Source: Paramagnetospirillum magnetotacticum MS-1
Lineage (GTDB): Bacteria > Pseudomonadota > Alphaproteobacteria > Rhodospirillales > Magnetospirillaceae
Assembly (NCBI RefSeq): GCF_000829825.1
Contig: NZ_JXSL01000030.1
Location: 255,501-319,500, forward strand
Direction: 5' to 3'
DNA length: 64,000 nt
Shown here: one piece after another, positions 1 through 64,000 of the stretch
Layout: each line of letters opens with the position of its first letter
Numbering within the stretch: the first letter of the stretch is position 1
The notes under the pieces: generated by a model
Database searches by the model: none
The model's input: only the letters and a program-made list of their open reading frames with translations
Told to the model about the DNA's origin: nothing
Program-made: the position numbers and the translations under genes

Positions 1-868
1 TCATGTCGGCGTCCACCAGACGGTTGATGGTCTCGATGGCGTTGACCTCGTGCACCAGGGAGGCGTTGAAGGCCACTTCGTTGAGACGGTCCAGCACCTG
101 GCGCCCACCCTTGGGCGGCGGGCCGTCGCGGTGCAGCGGGTTCAGCGTCACCAGGACCAGATCCTCGGCATTGGTTTCGCGCAGCCGCTCTACCAGGGGG
201 GTCAAGGGCGGATTGCCCATATAGCCGCCATCCCAATAATGGTGATCGCCGATACTGACCGTATGCAATGAGGTGGGCAGATTGGTCGAAGCCCGCACCG
301 CGTCGGGTGACACCGCGCCGTCGATGAACAACTGGCGGCGGCATTCGCCGATATCGGTGGCGGCGACGATCAGGGTGGGCGTCCCCTCTTGCGGCAGGGC
401 GAAGATGGCGGGAATCTGGGGCAGCACATCCCTCAGCACGGCAGTGAGATAGGTGCCCAGACCCGATTCCGCCGCCGGGGTATTGCCGCCCGCCACATCC
501 GCCCAACGGGCGGCGGGGGTGTCGTCGATATTCCAGTCCTGGGCCAGACCGATGGCGGCCACGAAGGGATTGCCGCCCCAGAAGGCGGCGCGGGCCACCG
601 TCTCCCATAATTCACGGATCTTGGTGCGCGCCGCTTCGGCCATGCGCCGGGACCGCGCGCTGGCGGGGCCTGGCTGGGCGGCGCCTTCATGATAGCCATA
701 AGCCATGGCGGTGGCGGTCAGGGCCCCCGACGAGGCTCCGCTGACGCCGACGAATTCGATTTTTCCGGTGGCGGCTTCTTCCAGCAAGGCGTCGAGCACG
801 CCCCAGGTAAAGGCTCCGTGCACACCGCCGCCCTGCAAGGCCAGCGCGATCCGATGGGGCTTTCCCAT
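1..868 (-). CDS. Patatin-like phospholipase family protein (3' end outside window)
   Basis: The reading frame is open from an ATG at 868 to the window edge, giving 289 residues without a stop. The N-terminus has the patatin glycine-rich oxyanion loop (GGGVHGAF, residues 13-20), then the nucleophile elbow GVSGAS with Ser43. The catalytic partner is the DGG motif at Asp213. This Ser-Asp dyad is the family hallmark of acyl hydrolases that release fatty acids from lipids. There is no signal peptide, so a cytoplasmic or membrane-peripheral enzyme is likely. The true substrate cannot be told from sequence. The missing C-terminus lies beyond base 1. Confidence 0.9.
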   Translation of the reverse strand, partial: MGKPHRIALALQGGGVHGAFTWGVLDALLEEAATGKIEFVGVSGASSGALTATAMAYGYHEGAAQPGPASARSRRMAEAARTKIRELWETVARAAFWGGNPFVAAIGLAQDWNIDDTPAARWADVAGGNTPAAESGLGTYLTAVLRDVLPQIPAIFALPQEGTPTLIVAATDIGECRRQLFIDGAVSPDAVRASTNLPTSLHTVSIGDHHYWDGGYMGNPPLTPLVERLRETNAEDLVLVTLNPLHRDGPPPKGGRQVLDRLNEVAFNASLVHEVNAIETINRLVDADM

Positions 869-1038
869 GAGTGATTCTCCCTCCGATGACGGTTGGCGTC
901 ATTATTTTTTCCAAGCGTACCGCGACCGCGACCCAGGAAGCAACCGTGGGTATCGTGACGGACTCTTCCCCGATTGGAGATCGGAGACGGGCACGTTATG
1001 CTGGCCGTCCTTTTCATAAGGGCGCGAAGGGATCCGCC

Positions 1039-1440
1039 ATGAGCGACACCGCCGGAACACCCGGACTGCAACGCGTCTTCCCTCGGGGCACGGTCATTTT
1101 CAAGGAGGGTGACACCGGGCGCGAGGCCTATCTGCTGCAGCAGGGCACGGTGCGCGTCTTCAAGACCGTGGCCGGGCGCAAGATCACCATCGGCCGCCTA
1201 TGGCCCTTTCAGGTGTTCGGCGAAATGGCCCTGATCGACGACAGCCCGCGCATGGCGTCGGCCCTGGTGGATGACGACGCCACCTGTCTGGTCCTGACCA
1301 AGGACGCCATCCGCGCCATGATGGATCAGGCGCCGCCGGGTCTGAACACCCTGATCCTTTCCCTGCTATCCACCATCCGCGAAATGGGCTCGGAACTGGC
1401 CGATGCGCGGGCCACCCTGGCCGAGCACGGGGTGGAATGA
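1039..1440 (+). CDS. Cyclic nucleotide-binding (CRP-like sensor) domain protein
   Basis: This 133-residue protein is essentially one cNMP-binding beta-roll: FPRGTVIFKEGDTGREAYLL near residues 14-33, then the FGEMALID phosphate-binding cassette, where Glu and the following residues normally hold the cyclic nucleotide. There is no helix-turn-helix, so it is not a CRP-type repressor; single-domain proteins of this type act as sensors or regulatory subunits. The ATG at 1039 was chosen over an upstream in-frame start because a purine-rich GAAGGGA precedes it and the extra residues match nothing. Its stop overlaps the next gene by 4 bp (ATGA), so the two are probably co-translated. Confidence 0.85.
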   Translation: MSDTAGTPGLQRVFPRGTVIFKEGDTGREAYLLQQGTVRVFKTVAGRKITIGRLWPFQVFGEMALIDDSPRMASALVDDDATCLVLTKDAIRAMMDQAPPGLNTLILSLLSTIREMGSELADARATLAEHGVE

Positions 1441-2375
1441 TCCAGGTCCTGGCGGCCCTGGCGCCGATCATCGCCCTGATCGCGCTGGGCCATCAGATGC
1501 GCTCGAAGCGCTGGGTCGGAGATGAATTCTGGGCACCGGCGGAATGGGCCACCTTTCACCTGTTTCTCCCCGCCCTGCTGGTCGCCTCGCTGGCCCGCGC
1601 CCGCCTGGAGGGATTGCCGGTCGGCACCATCTTCGCCGTCGAGACGGGAGTTGTACTGGTCATGGCGGCGGTGACGGGACTGGCGGCAAAGGGGCTGGCA
1701 CGACCGCCATGGTCCCTGGACGGCCCCGCCTTCACCTCGGTGTTCCAATGCGTGATCCGCCCCAACACCTATGTCGCCCTGGCGCTTGGCGCAGGTCTAT
1801 GGGGCCGTCAGGGCGTGGCGCTCGTCGCCGTCTGCACCGCAGCGGTGATTCCCCTGGTCAACCTGCTCTCCACCCTTGCCATGTTGCATTGGGCCCGCAA
1901 GGAGGGGCGGCTGGGATGGCGCGACGCCGTCTTGCCGGTGGTCACCAATCCCTTGATCCTGTCTTGCGCCCTGGGCGCGGCCATCAATGTTTCCGGCTTC
2001 GGCCTGCCCCCGGTGGCGGCCTCCATCCTCGACATTCTGGGCGGCGCGTCCTTGCCTCTGGCGCTGTTGTCCATCGGCGCGGGCATCCGTCTCGAAGCCT
2101 TAAGACGCCCCGGCCCAGCCGTTTGGCTGTCCATCATTGCCAAGATGATCGCACTCCCCCTGTTGGCGTTCGCAGCCCTGAAATTCGCCGGTCTGAGCGG
2201 AGTAGCCTTGGCCGCCTGCGGCATTTATGCCGCCCTGCCCGCCTCTCCCGCCTCCTATGTCACCGCCCGGAGAATGGGCGGCGACGCCGCCCTGGTGGCC
2301 ACCATTTTGTCGGCCCAGACCATCGCCGGGGCGCTGATCCTTCCCCTGTGGCTGCTGGCGCTGGGTGTCGGCTGA
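1437..2375 (+). CDS. AEC (auxin efflux carrier) family transporter
   Basis: A 312-residue, very hydrophobic protein with about ten predicted membrane segments in the two five-helix halves usual for the AEC/malate permease family. The central loop and the conserved asparagine-containing stretch around TNPLILSCALGAAINVSGFG are typical. Bacterial members move small organic acids or amino-acid derivatives; the substrate here is unknown. It starts inside the stop codon of the cyclic-nucleotide-binding protein, which suggests coupled expression. No sign of truncation. Confidence 0.85.
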   Translation: MIQVLAALAPIIALIALGHQMRSKRWVGDEFWAPAEWATFHLFLPALLVASLARARLEGLPVGTIFAVETGVVLVMAAVTGLAAKGLARPPWSLDGPAFTSVFQCVIRPNTYVALALGAGLWGRQGVALVAVCTAAVIPLVNLLSTLAMLHWARKEGRLGWRDAVLPVVTNPLILSCALGAAINVSGFGLPPVAASILDILGGASLPLALLSIGAGIRLEALRRPGPAVWLSIIAKMIALPLLAFAALKFAGLSGVALAACGIYAALPASPASYVTARRMGGDAALVATILSAQTIAGALILPLWLLALGVG

Positions 2376-2398
2376 ATCCTCTTGCGGCCAAATTAAAA

Positions 2399-2414
2399 AA
2401 ACGTATGCTCGTTT
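2399..2414 (+). promoter_or_regulatory. Inverted repeat AAACG-N6-CGTTT, candidate operator of the leucine-degradation operon
   Basis: A 5-bp inverted repeat with a 6-bp spacer lies in an AT-rich patch 35 bp before the isovaleryl-CoA dehydrogenase start. Its size and position fit a dimeric TetR- or MerR-type repressor site, as known for branched-chain and fatty-acid catabolic operons in proteobacteria. No regulator gene is adjacent, so the partner is not identified. Confidence 0.4.
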
Positions 2415-2448
2415 AACCAAATTCTCCGGCCTGTAAGAGGGAACGAGC

Positions 2449-3618
2449 ATGACCGGCTTCAATTCCGCGCTGAACTTCGATCTGGGCGAGACCGCCGACA
2501 TGATGCGCGATTCCGTCGCTGCCTTCGCCGCGGCCGAGATCGCGCCGCGCGCCGCCGAGATCGACCGGTCCAACGAATTCCCCAACGAGCTTTGGCCGCG
2601 TCTGGGCCAGATGGGCCTGTTGGGCATCACCGTGGACGAGAAGTACGGCGGCGCCGGAATGGGCTATCTCGAACATGTGGTGGCCATGGAAGAGATCAGC
2701 CGGGCCTCGGCCTCGGTGGGTCTGTCCTACGGGGCGCATTCCAATCTCTGCGTCAACCAGATCAAGCGCAACGGCACCGAAGCCCAGAAGATGAAGTACC
2801 TGCCCAAGCTGATCTCGGGCGAGTATATCGGCGCGCTGGCCATGAGCGAGCCCAATGCTGGCTCCGACGTGGTCTCCATGAAGCTCAAGGCCGAGAAGAA
2901 GGGCGACCGCTACATCCTCAACGGCACCAAGATGTGGATCACCAACGGCCCCGACGCCGATGTGATCGTGGTCTATGCCAAGACCGACGTCACGGCGGGG
3001 CCGCGCGGCATCACCGCCTTCCTGGTGGAAAAGACCTTCAAGGGCTTCTCCGTCGCGCAGAAGCTGGACAAGCTGGGCATGCGCGGCTCCAACACCGGCG
3101 AACTGGTGTTCACCGACTGTGAAGTGCCGGAAGAGAACGTGCTGGGCGCCGTGGGTAAGGGCGTCAACGTGCTCATGAGCGGCCTGGACTTCGAGCGCGT
3201 GGTGCTGACCGGCGGGCCGCTGGGCATCATGGCCGCCTGCATGGACGTGGTGGTTCCCTATATCCACGAGCGCGTCCAGTTCGGCCAGCCCATCGGCACC
3301 TTCCAGCTGATGCAGGGCAAGCTGGCCGACATGTACACCACTTTCAACGCCTGCCGCGCCTACACCTATGCGGTGGCCAAGGCCTGCGACCGGGGCGAGA
3401 CAAGCCGCAAGGACGCGGCCGGGGTGATCCTCTACGGCGCCGAGAAGGCTACCTGGATGGCGCTGGAAGCCATCCAGACCCTGGGCGGCAACGGCTATAT
3501 CAATGAATACGCCACCGGACGCCTGCTGCGCGACGCCAAGCTCTACGAGATCGGCGCGGGCACGTCGGAAATCCGCCGCATGCTCATCGGCCGCGAGCTG
3601 TTCGAAGAGACCAAGTAG
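2449..3618 (+). CDS. ivd: Isovaleryl-CoA dehydrogenase
   Basis: FAD enzyme of leucine breakdown that oxidises isovaleryl-CoA to 3-methylcrotonyl-CoA and passes electrons to ETF. The 389-residue protein has the acyl-CoA dehydrogenase N-terminal helical, middle beta and C-terminal helical domains. The catalytic base is in the isovaleryl-CoA position, Glu249 in [16 protein letters not shown], and the C-terminal site that carries the base in short-chain enzymes is glycine ([12 protein letters not shown]). That swap separates isovaleryl-CoA dehydrogenase from other family members. An AGAGGGAACGAGC ribosome site precedes the ATG. It is first in an operon with both carboxylase subunits, the hydratase and probably HMG-CoA lyase. 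Confidence 0.96.
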
Positions 3619-3632
3619 CCCCGTCCCACATG

Positions 3633-3692
3633 CGTCACCCCCGGGCTTGACCCGGGGGCCCATGGATGCCCAGGTCAAGCCCGGGCATGACG
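3633..3692. repeat. Short interspersed palindromic repeat, copy 1 (CGTCACCC...GCATGACG)
   Basis: An imperfect palindrome between the dehydrogenase and carboxylase genes: CGTCACCCCCGGGCTTGACC at the left and GGTCAAGCCCGGGCATGACG at the right, with inner arms GGGCTTGACC/GGTCAAGCCC. The same end motif occurs at 8170-8266, 25841-25945 and 55303-55393. Its place inside an operon suggests that a folded mRNA segment separates the two cistrons. Confidence 0.85.
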
Positions 3693-3709
3693 AACAAAGA
3701 GTGATGCCC

Positions 3710-5317
3710 ATGAGCGTGATCAAATCCTCCGTCAATCCCCGCTCGGACGAGTTCAAGGCCAATGCCGAGGCGACGCAAGACCTGGTGGACGACCTGAAAA
3801 AGGTGGTGGCCCAGGTGAAGATGGGCGGCGGCCAAGCCATGCGCGAACGCCATATCGCGCGCGGCAAGCTGCTGCCCAGAGAGCGCATCCGCCGCCTCCT
3901 CGACGTGGGCTCGCCCTTCCTGGAATTCTCGCAACTGGCCGCCTGGGACATGTATTCCAAGGACGTGATGGGGGCCGGAATCATCACCGGCATCGGCTCC
4001 ATCAATGGCCAGGAATGCATGATCGTCGCCAATGACGGCACGGTGAAGGGCGGGTCCTACTATCCGCTGACGGTCAAGAAGCATCTGCGCGCCCAGGACA
4101 TCGCCAAGGAAAACAATCTGCCTTGCGTCTATCTGGTGGAATCGGGCGGCGCGAACCTGCCCAACCAGGATGAGGTCTTCCCCGACCGCGACCATTTCGG
4201 CCGCATCTTCTATAATCAGGCCCAGATGTCGGCGCTGGGCATTCCGCAGATTTCCGTGGTGCACGGCTCGTGCACGGCGGGCGGCGCCTATATCCCGGCC
4301 ATGTCTGATGAAAGCGTCATCGTCAGGAACCAGGGCACCATCTTCCTCGGCGGCCCGCCCCTGGTGAAGGCCGCCACCGGCGAGGTGGTCTCGGCCGAGG
4401 AGCTGGGCGGCGCCGACGTGCATTGCCGCGTCTCGGGCGTCACCGACCACTATGCCCAGGATGACGGCCACGCTTTGGCCATCGCGCGGCGCATCGTCGG
4501 CAATCTCAACCGCACCAAGCCAACCAGCCTCAAGATGGCCGCGCCGGAAGAGCCCCTGTACGACCCCAAGGAAATCTACGGCATCATCCCCAAGGACCGC
4601 CGCAAGCCCTATGATGTGCGCGAAGTCATCGCCCGCATCGTGGATGGGTCCAGGCTGGACGAGTTCAAGCAGACCTATGGCACCACCTTGGTCTGCGGCT
4701 TCGCCCATATCTGGGGCTATCCCGTGGGCATCGTCGCCAATAACGGCATCTTGTTCTCGGAAAGCGCCCAGAAGGGCGCCCATTTCGTCGAATTGTGCAG
4801 CCAGCGCGGCATTCCGCTGATCTTCTTGCAAAACATCACCGGCTTCATGATCGGCAAGAAATACGAGGCGGGTGGCATCGCCAAGGACGGCGCCAAGATG
4901 GTCACTGCGGTCGCCTGTGCCAAGGTTCCGCGCTTCACCGTCATCATGGGCGGCAGTTTCGGGGCGGGCAATTACGGCATGTGCGGCCGGGCCTACCAGC
5001 CCCGCATGCTCTATATGTGGCCGACGGGGCGCGTCTCGGTGATGGGCGGCGAACAGGCCGCAAATGTCATGGCCCAGATCAAGAAGGACGCCATGGAGGC
5101 CAAGGGTCAAAGCTGGCCCGCCGAGGAAGAGGAGGCCTTCAAGGCCCCCATCCGCGACCAGTACGAAACCCAGGGCCATCCCTATTACGCCGGAGCGCGG
5201 CTGTGGGACGACGGCTTGGTCGATCCGGCCGAGACCCGCATGGTGCTGGCGCTTTCCCTGTCCGCCTCCTTCAACGCCCCCATCGAGCCGACCAAGTTCG
5301 GCGTGTTCCGGATGTAA
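3710..5317 (+). CDS. mccB: Methylcrotonyl-CoA carboxylase, beta (carboxyltransferase) subunit
   Basis: Carboxyltransferase half of the biotin enzyme that converts 3-methylcrotonyl-CoA to 3-methylglutaconyl-CoA in leucine catabolism. The 535 residues match the usual size and contain the two crotonase-like halves: an N-terminal half with [12 protein letters not shown] (acyl-CoA oxyanion site) and a C-terminal half with [12 protein letters not shown] and [16 protein letters not shown], which set the biotin pocket. The start at 3710 was preferred to 3704 because it gives nine bases to the AAAGAG ribosome site. The frame is open further upstream, but that stretch is the intergenic palindrome read through. 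The hydratase starts 4 bp after its stop. Confidence 0.95.
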
Positions 5318-5321
5318 GGCC

Positions 5322-6104
5322 ATGAGCGCCCTTCTCGTCACCTCCCATGACGGCGTGCTGACCATCACGCTCAACAGGCCTGAGCGCCACAACGCCTTCG
5401 ACGACGCCCTGATCAAGGAATTGGCCGCCGCCTTCCGCGACGCGGCCACGGCACCGGGCATCCGCGCCGTGGTGCTGGAGTCCACAGGGAAAAGCTTCTC
5501 TGCGGGAGCCGATCTGGACTGGATGAAGCGTATGGCTGGCTATTCCCATGGGGAAAATCTGGCCGATGCCCAAGCCCTGTCGGACATGCTCGAAGCCATC
5601 GATGCCTGCCCCCGGCCCGTCATCGGCGTGGTCCAGGGGGCGGCCTATGGCGGCGGTGTCGGGCTGGTGGCTTGCTGTGATCTGGCCGTGGCGGCCGATA
5701 GCGCCAGTTTCTGCCTGTCCGAGGTCAAGTTGGGCATCATTCCGGCGGTGATTTCCCCTTATGTGGTGCGCGCCATGGGAGGCCGTCAGGCCCGGCGCTA
5801 TGCCGTCACCGCCGAACTGTTCGACGCGGCGCAAGCCCAGGCCACCGGACTGGTGCACGAAGTGGTGCCCGCCGACAAGCTGACCGAGGTCAGGGACAAA
5901 TGGCTGGCTCGTCTCAAGGGCAACGGACCACAGGCCATGACGGCGGCCAAGACCCTGATCCGCCGCGCCGCCGACCAGCCGCTGGACAATGAGTTGCGCA
6001 CCTGGACCGCCGAACGGATCGCCGAGCGCCGCGCTTCCGACGAAGGCAAGGAGGGCATCCGCGCCTTCCTGGAAAAGCGTAAACCCGCATGGATCGAGGG
6101 ATAA
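5322..6104 (+). CDS. Enoyl-CoA hydratase family protein, probable methylglutaconyl-CoA hydratase
   Basis: A 260-residue crotonase-fold protein. The acyl-CoA oxyanion-hole segments are visible: SFSAGADLDWMKRM and GAAYGGGVGLVACCDLAVA. Wedged between the two methylcrotonyl-CoA carboxylase genes, it most likely hydrates 3-methylglutaconyl-CoA to HMG-CoA, the step between the carboxylase and HMG-CoA lyase. This is the order seen in the liu-type operons of other proteobacteria. The ATG lies 4 bp after the preceding stop and the next gene begins 6 bp after this one. Other short-chain enoyl-CoA substrates cannot be excluded from sequence alone. Confidence 0.92.
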   Translation: MSALLVTSHDGVLTITLNRPERHNAFDDALIKELAAAFRDAATAPGIRAVVLESTGKSFSAGADLDWMKRMAGYSHGENLADAQALSDMLEAIDACPRPVIGVVQGAAYGGGVGLVACCDLAVAADSASFCLSEVKLGIIPAVISPYVVRAMGGRQARRYAVTAELFDAAQAQATGLVHEVVPADKLTEVRDKWLARLKGNGPQAMTAAKTLIRRAADQPLDNELRTWTAERIAERRASDEGKEGIRAFLEKRKPAWIEG

Positions 6105-6110
6105 CCGGAC

Positions 6111-8108
6111 ATGTTCGACAAGATCCTCATCGCCAATCGCGGCGAAATCGCCTGTCGGGTCATGCGCACCGCTAAGCGCTTAGGGATCCGCACCGTGGCG
6201 GTCTATTCCGAGGCCGACGCCAATGCCATGCATGTGGCCATGGCCGACGAGGCGGTGCTGATCGGCCCGGCCGCCGCATCCGAGAGCTATCTCAAGGGCG
6301 ATGTCATCCTGGAGGCCGCCAAGCGGACCGGCGCACAGGCCGTCCACCCAGGCTACGGCTTCTTGTCCGAGAATGCCGGATTCGCGGAAAGCTGCGGCCG
6401 CTCAGGCGTTACCTTCATCGGCCCGCCGGTGGGCGCCATCCACGCCATGGGCTCCAAGGCGGAATCCAAGCGGCTGATGGAGGCGGCGGGCGTGCCGCTG
6501 GTGCCGGGCTATCACGGGAAGGGCCAGTCAATCGAGGAACTGACCCGCGAGGCCGCGCGGATCGGCTATCCCGTCCTGGTCAAGGCGAGCGCGGGCGGCG
6601 GCGGCAAGGGCATGCGCGTGGTGACCGAGGCCAGTGGCCTGGCCGATGCGGTGGCCTCGGCCAAGCGCGAGGCCAAGGCGGCGTTCGGCGATGATTCCTT
6701 GCTGCTGGAGACCTATCTGGGGCGTCCGCGCCATGTGGAAATCCAGGTCTTCTGCGACACCCACGGCAATGGCGTCTATCTGTTCGAGCGCGATTGCTCC
6801 ATCCAACGCCGCCACCAGAAGGTCATCGAGGAGGCCCCGGCCCCGGCCCTTTCCGACGAGACGCGGCGCGCCATGGGCGAAGCCGCCGTGGCCGCCGCCC
6901 AAGCGGTGGACTATGTGGGCGCAGGGACCGTGGAGTTCCTCTATCAGGACGGCCGCTTCTTCTTCATCGAGATGAACACAAGGCTGCAGGTGGAACATCC
7001 GGTCACCGAGATGATCACCGGCCTGGATCTGGTGGAGTGGCAGTTGCTGGTGGCTTCGGGGGGCAAACTGCCCCTGGCCCAGAAACAACTGACCCGCAAG
7101 GGCCACGCCTTCGAAGCCCGCCTCTATGCCGAGGACCCTTCGAAGGACTTCCTGCCCGCCATCGGCAGGCTGGTCCATCTGGTCCCTCCGTCAGAAAACC
7201 GCCATGTACGCGTCGATACCGGCGTGCGTCAGGGCGACGAGGTCACGCCTTTCTACGACCCCATGATCGCCAAGCTGATCGTCTGGGACGAGGACCGCGA
7301 CGCGGCGCTCAGGCGTCTGCGCCGGGCGCTGGCCGATTATCAGGTGGCGGGGGTGACCACCAATGTCTCCTTCCTGGGCGCCATCGCGGCGCATCCGGCC
7401 TTTGCGCGGCTTGAGATCGACACCGGCTTCATCGAGCGCCACCGCGCCGATCTGCTGCCGCCCCCTGCCCCCATCCCGGCCTTAGGCCTGGCCTTCGCGT
7501 CGCTGGCCCTGCTGCTGTGGCGCGAAGAGGACAGCGCCAAGGCGGCCATGGGCTCGGGCGATCCCCATTCGCCCTGGCACCAGACCAATGGCTGGCGGCT
7601 CAACGACGACAATCACCACGATTTCCGCTTCCTGGACGCAGGCGAAGAGCGCCGGGTCACCGTGCATTTCGTGGACCAAGGCTGGTCGCTGGACCTGCCC
7701 GACCAGACCCTGTCGGCGCGGCGCGCCAGCCTGTCCGGCTCCACCCTGTCGGCGGAAATCGGGGGAGAGCGCCGCACGGCATCCGTGGTCCGCTCCGGCT
7801 TCGACCTCACCGTGCTGCACGACGGCCATGTGTGGAAGATCAAACTGGACGACCCCTCCGCCACGGCGGCCGAACGCGAAGGCGGCGACGGGCGTCTGGC
7901 CGCCCCCATGCCCGGCACCGTGGTCCAGGTCCTGGTCCAGCCGGGCGATGTGGTCACCGCCGGTCAGCCGCTGATCGTCGTCGAGGCCATGAAGATGGAA
8001 CACGCCATCAAGGCGCCAGGCGAAGGCAAGGTCGCCGCCATCCACTTCAAGGTGGGCGACACCGTGGCCGAAGGCATCGAATTGCTGGCCTTCGAGGTAA
8101 GTAAGTAA
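6111..8108 (+). CDS. mccA: Methylcrotonyl-CoA carboxylase, alpha (biotin carboxylase and biotin carrier) subunit
   Basis: Carries the ATP-dependent carboxylation of biotin for the leucine-degradation carboxylase. The 665-residue chain has the biotin carboxylase N-terminal domain (ILIANRGEIACRV near residues 5-17), the ATP-grasp glycine loop GGGGKGMRVV, the active-site strand FFIEMNTRLQVEHPVTE, and a C-terminal biotinyl domain with the acceptor lysine in EAMKMEH at Lys628. A roughly 130-residue linker before the biotin domain is the BT-type region that binds the beta subunit. It ends the tightly spaced part of the operon; two small hairpins and an interspersed repeat follow. Confidence 0.95.
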   Translation: MFDKILIANRGEIACRVMRTAKRLGIRTVAVYSEADANAMHVAMADEAVLIGPAAASESYLKGDVILEAAKRTGAQAVHPGYGFLSENAGFAESCGRSGVTFIGPPVGAIHAMGSKAESKRLMEAAGVPLVPGYHGKGQSIEELTREAARIGYPVLVKASAGGGGKGMRVVTEASGLADAVASAKREAKAAFGDDSLLLETYLGRPRHVEIQVFCDTHGNGVYLFERDCSIQRRHQKVIEEAPAPALSDETRRAMGEAAVAAAQAVDYVGAGTVEFLYQDGRFFFIEMNTRLQVEHPVTEMITGLDLVEWQLLVASGGKLPLAQKQLTRKGHAFEARLYAEDPSKDFLPAIGRLVHLVPPSENRHVRVDTGVRQGDEVTPFYDPMIAKLIVWDEDRDAALRRLRRALADYQVAGVTTNVSFLGAIAAHPAFARLEIDTGFIERHRADLLPPPAPIPALGLAFASLALLLWREEDSAKAAMGSGDPHSPWHQTNGWRLNDDNHHDFRFLDAGEERRVTVHFVDQGWSLDLPDQTLSARRASLSGSTLSAEIGGERRTASVVRSGFDLTVLHDGHVWKIKLDDPSATAAEREGGDGRLAAPMPGTVVQVLVQPGDVVTAGQPLIVVEAMKMEHAIKAPGEGKVAAIHFKVGDTVAEGIELLAFEVSK

Positions 8109-8110
8109 AA

Positions 8111-8151
8111 TTGGGCTATCGCCCAAACCTATTTGGGGCTTTTGCCCCAAA
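8111..8151. repeat. Two adjacent hairpins after mccA; the first is a 16-bp palindrome repeated at 28981
   Basis: 8111-8126 is TTGGGCTATCGCCCAA and 8132-8151 is TTTGGGGC-TTTT-GCCCCAAA. Read on the minus strand the first hairpin is followed by TTTTACTT, but no minus-strand gene ends here. The first palindrome recurs exactly, in reverse complement, at 28981-28996. They may end or protect the mccA mRNA, or be parts of a repeat family. Confidence 0.6.
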
Positions 8152-8169
8152 GGCGCCAACTTAAGGCCG

Positions 8170-8266
8170 CGTCATCCCGGACAAGCGAAGCGCGATCCGG
8201 GATCCAGGGGGTGCACCTCCAGCCTTCTTCGCGACTCCTGGATCCCGGCTCGAGGCCGGGATGACG
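8170..8266. repeat. Short interspersed palindromic repeat, copy 2
   Basis: A 97-bp element with ends CGTCATCCCGG and CCGGGATGACG and an inner arm pair GATCCGGGATCCAGG / CCTGGATCCCGG. It lies between mccA and the HMG-CoA lyase gene. Same family as 3633-3692, 25841-25945 and 55303-55393. Confidence 0.9.
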
Positions 8267-8343
8267 AAAGAAAACTGGGGGCGATAGGGCTAAGCTAACT
8301 CCTATCGGGCGGCAGTCCCGATAACGACGGGAAGGAACGAACC

Positions 8344-9237
8344 ATGCGTCACCCCAACCGCGTCAAGATCGTCGAGGTCGGCCCCCGCGACGGCCTGCAG
8401 AACGAAGCCAAGCCGGTCCCGGTGGAGATCAAGGTCGAGTTGATCGACCGGCTGACCGATACCGGCCTCTCGGCCATCGAATCGGGTAGCTTCGTCAGTC
8501 CCAAATGGGTGCCGCAGATGGCCGCCACCGCCGAGGTGATGGCCGCCATCAAGCGCCGGCCGGGCGTTTCCTATCCGGTGCTGACCCCCAATCTGCAGGG
8601 GCTGGAAGCGGCGCTGGCCGCAGGCGTCGAGGAAGTGGCGGTGTTCGCGGCGGCCTCCGAGACTTTCTCGCAAAAGAACATCAACTGTTCCATCGCCGAA
8701 AGCCTGGACCGCTTCGCCCCCCTGGCCGCGCGGGCCAGGGCGGAAGGGTTGCGGGTGCGGGGCTATGTCTCGTGCACCCTGGGCTGTCCCTATGAAGGCG
8801 CCATCGCGCCCAGCGCCGTGGCCGAGGTGGCGGGCAAACTGGCCGCCATGGGCTGCTATGAGATCTCGCTGGGCGATACGGTGGGCGTCGGAACGCCCAC
8901 CAAGGCCCAGACCATGATCGACGCGGTAACCAATCGCCTGCCGGTGGACATGCTGGCCGCCCATTTCCACGACACCTATGGACAGGCTCTGGCCAATCTG
9001 CTGGCCGTCATGGAACGCGGCGTGGCGGTGATGGATTCCTCGGTGGCCGGGCTGGGCGGCTGTCCCTATGCCAAGGGCGCCGCAGGCAATGTGGCGACCG
9101 AGGACTTGGTCTACATGCTGAACGGCATGGGCATCCACACCGGCATCGACCTTGACAGGCTGATGGAGGCAGGCTCCTTCATCAGCGCCGCTCTCGACCG
9201 CCCCACCGGCTCGAAAGTGGCCCGTGCGCGGGGGTGA
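8344..9237 (+). CDS. mvaB: Hydroxymethylglutaryl-CoA lyase
   Basis: Cleaves HMG-CoA to acetoacetate and acetyl-CoA, the last step of leucine degradation. The 297-residue TIM-barrel protein has the substrate-binding [10 protein letters not shown] segment (Arg15, Asp16), the metal-binding pair His207 and His209 in [10 protein letters not shown], and the catalytic-loop cysteine Cys240 in [14 protein letters not shown], all diagnostic for this family. An AAGGAACGAACC ribosome site precedes the ATG. It sits 235 bp after mccA, separated by hairpins and a palindromic repeat, so it may share the operon transcript or have its own promoter. Confidence 0.95.
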
Positions 9238-9308
9238 TTGCCAACTAAGCACTGGTCCACGGCAGCCTCATGGGGTGAAATGGCGCCTTCGAGACCAAGG
9301 GACGCTCC

Positions 9309-10094
9309 ATGACCGCCATTCTCGGCACTTATGACCATTACGGCTATGCCGCCATCGCCCTGTTGGGCACCTTTTTCGGTGCATGGTTCCTGCTATGGAT
9401 AACCCTGCGCTCGCCCTGGGCCGAGGAGGTCCGGCTGTGGCGCGGCGTGTCGCCGCCTTTTCTCGGCGTGGTGGGGGTTCTGTTCGCCCTGACCCTGGCC
9501 TTCCTGGCCAACGACACCTGGAACGCCCATGACCGGGCCTTGAATACCGTCTACCAGGAAGCCGACGGGCTGCGCAGCATCGACGCCCTGGCCGAGCATC
9601 TGCCCGCCCCGGTCAAGGCTAAGGTGGTGAACGCGGTGCGCGACTATGCCCGCGTCACGGTGACGGAGGAATGGCCTTTGCTGGCCCGGCGTCAGAGCAG
9701 CAAGGAGGCTTCGGATCAGTTGGACCGGCTGCTGGCCCTTCTGGCAGGACCCGATGTCTCGGCATCAGCCCCAACCGGGGTGCATGGGCTGATGCTGGCC
9801 CAGGCCACCCAGGTCCGCGCCGCCAGGGGATTGCGCATCGCCCTGTCGCAGACTCACGTCAATCCGCTGAAATGGCTGGGGATGGCCTTTCTCGGCTTTC
9901 TCACCATGATTTCCATCGCCATGGTCCATGTGGACCAGAGCCGCGCGGAAATCCTTGCCATGGTGATCTTTGCCGCGGCCGCCGCGCCGACGGCAGCCAT
10001 CGTGCTGGTCCAGGGCAACCCGTTCCAGCCGCCCACAGTGGTTCACGCCGGGCCTATCGCGGCCCTTCTGGATGGCGACGCCAAAACGCGGTGA
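9309..10094 (+). CDS. DUF4239-like integral membrane protein
   Basis: A 261-residue membrane protein with four evident hydrophobic segments: near residues 11-32, 48-66, 190-209 and 214-232. Between the second and third lies a 120-residue polar helical domain. This two-plus-two layout, with an asparagine and aromatic residues just after the second helix (LANDTWNAHDRALN), fits the DUF4239 bestrophin-like group. The function is unknown; a channel role is only a family guess. It stands alone between the HMG-CoA lyase and a dispersed repeat. Confidence 0.65.
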   Translation: MTAILGTYDHYGYAAIALLGTFFGAWFLLWITLRSPWAEEVRLWRGVSPPFLGVVGVLFALTLAFLANDTWNAHDRALNTVYQEADGLRSIDALAEHLPAPVKAKVVNAVRDYARVTVTEEWPLLARRQSSKEASDQLDRLLALLAGPDVSASAPTGVHGLMLAQATQVRAARGLRIALSQTHVNPLKWLGMAFLGFLTMISIAMVHVDQSRAEILAMVIFAAAAAPTAAIVLVQGNPFQPPTVVHAGPIAALLDGDAKTR

Positions 10095-10107
10095 GGCGAT
10101 TCTGATC

Positions 10108-10196
10108 GCCCCTCAAGCGCCGGGCGGGTTTCTCGCGAAACCCTTGGCTTTGTCCGCTCCGCGTTCCCTTTGGTTCGCGGCATAAGCCGCGCGGCC
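10108..10196. repeat. Dispersed intergenic repeat family 2, copy A
   Basis: Begins GCCCCTCAAGCGCCGGGCGGG, has a central hairpin GGGTTTC-TCGC-GAAACCC followed by TTGGCTTTGTCCGC, and ends GCATAAGCCGCGCGGCC. The copy at 33511-33573 has nearly the same ends but a different central stem that still pairs. Position: just after the stop of the DUF4239-like gene. Confidence 0.75.
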
Positions 10197-10258
10197 ATCG
10201 AGATATATCTCGATCCCCCGGAGGGAGGGGCCTAGCCAAATCTCCAGGAGTTTTGGCC

Positions 10259-10486
10259 TCAGTCCAGCGGAGCGGGAGGGGCGCGGTAAAAGAAGTCGGG
10301 ATCGGCCAGGGTGGAGGCCGAGACGGTGATCATGGTCTTGGGCTGCAGCTTGCTGAACAGCCGGGCATGCATGATGCCGTCCACATGCTCGAAAATCTTC
10401 TCGACCACCCAGATGCTTTTCTTGGTGTCGTGGGCCTTGATGAACATGTCGCCGACCTGTGCATCAACGGACTTGCGCTTAAACAT
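10259..10486 (-). CDS. Small unknown soluble protein (75 residues)
   Basis: Starts at an ATG at 10486 with a GGGAG ribosome site a few bases upstream. The sequence begins MFKRKSVDAQVGDMFIKA and continues as alternating charged and hydrophobic residues suggesting a small beta-rich fold (IWVVEKIFEHVDG, HARLFSKL, MITVSAS). No signal peptide, membrane segment or known motif is seen. A much longer frame runs upstream on this strand through a divergently transcribed gene, but only the last 75 residues look protein-like. I do not recognise the family. It is divergent from the NYN-domain gene, 141 bp apart. Confidence 0.7.
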   Translation of the reverse strand: MFKRKSVDAQVGDMFIKAHDTKKSIWVVEKIFEHVDGIMHARLFSKLQPKTMITVSASTLADPDFFYRAPPAPLD

Positions 10487-10627
10487 TCCTACTCCCGCCC
10501 AATTCACCTTCGATGAGATGATCATCAATGAGGGGTCCGGAACGGACCCACAAGGACAGAGGTTATATGACACAGAGCCCGACGGGAAGCCGTGTCGTGA
10601 AATTTGTGCCATGCGAGATAGAGTCCC

Positions 10628-11194
10628 ATGATCGCGACCGATGCCATCGTATTGATTGACTGCGAAAATCTGACCGGCGCCCACCGTCTGGAAACCCTGG
10701 GCCGCTGGGCCGGAGCGGACCGCCTGGAACTGTTCGGGCGCGAAGGCTTCATGGCGCCCTGGCGCGCCGCCCTGGCCCGCAAGGGGTTGGTTGCGGCGGC
10801 GGAAACCCCGGTTCCCGATGACGCGCCCTCCCAGGCGGCGGACCAGGCCATCGCCCGAACAGTGGACGGATTGATGGCCGCCAGAGCGCCCGGACCGGTG
10901 GTGATCGCCTCCAATGACAAGGGCTTTGCCGCCGATATCGCTCGGCTGACGGCGGCGGGCATCCTTGCCCGTCAGGATTTCGACCTGGACGATGCGGGGT
11001 TGCTGAGGCTGGTGATCACGGAAATCGCCCGGCCCGACGGCTGGGCCGCCGCCGGAGGGATCGGCGATCATCTGATCAGGCGGTTCGGACTGGATATTCG
11101 CGGACGGCTGGGCGCACTGGCGGCCCGGTCCGGCTTTGGCCTGCGGCATGACCGCACCGGCCTGTGGCTCTCCTTGCCGGAGAGCCGGAGATAG
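10628..11194 (+). CDS. NYN/PIN-like nuclease-fold domain protein
   Basis: A 188-residue protein. The first strand IVLIDCENLTG (Asp11) matches the start of NYN (PIN-like) domains, in which that aspartate binds the metal of an RNase centre. A later VVIASNDKGFAADI matches the second acidic strand usually written as VSGDSDF, here with Asn-Asp-Lys. The C-terminal third has helix-rich sequence that may bind nucleic acid. A role as a ribonuclease is inferred from the fold, and the weakened second motif makes activity uncertain. Its stop lies 5 bp from the stop of a small membrane-protein gene on the other strand. Confidence 0.65.
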   Translation: MIATDAIVLIDCENLTGAHRLETLGRWAGADRLELFGREGFMAPWRAALARKGLVAAAETPVPDDAPSQAADQAIARTVDGLMAARAPGPVVIASNDKGFAADIARLTAAGILARQDFDLDDAGLLRLVITEIARPDGWAAAGGIGDHLIRRFGLDIRGRLGALAARSGFGLRHDRTGLWLSLPESRR

Positions 11195-11199
11195 GCCGA

Positions 11200-11352
11200 T
11201 CAGACCGCCGAAGCGATGCCGTCGTGCTCGTCCTTGGCCAGTTCCCGCTCGACACGGGCGGCATGGCGCCAGGCGCTGATGGAAATACCAAGGCCGGCGA
11301 TGCTCAGAACACCGATGGCGGCCATCACGATATCCATGGTCGAAAGGATCAT
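11200..11352 (-). CDS. Small single-pass membrane protein (50 residues)
   Basis: An ATG at 11352 preceded by AAGGAGAG (spacing about 5 bases) opens a 50-codon frame ending TGA at 11200. The product begins MILSTMDIVMAAIGVLSIAG; residues 7-28 form one hydrophobic helix, followed by a polar, acidic tail containing RVERELAKDEHDG. The strong ribosome site and clean membrane-plus-tail layout support a real gene. No family is recognised. It is convergent with the NYN-domain gene, with 5 bp between stops. Confidence 0.65.
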   Translation of the reverse strand: MILSTMDIVMAAIGVLSIAGLGISISAWRHAARVERELAKDEHDGIASAV

Positions 11353-11539
11353 CACACTCTCCTTGACCGCACACATCACGCGGCCTGTCCCTGCCCTTTA
11401 CACCCCTTCTCGCAGATGCGAAAGCCATTGGAGGGCAGCCATGCGCAAACCTCATGCGTGACGATTACCAAGGTCGGCCCCCCAACAATTGCCGCCGCCC
11501 TGGCATCGGCCTACCATGAACGGACGGGAGGATAGGGTC

Positions 11540-11962
11540 ATGGTGACACTGCGCCTTCGCGACATTCTGCTGATCGGGGCCGGTCTGGCCTTTCTCGGCT
11601 GGGCGGTGGCCCCGCCCTCCTCGTTGTCCCTGAACGAATCCTGCGGTCCCGGCAACGGTCCGCCCATGCTCAGCGCCGCTCTGTTTCCCGGCAGCTTCTG
11701 GGAAAAGCAACTGGTCGTGGTTTTGGCCGAGCGGGACGAATTGCTGGCCCGCCCGGCACGGCGCGCCCGCATCGACGCCCAAATCCAGGCCGAGGCTTCT
11801 GCCATCGAAGGCCGCATGGAGCGGCTGAACCGGGAGCAAAGCCGCGTCGACGACCGGGCGGAAAAGGAACGCCGGGACATGGCCGAGCAAAGCGCCCGCC
11901 TGAAACGGGTCGCCTGGCTGATGGGCTGCGAGGGGGAAATCCGCCAAAGACTGGCTAATTAG
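11540..11962 (+). CDS. Unknown membrane-anchored coiled-coil protein
   Basis: 140 residues from the ATG at 11540, chosen because GGGAGGA lies just upstream; two earlier in-frame ATGs lack such a site. Residues 6-25 form an N-terminal hydrophobic segment (a signal anchor), and residues 60-130 are a charged helix likely to form a coiled coil (ERMERLNREQSRVDDRAEK in character). Two cysteines, one near residue 35 and one near residue 131, could pair in the periplasm. I do not recognise the family; a periplasmic structural or adaptor role is only a guess. Confidence 0.65.
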   Translation: MVTLRLRDILLIGAGLAFLGWAVAPPSSLSLNESCGPGNGPPMLSAALFPGSFWEKQLVVVLAERDELLARPARRARIDAQIQAEASAIEGRMERLNREQSRVDDRAEKERRDMAEQSARLKRVAWLMGCEGEIRQRLAN

Positions 11963-11994
11963 ACTGCCGCCGCCCGGCGATTGAGGGGCGAAAA

Positions 11995-12495
11995 CTAGTC
12001 CTGTTCGGGCTCGGGCCCGGCATCCACGTCGATGGGCACACCCGGCTGCAGCTTGGATGTGCGGATGGCGAGTGCGCTTTTGACGTGGCTGATATTGGGC
12101 GCGGCGGTCAGGCGGGTGGTGAGAAAACGCTGATAGTCGTCCCAGTCATGGGCCACCACCTTGAGCAGGAAGTCGGTCTCGCCCGCCAGCATGTGGCATT
12201 CGCGCACCTCGGGCCAGCCCTTGACCAGTTCCTCGAAGGCCTTGAGATCGGCCTCGGCCTGGCTGTTCAGCCCCACATGGGCGAAGACCGTGACGTTAAA
12301 GCTCAGCGCGGCGGGGTCGATCTCGGCATGGTAGCCCTTGACATAGCCCGCCTCCTCCAACGCCCGGACCCGCCGCAGACACGGCGGAGCCGAGATTCCC
12401 GCCCGTCTCGCCAGTTCGACATTGGTCATCCGGCCGTCGGCCTGCAGGTCGGCCAGAATGCGGCGATCGATGCGGTCAAGCTTGACCCGCTGCAT
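11995..12495 (-). CDS. Lrp/AsnC family transcriptional regulator
   Basis: A 166-residue protein with the standard Lrp layout: an N-terminal winged helix-turn-helix (LDRIDRRILADLQADGRMTN, then VELARRAGISAPPCLRRVRALE) and a C-terminal RAM ligand-binding domain ending about residue 145. The ECHMLAGETDFLLKVVAHD segment is the usual effector-binding core. A short acidic extension with PGPEPEQD character closes the chain. It is divergent from the peroxiredoxin gene, with 269 bp between them, so it could regulate itself or that gene; the target is unproven. Confidence 0.92.
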   Translation of the reverse strand: MQRVKLDRIDRRILADLQADGRMTNVELARRAGISAPPCLRRVRALEEAGYVKGYHAEIDPAALSFNVTVFAHVGLNSQAEADLKAFEELVKGWPEVRECHMLAGETDFLLKVVAHDWDDYQRFLTTRLTAAPNISHVKSALAIRTSKLQPGVPIDVDAGPEPEQD

Positions 12496-12690
12496 AAGGG
12501 AACTCCAAATCTTCTCAGGTTTGCGAAATTATATTACTCGAACGCCGCCAGCAAGCCCTACGTTCTGTCGCCGTGTCGATTTCCCGTGCTGACGCGCCAC
12601 CCTAACCACAATGGCTATGACCATAGAAAAAAACCGGGTTAATCCCCTTCCGTGCCGGGGCCGTGGCGGCAGTTTTGTAATCATTCCATC

Positions 12691-12719
12691 TTGCGCGAGC
12701 GAGAAAACCAGACTAGATT
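12691..12719 (+). promoter_or_regulatory. Sigma-70-type promoter for the peroxiredoxin gene
   Basis: TTGCGC at 12691-12696 and TAGATT at 12714-12719 are separated by exactly 17 bp, about 45 bp before the ATG of the peroxiredoxin gene. The match is by eye to the consensus and is not proof of use. Confidence 0.5.
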
Positions 12720-12764
12720 TGTCGGCATCATTCCGATCCAAGCCCCATGATGGAGCCTCTCATA

Positions 12765-13388
<624 letters not shown>

Positions 13389-13407
13389 GGCTTTTGTCAG
13401 ATTGGTG

Positions 13408-13435
13408 GGGCGCGCCGCTTGCCAGCGGCGCGCCC
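13408..13435 (+). terminator. GC-rich hairpin between peroxiredoxin and trxB
   Basis: An 11-bp stem GGGCGCGCCGC / GCGGCGCGCCC with a 6-base loop lies 20 bp after the peroxiredoxin stop. There is no clear T tract after it (TCTCCTTATG), so it may weaken rather than end transcription. Confidence 0.45.
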
Positions 13436-13468
13436 TCTCCTTATGCTGTGGCGCAACAATATCAGTAA

Positions 13469-14437
<969 letters not shown>

Positions 14438-14512
14438 GTTGCGGCACAGTAGCCGCCATGAAATGGGAAGGCGGAAACCATAATCCGCCGCGGGGAGGAG
14501 ACCGGTCGTCAC

Positions 14513-15406
14513 ATGGACTGGGATAAGCTGAGGGTTTTTCATGCCGTCGCCGAGGCGGGCAGTTTCACCCATGCGGGTGAGGTGCTCAATCTCAGCCAAT
14601 CGGCCGTCAGCCGCCAGATCAGCGCGCTGGAGGAGAGCCTCAACCTGCCCCTCTTCCATCGCCACGCCCGTGGATTGATCCTCACCGAACAGGGCGAACT
14701 GCTCTACAAGACCGCCCGCGACGTCTTCTCCAAGCTGGCCATGACCGAGGCGCTGCTCACCGAAAGCCGCGAACGCGCCCAGGGCCCGCTGAAGATCACC
14801 ACCACCGTGGCCTTCGGTTCCTTGTGGCTGACGCCGCGCATCAAGGACTTCCTGGACGCCTATCCTGAAATCTCGGTGACCATGGTGCTGTTCGACGGCG
14901 AGTTGGATCTCGCCATGCGCGAGGCCGACGTGGCCATCCGCATGATGCCGCCGCGCCAGCCCGACCTGATTCAGCGGCACCTGTTGTCCATGAACTACGC
15001 GGTCTTCGCCTCGCCAGCCTATATCGAGAAGTACGGCATGCCCAAATCCGCCGACGATCTCGACAACCACCGCATCATCGTCTATGGCGACGACACCCGG
15101 GTTTCGGCCCCGGTGTCCAACGTCAACTGGCTGCTGGAGGCGGGTGCCTCTCCCGACCGGCCGCGCAAGCCGGTGCTGGAGGTCAACAACATCTACGGCA
15201 TCTACCGCGCCGTCAAAAGCGGGCTGGGCATCGCCGCCATGCCGGAATATCTGCGGGGCGAGGCCGAGGCCCTGGTGCATATCCTGCCTGAATTGAAGGG
15301 CCCCAAGGTCGAGGCCTATTTCGTCTATCCCGAGGAATTGCGCCATTCCAAGCGCATCACGGTCTTCCGCGACTTCCTGCTGAGCAAGATCGCCGAAACC
15401 GCCTGA
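14513..15406 (+). CDS. LysR family transcriptional regulator
   Basis: A 297-residue regulator. The N-terminal winged helix-turn-helix is at residues 1-60 (DWDKLRVFHAVAEAGSFTHA, with LNLSQSAVSRQISALE as the recognition region), followed by a periplasmic-binding-protein-like effector domain. It lies 75 bp after trxB in the same direction, so a link to redox control is possible but unproven. A 9-bp hairpin at 15435 follows its stop. Confidence 0.92.
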   Translation: MDWDKLRVFHAVAEAGSFTHAGEVLNLSQSAVSRQISALEESLNLPLFHRHARGLILTEQGELLYKTARDVFSKLAMTEALLTESRERAQGPLKITTTVAFGSLWLTPRIKDFLDAYPEISVTMVLFDGELDLAMREADVAIRMMPPRQPDLIQRHLLSMNYAVFASPAYIEKYGMPKSADDLDNHRIIVYGDDTRVSAPVSNVNWLLEAGASPDRPRKPVLEVNNIYGIYRAVKSGLGIAAMPEYLRGEAEALVHILPELKGPKVEAYFVYPEELRHSKRITVFRDFLLSKIAETA

Positions 15407-15434
15407 TCCGGTAGAAACCCTATCCGAAAGCATA

Positions 15435-15457
15435 AGGCATGCGCCAATCGCATGCCT
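15435..15457 (+). terminator. Hairpin after the LysR gene
   Basis: AGGCATGCG-CCAAT-CGCATGCCT, a perfect 9-bp stem 28 bp after the LysR stop. The T run (five T) begins 10 bases after the stem, so it is an imperfect intrinsic terminator. Confidence 0.45.
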
Positions 15458-15578
15458 CTGTCCTGCTTTTTGGTGTGGTTCAACCCCATCCCATGCCTTA
15501 CACAAGTACTCGCAACTTGCTGCACCGCAGCAGGTCCCGAGTTCGGCGGTTTCCGCCACATTGTTCCCAGGTTTCGTA

Positions 15579-15591
15579 CCTGGGTTCCGGG
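15579..15591 (+). repeat. 13-bp direct repeat CCTGGGTTCCGGG, left copy
   Basis: Identical to 18718-18730. The two copies bracket the 3.1-kb segment with the unknown protein, the SOS-box polymerase and the zinc-ribbon protein. The left copy overlaps two hairpins of the candidate RNA. Confidence 0.6.
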
Positions 15592-15640
15592 TCTTCGGAC
15601 CCTACGTCTCCTAGACGTGAAGCCTCCCTGTTTGACTTTA

Positions 15641-15673
15641 CCCCCCGGTGCATAACCGGGGGGTTTCTTTTTG
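15641..15673 (+). terminator. Strong intrinsic terminator of the hairpin array
   Basis: Stem CCCCCCGGT / ACCGGGGGG (9 bp), loop GCATA, followed by TTTCTTTTT. One of the clearest intrinsic terminators in the window, yet no protein-coding gene ends in front of it within 230 bp. Confidence 0.85.
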
Positions 15674-16019
15674 TCGGAAAGGCTGGGGTTTTGCGGCACA
15701 GCGCTTTTCGGATAGTGCCTGCGCAGGCTGATGCTTTACTTCCCACGTGGCATAGAAGTGGCAAAAAAGATTTTGCGGAACCACGCTTACCTACCGCAGA
15801 CCACGGAGCGCCTTGTCCCATGGCTCCGCCTCTTATCGCCCCTTGTCGATATTGCGGCCATGACCGCCTGTTGCTATGGTTTGGCACCGGCTGACCGGCC
15901 GCGCCGTCCACACTGGCGAAGCCTTCGGGGCAGGTTCTGATTACCATCCTGACACTCTCTTTCGAGGCGCTCAGGGCTAAGTGGACACGCCTTTCTCCAG
16001 CGCCGAGAGGGAGGATGGT

Positions 16020-16916
16020 ATGCGTTTTCATTTCCCCAATCTCACCCGCCCGAAGAAAGCCGCGAAGCACCTGTCTGCGGTGTTTCCGGACACTCCTCTG
16101 TCCAGCAGCCAGCAGGCCGTCGCCGTGGCCTGTGGCTACCGTGATTGGCATGAGCTTGAGGTCAGCCACGGCGCGACCGAGCAGACCATCCTGGACGAAC
16201 ACTTGGCCGAGGACGCCTTCCGGGAACGGGCCATCGCCATGTCGCGCAGCTTGGCTGTGTCGTTGAATGCCCATGACGGCGACGTGCAGGCCGCCTTGCC
16301 CGAGATGAGGCTAACCGGCAACCGGACCTTCACCCGTGATGACCACGAAGCGATCCGAACGGCTTGCTGGCGGGCTGGGCCAATTCCCTGGAAGGTAGGT
16401 CGCCATCCCGGGGTGATCTTTCGCATCAAGAGCGCCGGTTTTTCCAAAACCGAACCCCATTGGTGGCGCAAATCTAGTGGCGGCGTGCGCTATCTCGACC
16501 ACTCGACCGATAACAGCCTAGTTGCCACATTCGAGGCCGTCGTCCCGCGTACCCGGATTGCAGATTTTGTGCCCCGGCGCTTGTGGCTGCCTTACGGCTG
16601 GATGGACATGGAAGATGGGAGCCGGGTGCTATTTTCCCGCGACTATCTGCCGCTCTGGCGCATCGCCTACGGCAAGGTCGAGCGGGTCAAGCCGACGACC
16701 AAGGTGTATTCGTACCGAGAGCGGCATTGGTTCCGGGAAGGGGATGGGCCTTGGTCCTATGGCCCGGCCAGAGAAGCCGCCGAGCGGATGCTCGCAGACT
16801 ATGGCATCGCGGCATTCCCGCGGCTGGCGGACGTTCTGCCGATCTTGGCCCAAGACGAGCACACAGACGTCAAGGGCGCCGCCAATATCCTGGATGGCAT
16901 GCGAAAGCTGGTTTAG
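16020..16916 (+). CDS. Unknown protein with an N-terminal short helical module
   Basis: 298 residues from the ATG at 16020, preceded by GAGGGAGGA. The N-terminus (KKAAKHLSAVFPDTPLSSSQ, then AVACGYRDWHELE) resembles the short helical module that opens many alphaproteobacterial hypothetical proteins, ending in a GYRDWHEL-type signature. The middle and C-terminal parts are rich in tryptophan, arginine and tyrosine and contain no motif I know. No signal peptide or membrane helix. It is followed by 278 bp without a gene and then the SOS-box polymerase. Its place between a hairpin RNA and a polymerase suggests accessory cargo. Confidence 0.7.
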   Translation: MRFHFPNLTRPKKAAKHLSAVFPDTPLSSSQQAVAVACGYRDWHELEVSHGATEQTILDEHLAEDAFRERAIAMSRSLAVSLNAHDGDVQAALPEMRLTGNRTFTRDDHEAIRTACWRAGPIPWKVGRHPGVIFRIKSAGFSKTEPHWWRKSSGGVRYLDHSTDNSLVATFEAVVPRTRIADFVPRRLWLPYGWMDMEDGSRVLFSRDYLPLWRIAYGKVERVKPTTKVYSYRERHWFREGDGPWSYGPAREAAERMLADYGIAAFPRLADVLPILAQDEHTDVKGAANILDGMRKLV

Positions 16917-17145
16917 GTTCAACTTAGCGGGAGAGGCCTGTCACGGCCTCACCCGGTCGCCCGCGATCATCGTCAACCACTGCGACAGGTCGAAACCGGC
17001 AGTGCGGGGGCCATCATTCCCAGGCAGACGTCAGTGTATGATCTGCTGGCCCGGTCGCAGGCGAGCATCGACCAGCGGGTTCGGTCAGTTCGTCGGGCAA
17101 GCTACGGTCGAAGAGCCCGCATTGACGGCCCTCATTGACTCTGAC

Positions 17146-17160
17146 GTTCTCTCTATGTTC
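17146..17160 (+). promoter_or_regulatory. LexA (SOS) box GTTC-N7-GTTC
   Basis: GTTCTCTCTATGTTC is an exact match to the alphaproteobacterial LexA operator GTTC-N7-GTTC. It lies 34 bp before the polymerase start at 17195, just downstream of a TTGACT that could be a -35 element. Position and match point to DNA-damage induction. Confidence 0.8.
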
Positions 17161-17194
17161 TTATTTATGCCCATTGATGAGCAAGGCGCCTCCC

Positions 17195-18442
17195 ATGCGC
17201 AAGCCGAACACCCCGGAACGTCTTTATCTCGATTTTGACGGCTTTTTCGCGTCGTGCGAACAGTTCGCCCATCCCCATCTGCGTGGAAAGCCCATCGGCG
17301 TCGTCCCCTTCGCCGGGGCGGTCAATACCTGTGTCATCGCCTGTTCCCGCGAGGCCAAGAAGCGCGGCGTCTCCAACGTGATGATGGTGAAGGACGCGCT
17401 CAGACTCTGTCCCGACCTGATCCTTCAGCCCCAGAACCCCGATCTTTACCGCCGTGCCCACAATGCCCTTCTATCGGAGATCGCCATGGTGATTCCCATT
17501 GATGCGGTAAAGTCCATCGACGAGCTGACCTGCCGTCTTGATCCCAGCCAGCAGCAAGATCCGTTGGCGGTTGGCGAGGCGATCAAGGCCCGCCTGCTCA
17601 AGCTGGTCGGCCCCTGGATCAAGTGCAGCCTCGGCTATGCCGCCAACCGGCAACTGGCCAAGATGGCCTGCAAGGCGGGCAAGCCGGACGGAAACATGCT
17701 GTGGCATCCGGACGACATGCCAGGGCCGCTCCTCAAGATTTCCATCCGCGACGTGCCCGGCATCGGCAAACGCATCCTGCACCGCCTCTGGGATGCCGGT
17801 ATCGTCGAAATGACCGACCTGCTGAATGCGCAGCCCAAGCAGATGCGCGCCATCTGGGGCAATGTAACGGGAGAACGTTTGTGGTACGCACTGCACGGCT
17901 ACGACATCCAGGCCCAAGCCTCGGAGCGCGGCATGTACGGCCATGGCCGGGTGATGCCGCCCGATCATCGCACCATGGCGGCGGTCAAGCCCATCTCCCG
18001 CCTGTTGCTGGTCAAGGCGGCGCGGCGGATGCGCCGCGACGGCTGGTCGGCTGGCCGCCTGTTTCTCTGGCTTGGAATGTGGGACGACTCGTGGAGTGGC
18101 AGCGCCTATCTGCCTGCCATTTCCGACGATCCCGGCATCTTGGACGCATTGGAGGAGATCTGGGCCAAGGCTCGGGCGGACCTTCCCCGCCGGGCCGTCA
18201 TCGCGCGCATTGGCGTCACCTTGGGGGAACTGAGCCGCACCGAACGGCGCCAACTGGATTTGCTGACCAATGACGAGCCGGTGCGAAAGCGGCTGGAGAC
18301 GGTCACCGACGCCATCGACCGATTGAACCGCCGCTATGGCCGCACCGTGGTCAGTGTCGGCCCGTGGGTAGCGCCGCCGGGCGATCATGCCGGAGGCAAG
18401 ATCTCGTACACCCGCATTCCGCGGGCAGAGGATTTCTACTGA
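17195..18442 (+). CDS. Divergent Y-family DNA polymerase (UmuC/DinB-like)
   Basis: 415 residues. Catalytic carboxylates of the Y family are kept: Asp13 and Asp15 in LYLDFDGFFASCEQ, and Asp109-Glu110 in KSIDELTCRL. The helix-hairpin-helix (IRDVPGIGKRILHRLWDAGI) and a little-finger-like C-terminal region follow. In the segment normally reading Y-x-A-R, whose Tyr and Arg contact the incoming nucleotide, it reads ACSREAKKRGV, so the Tyr-Arg pair looks replaced by Arg-Lys. The start was placed at 17195 because CAAGG lies eight bases upstream; 17177 is possible. The gene follows a LexA box and overlaps the next gene (TGATG). It is distinct from the DinB at 19756. Confidence 0.88.
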   Translation: MRKPNTPERLYLDFDGFFASCEQFAHPHLRGKPIGVVPFAGAVNTCVIACSREAKKRGVSNVMMVKDALRLCPDLILQPQNPDLYRRAHNALLSEIAMVIPIDAVKSIDELTCRLDPSQQQDPLAVGEAIKARLLKLVGPWIKCSLGYAANRQLAKMACKAGKPDGNMLWHPDDMPGPLLKISIRDVPGIGKRILHRLWDAGIVEMTDLLNAQPKQMRAIWGNVTGERLWYALHGYDIQAQASERGMYGHGRVMPPDHRTMAAVKPISRLLLVKAARRMRRDGWSAGRLFLWLGMWDDSWSGSAYLPAISDDPGILDALEEIWAKARADLPRRAVIARIGVTLGELSRTERRQLDLLTNDEPVRKRLETVTDAIDRLNRRYGRTVVSVGPWVAPPGDHAGGKISYTRIPRAEDFY

Positions 18443-18693
18443 TGAACTGGAAAACGGAAAGCCGCCTCTCGGATCTCGACCCGGCCACTCAGATCGAGGT
18501 GACCTGCCGACGGTGCGGATTGACCCGCTACATGACCCCGCGCGAGATCATGACGCGCCCGCGGCTGCGCCAGGCTACCCTGGATATGGCCGAGGCGGCC
18601 CTGTCTTGCGCGGATCGCTACTGCAAGGGGCGGGTGCGGGTCGCCTTCGTCCACGACGACCTGAACGAACCCTTCGTCGGTGGCCTGGCGTAA
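18442..18693 (+). CDS. Small zinc-ribbon-like protein coupled to the Y-family polymerase
   Basis: 83 residues starting on an ATG that overlaps the polymerase stop (TGATG), so translation is probably coupled. Two cysteine pairs are visible: CRRC at about residues 22-25 and the spaced pair in LSCADRYCKGRVRV near residues 56-62, enough for one zinc site. The family is not known to me. Co-translation with a SOS-controlled polymerase suggests a DNA-binding or protein-binding partner. Confidence 0.75.
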   Translation: MNWKTESRLSDLDPATQIEVTCRRCGLTRYMTPREIMTRPRLRQATLDMAEAALSCADRYCKGRVRVAFVHDDLNEPFVGGLA

Positions 18694-18715
18694 GGCGGGC
18701 ATGCTCCGCTTGCGC

Positions 18716-18749
18716 CTCCTGGGTTCCGGGGGCGCCCAGGACCCAGGAG
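18716..18749. terminator. Hairpin between the zinc-ribbon and DUF4337 genes; contains the right copy of the 13-bp repeat
   Basis: CTCCTGGGT ... ACCCAGGAG, a 9-bp stem with a 16-base loop, lies between two converging genes and could end transcription from either side. CCTGGGTTCCGGG at 18718-18730 repeats 15579-15591 exactly. Confidence 0.5.
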
Positions 18750-18780
18750 ACAATATGCCTCGGACGAAGCCGAACTGGCG

Positions 18781-19581
18781 CTAGTGACTCTTTGCCGCGG
18801 GCGGGGTTGATTGGGCCTTGGCTTTTTCCTGCACCGTTCGCTCGCGGATTTCGTCCGCCGCCTCGATGGCCTTGCGGCGCGAGCCGTCGGGGTCGAGGGC
18901 GTCCAGCGCTTCCGTGTCGGAATCGTCGCTGCCCATCTTCTTGCGCAACAGCTGAAGCGCCGACTTCTGTTTTTCGATCTCCGCCTGGGCCTCGGTCAGG
19001 TGGTGTTCGGCATGGACATAGGTGATGCCCATTTGCACGCCGGAGCCCAACGCGATCACCACCGACAGAACCCACAATATTCGGCTGGAAAGCAGCAGGC
19101 TGATGGAGGCGGCGACGATGGCGATCTCGGCGGCCACCTGCGCCTTTTCATAGCCTTCGGTGGCTTCGAAATGAGCCTCGATCAGCGGCGTATAGCTCTT
19201 GGACCAGGCCGAGGCGATGCGGCGCTCCTTGCGGTAGTCCAGCGCCAGCGAGATATAGCGCATCTTCTGCGCTTCGGTGACCGAGTCCGGGTCCTCGCGG
19301 CGCAGGCCTTCCACCTCGTTCATCATGGTGCGGTAGCGGGTCGAGGCGGCGGCGATGGTGTTGGAGACCTGGGTCTGCTGGATCAGCGCCCGCGTCGTCT
19401 CATTGCGCTCCGCCCCCACCCAGGCGGCACAGACGGCCACCAGGACGGCGATCAGACCCATGGTGACGCCGATCCGCTTGTTCATGCCGCCATGGTCGGC
19501 GCCACCGTTCTCGTCGTGATGAGCATGTTTGGCGTGCTCGATCTTCTCGGCGATTTCCATCCGCTCCGTCATCTGCGTCAT
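18781..19581 (-). CDS. DUF4337 family membrane protein
   Basis: 266 residues from the ATG at 19581, preceded by GGGAGA. After a charged, histidine-rich N-terminus come one hydrophobic segment (IGVTMGLIAVLVAVCAAWVG, about residues 37-56) and a pair near residues 150-190. A long polar helical region lies between them, and the C-terminal tail is charged and helical. This matches the DUF4337 family, whose role is unknown. The in-frame extension upstream to 19629 lacks a ribosome site. Confidence 0.75.
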   Translation of the reverse strand: MTQMTERMEIAEKIEHAKHAHHDENGGADHGGMNKRIGVTMGLIAVLVAVCAAWVGAERNETTRALIQQTQVSNTIAAASTRYRTMMNEVEGLRREDPDSVTEAQKMRYISLALDYRKERRIASAWSKSYTPLIEAHFEATEGYEKAQVAAEIAIVAASISLLLSSRILWVLSVVIALGSGVQMGITYVHAEHHLTEAQAEIEKQKSALQLLRKKMGSDDSDTEALDALDPDGSRRKAIEAADEIRERTVQEKAKAQSTPPAAKSH

Positions 19582-19755
19582 GGTCTTTGGGTCTCCCTGC
19601 GGCGAAGACGGCAAATAGACCACGAACAAAGGGCCATACGCCAGAGGGATAGCCCGTGGTCAAGGGAGGTTTCACCGCACCGGATTGCCCGATGGAAGGA
19701 CCGGAGGCTTTCTTTTGGGGTGGGCTGCCTCCCCCTCCCGCGCTATAGTCCGGTT

Positions 19756-20946
19756 ATGGGAACATATGGTGATCACACGCCGACAGTCTGCCGGGATTGC
19801 GGGGCTTCAGGAGCGGAAAGCGGTGTCTGTCCCGCCTGCGGGTCAGAACGGCTGGTGCGCCATGCCGAGCTTCTGGATCTTTCCATCGCCCATATCGACT
19901 GCGATGCCTTCTACGCTTCGGTGGAAAAGCGCGACAACCCGTCCCTGATGGACAAGCCGGTGATCGTCGGCCATCCGGGCGGACGGGGCGTGGTGACCAC
20001 GGCCTGCTATGTGGCGCGCAAATTCGGGCCGCGCTCGGCCATGCCCATGTTCAAGGCGCTGGAACTGTGCCCCCATGCCGTGGTCATCCCCCCCAACATG
20101 GCCAAATACAAGCAGGTCAGCGCCCATATCCGCGCCCTGTTCGAGAAAGCCACGCCCCTGGTGGAGCCCTTATCCCTGGACGAAGCCTATCTTGATCTGT
20201 CGTCCGGCATACGTCTGGTGGAGCGCCCGGCGGCGGTTCTTCTGGCCCGGCTGGCGCGGGCCATTCGCCGCGAGGTGGGAATCACCGTCTCGGTGGGCCT
20301 CAGCTACAACAAGTTCCTGGCCAAGATGGCGTCGGACCTCGACAAGCCCGAAGGCTTCTCGGTGATCGGCCGCGAGGAGGCGGCCGCGTTCCTGGCGCCG
20401 CGCCCGGTGACCGCCCTGTTCGGCATCGGCCAGGCCACGGCGGCGCGCATGGCCCGGCAGGGCATCACCACCATCGCCCAGCTTCAATCCCTGCCCGAGG
20501 CGGAATTCATGGCGCGCTGGGGCAGGTTCGGGCGGCGTCTGGCTGGCATGGTGCACGGCATCGACACCCGCGCCATCAATCCCGACCGCCCGGCCAAGAG
20601 CGTGTCCACCGAGACCACCTTCGCCCGCGACATCTCCGACGCCAAAGCCCTGGCCGAGGCGCTGGCACCCCTGGCCGAGGGCGTGGCCCGGCGCCTGGAG
20701 CGCGCACGTCTGGCGGGGCGCACCGTGGTGCTCAAGCTCAAGACCGGTGATTTCAAGCTGCTGACCCGCCACCACCGGCTGAGTGATCCCACCGGGCGGG
20801 CGGAGATCATCCTGCGCGCCGGTCTGGCCCTTCTCGATCGTCAGGCGGATGGACGGGCCTTCCGCCTGATCGGCATCGGCATCACCGACCTTTGCCCGGC
20901 CGAGGACGCCGACCCGCCCGATCTGTTCGGGCCGCGACCCGCCTAG
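19756..20946 (+). CDS. dinB: DNA polymerase IV with an N-terminal zinc ribbon
   Basis: 396 residues. Residues 12-30 hold a four-cysteine ribbon (CRDC ... CPAC) absent from E. coli DinB. The catalytic carboxylates are Asp48 and Asp50 in AHIDCDAFYASVE, and Asp142-Glu143 in SLDEAYLD; the nucleotide-contact YVARKFG segment is intact. The thumb helix-hairpin-helix (FGIGQATAARMARQGITTIA) and little finger follow. It performs translesion synthesis at stalled forks. It is only 1.3 kb from the other Y-family gene, but on sequence it is a separate, canonical DinB. No GTTC-N7-GTTC box is seen before it. Confidence 0.93.
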   Translation: MGTYGDHTPTVCRDCGASGAESGVCPACGSERLVRHAELLDLSIAHIDCDAFYASVEKRDNPSLMDKPVIVGHPGGRGVVTTACYVARKFGPRSAMPMFKALELCPHAVVIPPNMAKYKQVSAHIRALFEKATPLVEPLSLDEAYLDLSSGIRLVERPAAVLLARLARAIRREVGITVSVGLSYNKFLAKMASDLDKPEGFSVIGREEAAAFLAPRPVTALFGIGQATAARMARQGITTIAQLQSLPEAEFMARWGRFGRRLAGMVHGIDTRAINPDRPAKSVSTETTFARDISDAKALAEALAPLAEGVARRLERARLAGRTVVLKLKTGDFKLLTRHHRLSDPTGRAEIILRAGLALLDRQADGRAFRLIGIGITDLCPAEDADPPDLFGPRPA

Positions 20947-21539
20947 GGCAGGAACTGCGGGGCCAGGGACTGCATTTTCGGCCCGGCGGTTTCCGACTTG
21001 AAAGCCATCATCCACAGATCAAAGGATTTGGGCCTGCGGCCGCCAATGACATTGGCGAATCCCGCCCCCTGAAGGCACTGGTCCAGCACCGAATAGGTGA
21101 AGCCGCATTTATGCGCCATATAGGCATTGCCCTGGGCGATCATCCCACGGTGCCCGTAGAGAATATCCAGCGGACTGATGGGACCGGCGGGCGAGTCGTA
21201 AAGCGGCTCGAGCAGCCGGTCGGCGACCACCGCCTCGCAGACGCTTTGCAGGTCGGGACAGGTGATGACCAGAAAGCCGTCATCCTTCAAGACCCGGTGA
21301 AACTCCCGCAGGGCCATGCCGACCTCATGGGGGAAGACATGCTCGATATTATGGCTGGAATAGACGGCATCAACGCTTGCGCTGTCCACCTGACGCATAT
21401 CGGTGAGCGTGCCGAGGATGTCGGGGTGCACGCTCTCATCGATATCGAAGCGGATTTCCTGCCAGTCGTCGCTATCGAACCCCTTCAGCCCGCTTTTGGT
21501 CTGGGGGCCGCAGCCCACATGGAGAAATTTTCTGCTCAT
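20943..21539 (-). CDS. Class I SAM-dependent methyltransferase
   Basis: 198 residues. The N-terminus MSRKFLHVGCGPQTK has the SAM-binding motif I (HVGCGP). A DIDESVHPDILGTLTDM segment is the acidic motif II, and VDAVYSSHNIEHVFPHEVGM is motif IV of the type-11 methyltransferase fold. The C-terminal half lacks an obvious substrate domain. Its 3' end overlaps that of the convergent dinB by 4 bp. The substrate is unknown. The long in-frame upstream extension to 21806 runs into the hydrolase gene and is not protein-like. Confidence 0.85.
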   Translation of the reverse strand: MSRKFLHVGCGPQTKSGLKGFDSDDWQEIRFDIDESVHPDILGTLTDMRQVDSASVDAVYSSHNIEHVFPHEVGMALREFHRVLKDDGFLVITCPDLQSVCEAVVADRLLEPLYDSPAGPISPLDILYGHRGMIAQGNAYMAHKCGFTYSVLDQCLQGAGFANVIGGRRPKSFDLWMMAFKSETAGPKMQSLAPQFLP

Positions 21540-21556
21540 GGCGGGTATCCAGTGGT

Positions 21557-22600
21557 TCAACGCTGCGGCACGGGGGATTCCAGGAATTCGGCGACCGCCT
21601 GATAGAGCTGCTTGCGATTCTTTTCCATCAGGGCCGCATGGGTGGCCTCGCCCACCATGACATAGCGCTTGTAGGGCGAGGAGGTGATCTTGTTGAACAG
21701 CCTCATGCCCATGGAGGGCGGCGCCTCGGCGTCCCATTCCCCCTGAATCACCAGGGCGGGGACGGACAGGCGCTCGGGGTTCCAGCGCGGCTTGCCCGAA
21801 GCCCAATAGCGCATGGTGTCCAGCACCACGCCGTTGGGAGCGCGCACCGTATTGGGCACGGCGGGCTCGGCATCGCTGGCGATGGTGGCCTTCAGCCAGT
21901 CGGCGAAGACCGCCTTGGACAGGGTCGCGTCGCGCTTGGCCTCGGGCACCGCCTTTAGCCAGATCTCGCGGGCGTCGCGCGGATCGACCTGACGCCAGGC
22001 GGGAACCCGCGCCAGATCGGCGTCACTGGGCGGCGTCACGTCACGCAGCCATTGCGGCGCGTAAAGCACCAGACGCTCCACCTTGTCCTGGGAGGTATTG
22101 GCGAAAGAGCCCGCCAGGGTCGCGCCCCAGGACCAGCCCACCAGGACGATGCGCTGGGAATTGCGGCGCGACAAGATGAAGTCGACGGCGCGGGTGACGT
22201 CGTCGACGGCGTCGGAGGTGTCGACCACCGGGGGATTGGCCTCGGGCGTCTGGCTCATCTCGGGCGGATGGCCCGACTTGCCGTAGCCGCGGATGTCCAG
22301 GCTGTAGACGTCATAGCCCCGCGCCGCCATCCAATCCATCCAGCTTTGGCCGTCCACGGGCATGTCGAAAGAGGAATGGGCGGGATAGGTGGCGCCGTGC
22401 AGGAACAGCACCGTCTTTTCCGGCTTCACGTCGTACAGCGCCGCCGGATGCTTGTTCCGGAGATAGAGATTCTGACCCGGCCATTTACTGGCGATCTTGA
22501 ATTCCTCGGTCACCGCCTCGGCGCTGGCGGGCAGCGACGCGCCCATCAGCATCACCGCCGCCACGACCAATCCCCATCCCCGAGCCATCATCGCCTTCAT
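21557..22600 (-). CDS. Secreted alpha/beta hydrolase
   Basis: 347 residues with a signal peptide (MKAMMARGWGLVVAAVMLMG, cleavage near ASA-EA). The nucleophile elbow is GWSWGA, the oxyanion segment LFLHGATYPA, and a C-terminal EATHAALME carries the catalytic histidine. This is the alpha/beta-hydrolase fold; a lipase or esterase is likely, but the substrate is unknown. The ATG at 22600 was preferred over 22630: the distal one would overlap the kinase gene and gives no better ribosome site. It follows the DivL-like kinase by 22 bp in the same direction, so they may be co-transcribed. Confidence 0.85.
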   Translation of the reverse strand: MKAMMARGWGLVVAAVMLMGASLPASAEAVTEEFKIASKWPGQNLYLRNKHPAALYDVKPEKTVLFLHGATYPAHSSFDMPVDGQSWMDWMAARGYDVYSLDIRGYGKSGHPPEMSQTPEANPPVVDTSDAVDDVTRAVDFILSRRNSQRIVLVGWSWGATLAGSFANTSQDKVERLVLYAPQWLRDVTPPSDADLARVPAWRQVDPRDAREIWLKAVPEAKRDATLSKAVFADWLKATIASDAEPAVPNTVRAPNGVVLDTMRYWASGKPRWNPERLSVPALVIQGEWDAEAPPSMGMRLFNKITSSPYKRYVMVGEATHAALMEKNRKQLYQAVAEFLESPVPQR

Positions 22601-22622
22601 TCCCCGTCCACTCCCCAATTGT

Positions 22623-25112
22623 TCATGCAACCCCAGCCCCCACGGGCAGCCGCACGGTCACTACCGTACCCTGACCGGGCAAGGATGCCAATTCCACCCT
22701 TCCGCCATGCAGATCGACAAAGCGCTGGACCAGGGCCAGACCGATGCCGGAATCGTCGTCGCTCTGGCCGGCGGGCAGCACGTCACGGCGCCCGCCCGCG
22801 GCAAAGCCGCCGAACAGCCTTTCTTGCTGTTCGTCGGAAAGGCCGGTGCCGGTGTCGCTGATGGTCAGCGCCAGTTCTGTTGGCCGCCGTTCGGCCCGCA
22901 CGCTGACCTTGCCGCCCGAAGGCGTACGCTTCAAGGCATTGCCCAGCAGGTTGAACAGCACCTGACGCAAGCGGCGTTCGTCGGCGACGATCCAGCCGAT
23001 CTCCAGCGGGCAGTCGAAATCCAGGTGGACCTTCTTCTCGCGCACCCTTTCGCGCACCAGCCCCAAGACCCCCGACAGCATGGGGTGGATATCGACGGTA
23101 TCGAGTTCCAGGGCCATCTGCCCCGCCTCGATGGCGGCCAGATCGAGAATATCGGAGATCAGCGACTGCAACCCCTGGCCCGCCTCGGTGATGCCGCGGG
23201 CATATTCGTGCTGGCGCTTGTTGAGCTTGCCGAAATACTCGGCGGCCAGCATCTCGGAGAACCCGATCACCGTGGTCAGCGGCTTTCTGACCTCGGCCGA
23301 GACATTGGCGATGAACTCGCTTTTCAGCAGATCGGCGGCGGCCAGGGCCTCGTTCCTCTCGCGCAGCGCGCGCTCCACCCTGGCCGAATCGGTGACGTCC
23401 AGCCAGGTCAGCAGCATGGCCCCGTCGGGCAGCGGCACCGAGGCGAAATCCACGATGGAATCGTCAAGCCGCTCCACCCGTCCGCTTTGGGGCGCACGGG
23501 TATTGAACAGAGCCACCAGACGTTCGCGCACTTCCGGCCAGACCGAGGCGCGCTCGGCGCCGCCTTCGAAATAGGGCCGGTGGGCCTCCACCAGCTCGTT
23601 GAGATGGGGCTCGGTCTCCAGCAGGGTGACCGGCAGATTCCAGATGCGGGCATAGGCGGGATTGAACAGACGCAGGCGGCCATCGCCCCTGAACACCGCC
23701 ACGCCCTCGTGCAGGTGGTCCAGGGTTTCGCGCTGGACGGCGAGCGCGGTGTTGAAAGAGCGCTCCAGCGCCAGGGTGTCGGTCACATCCTCATAGGTGA
23801 AGATCAGGCCGCCATAGGGATGGGCGGCGATCATCCGGCGCAGCGTGCGGCCATCGGGCAGGTGCAGCAGGGTCTCGGCGGCATCGATCAGGGAGATGAA
23901 GCGTTTGAGTTCGTCTTCCTTATAGGCGCGGTAATCGGCCACTTCGGGCAGAAGGCGGCGTTCGCGCAGCGAATCCAGCACCGCGCCATAGGTGGGCTGG
24001 GCCTGCAGCCACTCGGCCTCCAGCCGCCACAGCCGGGTGAAGGCGGTGTTGAAGAAGGTCAGCCTGGTATCGGTGGAAAAGATGGCGATGGCGGTGGCCA
24101 GATGTTCCAGCACCTGGGCATGGGCGCTGGCGTGGCGCGCCAGTTCCACCTGCAGATCCTCGATGCGGGTCAGGTCCAGGGCATAACCGGCGGTCAGCAA
24201 CCCCCCGTCGGCGGCCTCGAACGGCGCCTCGGTGATCTCGGTGAAGCGGCGCTGGCCGCCCAAGACCAGATGGAAGGATTCGGCGCGGGGCTCGCCTGCC
24301 GCCCGCGCACGGGCCGCCAGGGCGCGGGCCTCGCGCACCGAACCGTCGGACGCCAGTTCGATCTGCCCTGCCACCGCCGCATGGGGCGAGGCCACGTCCA
24401 CCGCCCTGGCATAGGCCCGGTTGACGTGAAGCAGGGACAGATCGTCGTCACGCACCCAGACGGGAATGGGCAGCACGCCCAGCAGACCGTCGATGCGCTC
24501 TCGCTCGGCCGCCAGCCCGGCCAGACGGGTGGCCAGTTCGGCTTCAAAGGCGGCCCCTTCGGTGACGTCATGCATCCAGATCAGGTCGGCGAGCGCCGTC
24601 CCTTCGGGGCTCGACGCGCGGACACCGGCGGCGCGGACCCGGCGCCCCCCATCCCTGAGGCGCAATTCCAGTTCGAAGCCCGCGCCTTCCTCGCGCAGAC
24701 GCCGCGCCGCGCCGTCCAGTTGGGCGGCATCGGCGGCGGCAAAGGATTCCAGCACATCCATGAAGGTGGATTCGGTGCCGCCGAACAGACCCAGCAGCAC
24801 GGCAAGACGCCGCGAGCAGATCTCGCGCTCGGCTCCCAGCCAGGCATAAAAGCCGTCGGGCGCCGCCAGCAGGCTTTCGGTCAGTCGCTCGGCCAGACCG
24901 GCGGCACGGCTCGCATCGGCGGCCAGCCCCACCATGCGCCAGCGCAGCAGAGCCAAGACGGCCAAGGCGGGGATCAGGATAAGCAGGGCGCCGATGCCCA
25001 GCGACAGGGGATCGAAGCGAAGCGACGCCAGAGACGAAGCCTCATCAGCCGCCGCCGCACCCGACGCCAGCATCAATGCCAATCCCGCCGCGATCGCCGC
25101 GCGCATTTGCAT
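22623..25112 (-). CDS. DivL-like multi-PAS histidine pseudokinase (phospho-acceptor His replaced by Ala)
   Basis: 829 residues. Order: signal/TM N-terminus (TM about 38-57), about four PAS-type repeats between 85 and 570, a dimerisation helix pair (594-660) and an HATPase domain (about 705-820). The H box reads NVSAEVRKPLT: the histidine normally before ELRTPLT is Ala606. The ATP-binding N box (NLLGNALKRT), G1 (ISDTGTGL) and G2 (SGIGLALV) are intact. The layout and H-box neighbourhood (LLKSEFIANV, GFSEML, KRQHEYARG) match DivL, which in Caulobacter carries Tyr there and acts through the CckA-CtrA pathway. The true start could be 25106 (better ribosome spacing). Confidence 0.88.
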   Translation of the reverse strand: MQMRAAIAAGLALMLASGAAAADEASSLASLRFDPLSLGIGALLILIPALAVLALLRWRMVGLAADASRAAGLAERLTESLLAAPDGFYAWLGAEREICSRRLAVLLGLFGGTESTFMDVLESFAAADAAQLDGAARRLREEGAGFELELRLRDGGRRVRAAGVRASSPEGTALADLIWMHDVTEGAAFEAELATRLAGLAAERERIDGLLGVLPIPVWVRDDDLSLLHVNRAYARAVDVASPHAAVAGQIELASDGSVREARALAARARAAGEPRAESFHLVLGGQRRFTEITEAPFEAADGGLLTAGYALDLTRIEDLQVELARHASAHAQVLEHLATAIAIFSTDTRLTFFNTAFTRLWRLEAEWLQAQPTYGAVLDSLRERRLLPEVADYRAYKEDELKRFISLIDAAETLLHLPDGRTLRRMIAAHPYGGLIFTYEDVTDTLALERSFNTALAVQRETLDHLHEGVAVFRGDGRLRLFNPAYARIWNLPVTLLETEPHLNELVEAHRPYFEGGAERASVWPEVRERLVALFNTRAPQSGRVERLDDSIVDFASVPLPDGAMLLTWLDVTDSARVERALRERNEALAAADLLKSEFIANVSAEVRKPLTTVIGFSEMLAAEYFGKLNKRQHEYARGITEAGQGLQSLISDILDLAAIEAGQMALELDTVDIHPMLSGVLGLVRERVREKKVHLDFDCPLEIGWIVADERRLRQVLFNLLGNALKRTPSGGKVSVRAERRPTELALTISDTGTGLSDEQQERLFGGFAAGGRRDVLPAGQSDDDSGIGLALVQRFVDLHGGRVELASLPGQGTVVTVRLPVGAGVA

Positions 25113-25224
25113 ATTCTCCCTGATACGGCCCCCAAAGTGCCGTTGGCGCGCGCAAAAGACAAGGGGTGGTTGCCCCTTTGCCTTCCGGCTGCTACACCTC
25201 GCCGATTCCTGGGGAGTTCGCGTG

Positions 25225-25803
25225 ATGCTGAAGGGTCTTTACGATTGGATGATGGCCAAGGCGGCCCATCGCCACGCCATCTGGTGGCTGGCGGCCATTT
25301 CCTTCATCGAAAGCTCGTTCTTTCCCATACCACCCGACGTCATGCTGATCCCCATGGTGGTCGCCGCGCCCACCCGGTGGTGGCGCATCGCCCTGATCTG
25401 CACCCTGTCTTCGGTGGTGGGCGGCTATCTCGGCTATGCCATCGGCTATTTCGCCATGGATTCCATCGGTATGGCCATTCTGGGCGTCTTCCATCTCCAG
25501 GAAAAGTTCCAGGCCTTGAAGCCGATCATCGACGAATGGGGCGTGTGGTTCATCATCATCAAGGGCGCCACCCCCATTCCCTACAAGCTGGTGACCATCA
25601 CGGCGGGCGCCTTCCACTTCGATCTGGCCAAGTTCACCTTCGCCTCCATCCTGGCGCGCGGCATGCGCTTCATCCTGGTGGCGGCCCTGTTGTGGAAGTT
25701 CGGCCCGCCCGTGCGCGACTTCGTGGAACGCCGGTTGAAACTGGTCACCACTGTGTTCGTCGTGGTGCTGGTGGGCGGCTTCTTCCTGGTGAAACTGCTG
25801 TAG
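25225..25803 (+). CDS. DedA/YqaA family membrane protein
   Basis: 192 residues with four to five hydrophobic segments. The family fingerprint is SFIESSFFPIPPDVMLIPMV near residues 30-49 (the acid-plus-proline re-entrant loop of the SNARE-associated/DedA group) with a later IIIKGATPIPYKLVTITAGA. Members of this family help keep membrane lipid balance and proton homeostasis; the exact cargo here is unknown. The ATG at 25225 has GGGGAG eight bases upstream. It is divergent from the DivL-like gene, 112 bp away. Confidence 0.85.
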   Translation: MLKGLYDWMMAKAAHRHAIWWLAAISFIESSFFPIPPDVMLIPMVVAAPTRWWRIALICTLSSVVGGYLGYAIGYFAMDSIGMAILGVFHLQEKFQALKPIIDEWGVWFIIIKGATPIPYKLVTITAGAFHFDLAKFTFASILARGMRFILVAALLWKFGPPVRDFVERRLKLVTTVFVVVLVGGFFLVKLL

Positions 25804-26266
25804 CAGGCTACGGGAAACCTCCCGCGATCACCTTTTTCATCGTCACCCCCGCGCAGGCGGGGGTCCATGTTGGGGCGTTCTCGATCGCGAGACACCAAAT
25901 GCTGCACTGGCGGACACATGGATTCCCGCTTGCGCGGGAATGACGATGGAATTTCGAGTTTTTCCGCAGCCTGTAAGCATTCATCCAGATAAAGCCGCGA
26001 TAACCTTCGCCTCCGGGTGGCAAAATCCTTGCTCGTCCAGCTTAGTTGAATTATTCTACTTATCACTTCGTCGCCGCTCCAGCTCCCCCCACTCCGCCGG
26101 AGCGGATCGACGGAGCCCCACCGCTCAATCTCAGGGAGACGGGTGGGAAGCAAGAGGCAATGCGCGCGCCACCCTCCCCCCATAAGGGGCGCGAAGCGGC
26201 CACGGGCGGCGGGGGACTATGGCCGAGAAACCGGCCTTCGTCCCCCGCCGGCCCATAAAGCCCCGA
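25804..26266. other. Non-coding stretch of 463 bp
   Basis: Holds palindromic repeat copy 3 (25841-25945). The rest includes an AT-richer patch near 26030-26060 (TTGAATTATTCTACTTATC) and GC-rich sequence up to the fliJ stop. No gene is supported. Confidence 0.6.
25841..25945. repeat. Short interspersed palindromic repeat, copy 3
   Basis: A 105-bp element with ends CGTCACCCCCGC and GCGGGAATGACG, and an inner segment GGGGGTCCATG / CATGGATTCCC. It stands between two converging genes (DedA-like and fliJ). Confidence 0.85.
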
Positions 26267-26701
26267 TCACTCTTCGTCCTTGTCCTTGCGGCGATGGATG
26301 TTCAATCCGACTTCGTCGAGGAAGGCCTGTTCCTTCTTGTCGCGCTCGGCCTGGGCGCGGCGTTCGCGTTCCTTCTGGGTGATCTCGTAGGTCTTCAGTT
26401 CGTTGAAGGCGTCGGCCAGTTCGTCGCGGGCCTTGACGATTTCGCGGCGCACCTGTTCGAGCATCTGCATCAGCTGCTCGCGCCGGGCCAGCCAGGCATT
26501 GGCGAAGGTGGCATAGGCGAAGCCCACGCCCACCGAGTCGTCGGACGCCACCTGCTGCTCGTGGATCAGGGTCTGCTCGGCATGTTGAATGGCGGCCAGG
26601 ATCTCGTCCTCGCGCCCTTGCAGCGCCACCAGGACCCGCTGTTTTTCATCAACGTTCCACTTGGACAGGCGGATGAGGGTTTTCAGCCCCTTGTCGGCCA
26701 T
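26267..26701 (-). CDS. fliJ: Flagellar export protein FliJ-like
   Basis: 144 residues, almost wholly helical and highly charged, with the heptad pattern of FliJ (antiparallel coiled coil): LIRLSKWNVDEKQRVLVALQ at the start and a long ARDELADAFNELKTYEITQK coil near residues 90-110. FliJ is the stalk-like partner of FliI in the flagellar type III export ATPase. FliI sits 7 bp upstream in the same direction, which fixes the assignment better than sequence alone. Confidence 0.88.
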   Translation of the reverse strand: MADKGLKTLIRLSKWNVDEKQRVLVALQGREDEILAAIQHAEQTLIHEQQVASDDSVGVGFAYATFANAWLARREQLMQMLEQVRREIVKARDELADAFNELKTYEITQKERERRAQAERDKKEQAFLDEVGLNIHRRKDKDEE

Positions 26702-26708
26702 TCAGGAC

Positions 26709-28061
26709 CTACTTTCGCCCCATGCCGTCGCCGTCGAACGGCATGCCCAGCACCTCGGCCAACTGGGCGTAGCAGGTCTGAAGATTGGTGGACTCGGTCT
26801 TCAACTGGCCCAGAAAGGCTTCGATGGCCGGATAATAATGAATGGCCTCGTCCACCTTGGGGTCGGTGCCCCGGCGATAGGCGCCCAGACGGATCAGTTC
26901 GGCCATGTCCTCGTAGGTGGAGAGCAGGGCGCGGGCGCGCCGCACCAGATCGTTCTCCTGCTGGTTATTGCAGCCGGGCATGGTTCGGCTGACCGAACGC
27001 AGGATGTTGATGGCGGGATAGCGTCCGCGCTCAGCAATGGAGCGGTCCAGCACGATATGGCCGTCCAGGATGCCACGCACCGCGTCGGCGATGGGCTCGT
27101 TGTGATCGTCGGCATCCACCAGCACGGTGAACAGCCCAGTGATGGAGCCCTTGCCCGTCCCCGGCCCGGCCCGCTCCAGCAGGCGGGGCAGTTCGGCGAA
27201 GACGGTGGGGGTATAGCCCTTGGAGGCGGGCGGCTCGCCCGCCGACAGGGAAATCTCGCGCTGGGCCATGGCGAAACGGGTCACCGAATCCATCATGCAC
27301 AGCACGTCCAGGCCCTGGTCGCGGAAATATTCGGCCACGGTCAGCGTCATATAGGCCGCCTGACGGCGCAGCAGGGGGCTTTCGTCCGAAGTGGAGACCA
27401 CCACCACCGAACGCTTCATGCCCTCAGGGCCCAGATCGTCCTCGATGAATTCGCGGGCCTCGCGGCCGCGTTCGCCGATCAGGCCCAGAACCGCGATATC
27501 GGCCGAGGTGTTGCGCGCCATCATGGACATGATGGACGACTTGCCCACGCCCGATCCGGCAAAGATCCCCATGCGCTGTCCCCGGCAGCAGGTGAGGAAG
27601 GCGTTGACCGAACGCAGGCCCAGATCGATCTTGCCCGACACCCGCGTGCGGGAATGGGCCGAGGGCGGTTGGGCCTTGACCGGATAGGCGATGTCGCCGC
27701 CGGGCAGCGGCCCCAGCCCGTCCACCGGCTCGCCAAAGCCGTTGATGACGCGGCCCAGCCAGCCGCGATCGGGATAGACCACCGGCTCGGCATCCTGCAC
27801 CTCGGTGCGGCAGCCCAGCCCGATTCCTTCGATGGGAGAATAGGGCATCAACAGAGCGCGGCCCTGGCGAAAGCCCACAACTTCGCAGATCACCCGGCGG
27901 CCATCACGGGCCACCACGTTGCAGCGATCGCCCACGGAAATGGTCCGCTGGACGCCTCCGGCCTCCAGCAACATGCCCTGAACGGCAGCAATCTGGCCGT
28001 AAACCTGGATGTTGGAGACCCGTTCAATATCGCTGATCAGGTTGCGGACCAGGAATTTCAA
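26709..28061 (-). CDS. fliI: Flagellum-specific ATP synthase FliI
   Basis: ATPase that powers flagellar type III secretion; 450 residues, the usual size. The Walker A loop is AGSGVGKSS with Lys174, followed by the family strands [17 protein letters not shown] and the Walker B region [20 protein letters not shown]. The N-terminal beta-barrel ([20 protein letters not shown]) is F1-like. It forms an operon with fliJ and is divergent from ctrA across 91 bp that contain a CtrA-like half site. No other flagellar genes are within the window. Confidence 0.95.
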
Positions 28062-28108
28062 TTACGTCGCCCCTTCCAGCCGCCTTGAACTCATCAGAAT
28101 ACCCCCGT

Positions 28109-28116
28109 ATGGTTAA
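28109..28116 (-). promoter_or_regulatory. CtrA-type half site TTAACCAT between fliI and ctrA
   Basis: TTAACCAT (minus strand) is the half site known for CtrA in Caulobacter. It lies 48 bp before the fliI start and 37 bp before ctrA. A full TTAA-N7-TTAA site is not present, so only half-site binding is suggested. Confidence 0.4.
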
Positions 28117-28152
28117 CACATCGTAGAGACGGATGGGACCGGGGACCTTACG

Positions 28153-28869
28153 ATGCGTGTATTGGTGGTCGAAGACGACCAGTTGATGTCCAGAGCCATC
28201 GAAGCCATGCTCAAAGCCGAGGGCATGGTGGTCGATACCACTGCTTTAGGCGAGGATGGCCTGGAGATTGGCAAGCTCTATGACTACGACATCATACTGC
28301 TGGACCTGATGCTGCCCGATATGGACGGCTATGAAGTGCTGCGCCGCCTGCGCTCGGCGCGCATCGAGACGCCTGTCCTGATCCTGTCGGGCCTCTCCGA
28401 ACCGGACAAGAAGATCAAGGGCCTGGGCTCGGGCGCCGATGATTACCTGACCAAACCCTTCGACAAGGGCGAACTGGTGGCCCGTATCCAGGCCATCGTG
28501 CGCCGCTCCAAGGGCCATGCCCAGTCGGTGATCGACACCGGCAAGCTGTCGGTGAACCTGGATGCCCGCACCGTCGCCGTCACCGGCGATCCGCTCCACC
28601 TCACCGCAAAGGAATACGGCATCCTGGAACTGCTCAGCTTGCGCAAGGGCCAGACGCTGACCAAGGAGCAGTTCCTCAACCACCTCTACGGCGGCATCGA
28701 CGAGCCCGAGTTGAAGATCATCGACGTCTTCATCTGCAAGCTCCGAAAGAAGCTGGCCACCGCAACGGGCGGCGAATCCTATATCGAGACGGTGTGGGGA
28801 CGCGGCTATGTGCTCCGCGATCCCGACCTGCCCGCCGCCAATTCCAACAAGGCGGGCGCGGCGGAATAG
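28153..28869 (+). CDS. ctrA: Cell cycle response regulator CtrA
   Basis: OmpR-type regulator of 238 residues. The receiver domain has acidic EDD at residues 7-9, the phospho-acceptor Asp51 in [11 protein letters not shown] and the conserved Lys in [14 protein letters not shown]. The C-terminal winged helix contains [20 protein letters not shown], nearly invariant in CtrA across alphaproteobacteria. In Rhodospirillales CtrA mainly controls flagellar and chemotaxis genes and is not always essential. A DivL-like protein of the same pathway is encoded 3 kb away. Confidence 0.97.
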
Positions 28870-28890
28870 GGCATCGGGCAAGGTCGCTCG

Positions 28891-28996
28891 ACGGGGCTCC
28901 CGCCCCGTAGCCCCGGCTGGAGGCGAGCCCTCCAAACCTCCCTTTGGTTTATGGGGCCGGGCCATTAGCCCCGGACGGGCTTGGGCGATAGCCCAA
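28891..28996. repeat. Hairpin ACGGGGC-TCCC-GCCCCGT and 16-bp palindrome TTGGGCGATAGCCCAA
   Basis: The first hairpin (28891-28908, 7-bp stem) follows ctrA by 22 bp. The palindrome at 28981-28996 is the exact reverse complement of 8111-8126. The region separates two converging genes (ctrA and ubiB) and may hold terminators or repeat fragments. Confidence 0.55.
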
Positions 28997-29019
28997 ATGG
29001 TGAGAAGCCGAGTCCCGCC

Positions 29020-30561
29020 CTACTTCAAATACAACGCCACCGCCAAACCAGCGGCGATGATCCAGGCCAGCAGGGGCGAGGGGCGGCGCAGGCGGCCCCC
29101 TTCTGGGAACATGGCCTTGACCGTGTCGGGGTGCAGCTTGAGGCCCTGATTGACCAGCATGGAATAGGTCTTCTCGGTCTCGGCCAGCAGGCGGGGCAGA
29201 CGCTCCAGCGAACCGACCACACTGCCCAGGGTTTCGCGGATCTTGGCCTCGGGGCCCAGATTTTCGCGCATCCAGCCTTCGATCAGCGGCTGGGCCAGAT
29301 GCCACATATTGATATTGGGGTCGAGGATGCGCCCGACGCCCTCGGCCACCAGCATGCTCTTTTGCAGCAAGAGCAATTGCGGCTGGGTCTCCATGGCGAA
29401 GGTCTCGGTGACCTGGAACAGCTGGCCCAGCAGCTTGGCGATGGAGATTTCGTGCAGCGGACGGCCCAAGATGGGCTCGGCGATGGAGCGGCAGGCCTGG
29501 GTAAAGGTGTCCAGGGACTGGTCGGCGGGGACATAGCCAGCGGCGAAATGCACTTCGGCCACCTTGCGGTAGTCGCCCGACAGGAATCCCAGCAGCATCT
29601 CGCCCAGGAAGCGCCGCGTGCGCTTGTCCACCCGGCCCATGATGCCGAAATCCATGGCGATGAGCTGGCCGCCCTCGCCGATGAACAGATTGCCCGGATG
29701 CATGTCGGCATGGAAGAAGCCGTCGCGGAAGACCTGATTGAACATGGCCTCGGCGGCCTTGGCCAGCACGTCCACGGGATCGATGCCCGCCGCCCGCAGG
29801 CGTTCGGTCTCGTCCACCGGAATGCCAGCGACGCGCTCCAGGGTCAGCAGACGCTTGCCGGTGCGCAGCCAGTCCACTTCCGGCACCTTGAAATTGTCGT
29901 CGCCCCGGAAATTCTCGGCCAGTTCGGAGGCGGCGGCCGCCTCGAAGCGCAGATCCATCTCGAGAGTGACGGATTCCTCGAAGGTCTTGACCGTCTCCAC
30001 CGGCTTTAAGCGCCGGATGCGCGGAATGGTCAACTCCGCCCATTCGGACAGCCAATAGAGCAGATCGATGTCGCGGTGAAACTTGGCCTCGACGCCGGGG
30101 CGCAGAACCTTGACCGCTACTTCGCGGCCCTGGCGGGTGGTGGCGAAATGCACCTGGGCGATGGAGGCCGCCGCCACCGGCACGTCGTCGAATTCGGAGT
30201 AGAAATTGGACAGCGGTCCGCCCAGTTCCTCCTCGATGATGCGCCGCGCCTCTTCGGCGGCAAAGGGTGGCAACTCGTCCTGAAGACCCGACAGATCGGC
30301 GGCCATCTCCTCGCCCAAGAGATCGGCGCGGGTGGACAGGGCCTGGCCCAGCTTGATGAAGGACGGCCCCAACTCGGCCAGGGCGGCGGCCAGACGCTGG
30401 CCGGGACGCCCCGTGCTGACCGGCGAACGCCCCCCGCGCAACAGCCGGGAGCCGAAGCGCACCATGGGCAGATAGTCTTCCAGCAGGAACAATGCGTCAT
30501 GGCGCGCCAGGACGCGGCCGATGGTCAGCAGGCGGTTGAGATTGCGGATCGAGCGGATCAT
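29020..30561 (-). CDS. ubiB: UbiB family protein (ubiquinone biosynthesis, atypical kinase-like)
   Basis: 513 residues with the ADCK/UbiB landmarks: the invariant N-terminal motif FIKLGQALSTRADLL (KxGQ), the alanine-rich loop VPVAAASIAQVH, the AVKVLRPGV lysine strand, HADMHPGNLFI (catalytic loop) and AMDFGIMG (the DFG equivalent), then two C-terminal hydrophobic segments ending PLLAWIIAAGLAVALYL. It supports ubiquinone synthesis, probably by ATP-dependent handling of quinone intermediates. It lies 91 bp downstream of ubiE on the same strand, and mutM is divergent from the pair: the ordered mutM/ubiE/ubiB block typical of alphaproteobacteria. Confidence 0.95.
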   Translation of the reverse strand: MIRSIRNLNRLLTIGRVLARHDALFLLEDYLPMVRFGSRLLRGGRSPVSTGRPGQRLAAALAELGPSFIKLGQALSTRADLLGEEMAADLSGLQDELPPFAAEEARRIIEEELGGPLSNFYSEFDDVPVAAASIAQVHFATTRQGREVAVKVLRPGVEAKFHRDIDLLYWLSEWAELTIPRIRRLKPVETVKTFEESVTLEMDLRFEAAAASELAENFRGDDNFKVPEVDWLRTGKRLLTLERVAGIPVDETERLRAAGIDPVDVLAKAAEAMFNQVFRDGFFHADMHPGNLFIGEGGQLIAMDFGIMGRVDKRTRRFLGEMLLGFLSGDYRKVAEVHFAAGYVPADQSLDTFTQACRSIAEPILGRPLHEISIAKLLGQLFQVTETFAMETQPQLLLLQKSMLVAEGVGRILDPNINMWHLAQPLIEGWMRENLGPEAKIRETLGSVVGSLERLPRLLAETEKTYSMLVNQGLKLHPDTVKAMFPEGGRLRRPSPLLAWIIAAGLAVALYLK

Positions 30562-30567
30562 TATTTC

Positions 30568-30623
30568 GCCCCTCGCCGGGCACGCCCGTCCGGGCGCTTG
30601 GCCGCCGCCTCAATGGCGGCACG
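30568..30623. repeat. Degenerate copy of intergenic repeat family 2
   Basis: Starts GCCCCTCGCCGGGC, then hairpin CGCCC-GTCC-GGGCG, then CTTGGCCGCCGCC. It shares the opening and the hairpin-plus-TTGGC layout with 10108-10196 and 33511-33573 but lacks their GCATAAGC end. Lower confidence than the other two. Confidence 0.4.
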
Positions 30624-30652
30624 GATACCGACGAATGCGATATTCATCGGCA

Positions 30653-31411
30653 TCAGATCCGCCAGCCCGAATGAATGGCGGCGATGCCCGCAGACAGGTT
30701 GCGCACCTCGACGCGGGAGAATCCAGCGGCCTCGACCATGGCGGCCATCTCCTCCTGGGGCGGGAATTTGCGGATGCTTTCCACCAGATACTGATAGGCC
30801 TCGGCATTGCCGGTGACCATGCCGCCCACCTTGGGCAGCACGTTGAAGGAATAGGCATCATAAGCCTCGCGTAGACCGGGAACGATCACGCGCGAGAATT
30901 CCAGGCACATGAAGCGCCCGCCGGGCCGCAGTACGCGGTAGGCCTCGGCGATGGCCTTGTCCCAATGGGTGACGTTGCGCAGGCAAAAGGCGATGGTATA
31001 GCGGTCGACCGACCGGTCGGGTATGGGCAGTTCCTCGGCATTGCCGCAGACCCAGGTCAGCCCATCCAGCAAATTGCGATCCACGGCGCGGTCGCGCCCG
31101 ACGGCCAGCATTTCGCGGTTGATGTCACACACGGTGACCGGCCCGCCGCCCCGCTTTTTCCAGCCGAAGGCGATGTCGCCGGTGCCCCCGCCCACATCCA
31201 GCAGGGTCTGGCCGGGCTGGGGGCGAAGCATGTCGAGGAACGCCGATTTCCACAGGCGATGCACGCCCGCGCTCATCAGGTCGTTCATGAGATCGTATTT
31301 TGACGCCACCGAATCGAAGACGCCGCGGACAAGGGAAACCTTCTCGTCCTCGGCCACGGTCTTGAAGCCGAAATGGGTGGTGCCGTCGGAATGGGAGTGG
31401 CTGTCGGTCAT
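30653..31411 (-). CDS. ubiE: Ubiquinone/menaquinone C-methyltransferase UbiE
   Basis: 252 residues. The SAM-binding motif I is LLDVGGGTGDIAFGW; the family signatures YDLMNDLMSAGVHRLWK and RVLRPGGRFMCLEFSRV are both present. It methylates the benzoquinol ring in ubiquinone synthesis (and demethylmenaquinol where used). The start at 31411 gives a normal N-terminus (MTDSHSHSDG). Divergent from mutM by 66 bp and followed by ubiB on the same strand. Confidence 0.95.
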   Translation of the reverse strand: MTDSHSHSDGTTHFGFKTVAEDEKVSLVRGVFDSVASKYDLMNDLMSAGVHRLWKSAFLDMLRPQPGQTLLDVGGGTGDIAFGWKKRGGGPVTVCDINREMLAVGRDRAVDRNLLDGLTWVCGNAEELPIPDRSVDRYTIAFCLRNVTHWDKAIAEAYRVLRPGGRFMCLEFSRVIVPGLREAYDAYSFNVLPKVGGMVTGNAEAYQYLVESIRKFPPQEEMAAMVEAAGFSRVEVRNLSAGIAAIHSGWRI

Positions 31412-31477
31412 GGTGCGGCACCTTAGCTCGGAATTTTCGCGGTGTCACGAGGTGGCGCCTACCTTATACTCCCCCTC

Positions 31478-32317
31478 ATGCCTGAACTGCCCGAAGTCGA
31501 AACCGTCGCCCGTGGCCTGGCCCAAGTGTGGGATGGGCGGCGATTCGTGTCCGTGGAGACGCGGCGCTCGGGCTTGCGGGTGCCGTTCCCCAAGGACTTC
31601 GCCCAGCGCCTGACCGGCCGCAGGGTGGAAAGCGTCGGACGCCGCGCCAAATATCTGGTGGTGCGGCTCGATGACGGGCTGGTCATGCTGGGCCATCTGG
31701 GCATGTCGGGACGCATGACCATCGGCGCTTTGCGCAACGCGCCGCCCGGCCCCCACGACCATGTGGAATGGGTGACCGATGCGGGGATCAGCGTGACGCT
31801 CACCGATCCCCGCCGCTTCGGCCTGTTCACCTTGTGCGAGGCGGGGGAGCTGGCCGCCCATCCCCTGCTGGCCGGGATCGGGCCGGAGCCCCTGGACGAT
31901 TCCTTCGACGCCAAGGTGCTGGCCCAGGCGCTGAAGGGCAAGAGCGGCCCCATCAAGACGGTGCTGCTGGACCAAAGGACCGTGGCGGGGCTGGGCAATA
32001 TCTATGTGTGCGAAAGCCTGTTCCGCGCCCGCATCTCGCCGTTGCGGCCCGCCGGGTCCCTGACCAAGGCCGAGACCGGGCGGCTGGTGCCTCTGATCAA
32101 GGCGGTGCTGACCGAAGCCGTGGCGGCGGGTGGCTCGACCCTTAAGGATCACGCGCGGCCCGACGGCGAGCTGGGCTATTTCCAGCATTCCTTCCAGGTC
32201 TATGGCCGCGAGGGCGAGGCCTGCCCTGACTGCCCCGGCGCGCCACAATGCGGCGGCATCTCGCGCATTACCCAGGCGGGGCGCTCCACTTTCTATTGTG
32301 CGAAGCGGCAAGTGTGA
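31478..32317 (+). CDS. mutM: Formamidopyrimidine-DNA glycosylase (with an altered zinc finger)
   Basis: Removes 8-oxoguanine and formamidopyrimidines from DNA. The 279-residue protein begins PELPEVETVARGL: after Met removal Pro1 is the nucleophile and Glu2 the acid. The beta-sandwich, the helix-two-turn-helix (LDQRTVAGLGNIYVCESLF) and the C-terminal finger follow. The finger is unusual: cysteines at 249, 252, 258 and 274, while the canonical fourth position reads Arg277 (FYCAKRQ instead of FYCPxCQ). Zinc may be held by the shifted Cys258. The start at 31478 is fixed by the need for Pro at position 2. Confidence 0.95.
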   Translation: MPELPEVETVARGLAQVWDGRRFVSVETRRSGLRVPFPKDFAQRLTGRRVESVGRRAKYLVVRLDDGLVMLGHLGMSGRMTIGALRNAPPGPHDHVEWVTDAGISVTLTDPRRFGLFTLCEAGELAAHPLLAGIGPEPLDDSFDAKVLAQALKGKSGPIKTVLLDQRTVAGLGNIYVCESLFRARISPLRPAGSLTKAETGRLVPLIKAVLTEAVAAGGSTLKDHARPDGELGYFQHSFQVYGREGEACPDCPGAPQCGGISRITQAGRSTFYCAKRQV

Positions 32318-32333
32318 TGGTATAGGCATTGCC

Positions 32334-32693
32334 ATGGCTCGTTTTCGGCATCTGCTTACCGCTTTCGCGCTTGCCCTGCTGCTTGCCCCCGCTTTGGCGC
32401 GGGCCGAGGCGTTCTTGTCCGCCTACGAGGATCTGCCGCTGCCACCCGGCCTGACCGAGGCCGTGGGATCGGGCATGTCCTTCGATTCGCCCTCGGGGCG
32501 CATCGTCGAGGCCTATGCCCATGGCGCGGCCAAGCCCGCCGACATTCTCAAATTCTATGCCGCCACCCTGCCCCAGCTGGGCTGGGCGCGGGCCAATGAC
32601 CGGCTTTATCGCCGCGAGGCCGAGGTCTTGCGGCTGGAAACCACCCAGGATCGCGCCGGGGTGACCCTGCGCGTCACCATTTCTCCCGAATAA
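32334..32693 (+). CDS. Small exported unknown protein
   Basis: 119 residues with a clear signal peptide (MARFRHLLTAFALALLLAPA, cleavage near ARA-EA). The mature part is about 95 residues, with YEDLPLPPGL near the start, ADILKFYAATLPQLGW and a C-terminal beta-type segment. The FYAATLPQLGW stretch is a pattern seen in small alphaproteobacterial periplasmic proteins of unknown role. It lies 16 bp after mutM and 38 bp before the enoyl-CoA hydratase. Confidence 0.8.
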   Translation: MARFRHLLTAFALALLLAPALARAEAFLSAYEDLPLPPGLTEAVGSGMSFDSPSGRIVEAYAHGAAKPADILKFYAATLPQLGWARANDRLYRREAEVLRLETTQDRAGVTLRVTISPE

Positions 32694-32731
32694 CTCCCCC
32701 CATCTGAACTCCAAGCAAAGAGGAAATCCCC

Positions 32732-33508
32732 ATGGCTTTCGAGAACATCACCGTCGAGACCCGCGGCAATGTCGGCCTGATCGCGCTGAACCGCCCCAAG
32801 GCCATGAACGCGCTCTGTGCCGCCCTGATCACCGAGCTGGGCCAGGCGCTGGACGCCTTCGAGGCCGATGATGCCATCGGCGCCGTGGTGCTGACCGGTT
32901 CGGAAAAGGCCTTCGCCGCCGGTGCCGACATCAAGGAGATGGCCGATAAGGGCTATATGGACAACTACCTGTCCAACTTCATCACCGACGGCTGGGAGCG
33001 TGTCACCAAGTGCCGCAAGCCGGTCGTCGCGGCGGTGGCCGGCTTCGCGCTGGGCGGCGGCTGCGAGATGGCCATGATGTGCGACTTCATCATCGCCGGC
33101 GACAATGCCAAGTTCGGCCAGCCCGAGATCACCATCGGCACCATCCCCGGCGCGGGCGGCACCCAGCGCCTGACGCGGGCCGTGGGCAAGGCCAAGGCCA
33201 TGGAAATGTGCCTGACGGGGCGCATGATGGACGCCGCCGAGGCCGAGCGCTCCGGTCTGGTCAGCCGCGTCGTGCCGGTGGCCGAACTGGTGGACGAAGC
33301 CGTCAAGGCCGCCACCAAGATCGCCGCTCTGTCGCGGCCCATCGTCATGCTGTGCAAGGAATCGGTCAACGCCGCCTTCGAGACCACGCTGGCCCAGGGC
33401 GTCACCTTCGAGCGCCGCCTGTTTCATTCCACCTTCGCCACCCTCGACCAGAAGGAAGGCATGGCAGCCTTCGTCGAGAAGCGCGCGCCTGCTTTCAAGA
33501 ATCGTTAA
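32732..33508 (+). CDS. Enoyl-CoA hydratase
   Basis: 258 residues of the crotonase fold. Both oxyanion-hole strands are typical: [17 protein letters not shown] and [19 protein letters not shown]. The two catalytic glutamates of short-chain enoyl-CoA hydratase are in [20 protein letters not shown]. It is closer to the housekeeping beta-oxidation enzyme than the operon copy at 5322. AAAGAGGAAATCCCC precedes the ATG. A dispersed repeat begins 3 bp after its stop. Confidence 0.94.
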
Positions 33509-33510
33509 TT

Positions 33511-33573
33511 GCCCCTCAGGCGGCGGGCGGGCGCCTTCGCGCCCTTGCCTTCCGCCGCATAAGCGGCGCGGCC
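33511..33573. repeat. Dispersed intergenic repeat family 2, copy B
   Basis: Begins GCCCCTCAGGCGGCGGGCGGG, has a hairpin GGGCGC-CTTC-GCGCCC, then TTGCCTTCCGC, and ends GCATAAGCGGCGCGGCC. Compared with 10108-10196 the ends match almost base for base, while the hairpin stem differs but still pairs. Confidence 0.75.
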
Positions 33574-33660
33574 CCTTGGGCCTAGCCTCGTTTCGGTCGC
33601 CGAAACGAGGTGCCGTTTGGATCCGGAGCCCGGTGAATCCGCCGGGCTCCGATTCAACGC

Positions 33661-33689
33661 TTGACGAGGTCGGAGCGCGGACATATAAA
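33661..33689 (+). promoter_or_regulatory. Sigma-70 promoter of rpsT
   Basis: TTGACG at 33661-33666 and TATAAA at 33684-33689 with a 17-bp spacer, about 43 bp before the S20 start: a near-consensus housekeeping promoter. Confidence 0.8.
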
Positions 33690-33731
33690 CGCGCCTTCGA
33701 ATTTGCAACCGTGTTTCCAAGGTTCTGATCC

Positions 33732-34004
33732 ATGGCCCATCATAAGTCGGCAAAGAAGCGCATCCGCCAGACCGAGACTCGTACCGAGGTCAACCGCGCC
33801 CGCGTCAGCCGCATCCGTACCTTCGTGAAGAAGGTTGAGCTTGCCATCGCCGGTGGCGATTCCGCCGCTGCCCAGGCCGCCCTGAAGGACGCTCAGCCCG
33901 AGCTCATGAAGGGTGCCCAGGCCGGGGTGCTGCACAAGAACACCGCGTCGCGCAAGGTTTCCCGCCTCGTCGCCCGCGTCAAGGAGATGAAGCCGCTGGC
34001 CTAA
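33732..34004 (+). CDS. rpsT: Small ribosomal subunit protein S20
   Basis: 90 residues, rich in Lys, Arg and Ala, beginning [20 protein letters not shown]: the standard three-helix S20 with its positively charged N-terminus that binds 16S rRNA. It is preceded by a near-consensus promoter (33661-33689) and followed by a clear intrinsic terminator at 34034, so it is a single-gene unit just upstream of dnaA, a placement common in alphaproteobacteria. Confidence 0.97.
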
Positions 34005-34033
34005 TGCCAATGGCTTGATATCCAAGCGATTTT

Positions 34034-34066
34034 AAAGGCCGCACTTCCGGGTGCGGCCTTTGTCGT
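34034..34066 (+). terminator. Intrinsic terminator of rpsT
   Basis: AAAGGCCGCAC-TTCCGG-GTGCGGCCTTT (11-bp stem including the A/T pairs) followed by GTCGT, 29 bp after the rpsT stop. The T tract is within the stem end. Confidence 0.8.
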
Positions 34067-34508
34067 TTCTGCAATCCGCGACAAATCCACGAGTCCCGAA
34101 TTGCAAGCAAAAAATTTTCCATGTTCGCGTTCCGATCACGTTGCGAGTCGCGCACCAGCTAGGTAGAGTCGCGAACCTCGCTGGCCGCAATAACGCGACA
34201 CTGCGAAATCAATATAATTTTGCCTTTTTTATTTGTTTTCTGCTTCGCGTTATTATGTGAAGCAGCCGACATACGTTTGATGACTTTTTGTAATATGGAT
34301 GGTTCGCCATATTTACACGGATGGCCACGGCGGAGTATGACTCGGCGCGGCCGATGCTGGACAGGCTAAGGCCGGATGCGGGCAGCCCTCTGAGGGTTGC
34401 GGGAGGGGAGCCCACCGCATTGCGCCGCCGCCGGTGCGAAGAGGGACGGTGTCGTGATCAAGGTTTCACGGCGCCGTGGGGTTATGGGTAAAGGATTCGG
34501 GGACGGCA
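34067..34508. other. AT-rich non-coding stretch between rpsT and dnaA, candidate dnaA control region
   Basis: 442 bp with no supported gene. Between about 34185 and 34320 it is far more AT-rich than the surroundings. It contains the inverted pair AATAACGCGA (34189-34198) and TCGCGTTATT (34245-34254) about an AT-rich core (AATATAATTTTGCCTTTTTTATT), and a GTTCGCG/CGCGAAC pair at about 34124 and 34170. No clear TTATCCACA box is seen. It could hold the dnaA promoter and control sites; an origin is possible but in many alphaproteobacteria the origin lies elsewhere. Confidence 0.45.
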
Positions 34509-35897
34509 ATGGTAAAGTCTGAGTGGGATCGCGTGAAGGTCAGGCTGAAGGACGAGGTCGGCGACGCCGCCTATCGTTCCTGGCTGCGCCCCATCACCTT
34601 GCATGACACGAGCGAGGGCGGCGTCAAGCTGGCCCTGCCCACCCGCTTCATGCGCGACTGGGTCAACACCCACTACGCCGAGCGCATCCGCACCCTGTGG
34701 GGCGCCGAAAACCCCGCCATCCGCAATGTGGAGATCGTGGTCGAGGCCGCCCGCGCCGCTTCCGCCACCCAGAACGCCACCAAGGCCAAGGCCGTCCCGG
34801 CGCCCGCCGCCGAACCGGCCCGCGCCACCCCCCCGTGCGCCCCGGCCACCGTGCCCAGCAACGACACCGATGAACTGGGCGCGCCGCTGGACGCGCGCTT
34901 CACCTTCAAGAATTTCGTGGTGGGCAAGCCCAACGAATTCGCCTGGGCCGCGGCGCGCCGCATCGCCGAAGCCGATCAGGTCTCGTTCAACCCGCTGTTC
35001 CTCTATGGTGGCGTGGGCCTGGGCAAGACCCATCTGATGCACGCCATCGCCCACCATATCCGCGAGCGCAACCCCGAGCGTTCGGTACTTTACCTCTCGG
35101 CCGAGAAGTTCATGTACCGCTTCATCCGGGCATTGCGCGGCCAGGACACCATGTCCTTCAAGGAGCAGTTCCGCTCCGTCGACGTGCTGATGATCGACGA
35201 CGTGCAGTTCATCGCAGGCAAGGACGCCACCCAGGAAGAGTTCTTCCACACCTTCAACGCCCTGGTGGACCAGGGCCGCCAGATCGTCATCTCCGCCGAC
35301 AAGTCGCCCAGCGACCTGGAAGGCATCGAGGAGCGTCTGCGATCCCGCATGGCCTGCGGTCTGGTGGCCGACATCCATGCCACCACCTATGAGCTGCGCC
35401 TCGGCATCCTCCAGTCCAAGGCCGAGCAGATGGGCGCCATCGTGCCCCAGAAGGTCTTGGAATTCCTGGCTCACAAGATCATCTCCAACATCCGCGAGCT
35501 GGAGGGCGCGCTCAACCGCGTGGTCGCCCATTCCCAGCTGGTGGGCCGCGCCATCACGCTCGAGACCACCCAGGAAGTGCTGCACGACCTGCTGCGCGCC
35601 TCGGACCGCCGGATCACCATCGAGGAGATCCAGAAGAAGGTGGCCGAACACTTCACCATCAAACTGGCCGAAATGTCCTCGGCCCGGCGCTCGCGCCAGG
35701 TGGCCCGGCCCCGCCAGATCGCCATGTATCTGGCCAAGCAGCTCACGTCGCGCTCGCTGCCCGAGATCGGCCGCAAATTCGGCGGCCGCGACCACACCAC
35801 CGTCATGCATGCGGTGAAAAAGGTCGAGGAGCTGAAGGAATGCGACCACAACTTCGCCGAGGATGTGGAACTGCTGCGCCGCATGCTGCAGGGCTGA
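34509..35897 (+). CDS. dnaA: Chromosomal replication initiator protein DnaA
   Basis: 462 residues. Domain I (about 1-80, WDRVKVRLKDEVGDAAYRSW), an Ala/Pro-rich linker, the AAA+ domain III with Walker A GGVGLGKTHLMH and Walker B VDVLMIDDVQFI, and domain IV with the helix-turn-helix SLPEIGRKFGGRDHTTVMHA that binds DnaA boxes. The ATG at 34509 was chosen over an upstream GTG because GGGGAC lies just before it and the protein then begins like other DnaA proteins. First gene of the dnaA-dnaN-recF-gyrB block. Confidence 0.97.
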   Translation: MVKSEWDRVKVRLKDEVGDAAYRSWLRPITLHDTSEGGVKLALPTRFMRDWVNTHYAERIRTLWGAENPAIRNVEIVVEAARAASATQNATKAKAVPAPAAEPARATPPCAPATVPSNDTDELGAPLDARFTFKNFVVGKPNEFAWAAARRIAEADQVSFNPLFLYGGVGLGKTHLMHAIAHHIRERNPERSVLYLSAEKFMYRFIRALRGQDTMSFKEQFRSVDVLMIDDVQFIAGKDATQEEFFHTFNALVDQGRQIVISADKSPSDLEGIEERLRSRMACGLVADIHATTYELRLGILQSKAEQMGAIVPQKVLEFLAHKIISNIRELEGALNRVVAHSQLVGRAITLETTQEVLHDLLRASDRRITIEEIQKKVAEHFTIKLAEMSSARRSRQVARPRQIAMYLAKQLTSRSLPEIGRKFGGRDHTTVMHAVKKVEELKECDHNFAEDVELLRRMLQG

Positions 35898-36002
35898 TTC
35901 CCACTCCCGAAATCGCTTTTGGACTCCGACGCCTGTGATATACTGCCCAACCCTGCCTTTAGGGGGGCAGTCACGAATCACATTGGGTAGTCAGCAGAAG
36001 CC

Positions 36003-37117
36003 ATGAAACTGACCATCGAGCGCGCCGCGCTGTTGAAGTCGCTGGCCCACGTCCAGAGCGTCGTCGAGCGCCGCACCACCATTCCGATCCTGTCCAACGT
36101 GAAGCTTGAAGGCCGGGGTGGCCTTTTGTCGCTGAACGCCACCGACATGGATCTCGACATCATCGAGGCGGTGCCCGCCGACGTGGTGCGCCCCGGCGCC
36201 ACCACGGCCCCGGCCCACACCTTCTACGAGATCGTGCGCAAGCTGCCCGACGGCAGCCAGGTGGAAATCGAGTTTGACGCCGAAAGCGGCCAGCTGACGC
36301 TGCGCTCCGGCCGGTCGAAATTCTCGCTGGCCTGCCTGCCGGTGGAGGACTTCCCGGTGCTGTCGGGCGGCGATCTGCCGTTCAGCTTCACCCTGTCGGC
36401 GGCGGAATTGAAGACCCTGATCGACCGCACCCGCTTCGCCATCTCGACCGAAGAGACCCGGTACTACCTGAACGGCATCTATCTGCATGCCGCGGCCAGC
36501 GACGGAATCGATGTGCTGCGCGCGGTCGCCACCGACGGCCATCGTCTGGCGCGGGTGGAAATCACCCTGCCCAGCGGCGCGGCCGGCATGCCCGGCGTCA
36601 TCGTGCCCCGCAAGACCGTGGCCGAGATCCGCAAGCTGATCGACGAAACCGATGGCGAGATCACCGTCTCCCTGTCCGAGACCAAGCTGAAATTCGCCTT
36701 CGGCGACGCCGTCCTGACGTCCAAGCTGATCGATGGCACCTTCCCCGATTACGAGCGGGTGATCCCCGCCGATAACGACAAGGTGCTGGTGGTCGATTGC
36801 AAGAGCTTCGCCCAGGCCGTGGACCGCGTTTCGGCCATCTCCACCGAGAAGAGCCGGGCCATCAAGCTGGCTCTCGAAAAGGGCAGCGCCACCCTGTCGG
36901 CGTCCAGCGCCGAGAACGGCAGCGCCGTGGAAGAGATCGAGGCCGATTACACCTCCACGCCGCTGGAGATCGGCTTCAACTCGCGCTACCTGATGGACAT
37001 CCTGGCCCAGGTGGAGGGCGAGACCGCCCGCTTCGCCATGGCCGACGCCGCCTCGCCCACCGTGGTGCGCGAGATGACCGATGGCGGCGCCATCTATGTG
37101 CTGATGCCCATGAGGGT

Positions 37118-37121
<4 letters not shown>
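36003..37121 (+). CDS. dnaN: DNA polymerase III beta sliding clamp
   Basis: 372 residues, the normal length, with three clamp domains of about 120 residues each. Recognisable stretches are RRTTIPILSNVKLEG in domain 1 and DYTSTPLEIGFNSRYLMDIL near the end, closing with YVLMPMRV: the hydrophobic pocket and C-terminal tail that clamp-binding partners use. It starts 105 bp after dnaA, and its TGA overlaps the GTG start of recF. Confidence 0.97.
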
Positions 37122-40749
<3,628 letters not shown>

Positions 40750-40819
40750 GGTTTTTGTCGGGTGACCTATAACCCGCAAACGCGACCCATAACGCGCTAA
40801 TTTTTGACGCGTAAAATGC

Positions 40820-40847
40820 AAAGGCCGCTCCGAAGGGGGCGGCCTTT
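40820..40847 (+). terminator. Intrinsic terminator after gyrB
   Basis: AAAGGCCGC ... GCGGCCTTT with a 10-base loop, 71 bp after the gyrB stop. The final T residues are part of the stem, as in the rpsT terminator. Confidence 0.7.
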
Positions 40848-41085
40848 GGCGTCCTTGAATCCGCATCGCTGGCGGTACGGATGGGCGGATTTCAGACTTG
40901 GAACGAGTAAAGCCGACGTTACCGCCGAACGGTGATCTGGCTGTTCATGATCCGAATAAGACATTTGAACCACTGCGCTCCAGCCCATGGCAACAGGTCT
41001 TCGACTTGGTTGCGGAAGCATGAGCCATCAGACAGTTGGGTGGCGGATGATGTGTTCCGAGGAGCCGACGATTTGCGTGTCCTGG

Positions 41086-41113
41086 TGATCCAACCCTCGC
41101 TTCACCACGTACT
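41086..41113 (+). promoter_or_regulatory. RpoE (ChrR-controlled sigma E) type promoter of the lipid operon
   Basis: TGATCC at 41086-41091, 16 bp, then CGTACT at 41108-41113. The same TGATCC-N16-CGTA arrangement precedes the rpoE operon (complement 49614-49639). TGATCC is the known -35 element of the ChrR-controlled sigma factor of Rhodobacter. The predicted transcript would start near 41120, which favours the ATG at 41147 as translation start. Confidence 0.7.
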
Positions 41114-41146
41114 AAAGGCATGACGAAAATCGTAGGGGGACTTTCC

Positions 41147-42466
41147 ATGAGCCGGAACACATCACTCCACCAGGGGGGCAAAATCGCCGTGATCGGCTCG
41201 GGGGCTGGGGCATTGGGGGCCGCATGGGCGCTTTCGCGCCATCACGACGTCACCATTTTCGAAAAGAATGCCCATCTGGGGGGCCATGCCAACACCGTCG
41301 AAATCTCCGAGGCGGATGGCCGCCGGATCGCTGTGGATACCGGCTTCATTGTCTATAACGAGCGGACCTATCCCAACCTGATCCGCATGTTCGATCATCT
41401 GGCTGTGCCGACACGGGCCACCGACATGTCGTTCGGGGTGTCCCTGGACGAGGGCGCCATGGAATATTCCGGCGAGAACCTGCGCGGCCTGTTCGGTCAG
41501 CCGGTCAATCTGGTGCGACCACGGTTCCTGGGCATGGTCGCCGACATTCTGCGGTTCTACCGCAACGCCCCCAAGCTGATGGCGATGGCCGAGCCCGGTC
41601 CTAGCCTGGGTGAATATCTGAGAGCCAACCGATATGGCGACGCTTTCATCCGAGACCATCTGCTTCCCATGGCCGCCGCCATCTGGTCGGCCCCGGCCTC
41701 GGCCATGCTGGATTTTCCCGCTATCAGCTTTGTGCGCTTTTGCGCCAATCACGGCCTGCTGCAATTGGCCGACCGGCCACAATGGCGAACGGTGATCGGC
41801 GGCAGCCGCGAATATGTCCGCCGGTTGACCGCCGACATGCCGCACAAGGCCCGGCGGAACACCCCGGTCCTGGCCATCGAGCGTCATGACGCCGGAGTGG
41901 ATGTCATCACTAATGGCGGTCATCGGGAAAGCTTCGACGAGGTGGTGATCGGCTCCCATGCCGACGAGGCCCTCGGCCTGCTGGCCAGCCCCAGCGCCGA
42001 CGAGCGCCGTCTGCTGGGCGCTTTCGGCTATCAGGAAAACCTGGCTGTTCTGCACGGCGACACGGCATTGATGCCAAAGCGGCGGAAGCTTTGGGCGTCA
42101 TGGAACTATATGGGCAGCACCGGCCCCGATGGGGCACGGCATCTTTGCGTCAGTTACTGGATGAACCGCCTTCAGTCCCTGGATGCCAAATCCCCGATCA
42201 TCGTCACCTTGAACCCCATCTCCCCGCCCCGGCTGGAAACGGTTCATGCCAGCTTCGTCTACCACCACCCCATGTTCGATGGCGCAGCCATGGCGGCCCA
42301 GGGGCAATTGGGCCGCATTCAGGGCGCGGACCGGGTCTGGTTCTGCGGCTCTTATTTCGGCTACGGCTTTCACGAGGATGCGTTCTCTTCGGGACTGGCC
42401 ACCGCCGAAGCCATGGGCTGCCCGGCGCCTTGGCTGTCCGAGCCCATGCGGCGGGCCGCGGAATGA
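41147..42466 (+). CDS. FAD-dependent amine-oxidase-like oxidoreductase of the sigma-E lipid operon
   Basis: 439 residues. The FAD-binding Rossmann loop is KIAVIGSGAGALGAAWALS near residues 12-30, followed by IFEKNAHLGGHANTV and the FIVYNERTYPNLIRMF segment of the desaturase/amine-oxidase group; the C-terminal FAD contact is VWFCGSYFGYGFHEDAFSSG. The family acts on lipids or isoprenoids; a role in desaturating or oxidising modified acyl chains is inferred from its neighbours. The start was moved to 41147 because GGGGGA lies six bases before it and an upstream ATG overlaps the predicted transcription start. Its stop overlaps the next start. Confidence 0.85.
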   Translation: MSRNTSLHQGGKIAVIGSGAGALGAAWALSRHHDVTIFEKNAHLGGHANTVEISEADGRRIAVDTGFIVYNERTYPNLIRMFDHLAVPTRATDMSFGVSLDEGAMEYSGENLRGLFGQPVNLVRPRFLGMVADILRFYRNAPKLMAMAEPGPSLGEYLRANRYGDAFIRDHLLPMAAAIWSAPASAMLDFPAISFVRFCANHGLLQLADRPQWRTVIGGSREYVRRLTADMPHKARRNTPVLAIERHDAGVDVITNGGHRESFDEVVIGSHADEALGLLASPSADERRLLGAFGYQENLAVLHGDTALMPKRRKLWASWNYMGSTGPDGARHLCVSYWMNRLQSLDAKSPIIVTLNPISPPRLETVHASFVYHHPMFDGAAMAAQGQLGRIQGADRVWFCGSYFGYGFHEDAFSSGLATAEAMGCPAPWLSEPMRRAAE

Positions 42467-43239
42467 CGGTCTCATGCCTCTATCGCGGTCAGGTCATGCA
42501 TCACCGCCTCGACCCGGTGGGCCATCGCTTCACCTATGACGTGGTCTCCCTGCTGGTGGATCTGGACGAGTTGCCGGAGCTTGGCCTGACGCTGCTGTCC
42601 CACAATCGGCGCAACCTGTTCTCGGTCCAGGATAAGGATTTGGGCGATGGCGGCTCGCCTCGCCGTTGGATCGAGGCAGAGCTAGCGCGGCATTCCATTT
42701 TCATTCCCGGCGGTGCGGTGCGGGTTCACCTGTTCCCCCGCTTTCTGGGGCTGGCCTTCACCCCGCTGACCACATGGTTCTGCCATGCCGCCGATGGGAG
42801 CTTGTCGGCGGTATTGTACGAGGTCCACAACACCTTCGGCGAACGCCACGCGTATCTGGTCCGCACCGAGGGCGATGAGCGCCGCACGCTGCGCCATTCG
42901 GCGGCGAAATGCTTCCACGTCTCGCCCTTCCTCGGCCTCAGCGGTGACTACGCCTTCGCCTTGCGTCCGCCCAGCGAGACCTTCGCCATCACCATCCGCG
43001 AGACCGACCGAGCCACGGCCAAGCCGATCCTGGTCGCCTCTCATGTGGCCAAGCGGGTGCCGCTGACCGATACCGCCCTGATCCGGGCCGCTCTCGCCTA
43101 TCCCCTGCTGCCGCTGAAGATTGTGGGCGGCATCCACTGGGAGGCGCTGCGCATCTGGCTCAAGGGCGCCTCCTTCCATTCCAAGCCCGCGCCGCCGGCA
43201 TCGCTGGTGTCCTTCATCGACAAAGGGGGTCTTTCATGA
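42463..43239 (+). CDS. DUF1365 family protein
   Basis: 258 residues. The family signatures are present: VMHHRLDPVGHRFTYDVVSL at the start, FLGLAFTPLTTWFCHAADG in the middle, and HSAAKCFHVSPFLGLSGDYAF. No membrane helix or cofactor motif is evident. DUF1365 genes are habitually found between the flavin oxidoreductase and the CFA-type methyltransferase, as here, so a shared task in acyl-chain modification is likely, but the chemistry is not known. Overlaps both neighbours by 4 bp. Confidence 0.9.
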   Translation: MTVSCLYRGQVMHHRLDPVGHRFTYDVVSLLVDLDELPELGLTLLSHNRRNLFSVQDKDLGDGGSPRRWIEAELARHSIFIPGGAVRVHLFPRFLGLAFTPLTTWFCHAADGSLSAVLYEVHNTFGERHAYLVRTEGDERRTLRHSAAKCFHVSPFLGLSGDYAFALRPPSETFAITIRETDRATAKPILVASHVAKRVPLTDTALIRAALAYPLLPLKIVGGIHWEALRIWLKGASFHSKPAPPASLVSFIDKGGLS

Positions 43240-44453
43240 ATGCCCAGTCCCGCCTTCTGCCCATGGCCGCCATTCCCCATGGTCTGACCGACAATCTCCT
43301 TCTCTCCATGCTGGAGCACCGGCTGGCGGCCGGTCAGCTGACCGTCATCCTGCCCAGCGGAGAGAGCCGGGTCTTCACCGGCAGTGTTCCAGGCCCAAGG
43401 GCCGAATTCCGCCTCCACCGCCTGCGCGCCTTGCGCCGCCTGATCACCGGAGGCCCGGTGGGATTGGGAGAGGCCTATATGGATGGCGATTGGGACAGTC
43501 CCGATCTGGCCGCCTTGCTGGAACTGGGCGACGTCAACGACCGGGTGCTGGGCGATCCCCTGGAGGGGCATCCGCTGCTGCGCTTGGGCCTCAAGCTGTG
43601 GCATCGCCTGCACGACAACTCGCGCCGGGGCAGCCGCCGCAACATCTCGGCCCATTACGATCTGGGCAATGCCTTTTACTCCCAGTGGCTGGACCCGGGC
43701 ATGACCTATTCCGCCGCCCTGTTCGCCTCTCCTGGCGAGAGTCTGGCCCAGGCCCAGGAGCGGAAATACCGCGCCATCGCCGAGGATATCGGCCTGAAGC
43801 CGGGTATGCGGGTGCTGGAAATCGGCTGCGGCTGGGGCGGTTTCGCCGAGTTGATGGCGGGTGAGTACGGCGCCACGGTGGTGGGTCTGACCCTGTCCGA
43901 GGAGCAGCATGCCTGGGCGACCCGGCGGCTGGCCGAGGCCGGGCTGGCCGAGCGCACCGATATCAGGCTGCAGGATTACCGCGACGTCACCGGGCAGTTC
44001 GACCGCATTGTCTCGGTCGAGATGATCGAAGCGGTGGGCGAGCGCTGGTGGCCCACCTATTTCGCCACCATCCGCGACCGGCTGGTGCCCGGCGGTAAGG
44101 CGGGACTGCAAGCCATCACCATCGCCGATGAGCGGTTCGACACCTATCGCCGGGGCTGCGACTTCATCCAGCGCCATGTCTTTCCCGGCGGCATGTTGCC
44201 GTCGCCCGGCGCCTTGCAGGCCCAGGCCGACGCAGCCGGGCTGAGCCTGTCCACGCCTCGGTGCTTCGGCATGGATTACGAACGCACCCTTGGATTGTGG
44301 GAGCATGACTTCCAGCAGGCATGGTCGCGGATCGCGCCGCTGGGCTTTGATACCCGCTTCAAGCGGCTGTGGGAGTTCTACATCGCCTATTGCCGCGCCG
44401 GTTTTCGCACCAAGGCCATCGATGTCTGCCATCTGCTGCTGACCCGCGACTAG
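43236..44453 (+). CDS. Cyclopropane-fatty-acid synthase family methyltransferase
   Basis: 405 residues. SAM motif I is VLEIGCGWGGFAELMAGEY, preceded by the family's ISAHYDLGNAFYSQWLDPGM substrate-facing region, and the VEMIEAVGERWWPTYF loop follows. It moves a methyl group from SAM to the double bond of membrane phospholipid acyl chains. In Rhodobacter the relative in the sigma-E cluster (UfaM) makes a methylated unsaturated chain, not a cyclopropane; which product forms here cannot be told from sequence. It overlaps DUF1365 by 4 bp; the MFS gene begins 3 bp after its stop. Confidence 0.93.
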   Translation: MNAQSRLLPMAAIPHGLTDNLLLSMLEHRLAAGQLTVILPSGESRVFTGSVPGPRAEFRLHRLRALRRLITGGPVGLGEAYMDGDWDSPDLAALLELGDVNDRVLGDPLEGHPLLRLGLKLWHRLHDNSRRGSRRNISAHYDLGNAFYSQWLDPGMTYSAALFASPGESLAQAQERKYRAIAEDIGLKPGMRVLEIGCGWGGFAELMAGEYGATVVGLTLSEEQHAWATRRLAEAGLAERTDIRLQDYRDVTGQFDRIVSVEMIEAVGERWWPTYFATIRDRLVPGGKAGLQAITIADERFDTYRRGCDFIQRHVFPGGMLPSPGALQAQADAAGLSLSTPRCFGMDYERTLGLWEHDFQQAWSRIAPLGFDTRFKRLWEFYIAYCRAGFRTKAIDVCHLLLTRD

Positions 44454-44456
44454 ATC

Positions 44457-45761
44457 ATGCCCCGGCTGAGCCGCCTGCGGCTGACCGCCTATGCCCTTCC
44501 TGCCTTGGCTTTGGCAGCATTGGGGATACCCGTCCATGTCCATATGCCCACTTTCTATGCCGAGACGGTGGGGCTGGGGCTGGCGGCCACCGGTGGGGCG
44601 CTGCTGGCATCGCGGCTGGTGGATCTGATGGTCGATCCCATCATCGGACTGGCTTGTGACGGCGGCCATGGCAGGCGGCGGCGCGGCTGGATGCTGGCGG
44701 GATTGCCGCTGCTGCTGGTGGCGGGCTGGCGACTCTTCATGCCACCAGCCGATGCCGGAGCCGGTCATCTGGTGCTGTGGTCGGCGGCCTTCTATCTGGG
44801 GCTGACCCTGATGCTGGTGCCCTATCAGGCCTGGGGGGCGGAGCTGTCGTCGGATTACGCAGAGCGGACCCGAATCGCCTCCTGGCGCGAAGGGTTCTCC
44901 CTGGTCGGTGTGCTGCTGGCGGTGGCGGGGCCAGCCGCCCTGTCCTTGCCCCAATCCCAGACCCTGGCGGCCTTTTTCCCTCCCGCCGCGGCAATCTTGA
45001 TGATCGGCGTCGCCGCAGCCGTGTTTTTGGTCCCGGAGTCCCCTCCCGCTCCGGTGACCGCGAGGGGGCCGGTTGCGTCATTATCCCCCCTGATACGCAA
45101 TCGGCCCTTTCGCCGCCTGGTTCTGGCCCAGGCCCTCAATGCCACCGCCAATGCCCTGCCCGCCACATTATTCCTGATCTATGTGGGCGACGGCTTGGGA
45201 CGGCCCGATCTGGCCGGGCCGCTTTTGCTGGCCTATTTCTTCGCCGCCATTGCCGGAATTCCCCTGTGGCTGGCTGTTGCCGCCCGGATGGGCAAGCATC
45301 CAGCCTGGCGGCTGTCCCTCCTGCTGACGGCATTGGCCTTCGTCCCGGCGGTTTTTCTGGGGTCGGGCCAATGGCCGGTCTTCGCCGGCGTCTGCCTGCT
45401 GACCGGTCTGGGCCTGGCCGCGGATCTGGCCTTGCCCGCCGCCATCCTGGCCGATGTGGTGGACGAGCATTCCGCCCAGGGCGGCGGCGGGCGGGCGGGA
45501 CTTTACGTTGCTCTATGGAGCCTGACCGGCAAGTTGGCCCTGACCGTGGCGGTGGGATGCGCTTTTCCCCTGCTGGCCTTGGTTGGGTTCACCCCGGCTT
45601 CGCTCAATTCCCCCGCCTCGCTGCTGACCCTGGGGATGCTTTATGCCGGTGCGCCGGTTGTTCTGAAGCTGGCGGCCGTCGCCGCCATGGGCCGTTTCCC
45701 GCTGGACCAGGCGCGCCAGCAAGACTTGCAGCGCCGCATCGCCATTTTGTCGGAGGCCTGA
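44457..45761 (+). CDS. MFS (GPH-type) transporter of the lipid operon
   Basis: 434 residues with about twelve hydrophobic segments. The cytoplasmic loop VDLMVDPIIGLACDGGHGRR and the second-half YQAWGAELSSDYAERTRIAS are typical of the glycoside-pentoside-hexuronide/melibiose carrier group of the major facilitator superfamily. The substrate is unknown; within a lipid-modifying operon a sugar is not obvious, and lipid or lysolipid transport is only a suggestion. Confidence 0.85.
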   Translation: MPRLSRLRLTAYALPALALAALGIPVHVHMPTFYAETVGLGLAATGGALLASRLVDLMVDPIIGLACDGGHGRRRRGWMLAGLPLLLVAGWRLFMPPADAGAGHLVLWSAAFYLGLTLMLVPYQAWGAELSSDYAERTRIASWREGFSLVGVLLAVAGPAALSLPQSQTLAAFFPPAAAILMIGVAAAVFLVPESPPAPVTARGPVASLSPLIRNRPFRRLVLAQALNATANALPATLFLIYVGDGLGRPDLAGPLLLAYFFAAIAGIPLWLAVAARMGKHPAWRLSLLLTALAFVPAVFLGSGQWPVFAGVCLLTGLGLAADLALPAAILADVVDEHSAQGGGGRAGLYVALWSLTGKLALTVAVGCAFPLLALVGFTPASLNSPASLLTLGMLYAGAPVVLKLAAVAAMGRFPLDQARQQDLQRRIAILSEA

Positions 45762-45764
45762 TCC

Positions 45765-46310
45765 ATGTTGACCCGTTCCGCTCTCATCCTGACCGCTTTT
45801 CTCGTGCTTACGGGGTGTTCGACCATGAAGCCTGCTGATTTCGCCAATGCCCAGCCCAAGCTGGTGCTGGAAGAGTATTTCGCTGGCCGTACCCAAGCCT
45901 GGGGTCTGTTCCAGGACCGCTTTGGCACCGTGAAGCGGCAGTTCACGGTGGAGATCACCGGAACATGGAATGGCGAGCTTTTGGTGCTGGACGAGCGCTT
46001 TGTCTACAATGACGGCGAGACCGATCAGCGCGTCTGGACCATCCGCAAACTGGGCGATGGCCGCTATGAAGGCCTTGCCTCCGACGTGGTCGGGGCCGCG
46101 GCGGGCTCGTCGGCGGGCAACGCCCTCAACTGGGCCTATATCATGGATCTGAAGGTGGGCGACGGAACCCTTCGGGTCGCCTTCGACGATTGGATGTTCC
46201 TGCAGCCGGGCGGCGCCATGATCAATCGGGCCAAGGTCTCCAAGTGGGGCTTCGATATCGGTGAGGTCACCCTCTTCTTCATGAAGCCGGAGCTGAAAGC
46301 CGCCTCCTGA
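45765..46310 (+). CDS. DUF3833 lipoprotein
   Basis: 181 residues with a lipoprotein signal (lipobox LTGC, Cys18). The DUF3833 core follows: LVLEEYFAGRTQAWGLFQDR, LDERFVYNDGETDQRVWTI and MNRAKVSKWGFDIGEVTLFF in character. Outer-membrane or periplasmic location is expected. It recurs next to SDR, SnoaL and CFA-type genes in ChrR regulons. Its 3' end overlaps that of the convergent SnoaL-like gene by 32 bp. Confidence 0.9.
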   Translation: MLTRSALILTAFLVLTGCSTMKPADFANAQPKLVLEEYFAGRTQAWGLFQDRFGTVKRQFTVEITGTWNGELLVLDERFVYNDGETDQRVWTIRKLGDGRYEGLASDVVGAAAGSSAGNALNWAYIMDLKVGDGTLRVAFDDWMFLQPGGAMINRAKVSKWGFDIGEVTLFFMKPELKAAS

Positions 46311-46701
46311 CCAGCCTTATGGCCGCACCCAATACGGGGATGCGGCCATAGACCTGGGTGCTGGCATCCCAGTGATCCCGGTGAAGGGTCACCTTGCCGT
46401 CGGCGTCAAAGCGGACCTCGCTCATGCCCTCCAGCACGATGGAGCGCCCCCGCAGGGTGGCGAAGAAGCGCCAGCGCAAATAGCCTGCATCCCTGCCCAT
46501 GGCCCGGTCATCGACCACGAAACGCGGGCTCTCCACGGTTTGAAACATATGGACCAGCAGCGTCTCCAGCCGCTCGACGCCGGTCAGATCGTTGAAGGGA
46601 TCGACGAAGCGGATGTCGGGGGCGCACAGTTCGCGCAGGCGCGACACGCTGTCGGGGCTCAGCCCTTGCCAGAATTCACCCCAGGCCTCCAGCGCGCTCA
46701 T
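46279..46701 (-). CDS. SnoaL-like (NTF2-fold) protein
   Basis: 140 residues with the one-domain cone-shaped fold pattern: WGEFWQGLSPDSVSRLRELC, DIRFVDPFNDLTGVERLETL and a beta-rich C-terminal half with LRWRFFATLRGRSIVLEG. These proteins are small isomerases or ligand binders; the function here is unknown. It overlaps the SDR gene by 4 bp on the same strand and, tail to tail, the DUF3833 gene by 32 bp. Confidence 0.85.
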   Translation of the reverse strand: MSALEAWGEFWQGLSPDSVSRLRELCAPDIRFVDPFNDLTGVERLETLLVHMFQTVESPRFVVDDRAMGRDAGYLRWRFFATLRGRSIVLEGMSEVRFDADGKVTLHRDHWDASTQVYGRIPVLGAAIRLVRRRLSAPAS

Positions 46702-47429
46702 AGCCCCGTCGCCTTATGCATGAGCGCGAAATACAGCCGGTCGGGCAGCAGGCGCAGCAGCTTCATGACCAGAGCGAAGCGGAAGGGAAAGGCGGTCTCG
46801 AAGCGCCCCGTCTTCATTGCCCGCAATATGGCCTCGGCGGCCTGCTCGGCGGTGATCAGATCGGGCATGGGAAAGGGATTTTGGCGGGTCAACGGCGTAT
46901 CCACGAAACCGGGATTGATCAGGCTGACCCGCACGCCGCTGCCGTCCAGATCCAGCTTCAGGGATTCGGCCAGGGCGATCAGTCCCGCCTTGCTGGCCGA
47001 ATAGCCCCCGGCGGTGGGCAGGCCGCGATAGCCCGCCACCGAGGCCACCAGAACCAGATGGCCGCTGCCGCGCGCGATCATGGCGGGAAGCAGCGCTTCG
47101 ACGCAATGGACCGCCCCCATGAGGTTGGTCTCCATCAGATCGCGCACCACACCCGCATCGAAGCTTCTCGCCGGGGTTGGCGTGTGGATGCCCGCGCAGA
47201 GAATGGCGGTGTCGATGACGCCCAGCCCACTGACCGCCCTGGCGATGGCGGCGCGGTCGGTGACATCTACCGCCAGAGGCATGATGCCAGCTTGGGCGCG
47301 GGCAAGCTCCGCCAAGGGCGCAAGCCGCCGACCGCTGGCAAAGACCATATGGCCATCGGTGGCAAGGCGCCGCGCCAGGGCCGCGCCGATTCCCGATCCC
47401 GCCCCGGTGATCCATGTCCTGGTCATCAT
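46698..47429 (-). CDS. Short-chain dehydrogenase/reductase
   Basis: 243 residues. The NAD(P)-binding loop is TGAGSGIGAALARRLA near residues 8-23, the catalytic serine lies in LVLVASVAGYRG, and the YSASKAGL segment carries the Tyr-x3-Lys pair. Classical SDR. Substrate unknown, but the gene lies in the rpoE-chrR operon and such an SDR recurs in ChrR regulons. Overlaps both neighbours by 4 bp. Confidence 0.92.
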   Translation of the reverse strand: MMTRTWITGAGSGIGAALARRLATDGHMVFASGRRLAPLAELARAQAGIMPLAVDVTDRAAIARAVSGLGVIDTAILCAGIHTPTPARSFDAGVVRDLMETNLMGAVHCVEALLPAMIARGSGHLVLVASVAGYRGLPTAGGYSASKAGLIALAESLKLDLDGSGVRVSLINPGFVDTPLTRQNPFPMPDLITAEQAAEAILRAMKTGRFETAFPFRFALVMKLLRLLPDRLYFALMHKATGL

Positions 47430-48034
47430 GGCCGGTTATCCGCCAGACCGCGGGGAACATAGACGAAGTCCGCCCCCTTGTGGCGGAAGCTCAGGCCCGT
47501 CCATTGGCCCTGCGGCGAATAGGCAATGTCCAGCTTCAACTCGCCCTCCAGCCGCCAGCGGCCGGGGCCAAGGGGAACCCGGATCACGTCGAGCAGGCGG
47601 CCAATCTGGGAATCCAGCAAGGGCCGGTTGGTGGCCAGGGCCGGATTCCAATAGCTGGTGGGAACCGTATCGGCGGGGGCGGTGAAGACTCCCGTGGCGC
47701 CCTCGACCCGCAACCCTCCGCCCACGCTGCGGACCGAGAGCGTCAGGATATCGCCATCGTCGTCGGTGCGGGAGTCCAGCCGGGTCAATCGGCCATCTCG
47801 CCAGACTTCCTGGCTGTCGTGGCGGTATTTGTAGAGGGGTATGGGGCCGAAGGCGACATCTAGCGCGATGCTCACATGCACCCTGGTTTCGTCGCCGACA
47901 CTCTCCACCTCGGCCCGGTGCGTGCCAATGGGAGTGCCGCCGCGCAGAACGACGAATTCGGCGCTTTGCCCAGCCGCCACCGGGGCGGCTCCGAGCAAGG
48001 CGGCGATGACCAGGATGGCGGCGAGCATGCGCAT
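47426..48034 (-). CDS. DUF6134-like exported protein
   Basis: 202 residues with a signal peptide (MRMLAAILVIAALLGAAPVA, cleavage near AAG-QS). The mature part is beta-rich: FVVLRGGTPIGTHRAEVESV, FGPIPLYKYRHDSQEVWRDG and an alternating pattern through to the C-terminus. This matches a group of periplasmic proteins of unknown function (DUF6134) that follow chrR in other genomes. It lies 61 bp after chrR and overlaps the SDR start by 4 bp. Confidence 0.8.
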   Translation of the reverse strand: MRMLAAILVIAALLGAAPVAAGQSAEFVVLRGGTPIGTHRAEVESVGDETRVHVSIALDVAFGPIPLYKYRHDSQEVWRDGRLTRLDSRTDDDGDILTLSVRSVGGGLRVEGATGVFTAPADTVPTSYWNPALATNRPLLDSQIGRLLDVIRVPLGPGRWRLEGELKLDIAYSPQGQWTGLSFRHKGADFVYVPRGLADNRP

Positions 48035-48095
48035 GGGCGGCGTTCCTCCAGAAGGCGTCGTTTGTCATACGCCACTCGGGCCGCCTTGGATCACA

Positions 48096-48743
48096 TCACA
48101 GGTCGAGAAAGGGATTGACCAGCCGTCCCACAAGCCCCGTGAGCTTCAGCGGCCCATGGGTTACCGCCAGACACAGGCAGGTCTCGCCACCATCCGCCGC
48201 CGGACTGTGCACCACCTGCTGGTCGGCCATGGCCACATCGCCACGGGCATAGCCCGTGCCGGAATCGGTAAATCCGCCTTGCAGAACCATGGTCAGTTCC
48301 ATACCGCCATGGCCATGCTCGGGGACCACGATGCCAGCCCCGATGCGCAACAGCCGCGCACGGATGCCGCGCGCCTGGAGCAGGATGGCCTGTTCAATGC
48401 CCGCCGCCAGTCGCTTCCAAGGCAGCGCCTCCAGACTGGCGGGAAGATAGTCGCGCAAGGGACTGGGCAGGCCGGGTGCCGCAACTACCGGGCTTCGGGG
48501 CATGGGTGCCCCCGGCAGCTGGTCCAGGCGCGCCAGAACCGAGGCCAGGGCGTCAGCGCCCAAATCACTGGGCGGCAGTGTCTCGATCACAGCGCCGCCC
48601 ATCGCCTCGATCCGCCCAACCTCGGCCCGGCAGCGCGGGCAGAGCGCCAGATGGGTGGCGACCAGCAAGGACGCGGCTTCATCCAGGGAACCGGCGCCAT
48701 AGGCCACCAGGAGTTCGTCGGAAGGATGACATGTCGCGCTCAT
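48096..48743 (-). CDS. chrR: Anti-sigma factor ChrR
   Basis: 215 residues. The zinc anti-sigma domain has His6, His31, Cys35 and Cys38 (THLALCPRC), the four zinc ligands of Rhodobacter ChrR at the same numbers. The C-terminal cupin has its metal set as well: His142, His144, Glu148 and His178 (PEHGHGGMEL and VVHSP). ChrR holds the sigma factor until singlet oxygen or related stress releases it. The start overlaps the rpoE stop by 4 bp, the normal arrangement. Confidence 0.95.
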   Translation of the reverse strand: MSATCHPSDELLVAYGAGSLDEAASLLVATHLALCPRCRAEVGRIEAMGGAVIETLPPSDLGADALASVLARLDQLPGAPMPRSPVVAAPGLPSPLRDYLPASLEALPWKRLAAGIEQAILLQARGIRARLLRIGAGIVVPEHGHGGMELTMVLQGGFTDSGTGYARGDVAMADQQVVHSPAADGGETCLCLAVTHGPLKLTGLVGRLVNPFLDL

Positions 48744-49324
48744 GGCTGGTCGTCTCCCAGTTCGGATCGGATGCGTTTCATGGCAAGACGCAACCGCGAC
48801 TTCACCGTGCCCAAGGGGATTTTCAGCCGAGCCGCAATCTCGGCATGGGGCGTATCTTCGTAGAAGGACAAAGTCACCACTTCGGTCTGCTCGGCCGACA
48901 ATCCGGACATGGCGGCCCGGACGCGGCTTTCGCTCTGTTGTGTTGCCATGACCTCGTCAGCGCGCGGGGCCGGGTCAGGCACCAGTTCCGGATCATCGAA
49001 ATCGATCTCAGGGCGCTTTTCCTTGCGCAACATGTCGATGCGCAGGTTACGGGCGATGGCGAAAATCCAGGTTCCTGCATTGGCCCGGCCGGGATCGAAG
49101 GACGCCGCCTTGCGCCAAACAGCCAGCATGGCTTCCTGCGCCAGTTCCTCGGCCACCGCATCCTCAGCCCCAAGCTTGCGCATATAGGTCTTCAGACGCG
49201 GCGCGTAGTACTGAAACAACAAGGCAAAAGCCTGACGGTCGCCATACTGCGCCACCGCCGACAGCAAATCGCTGAAACGCTCCGCTCCCGGCCCGGGCTC
49301 GACGGCCAATCGCTTGTCGGGCAC
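48740..49324 (-). CDS. rpoE: ECF sigma factor RpoE (ChrR-controlled)
   Basis: 194 residues from a GTG at 49324. Region 2 is FQYYAPRLKTYMRKLGAEDA with WIFAIARNLRIDMLRKE, and region 4 is EVVTLSFYEDTPHAEIAARL with GTVKSRLRLAMKR as the -35 recognition helix. The GTG was preferred to an ATG at 49360 because GGAAGGAAGGGG stands just before it and the resulting length is usual for the family. Partner ChrR overlaps its 3' end. A TGATCC-N16-CGTA promoter lies upstream of a small leader gene. Confidence 0.92.
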   Translation of the reverse strand: MPDKRLAVEPGPGAERFSDLLSAVAQYGDRQAFALLFQYYAPRLKTYMRKLGAEDAVAEELAQEAMLAVWRKAASFDPGRANAGTWIFAIARNLRIDMLRKEKRPEIDFDDPELVPDPAPRADEVMATQQSESRVRAAMSGLSAEQTEVVTLSFYEDTPHAEIAARLKIPLGTVKSRLRLAMKRIRSELGDDQP

Positions 49325-49418
49325 CTTACCCCTTCCTTCCACCACGCTACGACGCCTCATGCCGAGCACATGAGCATCATCGATAGCGGCGAAGGAAAAA
49401 GCCAGCGCCGAACCCATG

Positions 49419-49580
49419 TCAGGCGCGGTATTGCGGCATCTGGTCGCCAATGGCCCTGAATTCATAGGCATCGGCCATCTGGCGCAGCAGTGTCTCGGAG
49501 TCCCTGCGGGATTCGGCAATGCTTCGCAGCATTGAACACAGTTCAAGCAATTGCGCTGAGGTCGCGGATGGGGTGTGCAT
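49419..49580 (-). CDS. Small protein (53 residues) at the head of the rpoE-chrR operon
   Basis: An ATG at 49580, with GAGGAG eight bases before, opens a 53-residue frame: MHTPSATSAQLLELCSMLRS, then a helical, charged IAESRRDSETLLRQMADAYE. It starts 34 bp after the predicted sigma-E promoter (complement 49614-49639), so it should be the first cistron, 94 bp before rpoE. No motif is known; one cysteine (Cys15) is present. It could be a new small regulator or only a leader peptide. Confidence 0.6.
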   Translation of the reverse strand: MHTPSATSAQLLELCSMLRSIAESRRDSETLLRQMADAYEFRAIGDQMPQYRA

Positions 49581-49613
49581 GATCGGTCTCCTCAATCTGA
49601 TCCATGCCGTTCT

Positions 49614-49639
49614 TACGAAGGATTTCCCGCGGCGGATCA
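49614..49639 (-). promoter_or_regulatory. RpoE-type promoter of the rpoE operon
   Basis: On the minus strand TGATCC (49634-49639), 16 bp, then CGTAAG (49612-49617). It matches the promoter before the flavin oxidoreductase operon (41086-41113) in both boxes and spacing, indicating that the sigma factor drives its own operon. Confidence 0.75.
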
Positions 49640-49673
49640 CACGAAATCGGCATCGGACACCGCAAAATCAAAA

Positions 49674-49700
49674 AGCCCCCCGCTCAAAGAACGGGGGGCT
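49674..49700 (-). terminator. Intrinsic terminator of prs
   Basis: AGCCCCCCG / CGGGGGGCT, 9-bp stem with a 9-base loop, 31 bp after the prs stop; on the minus strand it is followed by TTTTTGATTTTG. It also ends before the sigma-E promoter, so the two units are insulated. Confidence 0.85.
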
Positions 49701-49730
49701 TAATTTTGTCCGGGACGGACCCGGTCTAAA

Positions 49731-50663
49731 TCAATCGAACAGGCTGGAGACCGAGCGTTCTTCGCTGATGCGCGAGATGGATTCTGCCATCAAAGGCGCG
49801 ATGGTGACCTGGCGGATGTTGCGGGCCATCTTGACCGCCTCGGTGGCGGGGATGGAATCGGTGATCACCAGTTCTTCCAGGGGCGAGGCGGTGACACGGG
49901 CCACCGCGCCGCCCGACAACACGCCATGGGTGACGAAGGCGGCGACCGAGACGGCTCCGGCTTTCATCAGCGCTTCGGCGGCATTACAGAGCGTGCCAGC
50001 GGAATCGACGATATCGTCGACCATGATGCAGCGACGGCCGCGCACATCGCCGATGATGTTCATGACCTCGGACACGCCCGCCTTTTCGCGGCGCTTGTCG
50101 ATGATGGCCAGATCGGCGTCGATGCGGCTGGCGATGGCGCGGGCACGCACCACGCCGCCCACGTCAGGCGACACCACCATGACGTCGTCGCCCTGATAGC
50201 GGGCGCGGATGTCGTTGGTGAAGACCGGGGCGGCATAAAGGTTATCCAGCGGAATGTCGAAGAAGCCCTGGATCTGGCCCGAATGCAGGTCCAGCGTCAC
50301 CACGCGGTCAGCACCCGCCGTGGTGATCAGATTGGCCACCAGCTTGGCCGAGATGGGCGAGCGGGGCGAGGACTTGCGGTCCTGGCGGGCATAGCCGAAA
50401 TAGGGGATCACCGCCGTGATGCGCCGGGCTGAACCACGCCTGAGCGCGTCGAGCGTCACCAGCAGCTCCATCAGATTGTCATTGGCGGGATAGCTGGTGG
50501 ACTGGATGACGAAGACGTCCTCGCCGCGGACATTCTCGTGGATCTCGACGAAGACCTCGTTGTCCGAAAACCGGCGGATCACCGCCTTGGTGATGGACAT
50601 GGTGAGATATTCGGCAATCGCTTCCGCGAGGGGCCGGTTGCTGTTACAGGCGAGGATTTTCAT
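49731..50663 (-). CDS. prs: Ribose-phosphate pyrophosphokinase
   Basis: Makes PRPP from ribose 5-phosphate and ATP. 310 residues; begins [20 protein letters not shown], has the flexible-loop [19 protein letters not shown], and the PRPP-binding signature [20 protein letters not shown] near residue 210. Class I enzyme length. It has a consensus-like promoter 50 bp upstream (complement 50716-50744) and an intrinsic terminator. Confidence 0.97.
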
Positions 50664-50715
50664 GATGGATTACCGCCGGGTTAGCGCGCCGATGCGCTCC
50701 GTGAAACCGGCACCC

Positions 50716-50744
50716 GTATAACAGCCGGAACCCCGTTCTGTAAA
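50716..50744 (-). promoter_or_regulatory. Sigma-70-type promoter of prs
   Basis: On the minus strand TTTACA (50739-50744), 17 bp, then TTATAC (50716-50721), about 53 bp before the prs start. Confidence 0.65.
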
Positions 50745-50765
50745 CTGGCGGCTATGACCTTTCCA

Positions 50766-51584
50766 TCATTTCTGTGGTATGGCCGCTATGATATCGGCAA
50801 TACCCTCGGCACCGCCCGCCGCGATATCGCCAGCCAGCGCCCCCCAGGGCCCCGCCAGACGTCCCTTGGGCAACGCGCCCTGCTGGGCGGCCTTGCCCAG
50901 TTCGGCGCCGGTCCTGGCGTCGAAAACCAGCCAGGCCACGTCCAGCACCTCCTCGCCCGCGCGGCCGGGCACCACAGTGATGCGGCCTCGCACCACCAGA
51001 TCCGCATCCTTGCCCCCCAGCTTGATACCCAGACGGGCAAGGGCGAGCCCCAGGGCCTTGGGCAGGGCGGTATCGCCGTCGCCGGGCAGTCCCCCAACCG
51101 GCTCCAGATGGACGACCGGCGCCCGAGTCGGCGCCGCAGGCGTTTCCACCGGCTCGTCGTGCAGGATGGCCCCGTATTTGGCCACCACCTCGTCGGCCAG
51201 CCGGTCGATGGTGGCGGGACCGGCGGAATCCCAGACGGCGGCGGGCAGGGACTGGGCAAGCTCGGCGGGAACCTCGCCCTCGGCGGTGATCAGACGCCAG
51301 ACCAGCCGCTTGGTGGCGACGGTGGTTTCCGGCGTGGCGCTCAGAACCCAGGCGCCGCTGGCGGCGCTGCGGCTCGAGGCGGGGATCTCCTGATCGGTCA
51401 GGCGCTTGACGATGGCCTTGGCCAGGGCGGCGCTGCTGGGCCCGTCATCGGGGGGGCGCACCACCACGGCGCGCGGACCGGGCGGCGACACCGCCGCGTT
51501 GAGACCTTCGTGACGAAAGGGCTGGGGAATGTCGCCGCAGGCCGAGACCAGCAGCACGAGCAGCAGGAGGGAAAAGCGCCTCAT
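50766..51584 (-). CDS. Unknown lipoprotein
   Basis: 272 residues with a lipoprotein signal (MRRFSLLLLVLLVSAC, lipobox VSAC, Cys16). The mature part has no motif known to me; it contains two alternating alpha/beta stretches (LAKAIVKRLTDQEIPASSRS and LGLALARLGIKLGG) that look like a repeated small domain. It overlaps the laccase-domain gene by 4 bp and is the last gene of the lgt-midA-pgeF operon. Confidence 0.8.
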   Translation of the reverse strand: MRRFSLLLLVLLVSACGDIPQPFRHEGLNAAVSPPGPRAVVVRPPDDGPSSAALAKAIVKRLTDQEIPASSRSAASGAWVLSATPETTVATKRLVWRLITAEGEVPAELAQSLPAAVWDSAGPATIDRLADEVVAKYGAILHDEPVETPAAPTRAPVVHLEPVGGLPGDGDTALPKALGLALARLGIKLGGKDADLVVRGRITVVPGRAGEEVLDVAWLVFDARTGAELGKAAQQGALPKGRLAGPWGALAGDIAAGGAEGIADIIAAIPQK

Positions 51585-52348
51585 CGGTCCAGCGTGATCA
51601 CCGAGATCTGCCGGCCGTAATCGGCTTCGCCGCGCAAGGTGGCGCGGCGGTAGCTGAAGAAGCGGATCTCATCACGCAAGGTGTCGGCGGGCACGCGAGT
51701 GACCTCGTGCACGCCCAGGCGCGCCAGCTTGCGCGAGATATAGCCAGGCAGATCGAACAGGAAGTGGCCCGCCCTGGGCGCTGGCGCGAAATAATCGGCG
51801 TTGACCGGATCCTCGGCCAGGAAGGGCGCGGGGAATTCCGGCCCCACCTCGTAATTGCGATGCCCGATGCAGGGTCCGATGGCGGCGACGATCTTGGGGG
51901 TCTTGGCGCCCAGGTCCAGCATGGCCTTGACGGTGTTTTCCAGCACGCCGCCCAGGGCGCCCTTCCACCCGGCATGGGCGGCGGCAACAATGCCCGCCTT
52001 GCCGTCGGCCAGCAGCACCGGGGCGCAATCAGCCGTCAGAATGCCCAAGGCGATGCCGGGGCGGTCGGTGACCATGGCATCGGCCTTGGGCGCCTTGCCC
52101 GGCTCCCACGGCTCTCTCACCACCACCACATCGCTGGAATGGGTCTGGTAAAGGGTGAGCAGCGCCTCTTCCGGCAGATCCATCATCTCCATGACGCGAC
52201 GGCGGTTTTCCTTCACCGACTCGGGCTTATCCGAGGAACCCGGCCCGCAATTGAGCGAGGCATAGAGGCCTTCCGACACGCCTCCCTCGCGGGTGAAGAA
52301 ACCGTGGCGGATGCGGACGAATTCGTTGAGAGCCGACAAGGTGATCAT
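51581..52348 (-). CDS. pgeF: Laccase-domain protein (YfiH/PgeF family)
   Basis: 255 residues. The family metal-site stretches are visible: GHR-type ending, TADCAPVLLADGKAGIVAAA with HAGWKGALGG, and FFTREGGVSEGLYASLNCG. Members are purine nucleoside phosphorylases or edit peptidoglycan precursors (PgeF). It lies between the MidA-like methyltransferase and the lipoprotein in a tight operon; the MidA-like stop directly abuts its start. Confidence 0.9.
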   Translation of the reverse strand: MITLSALNEFVRIRHGFFTREGGVSEGLYASLNCGPGSSDKPESVKENRRRVMEMMDLPEEALLTLYQTHSSDVVVVREPWEPGKAPKADAMVTDRPGIALGILTADCAPVLLADGKAGIVAAAHAGWKGALGGVLENTVKAMLDLGAKTPKIVAAIGPCIGHRNYEVGPEFPAPFLAEDPVNADYFAPAPRAGHFLFDLPGYISRKLARLGVHEVTRVPADTLRDEIRFFSYRRATLRGEADYGRQISVITLDR

Positions 52349-53422
52349 TTAGGCGAGTTCCAGGCCGGGAGGAGCGGGCAGGAGAGGATTGGCGAGCGCC
52401 AGGACCTTGAACAGGGTGCCCATTTCGGCGGGATCGATCAAGCGCCGTGCACCGCTGGCCAGATGGGCGGCCTGTTCGACGCTGGCATGCTGCATGAGCA
52501 TACGGACCCGCTCCTCCAGCCCCAGACGGGCGAGAAAGCGGCCCTGGGGCACCGGCCCGTACACGCGGGCCAGCCCCGAAGCCGCCTCGGCCAGGGCCTG
52601 AAAATCCACATGGGCGGTGATATCGGCCGTGCCAGGAGCGGAAAGCACCGGGTGATGGCGATGGCTTTTCACGGCTTGCAGGCTGTCGCCAGCGGCGCTT
52701 GTCTCATAGCCGTAATCGATGATCAGGGCGGCACCGCCCTGATGGGCCAGACGCCGCGCCACAGCCTCGGCCAGAACGCGCCCCTGGGGACAGACTTCCG
52801 CCAGGGAACCGTCGGGAGCGTTCAGCACCGCCGGTGCCAGGGGCGGATCAGCCACCACCGGGCCAAGCGCTAAGACCAGCGCACCCTGGTCGTCCAAACC
52901 CACCACCCGCTCATGCCAGACGCCGCCCACCTTCTCCAATTGGCGGATGGGCAGGGCGTCGAACAACTCGTTGGCCACCAGAAGGAGCGGGCCGTCGGGG
53001 AGGTCCTCGAAACGCTCGTGCCACGTGACCGACTGGTCGGCCAAGGCCTGGGCCTGACGGTTGCGAAGCGACGGGCTGGTTTCGATCAGATGGACGTCCA
53101 GGGCACGAGCAAAGGGCGCCAAGGCCTTAGCGGCCCGAAGCAGATCGGCCATCAGGGTGCCGCGTCCCGGCCCGATCTCGGCCAGCACGACGCGCTCGGG
53201 CGAGCCCATGCTTTGCCAGACCAGGGCGCACCACAGGCCGATCAGCTCGCCGAACATCTGGCTGATCTCGGGCGCGGTGGTGAAGTCGCCCGCCATGCCG
53301 AAGGGATCGCGGCCCCTGTAATAGCCGTATTCGGGATGGCCCAGGGCCTCGGCCATGAACTCGGAAACCGGGATGGGGCCGGTGGCCTTGATTCTTTCGC
53401 TCAGAAGGGCCGAGAGGCTCAT
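52349..53422 (-). CDS. MidA/NDUFAF7-like SAM-dependent methyltransferase
   Basis: 357 residues. The family opening is PIPVSEFMAEALGHPEYGYY, followed by DFTTAPEISQMFGELIGLW and the SAM motif LAEIGPGRGTLMADLLRAAK. In mitochondria NDUFAF7 methylates an arginine of a complex I subunit; bacterial homologues are assigned by similarity only. The start at 53422 overlaps the lgt stop by 4 bp; an open extension to 53644 lies inside lgt. Confidence 0.9.
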   Translation of the reverse strand: MSLSALLSERIKATGPIPVSEFMAEALGHPEYGYYRGRDPFGMAGDFTTAPEISQMFGELIGLWCALVWQSMGSPERVVLAEIGPGRGTLMADLLRAAKALAPFARALDVHLIETSPSLRNRQAQALADQSVTWHERFEDLPDGPLLLVANELFDALPIRQLEKVGGVWHERVVGLDDQGALVLALGPVVADPPLAPAVLNAPDGSLAEVCPQGRVLAEAVARRLAHQGGAALIIDYGYETSAAGDSLQAVKSHRHHPVLSAPGTADITAHVDFQALAEAASGLARVYGPVPQGRFLARLGLEERVRMLMQHASVEQAAHLASGARRLIDPAEMGTLFKVLALANPLLPAPPGLELA

Positions 53423-54228
53423 TTGCCCACCGGCGCTCGCCGCAGAGCCCATACCAGCAGAGCCAAACCGACCACCACCTGGGGGATGGACAGCAACTGC
53501 CCCATGGTGGCCCCGCCCCACAGAAAGCCCAGATGGGCATCGGGCTGGCGGAAGAATTCCGAGGCGATGCGCGCCAGACCATAGCCCGCCAGGAAGACAC
53601 CCGACAGGGCGCCCGCGCGGTAGCGGATTTGGGTCAGCTTCCACAGGCCGAACAGGATCAGGAACAGCACCGCGCCTTCCAGACCGGCCTCGTAAAGCTG
53701 GCTGGGATGACGGGGCAGCGGCCCGCCGCCGGGAAACACCATGGCCCAGTCCACATCGGGAGCGATGCGGCCAAAGAGCTCGCCATTGACGAAATTGGCG
53801 ATGCGGCCAAAGAACAGGCCGATGGGCACGGCGCAGCAGATGACGTCACCCACCTGGAACAGGTTGCGGCCTCTGAACCGGGAAAAGGCGATGATGCCGA
53901 TGATGACGCCCAGGGCGCCGCCGTGGAACGACATGCCGCCCTGCCAGACCATGGGAATCTCCAGGGGATTCTCCAGGTAGTGGAGCGGCTTGTAGAACAG
54001 CACATAGCCCAGCCGTCCGCCCAGAACCACGCCCAGGGTGGCCCAGACCAGGAAGTCGTCCACCTCCAGCTCGGTCATGGCATTGGGCGGGCGCGCCACC
54101 AGAAACTTGACGTAGCGCCAGCCCAGCATCAGCCCGGCGATATAGGCCAGCGCGTACCAGCGGATGGCGATGGGCCCCAACTGCAAGGCGATGGGGTCGA
54201 TATGGGGATAGGCGAGCGCGAAGGTCAT
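53419..54228 (-). CDS. lgt: Prolipoprotein diacylglyceryl transferase
   Basis: Adds diacylglycerol to the lipobox cysteine of prolipoproteins in the inner membrane. 269 residues, about seven membrane helices, and the diagnostic Lgt signature GRIANFVNGELFGR near residues 140-153, with FHGGALGVIIG before it. The start at 54228 overlaps the heptose-epimerase stop by one base. Confidence 0.96.
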   Translation of the reverse strand: MTFALAYPHIDPIALQLGPIAIRWYALAYIAGLMLGWRYVKFLVARPPNAMTELEVDDFLVWATLGVVLGGRLGYVLFYKPLHYLENPLEIPMVWQGGMSFHGGALGVIIGIIAFSRFRGRNLFQVGDVICCAVPIGLFFGRIANFVNGELFGRIAPDVDWAMVFPGGGPLPRHPSQLYEAGLEGAVLFLILFGLWKLTQIRYRAGALSGVFLAGYGLARIASEFFRQPDAHLGFLWGGATMGQLLSIPQVVVGLALLVWALRRAPVGK

Positions 54229-55214
54229 CAGCGGTACGAATCCGCAGCCGCGAGATAGCGCTTCACATACATCTCGACGCCGTCTTCCAGCGAGGTGAAG
54301 GGCTTGGCATAGCCCGCGCGATGCAGGCGCTCCATCTTGGCCTGGGTGAAATACTGGTACTTGTCGCGGATCTCGATGGGGGTGTCGCGGAACTTGATCT
54401 GCGGCTCGCGTCCCACGGCGCGGTAGACCGCATTGGCGAGATCGAGAAAGGACCGCGCCTTGCCGGTGCCCACATTGAACAATCCGCTGACCTTGGGATT
54501 CTCGATCAGCCACATGACCACGTCCACCACGTCGCCCACCCAGATGAAGTCGCGCAATTGGCCGCCATCGGGATATTTGGGATTGTGCGACTTGAACAAC
54601 TGGTAGGCGGCGTCTTTCTCGGCGTGGGGATAGACCTGGGCCACCACGCTCTGCTGGTTGCCCTTGTGGTATTCATTGGGGCCGTAGACGTTGAAGAATT
54701 TGAGGCCCGCCCATTGCGGCGGCTTGCGCGATCCGGCCCACACCTTACGCGCCACACGGCGGTCGAACAGATGCTTGGACCAGCCATAGGCGTTGAGCGG
54801 CCGCAATTTGGCCAGATGCTCCATGGAGGCATCGTCGTCAAAGCCCTGATTGCCGTCGCCATAGGTGGCCGCCGACGAGGCGTAGATGAAGCGCACATTG
54901 TGCAGCGCGCACCACTTCCACAGCGCCAAAGACAGCGAGAAGTTGTTGGCGAGGATCTTGTCGGCGTCGGTCTCGGTGGTGGCCGAGATGGCGCCCATAT
55001 GGATCACCACCTCCATATGCTTGGCATTGGCCTGGAGGAAATCGAAGATCTGCTCGGGATGGACGATGTCGGACAGTTCGCGCTTGGCGATGTTCTGCCA
55101 TTTCGAGCCCGACCGCAGGCGGTCGCAGACCACCAGCTTGCCCGCCCCCTTCTCCTCGAGGGCCGCCAGGATGTTGGAACCGATGAAGCCGGCTCCGCCG
55201 GTGACGAGGATCAT
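54228..55214 (-). CDS. rfaD: ADP-L-glycero-D-manno-heptose 6-epimerase
   Basis: Converts ADP-D-glycero- to ADP-L-glycero-manno-heptose for the LPS inner core. 328 residues: NAD(P) loop TGGAGFIGSNIL at the start, catalytic YASSAATYGDG, and the YGWSKHLFD Tyr-x3-Lys. The substrate-specific NVYGPNEYHKGNQQSV stretch matches this epimerase rather than a UDP-sugar enzyme. An ATG at 55214 with GGAG seven bases upstream was chosen over a TTG at 55229. Other heptose genes are not in the window. Confidence 0.93.
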   Translation of the reverse strand: MILVTGGAGFIGSNILAALEEKGAGKLVVCDRLRSGSKWQNIAKRELSDIVHPEQIFDFLQANAKHMEVVIHMGAISATTETDADKILANNFSLSLALWKWCALHNVRFIYASSAATYGDGNQGFDDDASMEHLAKLRPLNAYGWSKHLFDRRVARKVWAGSRKPPQWAGLKFFNVYGPNEYHKGNQQSVVAQVYPHAEKDAAYQLFKSHNPKYPDGGQLRDFIWVGDVVDVVMWLIENPKVSGLFNVGTGKARSFLDLANAVYRAVGREPQIKFRDTPIEIRDKYQYFTQAKMERLHRAGYAKPFTSLEDGVEMYVKRYLAAADSYR

Positions 55215-55302
55215 GGGGCGCTCCACCAATGGGGTAAGTCCGCGACTCTTATAGGCCGGGACGTGCGGTGCCGCAAGTTACCGTAACTCGATCCCAAATC
55301 TC

Positions 55303-55393
55303 CGTCATCCCGGCCGAGCAACGCGAGAGCCGGGACCCAGGAGTCGTCCCCCCCCTGGGTCCCGGATAATGCTGACGCATTTCCGGGATGACG
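55303..55393. repeat. Short interspersed palindromic repeat, copy 4
   Basis: A 91-bp element with ends CGTCATCCCGG and CCGGGATGACG and inner arms GGGACCCAGG / CCTGGGTCCC. It abuts the stop of the proline iminopeptidase gene. Confidence 0.9.
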
Positions 55394-55396
55394 ATT

Positions 55397-56341
55397 TCAG
55401 GGGCGTCTGATCTTCATCTTCATGCGCTCGACCGCATCGACCAGCCCGGCGCGGATGCCCGGCTCCATGGCCGAGTGCCCGGCATCGGGAACGACGCGCA
55501 ATTCGCATCCCCGCCACGCACGGGCCAAATCATCGGCGGACGAAGGCGGGCAGACCATGTCATAGCGCCCCTGCACGATGATGGCGGGCAGATGGCGGAT
55601 ACGGTACAGGTCGTCCAGCAACTGGTTGGGCCGCATGAAACCGTCATGGGCCATGTAATGGGCTTCGATGCGCGCCAGGGCCAGGGTGGCGGGACCGTCC
55701 CCGTCGCCGGTTTCGTCCCGGGGGAGAAGGCGGGAACAGGCCTCCTCGTAGCCGCACCAGGCACGGGCGGCGGGCATGTGAATGGCGGAATCGGGATGAT
55801 TCAGCCGCCGCAGGAAGGACGCAAGCGGCTGCTCGCGCTCGGCCTCGGGCAGGTAGTCCAGAAACCGCCGCCGGGCCTCGGGAAAGAAGGCTCCCATGCC
55901 GGTCATGAACCACTCCACCTCCTGGGGGCGGAACAGGAAAACGCCGCGCATGACAAAGCCCGTGCAACGCTCGGGATAGGTTTCGCCATAGGCCAGGGCC
56001 AGGGTGCTGCCCCAGGACCCGCCAAACAGCAGCCAGCGCTCCACCCCCAGGTGATGCCGCAGCATTTCCATGTCGGCGACCAGATGGGGCGTCGTGTTGG
56101 CTTCCACCGAGGCATGGGGCCGCGACCGCCCCGAGCCACGCTGATCGAACAGAACGATGCGCCAGAATCGGGGATCAAAAAAGCGGCGATAGGCGGGCGC
56201 CGTGCCCGCCCCCGGCCCACCATGGACGAAGACCACCACCGGCCCGTCCGGGTTGCCCGACACCTCCCAATAGAGGTCGTGCCCGTCTCCCACCGGCAGA
56301 CGTCCGGTGGCATGGGGCTCGAACGGCGCAAACAGCTCCAT
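55397..56341 (-). CDS. pip: Proline iminopeptidase
   Basis: Releases N-terminal proline from peptides. 314 residues of the alpha/beta-hydrolase peptidase S33 family: VFVHGGPGAGTAPAYRRFFD (oxyanion loop), LFDQRGSGRSRPHASVEANT, and the nucleophile GGSWGSTLALAYG. The catalytic His is in VPDAGHSAMEPG. The ATG at 56341 has GAGGAG six bases before it; an upstream GTG is less likely. Divergent from queA. Confidence 0.93.
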   Translation of the reverse strand: MELFAPFEPHATGRLPVGDGHDLYWEVSGNPDGPVVVFVHGGPGAGTAPAYRRFFDPRFWRIVLFDQRGSGRSRPHASVEANTTPHLVADMEMLRHHLGVERWLLFGGSWGSTLALAYGETYPERCTGFVMRGVFLFRPQEVEWFMTGMGAFFPEARRRFLDYLPEAEREQPLASFLRRLNHPDSAIHMPAARAWCGYEEACSRLLPRDETGDGDGPATLALARIEAHYMAHDGFMRPNQLLDDLYRIRHLPAIIVQGRYDMVCPPSSADDLARAWRGCELRVVPDAGHSAMEPGIRAGLVDAVERMKMKIRRP

Positions 56342-56436
56342 GGGCACTCCTCTTGCTCAGACTTCCAATATGGCATGCGTCCGCGCCGTCGGCGAGTGCT
56401 TGACGCTGAGTATTCCTCCGGCCTACACCCGCCCTC

Positions 56437-57474
56437 ATGAGAGTTGACGATTTCGATTTCGAGCTGCCCCGCGAGTTGATCGCTGAACGCCCTGTCTGTC
56501 CTCGGGACTCGGCGCGCCTTCTGCATGTGCCGATCATTGGCGGCCTGTCCGATCGTGGCGTACGCGATCTGCCCGACCTTCTGATGCCGGGCGACATCCT
56601 GGTATTCAACGACACCAAGGTGATCCCCGCCCGCCTGTTCGGCCGCCGGGGAACGGCCGGGGTCGAGGTGACGCTTCACCAGCGCACCGGGCTGGCCCAA
56701 TGGAAAGCCTTCGCCCGTCCGGCCAAGAAGCTTCGCCCCGGCGACCGGGTGGACTTCGCCGAGGGCTTCTTCGCGACCGTCGCCGAAAAGGGCGAGATGG
56801 GCGAGGTCACCTTGGATTTCGACCGCTCGGGCGAGGATCTGATGGTGGCGCTGGAGGCCTTCGGCTCCCTGCCGCTGCCCCCTTATATCCGCAAGGGCGA
56901 GGCCGACGAGCGCGACAGGGGCGATTACCAGACCGTCTTCGCCCGCCAGAAGGGCGCCGTGGCAGCACCCACCGCAGGACTGCACTTCACACCCGATCTT
57001 CTGGCCGCTCTTGATGCGCGGGGGGTCAAACGCGCCACCGTGACCTTGCATGTGGGCGCGGGCACCTTCCTCCCCGTGAAGGCCGACGACACCAACGACC
57101 ACCGCATGCATCAGGAGATCGGCGTGATAACGCCCGAGACCGCCGCCGCCATCAACGCGGCCAAGGCAGCGGGCGGCCGGGTGGTGGCGGTGGGGACCAC
57201 CTCGGCCCGCCTGCTGGAAAGCGCCGCCGATCCGCTGGGCATTCTACATCCCTTCGACGGTGCCACCGATATCTTCATCACGCCGGGCCATAGCTTCCGG
57301 CTGGCGGATGTGCTGCTAACCAATTTCCACCTGCCCCGCTCGACCCTGTTCATGCTGGTCTCGGCCTTTTCCGGCCTCTCCCGCATGAAGGAGGCCTACG
57401 AGCACGCCAAGGCGGCGGGCTACCGCTTTTACTCCTATGGCGATTGCTGCCTGCTGGAACGGACACCGACATGA
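56437..57474 (+). CDS. queA: S-adenosylmethionine:tRNA ribosyltransferase-isomerase
   Basis: Transfers and isomerises the ribosyl group of SAM to make epoxyqueuosine in tRNA. 345 residues, beginning [19 protein letters not shown], with the family sections [17 protein letters not shown] and [20 protein letters not shown]; ends [11 protein letters not shown]. Its stop overlaps the tgt start (ATGA), so both queuosine genes are co-translated. Confidence 0.97.
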
Positions 57475-58598
57475 CCCAGTTCTCCTTCGAGCTTCTCGCC
57501 ACCGACGGGGCCGCCCGGCGCGGACGCGTCAACACCGCCCACGGCACTCTCGACACCCCCGCCTTCATGCCGGTGGGCACGGCGGGCACGGTCAAGGCCA
57601 TGCTGCCCGCCTCCGTGGCCGCCACCGGGGCCCAGATCGTGCTGGGCAACACCTATCACCTGATGCTGCGCCCCGGCGCCGAACGGGTGGCGCGGCTGGG
57701 CGGCCTGCACCAATTCATGAACTGGCCCGGCCCGATCCTCACCGATTCCGGCGGGTTCCAGGTGATGAGCCTGGCCAAGCTCAGGAAGATGGATGCGGAC
57801 GGCGTCACCTTCCAGTCGCACCATGACGGGTCCAAGCACCGCCTGACCCCGGAAAGCTCAATGGAGATCCAGCGGCTGCTGGATGCCGACATCACCATGG
57901 CCTTCGACGAATGCACGCCCTTTCCCGCCACCCATGAACAGGCGGAAGAAAGCATGCGCCTGTCCATGCGCTGGGCGCGGCGCTCCAAGGAGGCCTTCGT
58001 CCAGCGGCCCGGCTATGGCCTGTTCGGTATCGTTCAGGGCGGCGTTTACCCGGATCTGCGCGCCGAATCGGCCCAAGCGCTGCAAGAGATCGGCTTCGAA
58101 GGCTATGCGGTGGGCGGGCTGGCGGTGGGCGAGGGCCAGGAGGCCATGTTCGCGACGCTGGACGTCACCACGCCGCTTCTGCCCGCCGACAAGCCCCGCT
58201 ACCTGATGGGCGTTGGCAGGCCGTCGGACATCATCGGCGCTGTGGGACGCGGCATCGACATGTTTGATTGCGTCATGCCCACGAGGTCGGGCCGCACCGC
58301 CCAGGCCTTCACCAAACGCGGCACCGTCAATCTTCGGAACGCGCGCCACCAGGACGATCCCCGGCCGCTGGAAGAGGGCTGCCCCTGCCCGGCCTGCCGC
58401 GACCATTCCAGGGCCTATCTCCATCATCTGATCCGCTCGGAAGAGATCCTGGGGCCCATGCTGCTCACCTGGCATAACATTCAGGCCTATCAGACCTTGA
58501 TGGCCGGATTGCGGGGCGCAATCGCCGAAGGCCGCTTCGCCCAATTCGCCGCCGAGGCACAAGCACTGGAAGAGATGGGCGATATCGCGCCATTATAG
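57471..58598 (+). CDS. tgt: Queuine tRNA-ribosyltransferase
   Basis: Exchanges guanine-34 for a queuine precursor in tRNA. 375 residues; TIM-barrel landmarks [20 protein letters not shown] (catalytic Asp), [14 protein letters not shown] and DVMPTRSGR-type segment [16 protein letters not shown], and the zinc site [17 protein letters not shown]. The start at 57471 overlaps queA; an upstream in-frame ATG lies inside queA. Confidence 0.97.
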
Positions 58599-58634
58599 CC
58601 GGGCCGCCGCCGCGACCCGTTATGAGGTGTGTTC

Positions 58635-59141
58635 ATGCTCGACGATACCGAGGGTCTGCCCCTCGATCTGCCCCCCGCGGCCGAGGCGGCGCTGAGGGAA
58701 GCTGGGCGCCTGTGGCACGAAGAGGCGGCCGCCGAAGCCAAGGTGAGGGAAGCCCTGGCCCTGGCGCCCGACACCCTGGCGGCCCGCATCGGCGCCTATA
58801 AATTCTATTTCTACCGCCACCGTCTGGACGAGGCCCTGCCCCATGCCCGCTCCTGCGTGGCCTTCGCCCTGGCGGCGCTGGGACTGGGCGAGGATTGGCG
58901 GAGCGTGAAGTCCGGCGACGCGGCTTTCGTCGGCAGTGCCGTCACCTTGGCTCCGCTGCCCAAGCTGCTGATGCAGACCCTGATCGCCACCGGCTATGTG
59001 CTGGCCCGGCTGGGCCGCATCGAGGAATCCGAGGCGCATCTGTCCAAAGTGCTGGAGCTTGACCCCGGCGATCGGCTGGGGGCGGGCCGCATGCTGGCGG
59101 TGGTGCGGCGCGGCGGCATCGAGGACGAGATCGAGCCGTGA
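58635..59141 (+). CDS. TPR-like unknown protein
   Basis: 168 residues of helical sequence with two to three tetratricopeptide-like repeats: AAAEAKVREALALAPDTLAA, then a less regular middle, then TGYVLARLGRIEESEAHLSK with VLELDPGDRL. It follows tgt by 36 bp and its stop overlaps the next start. No enzyme motif. A scaffolding or binding role is inferred from the repeats. Confidence 0.75.
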   Translation: MLDDTEGLPLDLPPAAEAALREAGRLWHEEAAAEAKVREALALAPDTLAARIGAYKFYFYRHRLDEALPHARSCVAFALAALGLGEDWRSVKSGDAAFVGSAVTLAPLPKLLMQTLIATGYVLARLGRIEESEAHLSKVLELDPGDRLGAGRMLAVVRRGGIEDEIEP

Positions 59142-59725
59142 ATGGCCATCTGGCCTACGGCCTGGCCTGGATCGCCTTCGGCCTGTCCCACAGCGCGCTG
59201 GCCGGGCGGCACCTCGCCGGGCGGTGGTCGAGGATTGTATACAATGTCATCGCTGTCGCCGCCTTCCTTGCCTTGGGGGCGGTGGGAGGCCGGGCGCTGG
59301 GGGCCGAACCTGTCTTCGACCTGCCGCTTTGGGCGCGGTGGGGAATGGGAGGCGTCCATGTGGCGGGCTGGGCGGTGATGCTGTATGCGGCGCGCTTCTA
59401 CGATCTGGGGCGTCTGGGCGGCCTCGCCCAATTGCGCCAGCCGGAGAGCCCCGAGGACGAATCCCTGCGCCTGGATGGCCCCCATGCCTGGGTGCGCCAT
59501 CCCCTCTATGCCGGGGCGTTCCTGATCCTATGGGGAGCCGCGCCGTCGCCGTTGGGCCTGGCCACGGCCATCTGGGGCAGCCTTTACCTTCTGGTCGGCA
59601 CCGCCTGCGAAGAGCGCCGCCTGCTGGCCCGCTATGGCGAGGATTACGCCGCCTACCGGGCCAGGGTGCCAGCCTTCGTGCCGTGGCGGGGAAGAGCAGC
59701 CTTGAGCGCAGATGCGAAGAGTTGA
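59138..59725 (+). CDS. Isoprenylcysteine/phospholipid methyltransferase-like membrane protein
   Basis: 195 residues from a GTG overlapping the previous stop. Four to five hydrophobic segments; the C-terminal half has the fingerprint of the ICMT/PEMT membrane methyltransferases: HAWVRHPLYAGAFLILWG, then EERRLLARYGEDYAAYRARV with FVPWRG. These bind SAM at the membrane surface. The substrate is unknown. An inverted repeat follows its stop directly. Confidence 0.85.
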   Translation: MNGHLAYGLAWIAFGLSHSALAGRHLAGRWSRIVYNVIAVAAFLALGAVGGRALGAEPVFDLPLWARWGMGGVHVAGWAVMLYAARFYDLGRLGGLAQLRQPESPEDESLRLDGPHAWVRHPLYAGAFLILWGAAPSPLGLATAIWGSLYLLVGTACEERRLLARYGEDYAAYRARVPAFVPWRGRAALSADAKS

Positions 59726-59796
59726 ACCACGAAGGCATGAAGGCGCGAAGGATCACGAAGAAGAAGACGCTTCTCTTTTCTTCGTGCCTTCGTGGT
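59726..59796. repeat. Long imperfect inverted repeat (ACCACGAAGGCA ... TGCCTTCGTGGT)
   Basis: 12-bp perfect arms separated by 47 bp that contain further GAAGG/CCTTC and CACGAAG/CTTCGTG matches, so nearly the whole 71 bp can fold back. This kind of CACGAAGG repeat is scattered in many proteobacteria. It stands between two converging genes and may act as a terminator. Confidence 0.7.
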
Positions 59797-59824
59797 GAAT
59801 TTTCCGGGGCGGGCGTCGAGATGC

Positions 59825-60343
59825 CTACCGCTTGATATTACAGGCCTTGTCGGCGGCGGCCAGGGCGTCGGAGAAGCCCGACAGCGGGAAAGCGGCGGCG
59901 ATGTCGGCACCCTTGGCCGGGCTGGCGTGCAGGATGGCCTCCCTGCCCTTTTGCAGACTGGCGATGATGGCCTTGTCCGCCTTGGAATCGGCGGCCCAGG
60001 CGCGGTCGCCCTTGGTGAACAGCGAGTGCTTCATGGCGCCCACCTGCAGTTCCACCGAGGAATCCTTCTTGAACCCGTAGACGCCGTTGATGCTGACCTC
60101 GTCGCTGCTCTTGGCGCCGGGGCGGTGGGTGACGATCAGATAGGTGGTGGTGGGCTTGCCCTTCTCGCCTCCGGTCACCTTGCCCGCCGTGGCCGCCAGA
60201 TAGCAGGTGGTGGACTTGCCCTCGGCATAGGAGAAGGCTTCCCATTCGCCGAACTTGCCCAACCGCTTGGTGGAATCGGCGGCAATAGCCGTACCGGCCG
60301 ATGCGATCAGGATGGCGGCAATGACAAGCGGGCGGACGATCAT
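59825..60343 (-). CDS. Invasion-associated locus B (IalB) family-like exported protein
   Basis: 172 residues with a signal peptide (MIVRPLVIAAILIASAGTAI, cleavage near AIA-AD). The mature start STKRLGKFGEWEAFSYAEGK with TTCYLAAT is the IalB-family signature, and the remaining beta-rich part has a second cysteine near the end (KACNIK) that could bond with it. Role in alphaproteobacteria is unclear despite the name. GAGG lies nine bases before the ATG. Confidence 0.85.
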   Translation of the reverse strand: MIVRPLVIAAILIASAGTAIAADSTKRLGKFGEWEAFSYAEGKSTTCYLAATAGKVTGGEKGKPTTTYLIVTHRPGAKSSDEVSINGVYGFKKDSSVELQVGAMKHSLFTKGDRAWAADSKADKAIIASLQKGREAILHASPAKGADIAAAFPLSGFSDALAAADKACNIKR

Positions 60344-60461
60344 GGTGAAATTCCTCGAAAGCAACCACTGGACTCTTCTTAACCGGCCTCGCCGGGCTTG
60401 TGAATCGAAAAGGGCCCGGCCGCATGGCCGAGCCCTTCTCCAATTCGGTCGACCGCACCCA

Positions 60462-61490
60462 TTAGGGCAGGACGATCTCCACGCGGCGGTTCTGCGGCTC
60501 GCGCACGCCATCGGGGGTCGGGACCATGGGCGAGGACTTGCCCTTGGCGACCACGACGATCTGGCTGGCCGGGATGCCCAGCTGCTCGAGCTGCGCCTTG
60601 ACGGCGGCGCCGCGCTTCTCGGACAGGGCCTGGTTGTACTTGGCGCTGCCCGACAGGTCGGTATGGGCCGACAGGTCGATGCGGGCGGCACCGGCGGTCT
60701 TGGCGGCACCGGCGGCCTGCTGCAGGACGCGGGCGGCTTCGGGGGTGATCTGCGCCTTGTCGAAGTCGAAGAACACGATGTAGTTCTTCTGCGCCTGAGC
60801 CACGGGCTTGGGAGCGGGCACGGGAGCCGGGGCGGCGACCGGGGCCGGAGCCGGGGCCGGGGCGGCCTTGGGCGCGTTGAACTTGTAGACGAAGCCCAGC
60901 ATCAGGCCGTGATCCCGATACTCGGAATCCAGCTTGGTGTTGGTGGTCGCGGCCTTGGACTCGTAGTTCAGGGTCGAGAAGTAGCGGTACTGGGCCTTCA
61001 GCTCGACATTGCTGGTGAGGTCATAGCCCACGCCGGCAAAGCCCTGATAGGCGAACTGCCAATCGTCGCCGCTATAGGCGTTGGCGCCGTTCTTCTTGAC
61101 GGTGCCGTTGTCCAGGCGGGCGGCACCGATACCCAGGCCGACGAAGGGATGCCACTTGGACTGGGGCAGGAACTCGTACACGCCGTTGAACATGGGAGCC
61201 AGGGCGGAGGTATCGCCGCTGCCGGTGGCGCCGCCAACCTTGGACACGCCGCTGGAGCGGTAGGACAGCTCGCCTTCCGCGCGCCATTGGCCGAATGCGT
61301 AACCGACCACGCCCTGGGTCAGCCAGCCCACATCGGACTCGGACTTGAGACCGGCGACGCCGCTGTTCTTGGAATCCTGCAGGAGCTGGGCGCCAGCATC
61401 GAGGCCGACATACCACTGAGCCTGGGCGGCGACGGGGGCCAGGGCGCCGACGACGACGGCCGCGGCAAGGAGGGATTTAAAGCTGCGCAT
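60462..61490 (-). CDS. OmpA family outer-membrane protein
   Basis: 342 residues: signal peptide MRSFKSLLAAAVVVGALAPV (cleavage AQA-QW), an eight-strand beta-barrel (about residues 24-205, with aromatic-ended strands such as WHPFVGLGIGAARL), an Ala/Pro linker, and a C-terminal OmpA domain with FFDFDKAQITPEAARVL and SAHTDLSGSAKYNQALSEKR, which binds peptidoglycan. It links outer membrane and cell wall. The start was placed at 61490, not the open extension to 61622, because of the signal peptide and GGGAAGG upstream. Confidence 0.95.
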   Translation of the reverse strand: MRSFKSLLAAAVVVGALAPVAAQAQWYVGLDAGAQLLQDSKNSGVAGLKSESDVGWLTQGVVGYAFGQWRAEGELSYRSSGVSKVGGATGSGDTSALAPMFNGVYEFLPQSKWHPFVGLGIGAARLDNGTVKKNGANAYSGDDWQFAYQGFAGVGYDLTSNVELKAQYRYFSTLNYESKAATTNTKLDSEYRDHGLMLGFVYKFNAPKAAPAPAPAPVAAPAPVPAPKPVAQAQKNYIVFFDFDKAQITPEAARVLQQAAGAAKTAGAARIDLSAHTDLSGSAKYNQALSEKRGAAVKAQLEQLGIPASQIVVVAKGKSSPMVPTPDGVREPQNRRVEIVLP

Positions 61491-61626
61491 GGTTTTAAAC
61501 CTTCCCGGTGGGGTGCGAGGCGTTAGAGAATCTGCCCCATATGTACAACCGCCCCTGCCCCCCCACAAGGTAACCGCGCCGCGCTGCAGCATGTTCCGCA
61601 CCGACTGTTGCGAAAAAGACACAGGC

Positions 61627-62421
61627 CTACGCGGAAGGTATGGGCGCTTCGTCCGGGGCCGGGACTTCCGCCTGAGCCTTGAGGCGGCGGAACGAGCGCA
61701 AGCTGAGTGGGATCATCCCCAGATACAAGACACCCAGCAGCGACAGGGTCAGCCAGGGCTCGGTCACCATGAAAGCCGCCGCGAGGCCAATGATCAGCAG
61801 GATGGGCAGGACCCAACGGTGGGGCACGCGCACTTTTTTCCCCGAGAAGGTGGGGATCTTGCTGACCATCAGGAAGGAAACGCCCAACAAGAAGACCGCG
61901 ACCACCGCGGGCTGATCGAAGAAGCCGCCGCCGAACTGGATGGTGAAGACCATGGGAAGCAAGACCAGCCCGGCCGCCGCCGGAGCCGGAACGCCGGTGA
62001 AGAAGTTATAGGCGTAGGGCGGCAGGTCGGGTTCGCCGATCATGGTGTTGAAGCGGGCCAGACGCAGCGCGCAGCACACCGAGAACAGCAAGACCAGCGC
62101 CCAGCCGAATCCTCCGGCGCCTTGCATGGTCCAAAAATACAGCACCATGGCGGGCGCCACGCCGAAGCTGACGAAATCGGAAAGGGAATCCAGTTCGGCG
62201 CCGAACTTGGAGGTGCCTTGAAGCAGCCGCGCCACCCGCCCGTCCAACCCGTCCAGAATGGCGGCCAGAACGGTGGAGATCACCGCCTCCTTCCACATGC
62301 CGTGTACGGCGAAGCGGATGGAGGTGAGGCCAGCGCACAGCGCCAGCAGCGTCAGGATGTTGGGGATCAGCTTGTTGATCGACAACCCCCGGATACGGGG
62401 CGGACGCTTGGGGCGGAACAT
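61627..62421 (-). CDS. pssA: CDP-diacylglycerol-serine O-phosphatidyltransferase
   Basis: Makes phosphatidylserine from CDP-diacylglycerol and serine. 264 residues with about eight hydrophobic segments; the CDP-alcohol phosphotransferase motif appears as DGLDGRVARLLQGTSKFGAE with DSLSDFVSFG following (the D-x2-D-G-x2-A-R-x8-G-x3-D-x3-D pattern). It overlaps psd by one base (ATGA in order), so the two enzymes of phosphatidylethanolamine synthesis are coupled. Confidence 0.96.
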   Translation of the reverse strand: MFRPKRPPRIRGLSINKLIPNILTLLALCAGLTSIRFAVHGMWKEAVISTVLAAILDGLDGRVARLLQGTSKFGAELDSLSDFVSFGVAPAMVLYFWTMQGAGGFGWALVLLFSVCCALRLARFNTMIGEPDLPPYAYNFFTGVPAPAAAGLVLLPMVFTIQFGGGFFDQPAVVAVFLLGVSFLMVSKIPTFSGKKVRVPHRWVLPILLIIGLAAAFMVTEPWLTLSLLGVLYLGMIPLSLRSFRRLKAQAEVPAPDEAPIPSA

Positions 62422-63131
62422 CAGCGGATTTCTCCCTGGCGGGCGCCTTCCGTGGAGTCAAGATCGGCCAGCACGGTCTCACCGGCGATGATGCTCTGGC
62501 CCAGGCTGACCAGGGGCGAGACGCCCGCTGGCAGATAGACGTCGACGCGAGAGCCGAAACGGATCAGGCCGAAACGCTGACCGGCGCGCACCGCCTGCCC
62601 GTCCTTGAGATCGCATTTGATGCGCCGCGCCACCAGACCGGCAATCTGCACGAAGGCGATTTCGCGGCCATCGGCGCGGCTCATGCGCACGCTCATGCGT
62701 TCGTTGTCGGCGCTGGCCTTGTCCAGGGAGGCGTCGAGGAACTGGCCCGGCCGGTACGAGCATTTGACGATGGTGCCGTCCACCGGGCAGCGGTTGATAT
62801 GCACCGAGAACACGCTCATGAACACCGAGATGCGCATGCGGGGTTCCTCGCCCATCTCCAGTTCGGGAGGCGGGGCGACCATGCCCACCATCTGCACCAC
62901 GCCGTCGGCGGGGCTGATCACCAGGCCGTCACGGGTGGGCGTGACGCGGTCGGGATCGCGGAAGAACCATGCGCACCAGCAGGTGAGCAGCGCCCCCGCC
63001 CATCCCAGCGGCGCCCAGATCTGGCCCAGCAGCAGGGCTCCCAGCGCGAAGAGTCCGACAAACGGCCAGCCTTCGCGGTTGATGGGAAACCAAAGATACT
63101 TGGTCAAGGAAATCTGCTGCGCCTGCACCAT
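62421..63131 (-). CDS. psd: Phosphatidylserine decarboxylase proenzyme
   Basis: Converts phosphatidylserine to phosphatidylethanolamine. 236 residues, the short alphaproteobacterial type. Two N-terminal membrane segments, then [12 protein letters not shown] and [16 protein letters not shown], and the self-cleavage site [11 protein letters not shown], where the serine of Gly-Ser becomes the pyruvoyl group. Directly upstream of pssA. Confidence 0.96.
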
Positions 63132-63218
63132 TTCACCCCTTCGAAATACGCCGCCCCTTTTGGAATTTCATCCCGGTCGGCGGCATGATACTAGTGTGGA
63201 GGAATTGAAGTTCCTACC

Positions 63219-63767
63219 ATGAATTTCATTGGGGATCGGGCGACCTTACGCATGTCCAAGCCGAATGCGTTTTCTTTAGGCGGCATGAGCATGCCGCTGG
63301 ATATCGACGCCGTCCTTGAAGGAGCCGAGGCGCCGCCTCTGACTCTGGACAATGGCCCTGTTGCCTTTGATTTCGGCTTTCGCTTCGTCCGCTTTGCCGC
63401 CCGGCTGGAACAGTCGGACTCGGGCGTTCAACTCAAGCTGGTGGGCGATCTCGGTCCCATGCCGTTCTCGGCGGAATCGCCCGCCGCCCGCGCCGGTCTC
63501 GCCCGCATCGTCGAGTCGGGAAATTCCGTGCTGGGAACGGGCACCCTGCGCATCGGTCAAGGCCGCATCCTGCTGGGCGGAGATCTTCGCATTCCCGCGC
63601 CGGTTTCGGCGGTGGGACTGGTCTCGGCGGTGGCGTGCTTCCTGGCTCCGGCGACGCCCTATATGGAGCTGATCTCCATGTATGTCCGCCCGCCCCTGGC
63701 CCCCGCCCGCATCGGCGAAAGCGCCGTGCGGCCCGAGTGGCGCAAGGCAAAGCGCCACTACACCTGA
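63219..63767 (+). CDS. Unknown soluble protein
   Basis: 182 residues from the ATG at 63219; the true start may be 63252 or 63285 (the GGAGG before the first ATG is about 16 bases away, too far to be convincing). The protein contains LEQSDSGVQLKLVGDLGPMP and GILLGGDLRIPAPVSA-like beta-type stretches, and a C-terminal ALAPARIGE-like tail. It resembles hypothetical proteins found next to psd/pssA in related bacteria, but no function is known to me. Confidence 0.7.
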   Translation: MNFIGDRATLRMSKPNAFSLGGMSMPLDIDAVLEGAEAPPLTLDNGPVAFDFGFRFVRFAARLEQSDSGVQLKLVGDLGPMPFSAESPAARAGLARIVESGNSVLGTGTLRIGQGRILLGGDLRIPAPVSAVGLVSAVACFLAPATPYMELISMYVRPPLAPARIGESAVRPEWRKAKRHYT

Positions 63768-63770
63768 GTC

Positions 63771-64000
63771 TCACTTCTCCGGGGCGTTGAACACCTGACC
63801 GGGATAGATGAGGTCGGGGTTCTTGATGTGATCGCGGTTGGCCTCGAAGATCACCGTATAGGCCATGCCCTGGCCATAAAGCCGCCGGGCGATGCGCCAA
63901 AGGGAATTGCCCTGCAGCACGGTCACGGTCGAGCCTCCCTTGGGCGGCACCTCGTCGCCTCTGGACCAGGAGGTCTCCACCCTCGCGATGACCTTGCCCT
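63771..64000 (-). CDS. LysM-domain protein (N-terminus outside window)
   Basis: Only the last 76 residues are in the window, open to the right edge. They contain one LysM module (VTVLQGNSLWRIARRLYGQG with TVIFEANRDHIKNPDLIYPG) at the very C-terminus, which binds peptidoglycan. The stretch before it (VETSWSRGDEVPPKGG) is typical of large LysM proteins of Rhodospirillales. Its stop is 3 bp from that of the convergent unknown gene. Confidence 0.9.
   Translation of the reverse strand, partial: GKVIARVETSWSRGDEVPPKGGSTVTVLQGNSLWRIARRLYGQGMAYTVIFEANRDHIKNPDLIYPGQVFNAPEK

Follow-up and report, generated by a model that had tools for sequence, protein, structure and literature searches.

The window, by which we mean the whole stretch of 64,000 nucleotides of Paramagnetospirillum magnetotacticum MS-1 DNA that was analysed, contains on its minus strand an open reading frame of 829 amino acids that encodes a DivL-type protein and is followed upstream by a divergent dedA-like gene, two flagellar genes and ctrA (Table 1). 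Pfam searches detected HisKA (2.2e-15) and HATPase_c (7.6e-25) in its C-terminal half, with PAS_7, PAS_8 and PAS_4 upstream. A predicted structure of the protein (model m8556e4ffa31a, mean pLDDT 83.2) is consistent with this architecture, and we read the secondary structure of its PAS region as four PAS-like alpha/beta units. Two Y-family (impB/mucB/samB) DNA polymerase genes lie close to each other on the plus strand of the window (17135-18442 and 18811-20946).

Table 1. Features of the divL locus, numbered from the first position of the window.
Feature	Position	Strand	Basis or remarks
divL	22623..25112	-	Probable membrane helix at the N-terminus, then PAS domains, DHp (HisKA) and CA (HATPase_c)
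Probable membrane anchor: hydrophobic helix spanning residues ~37-60	24933..25004	-	Sequence; model helix 35-82
PAS region, residues 86-572	23397..24857	-	Pfam PAS_7, PAS_8, PAS_4; predicted model
DHp two-helix domain, residues 574-662	23127..23393	-	HisKA 597-664; model helices 574-623, 632-662
H box NVSAEVRKPLT, residues 603-613	23274..23306	-	Sequence
Codon GCC of Ala606, which replaces the phospho-acceptor His and corresponds to Tyr550 of Caulobacter DivL	23295..23297	-	
CA (ATP-binding) domain, residues 671-826	22635..23102	-	
N box RQVLFNLLGNALKRTP, including Asn725	22920..22967	-	Sequence
G1 box DTGTG, residues 753-757	22842..22856	-	Sequence
G2 box GIGL, residues 789-792	22737..22748	-	Sequence
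dedA-like gene (VTT domain), divergent from divL	25225..25803	+	Pfam VTT_dom, 39.8 bits
fliJ-like gene	26267..26701	-	Pfam FliJ, 27.8 bits, just below the cut-off of 28.4
fliI	26709..28061	-	NCBIfam TIGR03498, 671.7 bits, cut-off 587
ctrA	28153..28869	+	NCBIfam NF045991 equivalog, 410 bits, cut-off 350

The preliminary description of this DNA had reported alanine in place of the phospho-acceptor histidine together with intact N, G1 and G2 boxes, and all of these features were found as described. Having Ala606, the protein lacks the phosphorylatable H-box histidine of an active histidine kinase. It shows the arrangement of a DivL, with PAS repeats followed by HisKA and HATPase_c and a non-histidine residue in an otherwise intact H box, and it has alanine where DivL is expected to carry tyrosine. 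We did not treat this tyrosine as defining DivL because the site varies within the DivL clade itself.

Among PDB sequences, the best match of the protein was 4q20, the DivL of Caulobacter crescentus (2.2e-40; next match, 8.3e-33). A search of its own genome returned 95 matching places, in which the protein itself scored 1784 bits and the next match, bearing histidine, 174 bits; the acceptor column is histidine in all 11 paralogous histidine kinases read from this genome. We then compared 277 non-redundant DivL loci, comprising 130 from the order of the window (53 of them from its family), 82 from other orders of the class and 65 from named contigs. Duplicates had been removed before counting: six loci that were fetched twice (four from the order, two from the class search) and 21 whose last 300 residues were the same as those of a retained locus. 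These loci were chosen non-randomly by search score, with 94 read of 130 matching genomes in the order, and the 82 loci of other orders drawn from the best-ranked part of 183 matching genomes among 289. In a FastTree phylogeny of the near full-length sequences, computed with the 11 paralogues and with column 606 removed, one change splits DivL from the paralogues and the window's family forms a single clade. Among the named contigs, that of Phaeospirillum sp. GS7 is identical in sequence to a genome of the window's genus and a Telmatospirillum one to a genome of its family, which places the bacterium in the Magnetospirillum/Phaeospirillum group of Rhodospirillales. A tree built from the DHp and CA domains only is weaker, since the paralogues do not all fall on one side of it. 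The proposal that the protein is DivL-like is thus borne out by the PDB match and by the near full-length tree, which identify it as a DivL orthologue. It is extremely improbable that it is instead another PAS histidine kinase that lost its histidine: the DivL entry ties with ZraS when the predicted structure is compared using VIA-align, and the paralogues also match 4q20 at lower scores, but near full-length relatives, which come from 24 families of the order as well as from other orders with H boxes of the NVSYELRTPL type, form one clade free of paralogues, and the ten tips nearest to 4q20 in the DHp-CA tree all belong to the DivL set.

Alanine occupies the acceptor site in all 17 DivL loci of the window's genus and is the usual state of its family (Ala 48, Cys 4 and Val 1 of 53 loci), in which neither tyrosine, histidine nor phenylalanine was found at this site; a divL match was absent from two of 55 family genomes. 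The preliminary description had regarded close homologues with histidine as the sign of a sequencing error or a recent loss. With no histidine or tyrosine in the 53 family loci, and because alanine is present in 17/17 loci of the genus and 48/53 of the family, we rule out both. The alignment across Rhodospirillales that it had called for gave A, Y, H, F, C, R, M, E, Q, V, N or G at the site. Among the 77 loci from the rest of the order, we counted Tyr 28, His 19, Ala 8, Phe 7, Arg 3, Met 3, Glu 3, Gln 2, Asn 1 and Gly 1, the two remaining loci being without DHp, so that tyrosine is found in only 28 of the 130 loci of the whole order and some residue other than tyrosine occurs in 16 of its 23 other families. 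Tyrosine prevails in the 82 sampled loci of other orders (Tyr 72, His 4, Phe 2, with Ser, Thr, Lys and Gly once each), and also in the 65 loci from named contigs (Tyr 50, His 9, Asn 2, Phe 1, Ile 1, Arg 1, the column being missing in one). Azospirillum DivL falls within the DivL clade, as does that of the window, but has histidine at the site in five of six loci bearing this genus name (L203, L213, L217, L221 and L225, reading NVSHHLR), Azospirillum sp. B4 (L177) having tyrosine. Three loci of genus g61 (L131, L132 and L145) have an H box past recognition, and their genomes gave no DivK hit at E 1e-38.

Some 1% of histidine kinases carry a different residue at the acceptor site (Childers and Shapiro 2014, PMC5361649). 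Alanine at this site of DivL has itself been published: Childers 2014 (PMC4211667) describes tyrosine throughout DivL homologues, with the alanine of M. magneticum as the exception. Our analysis adds that residues that cannot be phosphorylated are fixed across the sampled family and that the site is free to vary across the order; a limited literature search found no paper reporting the latter. The order-wide variability corrects the published statement that tyrosine is conserved throughout DivL.

Parsimony places 32 changes at the site within the order (tree length 51.9), four of the family's own on a tree length of 10.5, and nine in the other orders (tree length 64.0), which corresponds to 0.62 changes per unit branch length in the order versus 0.14 in the other orders. 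Within columns 600-615, site 606 changes the most in the order, and Glu607 (six changes) and Pro611 (two) change little. The order-to-other-orders ratio at 606 is 4.22, a value reached or exceeded in 14 of 576 columns including 606 itself. To call site 606 uniquely relaxed would be too strong, as these 14 columns also include 600, 608, 609 and 612; the relaxation in the order therefore extends over much of the H-box region, and the alanine of the family is probably one outcome of it. The reconstruction requiring the fewest changes puts tyrosine at the root of DivL and histidine in the paralogues, and implies some eight replacements of tyrosine by histidine in the order, with one further deep case that is ambiguous, and four elsewhere. 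These counts are approximate, because a fixed order of preference decided between tied states and the deep branches are poorly supported. The ancestor of the family had alanine or cysteine, the loci with cysteine being placed both close to the root of a subclade and next to the genus of the window. The idea that a regained histidine means a regained kinase was not supported: all ATP boxes are intact in 13/19 histidine loci versus 21/28 tyrosine loci of the order, and independent pairs gave none for and two against an association of histidine with intact boxes, out of nine.

The preliminary description had placed the protein in the same pathway as CtrA, and DivK, CckA, ChpT and CtrA are indeed all encoded in the genome. 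A DivK sequence used as query gave one strong match (72% to the query, the next-ranked reaching 40%), whose best PDB match is 1m5t (3.9e-54). CckA is a 796-aa hybrid kinase with two CckA structures, 5idj (1.2e-68) and 5idm, as best PDB matches, and ChpT was recognized by PF10090 above cut-off, a profile for which only Caulobacter was positive among 14 control genomes. Of 18 family genomes searched for DivK, 17 have it, and the remaining one, of 0.9 Mb, lacks DivL as well. Brilli 2010 groups Magnetospirillum with PleC-DivK and ties short DivL to the absence of DivK. Contrary to that published rule, we noted short DivLs next to DivK in four genomes of our set: in L136 (G149) and L138 (G135) DivL stops before the DHp despite the presence of a clear DivK (82-83% identical), and in G142 and G155, which also have DivK, it ends before the DHp as judged from match coordinates alone.

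The distance of 3 kb between divL and ctrA, also pointed out earlier, is correct (ctrA starts at 28153, 3,041 bp from the divL start), but this part of the earlier argument is weak, the proximity being local. We read the upstream side of divL in 40 other genomes of the family, 35 of them over at least 6 kb. Genes for FliJ, FliI and a CtrA 96-99.6% identical to that of the window lie upstream of divL in five of 16 congeners (in one of which the reading covered 2.9 kb only), with ctrA at 3.2-6.0 kb. No CtrA was found within 8.9 kb in the close congener G009, and none of 21 genomes of other family genera, read over at least 6 kb, has a strong CtrA upstream; no match there exceeds 33% identity, and four of these genomes have CtrA matches of 31-32% only. 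We thus rejected the ctrA linkage as evidence of a conserved unit, strong CtrA being present in five of the 40 family genomes read, all from the window's genus. The dedA-like gene adjoins divL in 30/53 family loci and is kept more widely than ctrA. A locus from another genus of the family (L357) has a 36% FliI-like match upstream.

In Caulobacter, the DivL substitutions R553A, T557N, Y562A and H579E weaken the binding of DivK~P, and Y550H does not (Childers 2014); in the published model, Tyr550 contacts DivK~P. The corresponding residues of the window protein are R609, T613, F618 and Y637, the first two being identical to those of Caulobacter, and each of the four is invariant in 17/17 loci of the genus. 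All 13 loci of genus g5, which belongs to the same family (L029, L042, L043, L045-L053 and L055), have alanine (nine) or serine (four) instead of Arg609. Since DivK was found in all five of these genomes that were searched, docking may already differ inside the family. At five docking positions of our own choice (607, 609, 611, 612 and 618), a mean of 4.77 of 5 residues is kept in 78 loci with both DivK and DHp, compared with 3.29 of 5 in 14 loci without a DivK hit. Independent pairs, few in number, are compatible with this association (5.2 of 11 agree, none oppose and 5.8 show no difference; median p 0.06). DivK absence is itself a soft call at the cut-off of 1e-38, as illustrated by genus g18, where one genome satisfies the threshold (4.6e-40) and another does not. 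Position 653, equivalent to Asp595 of Caulobacter, is Ser, Ala or Gly in 53/53 family loci, and position 610, equivalent to Thr554, is Lys in 31/53 family loci and 12/17 in the genus. No coupling of Tyr606 with Asp/Asn653 was shown, as 21 independent pairs gave 3.7 for and 2.9 against, and that of Tyr606 with position 610 was not significant (3.3 for, 0.8 against).

Both the DHp and CA domains are under purifying selection in the window's genus. Median dN/dS values (Nei-Gojobori, 21 non-independent pairs from seven close congeners) are 0.05 for the DHp, 0.12 for the CA and 0.48 for the N-terminus, the PAS units ranging from 0.03 for the best one to 0.11-0.16 for the others. These values bear on the possibility that the DHp-CA part is drifting without a role in DivK binding and that only the PAS part acts on CckA, as in the short DivL of Rhodobacterales. 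CA decay in several family lineages, the loss of Arg609 in genus g5 and the short DivLs coexisting with DivK (L136, L138) would all fit such drift; we nonetheless consider it unlikely, as the DHp is among the most constrained parts of the protein in the genus and its docking positions are invariant there.

The N, G1 and G2 boxes are all intact in 46/53 family loci. The remaining seven (L024, which has lost G1 only, L025, L028, L031, L032, L034 and L040) have lost one or more of them, through five state changes on the tree, and the first five of these loci belong to the window's genus. Selection therefore still acts on the CA of the window, but sister lineages seem able to do without ATP binding. 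The earlier qualification of the protein as a pure pseudokinase stands inasmuch as site 606 offers no acceptor; it would go too far as a claim on ATP binding, the boxes being kept in the window DivL and lost only in some relatives. The boxes are intact in 60 of 80 loci with DivK (two of the 80 lacking the domain) versus 4 of 14 without, although a tie between box loss and DivK loss was rejected with only 1.7 of 11 independent pairs in favour. Prevalence of intact boxes and purifying selection on the CA could reflect an ATP-dependent partner acting in trans, in which the pocket phosphorylates or gates the DHp of a heterodimer mate such as CckA or a PleC-like kinase. We regard this as quite unlikely given the box losses in seven family loci, five of them from the genus, the DHp constraint maintained in L028, L031 and L032 despite a lost box (dN/dS 0.04), and the dispensability of the CA domain in Caulobacter DivL, as cited in PMC4211667.

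The reading that we favor, and hold to be very probable by analogy with Caulobacter, is that the window protein is a DivL-type allosteric pseudo-histidine kinase that reads DivK~P without phosphate chemistry of its own and controls CckA. In this Magnetospirillum/Phaeospirillum-group bacterium, the face of the DHp would dock the response regulator DivK~P, the PAS/DHp body would relay docking to CckA, and CckA would then set CtrA phosphorylation via ChpT. Ala606 rules out phosphorylation at that site, and four positions further on Lys610 presumably removes the usual ExxT phosphatase residue; DivL could therefore only bind DivK, not modify it.

The protein resembles Caulobacter DivL (4q20) by its DHp-CA organization, by the same H-box context, by the residues R553, T557 and A601, and by the partner set of DivK, CckA, ChpT and CtrA. 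It differs by Ala606 for Tyr550, Lys610 for Thr554, Phe618 for Tyr562, Tyr637 for His579 and Ser653 for Asp595, the latter being the proposed partner of Arg553. It shares a non-phosphorylatable alanine with the DivL of Magnetospirillum magneticum (PMC4211667) and the lack of kinase chemistry with the short, PAS-only DivL of Rhodobacterales (PMC9430884), but unlike the short form it keeps DHp and CA and has DivK in its genome.

We give a small probability to a broader proposal, in which DivL of the Magnetospirillaceae type would be a nucleotide-gated, phosphate-free switch whose ATP pocket is selected for ATP sensing or for phosphorylation of a partner DHp in a heterodimer, the acceptor position having been freed in the order so that lineages move among Tyr, Phe, His, Ala, Cys and other residues without losing DivK coupling. 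A family devoid of Tyr, Phe and His at the site in its sampled loci, but with DivK in nearly all genomes searched, offers a ready natural test of the Tyr550-DivK~P contact model, and the relatives supply natural alleles (A, C, V, F, H, M, R and Q) for probing the role of the residue at site 606.
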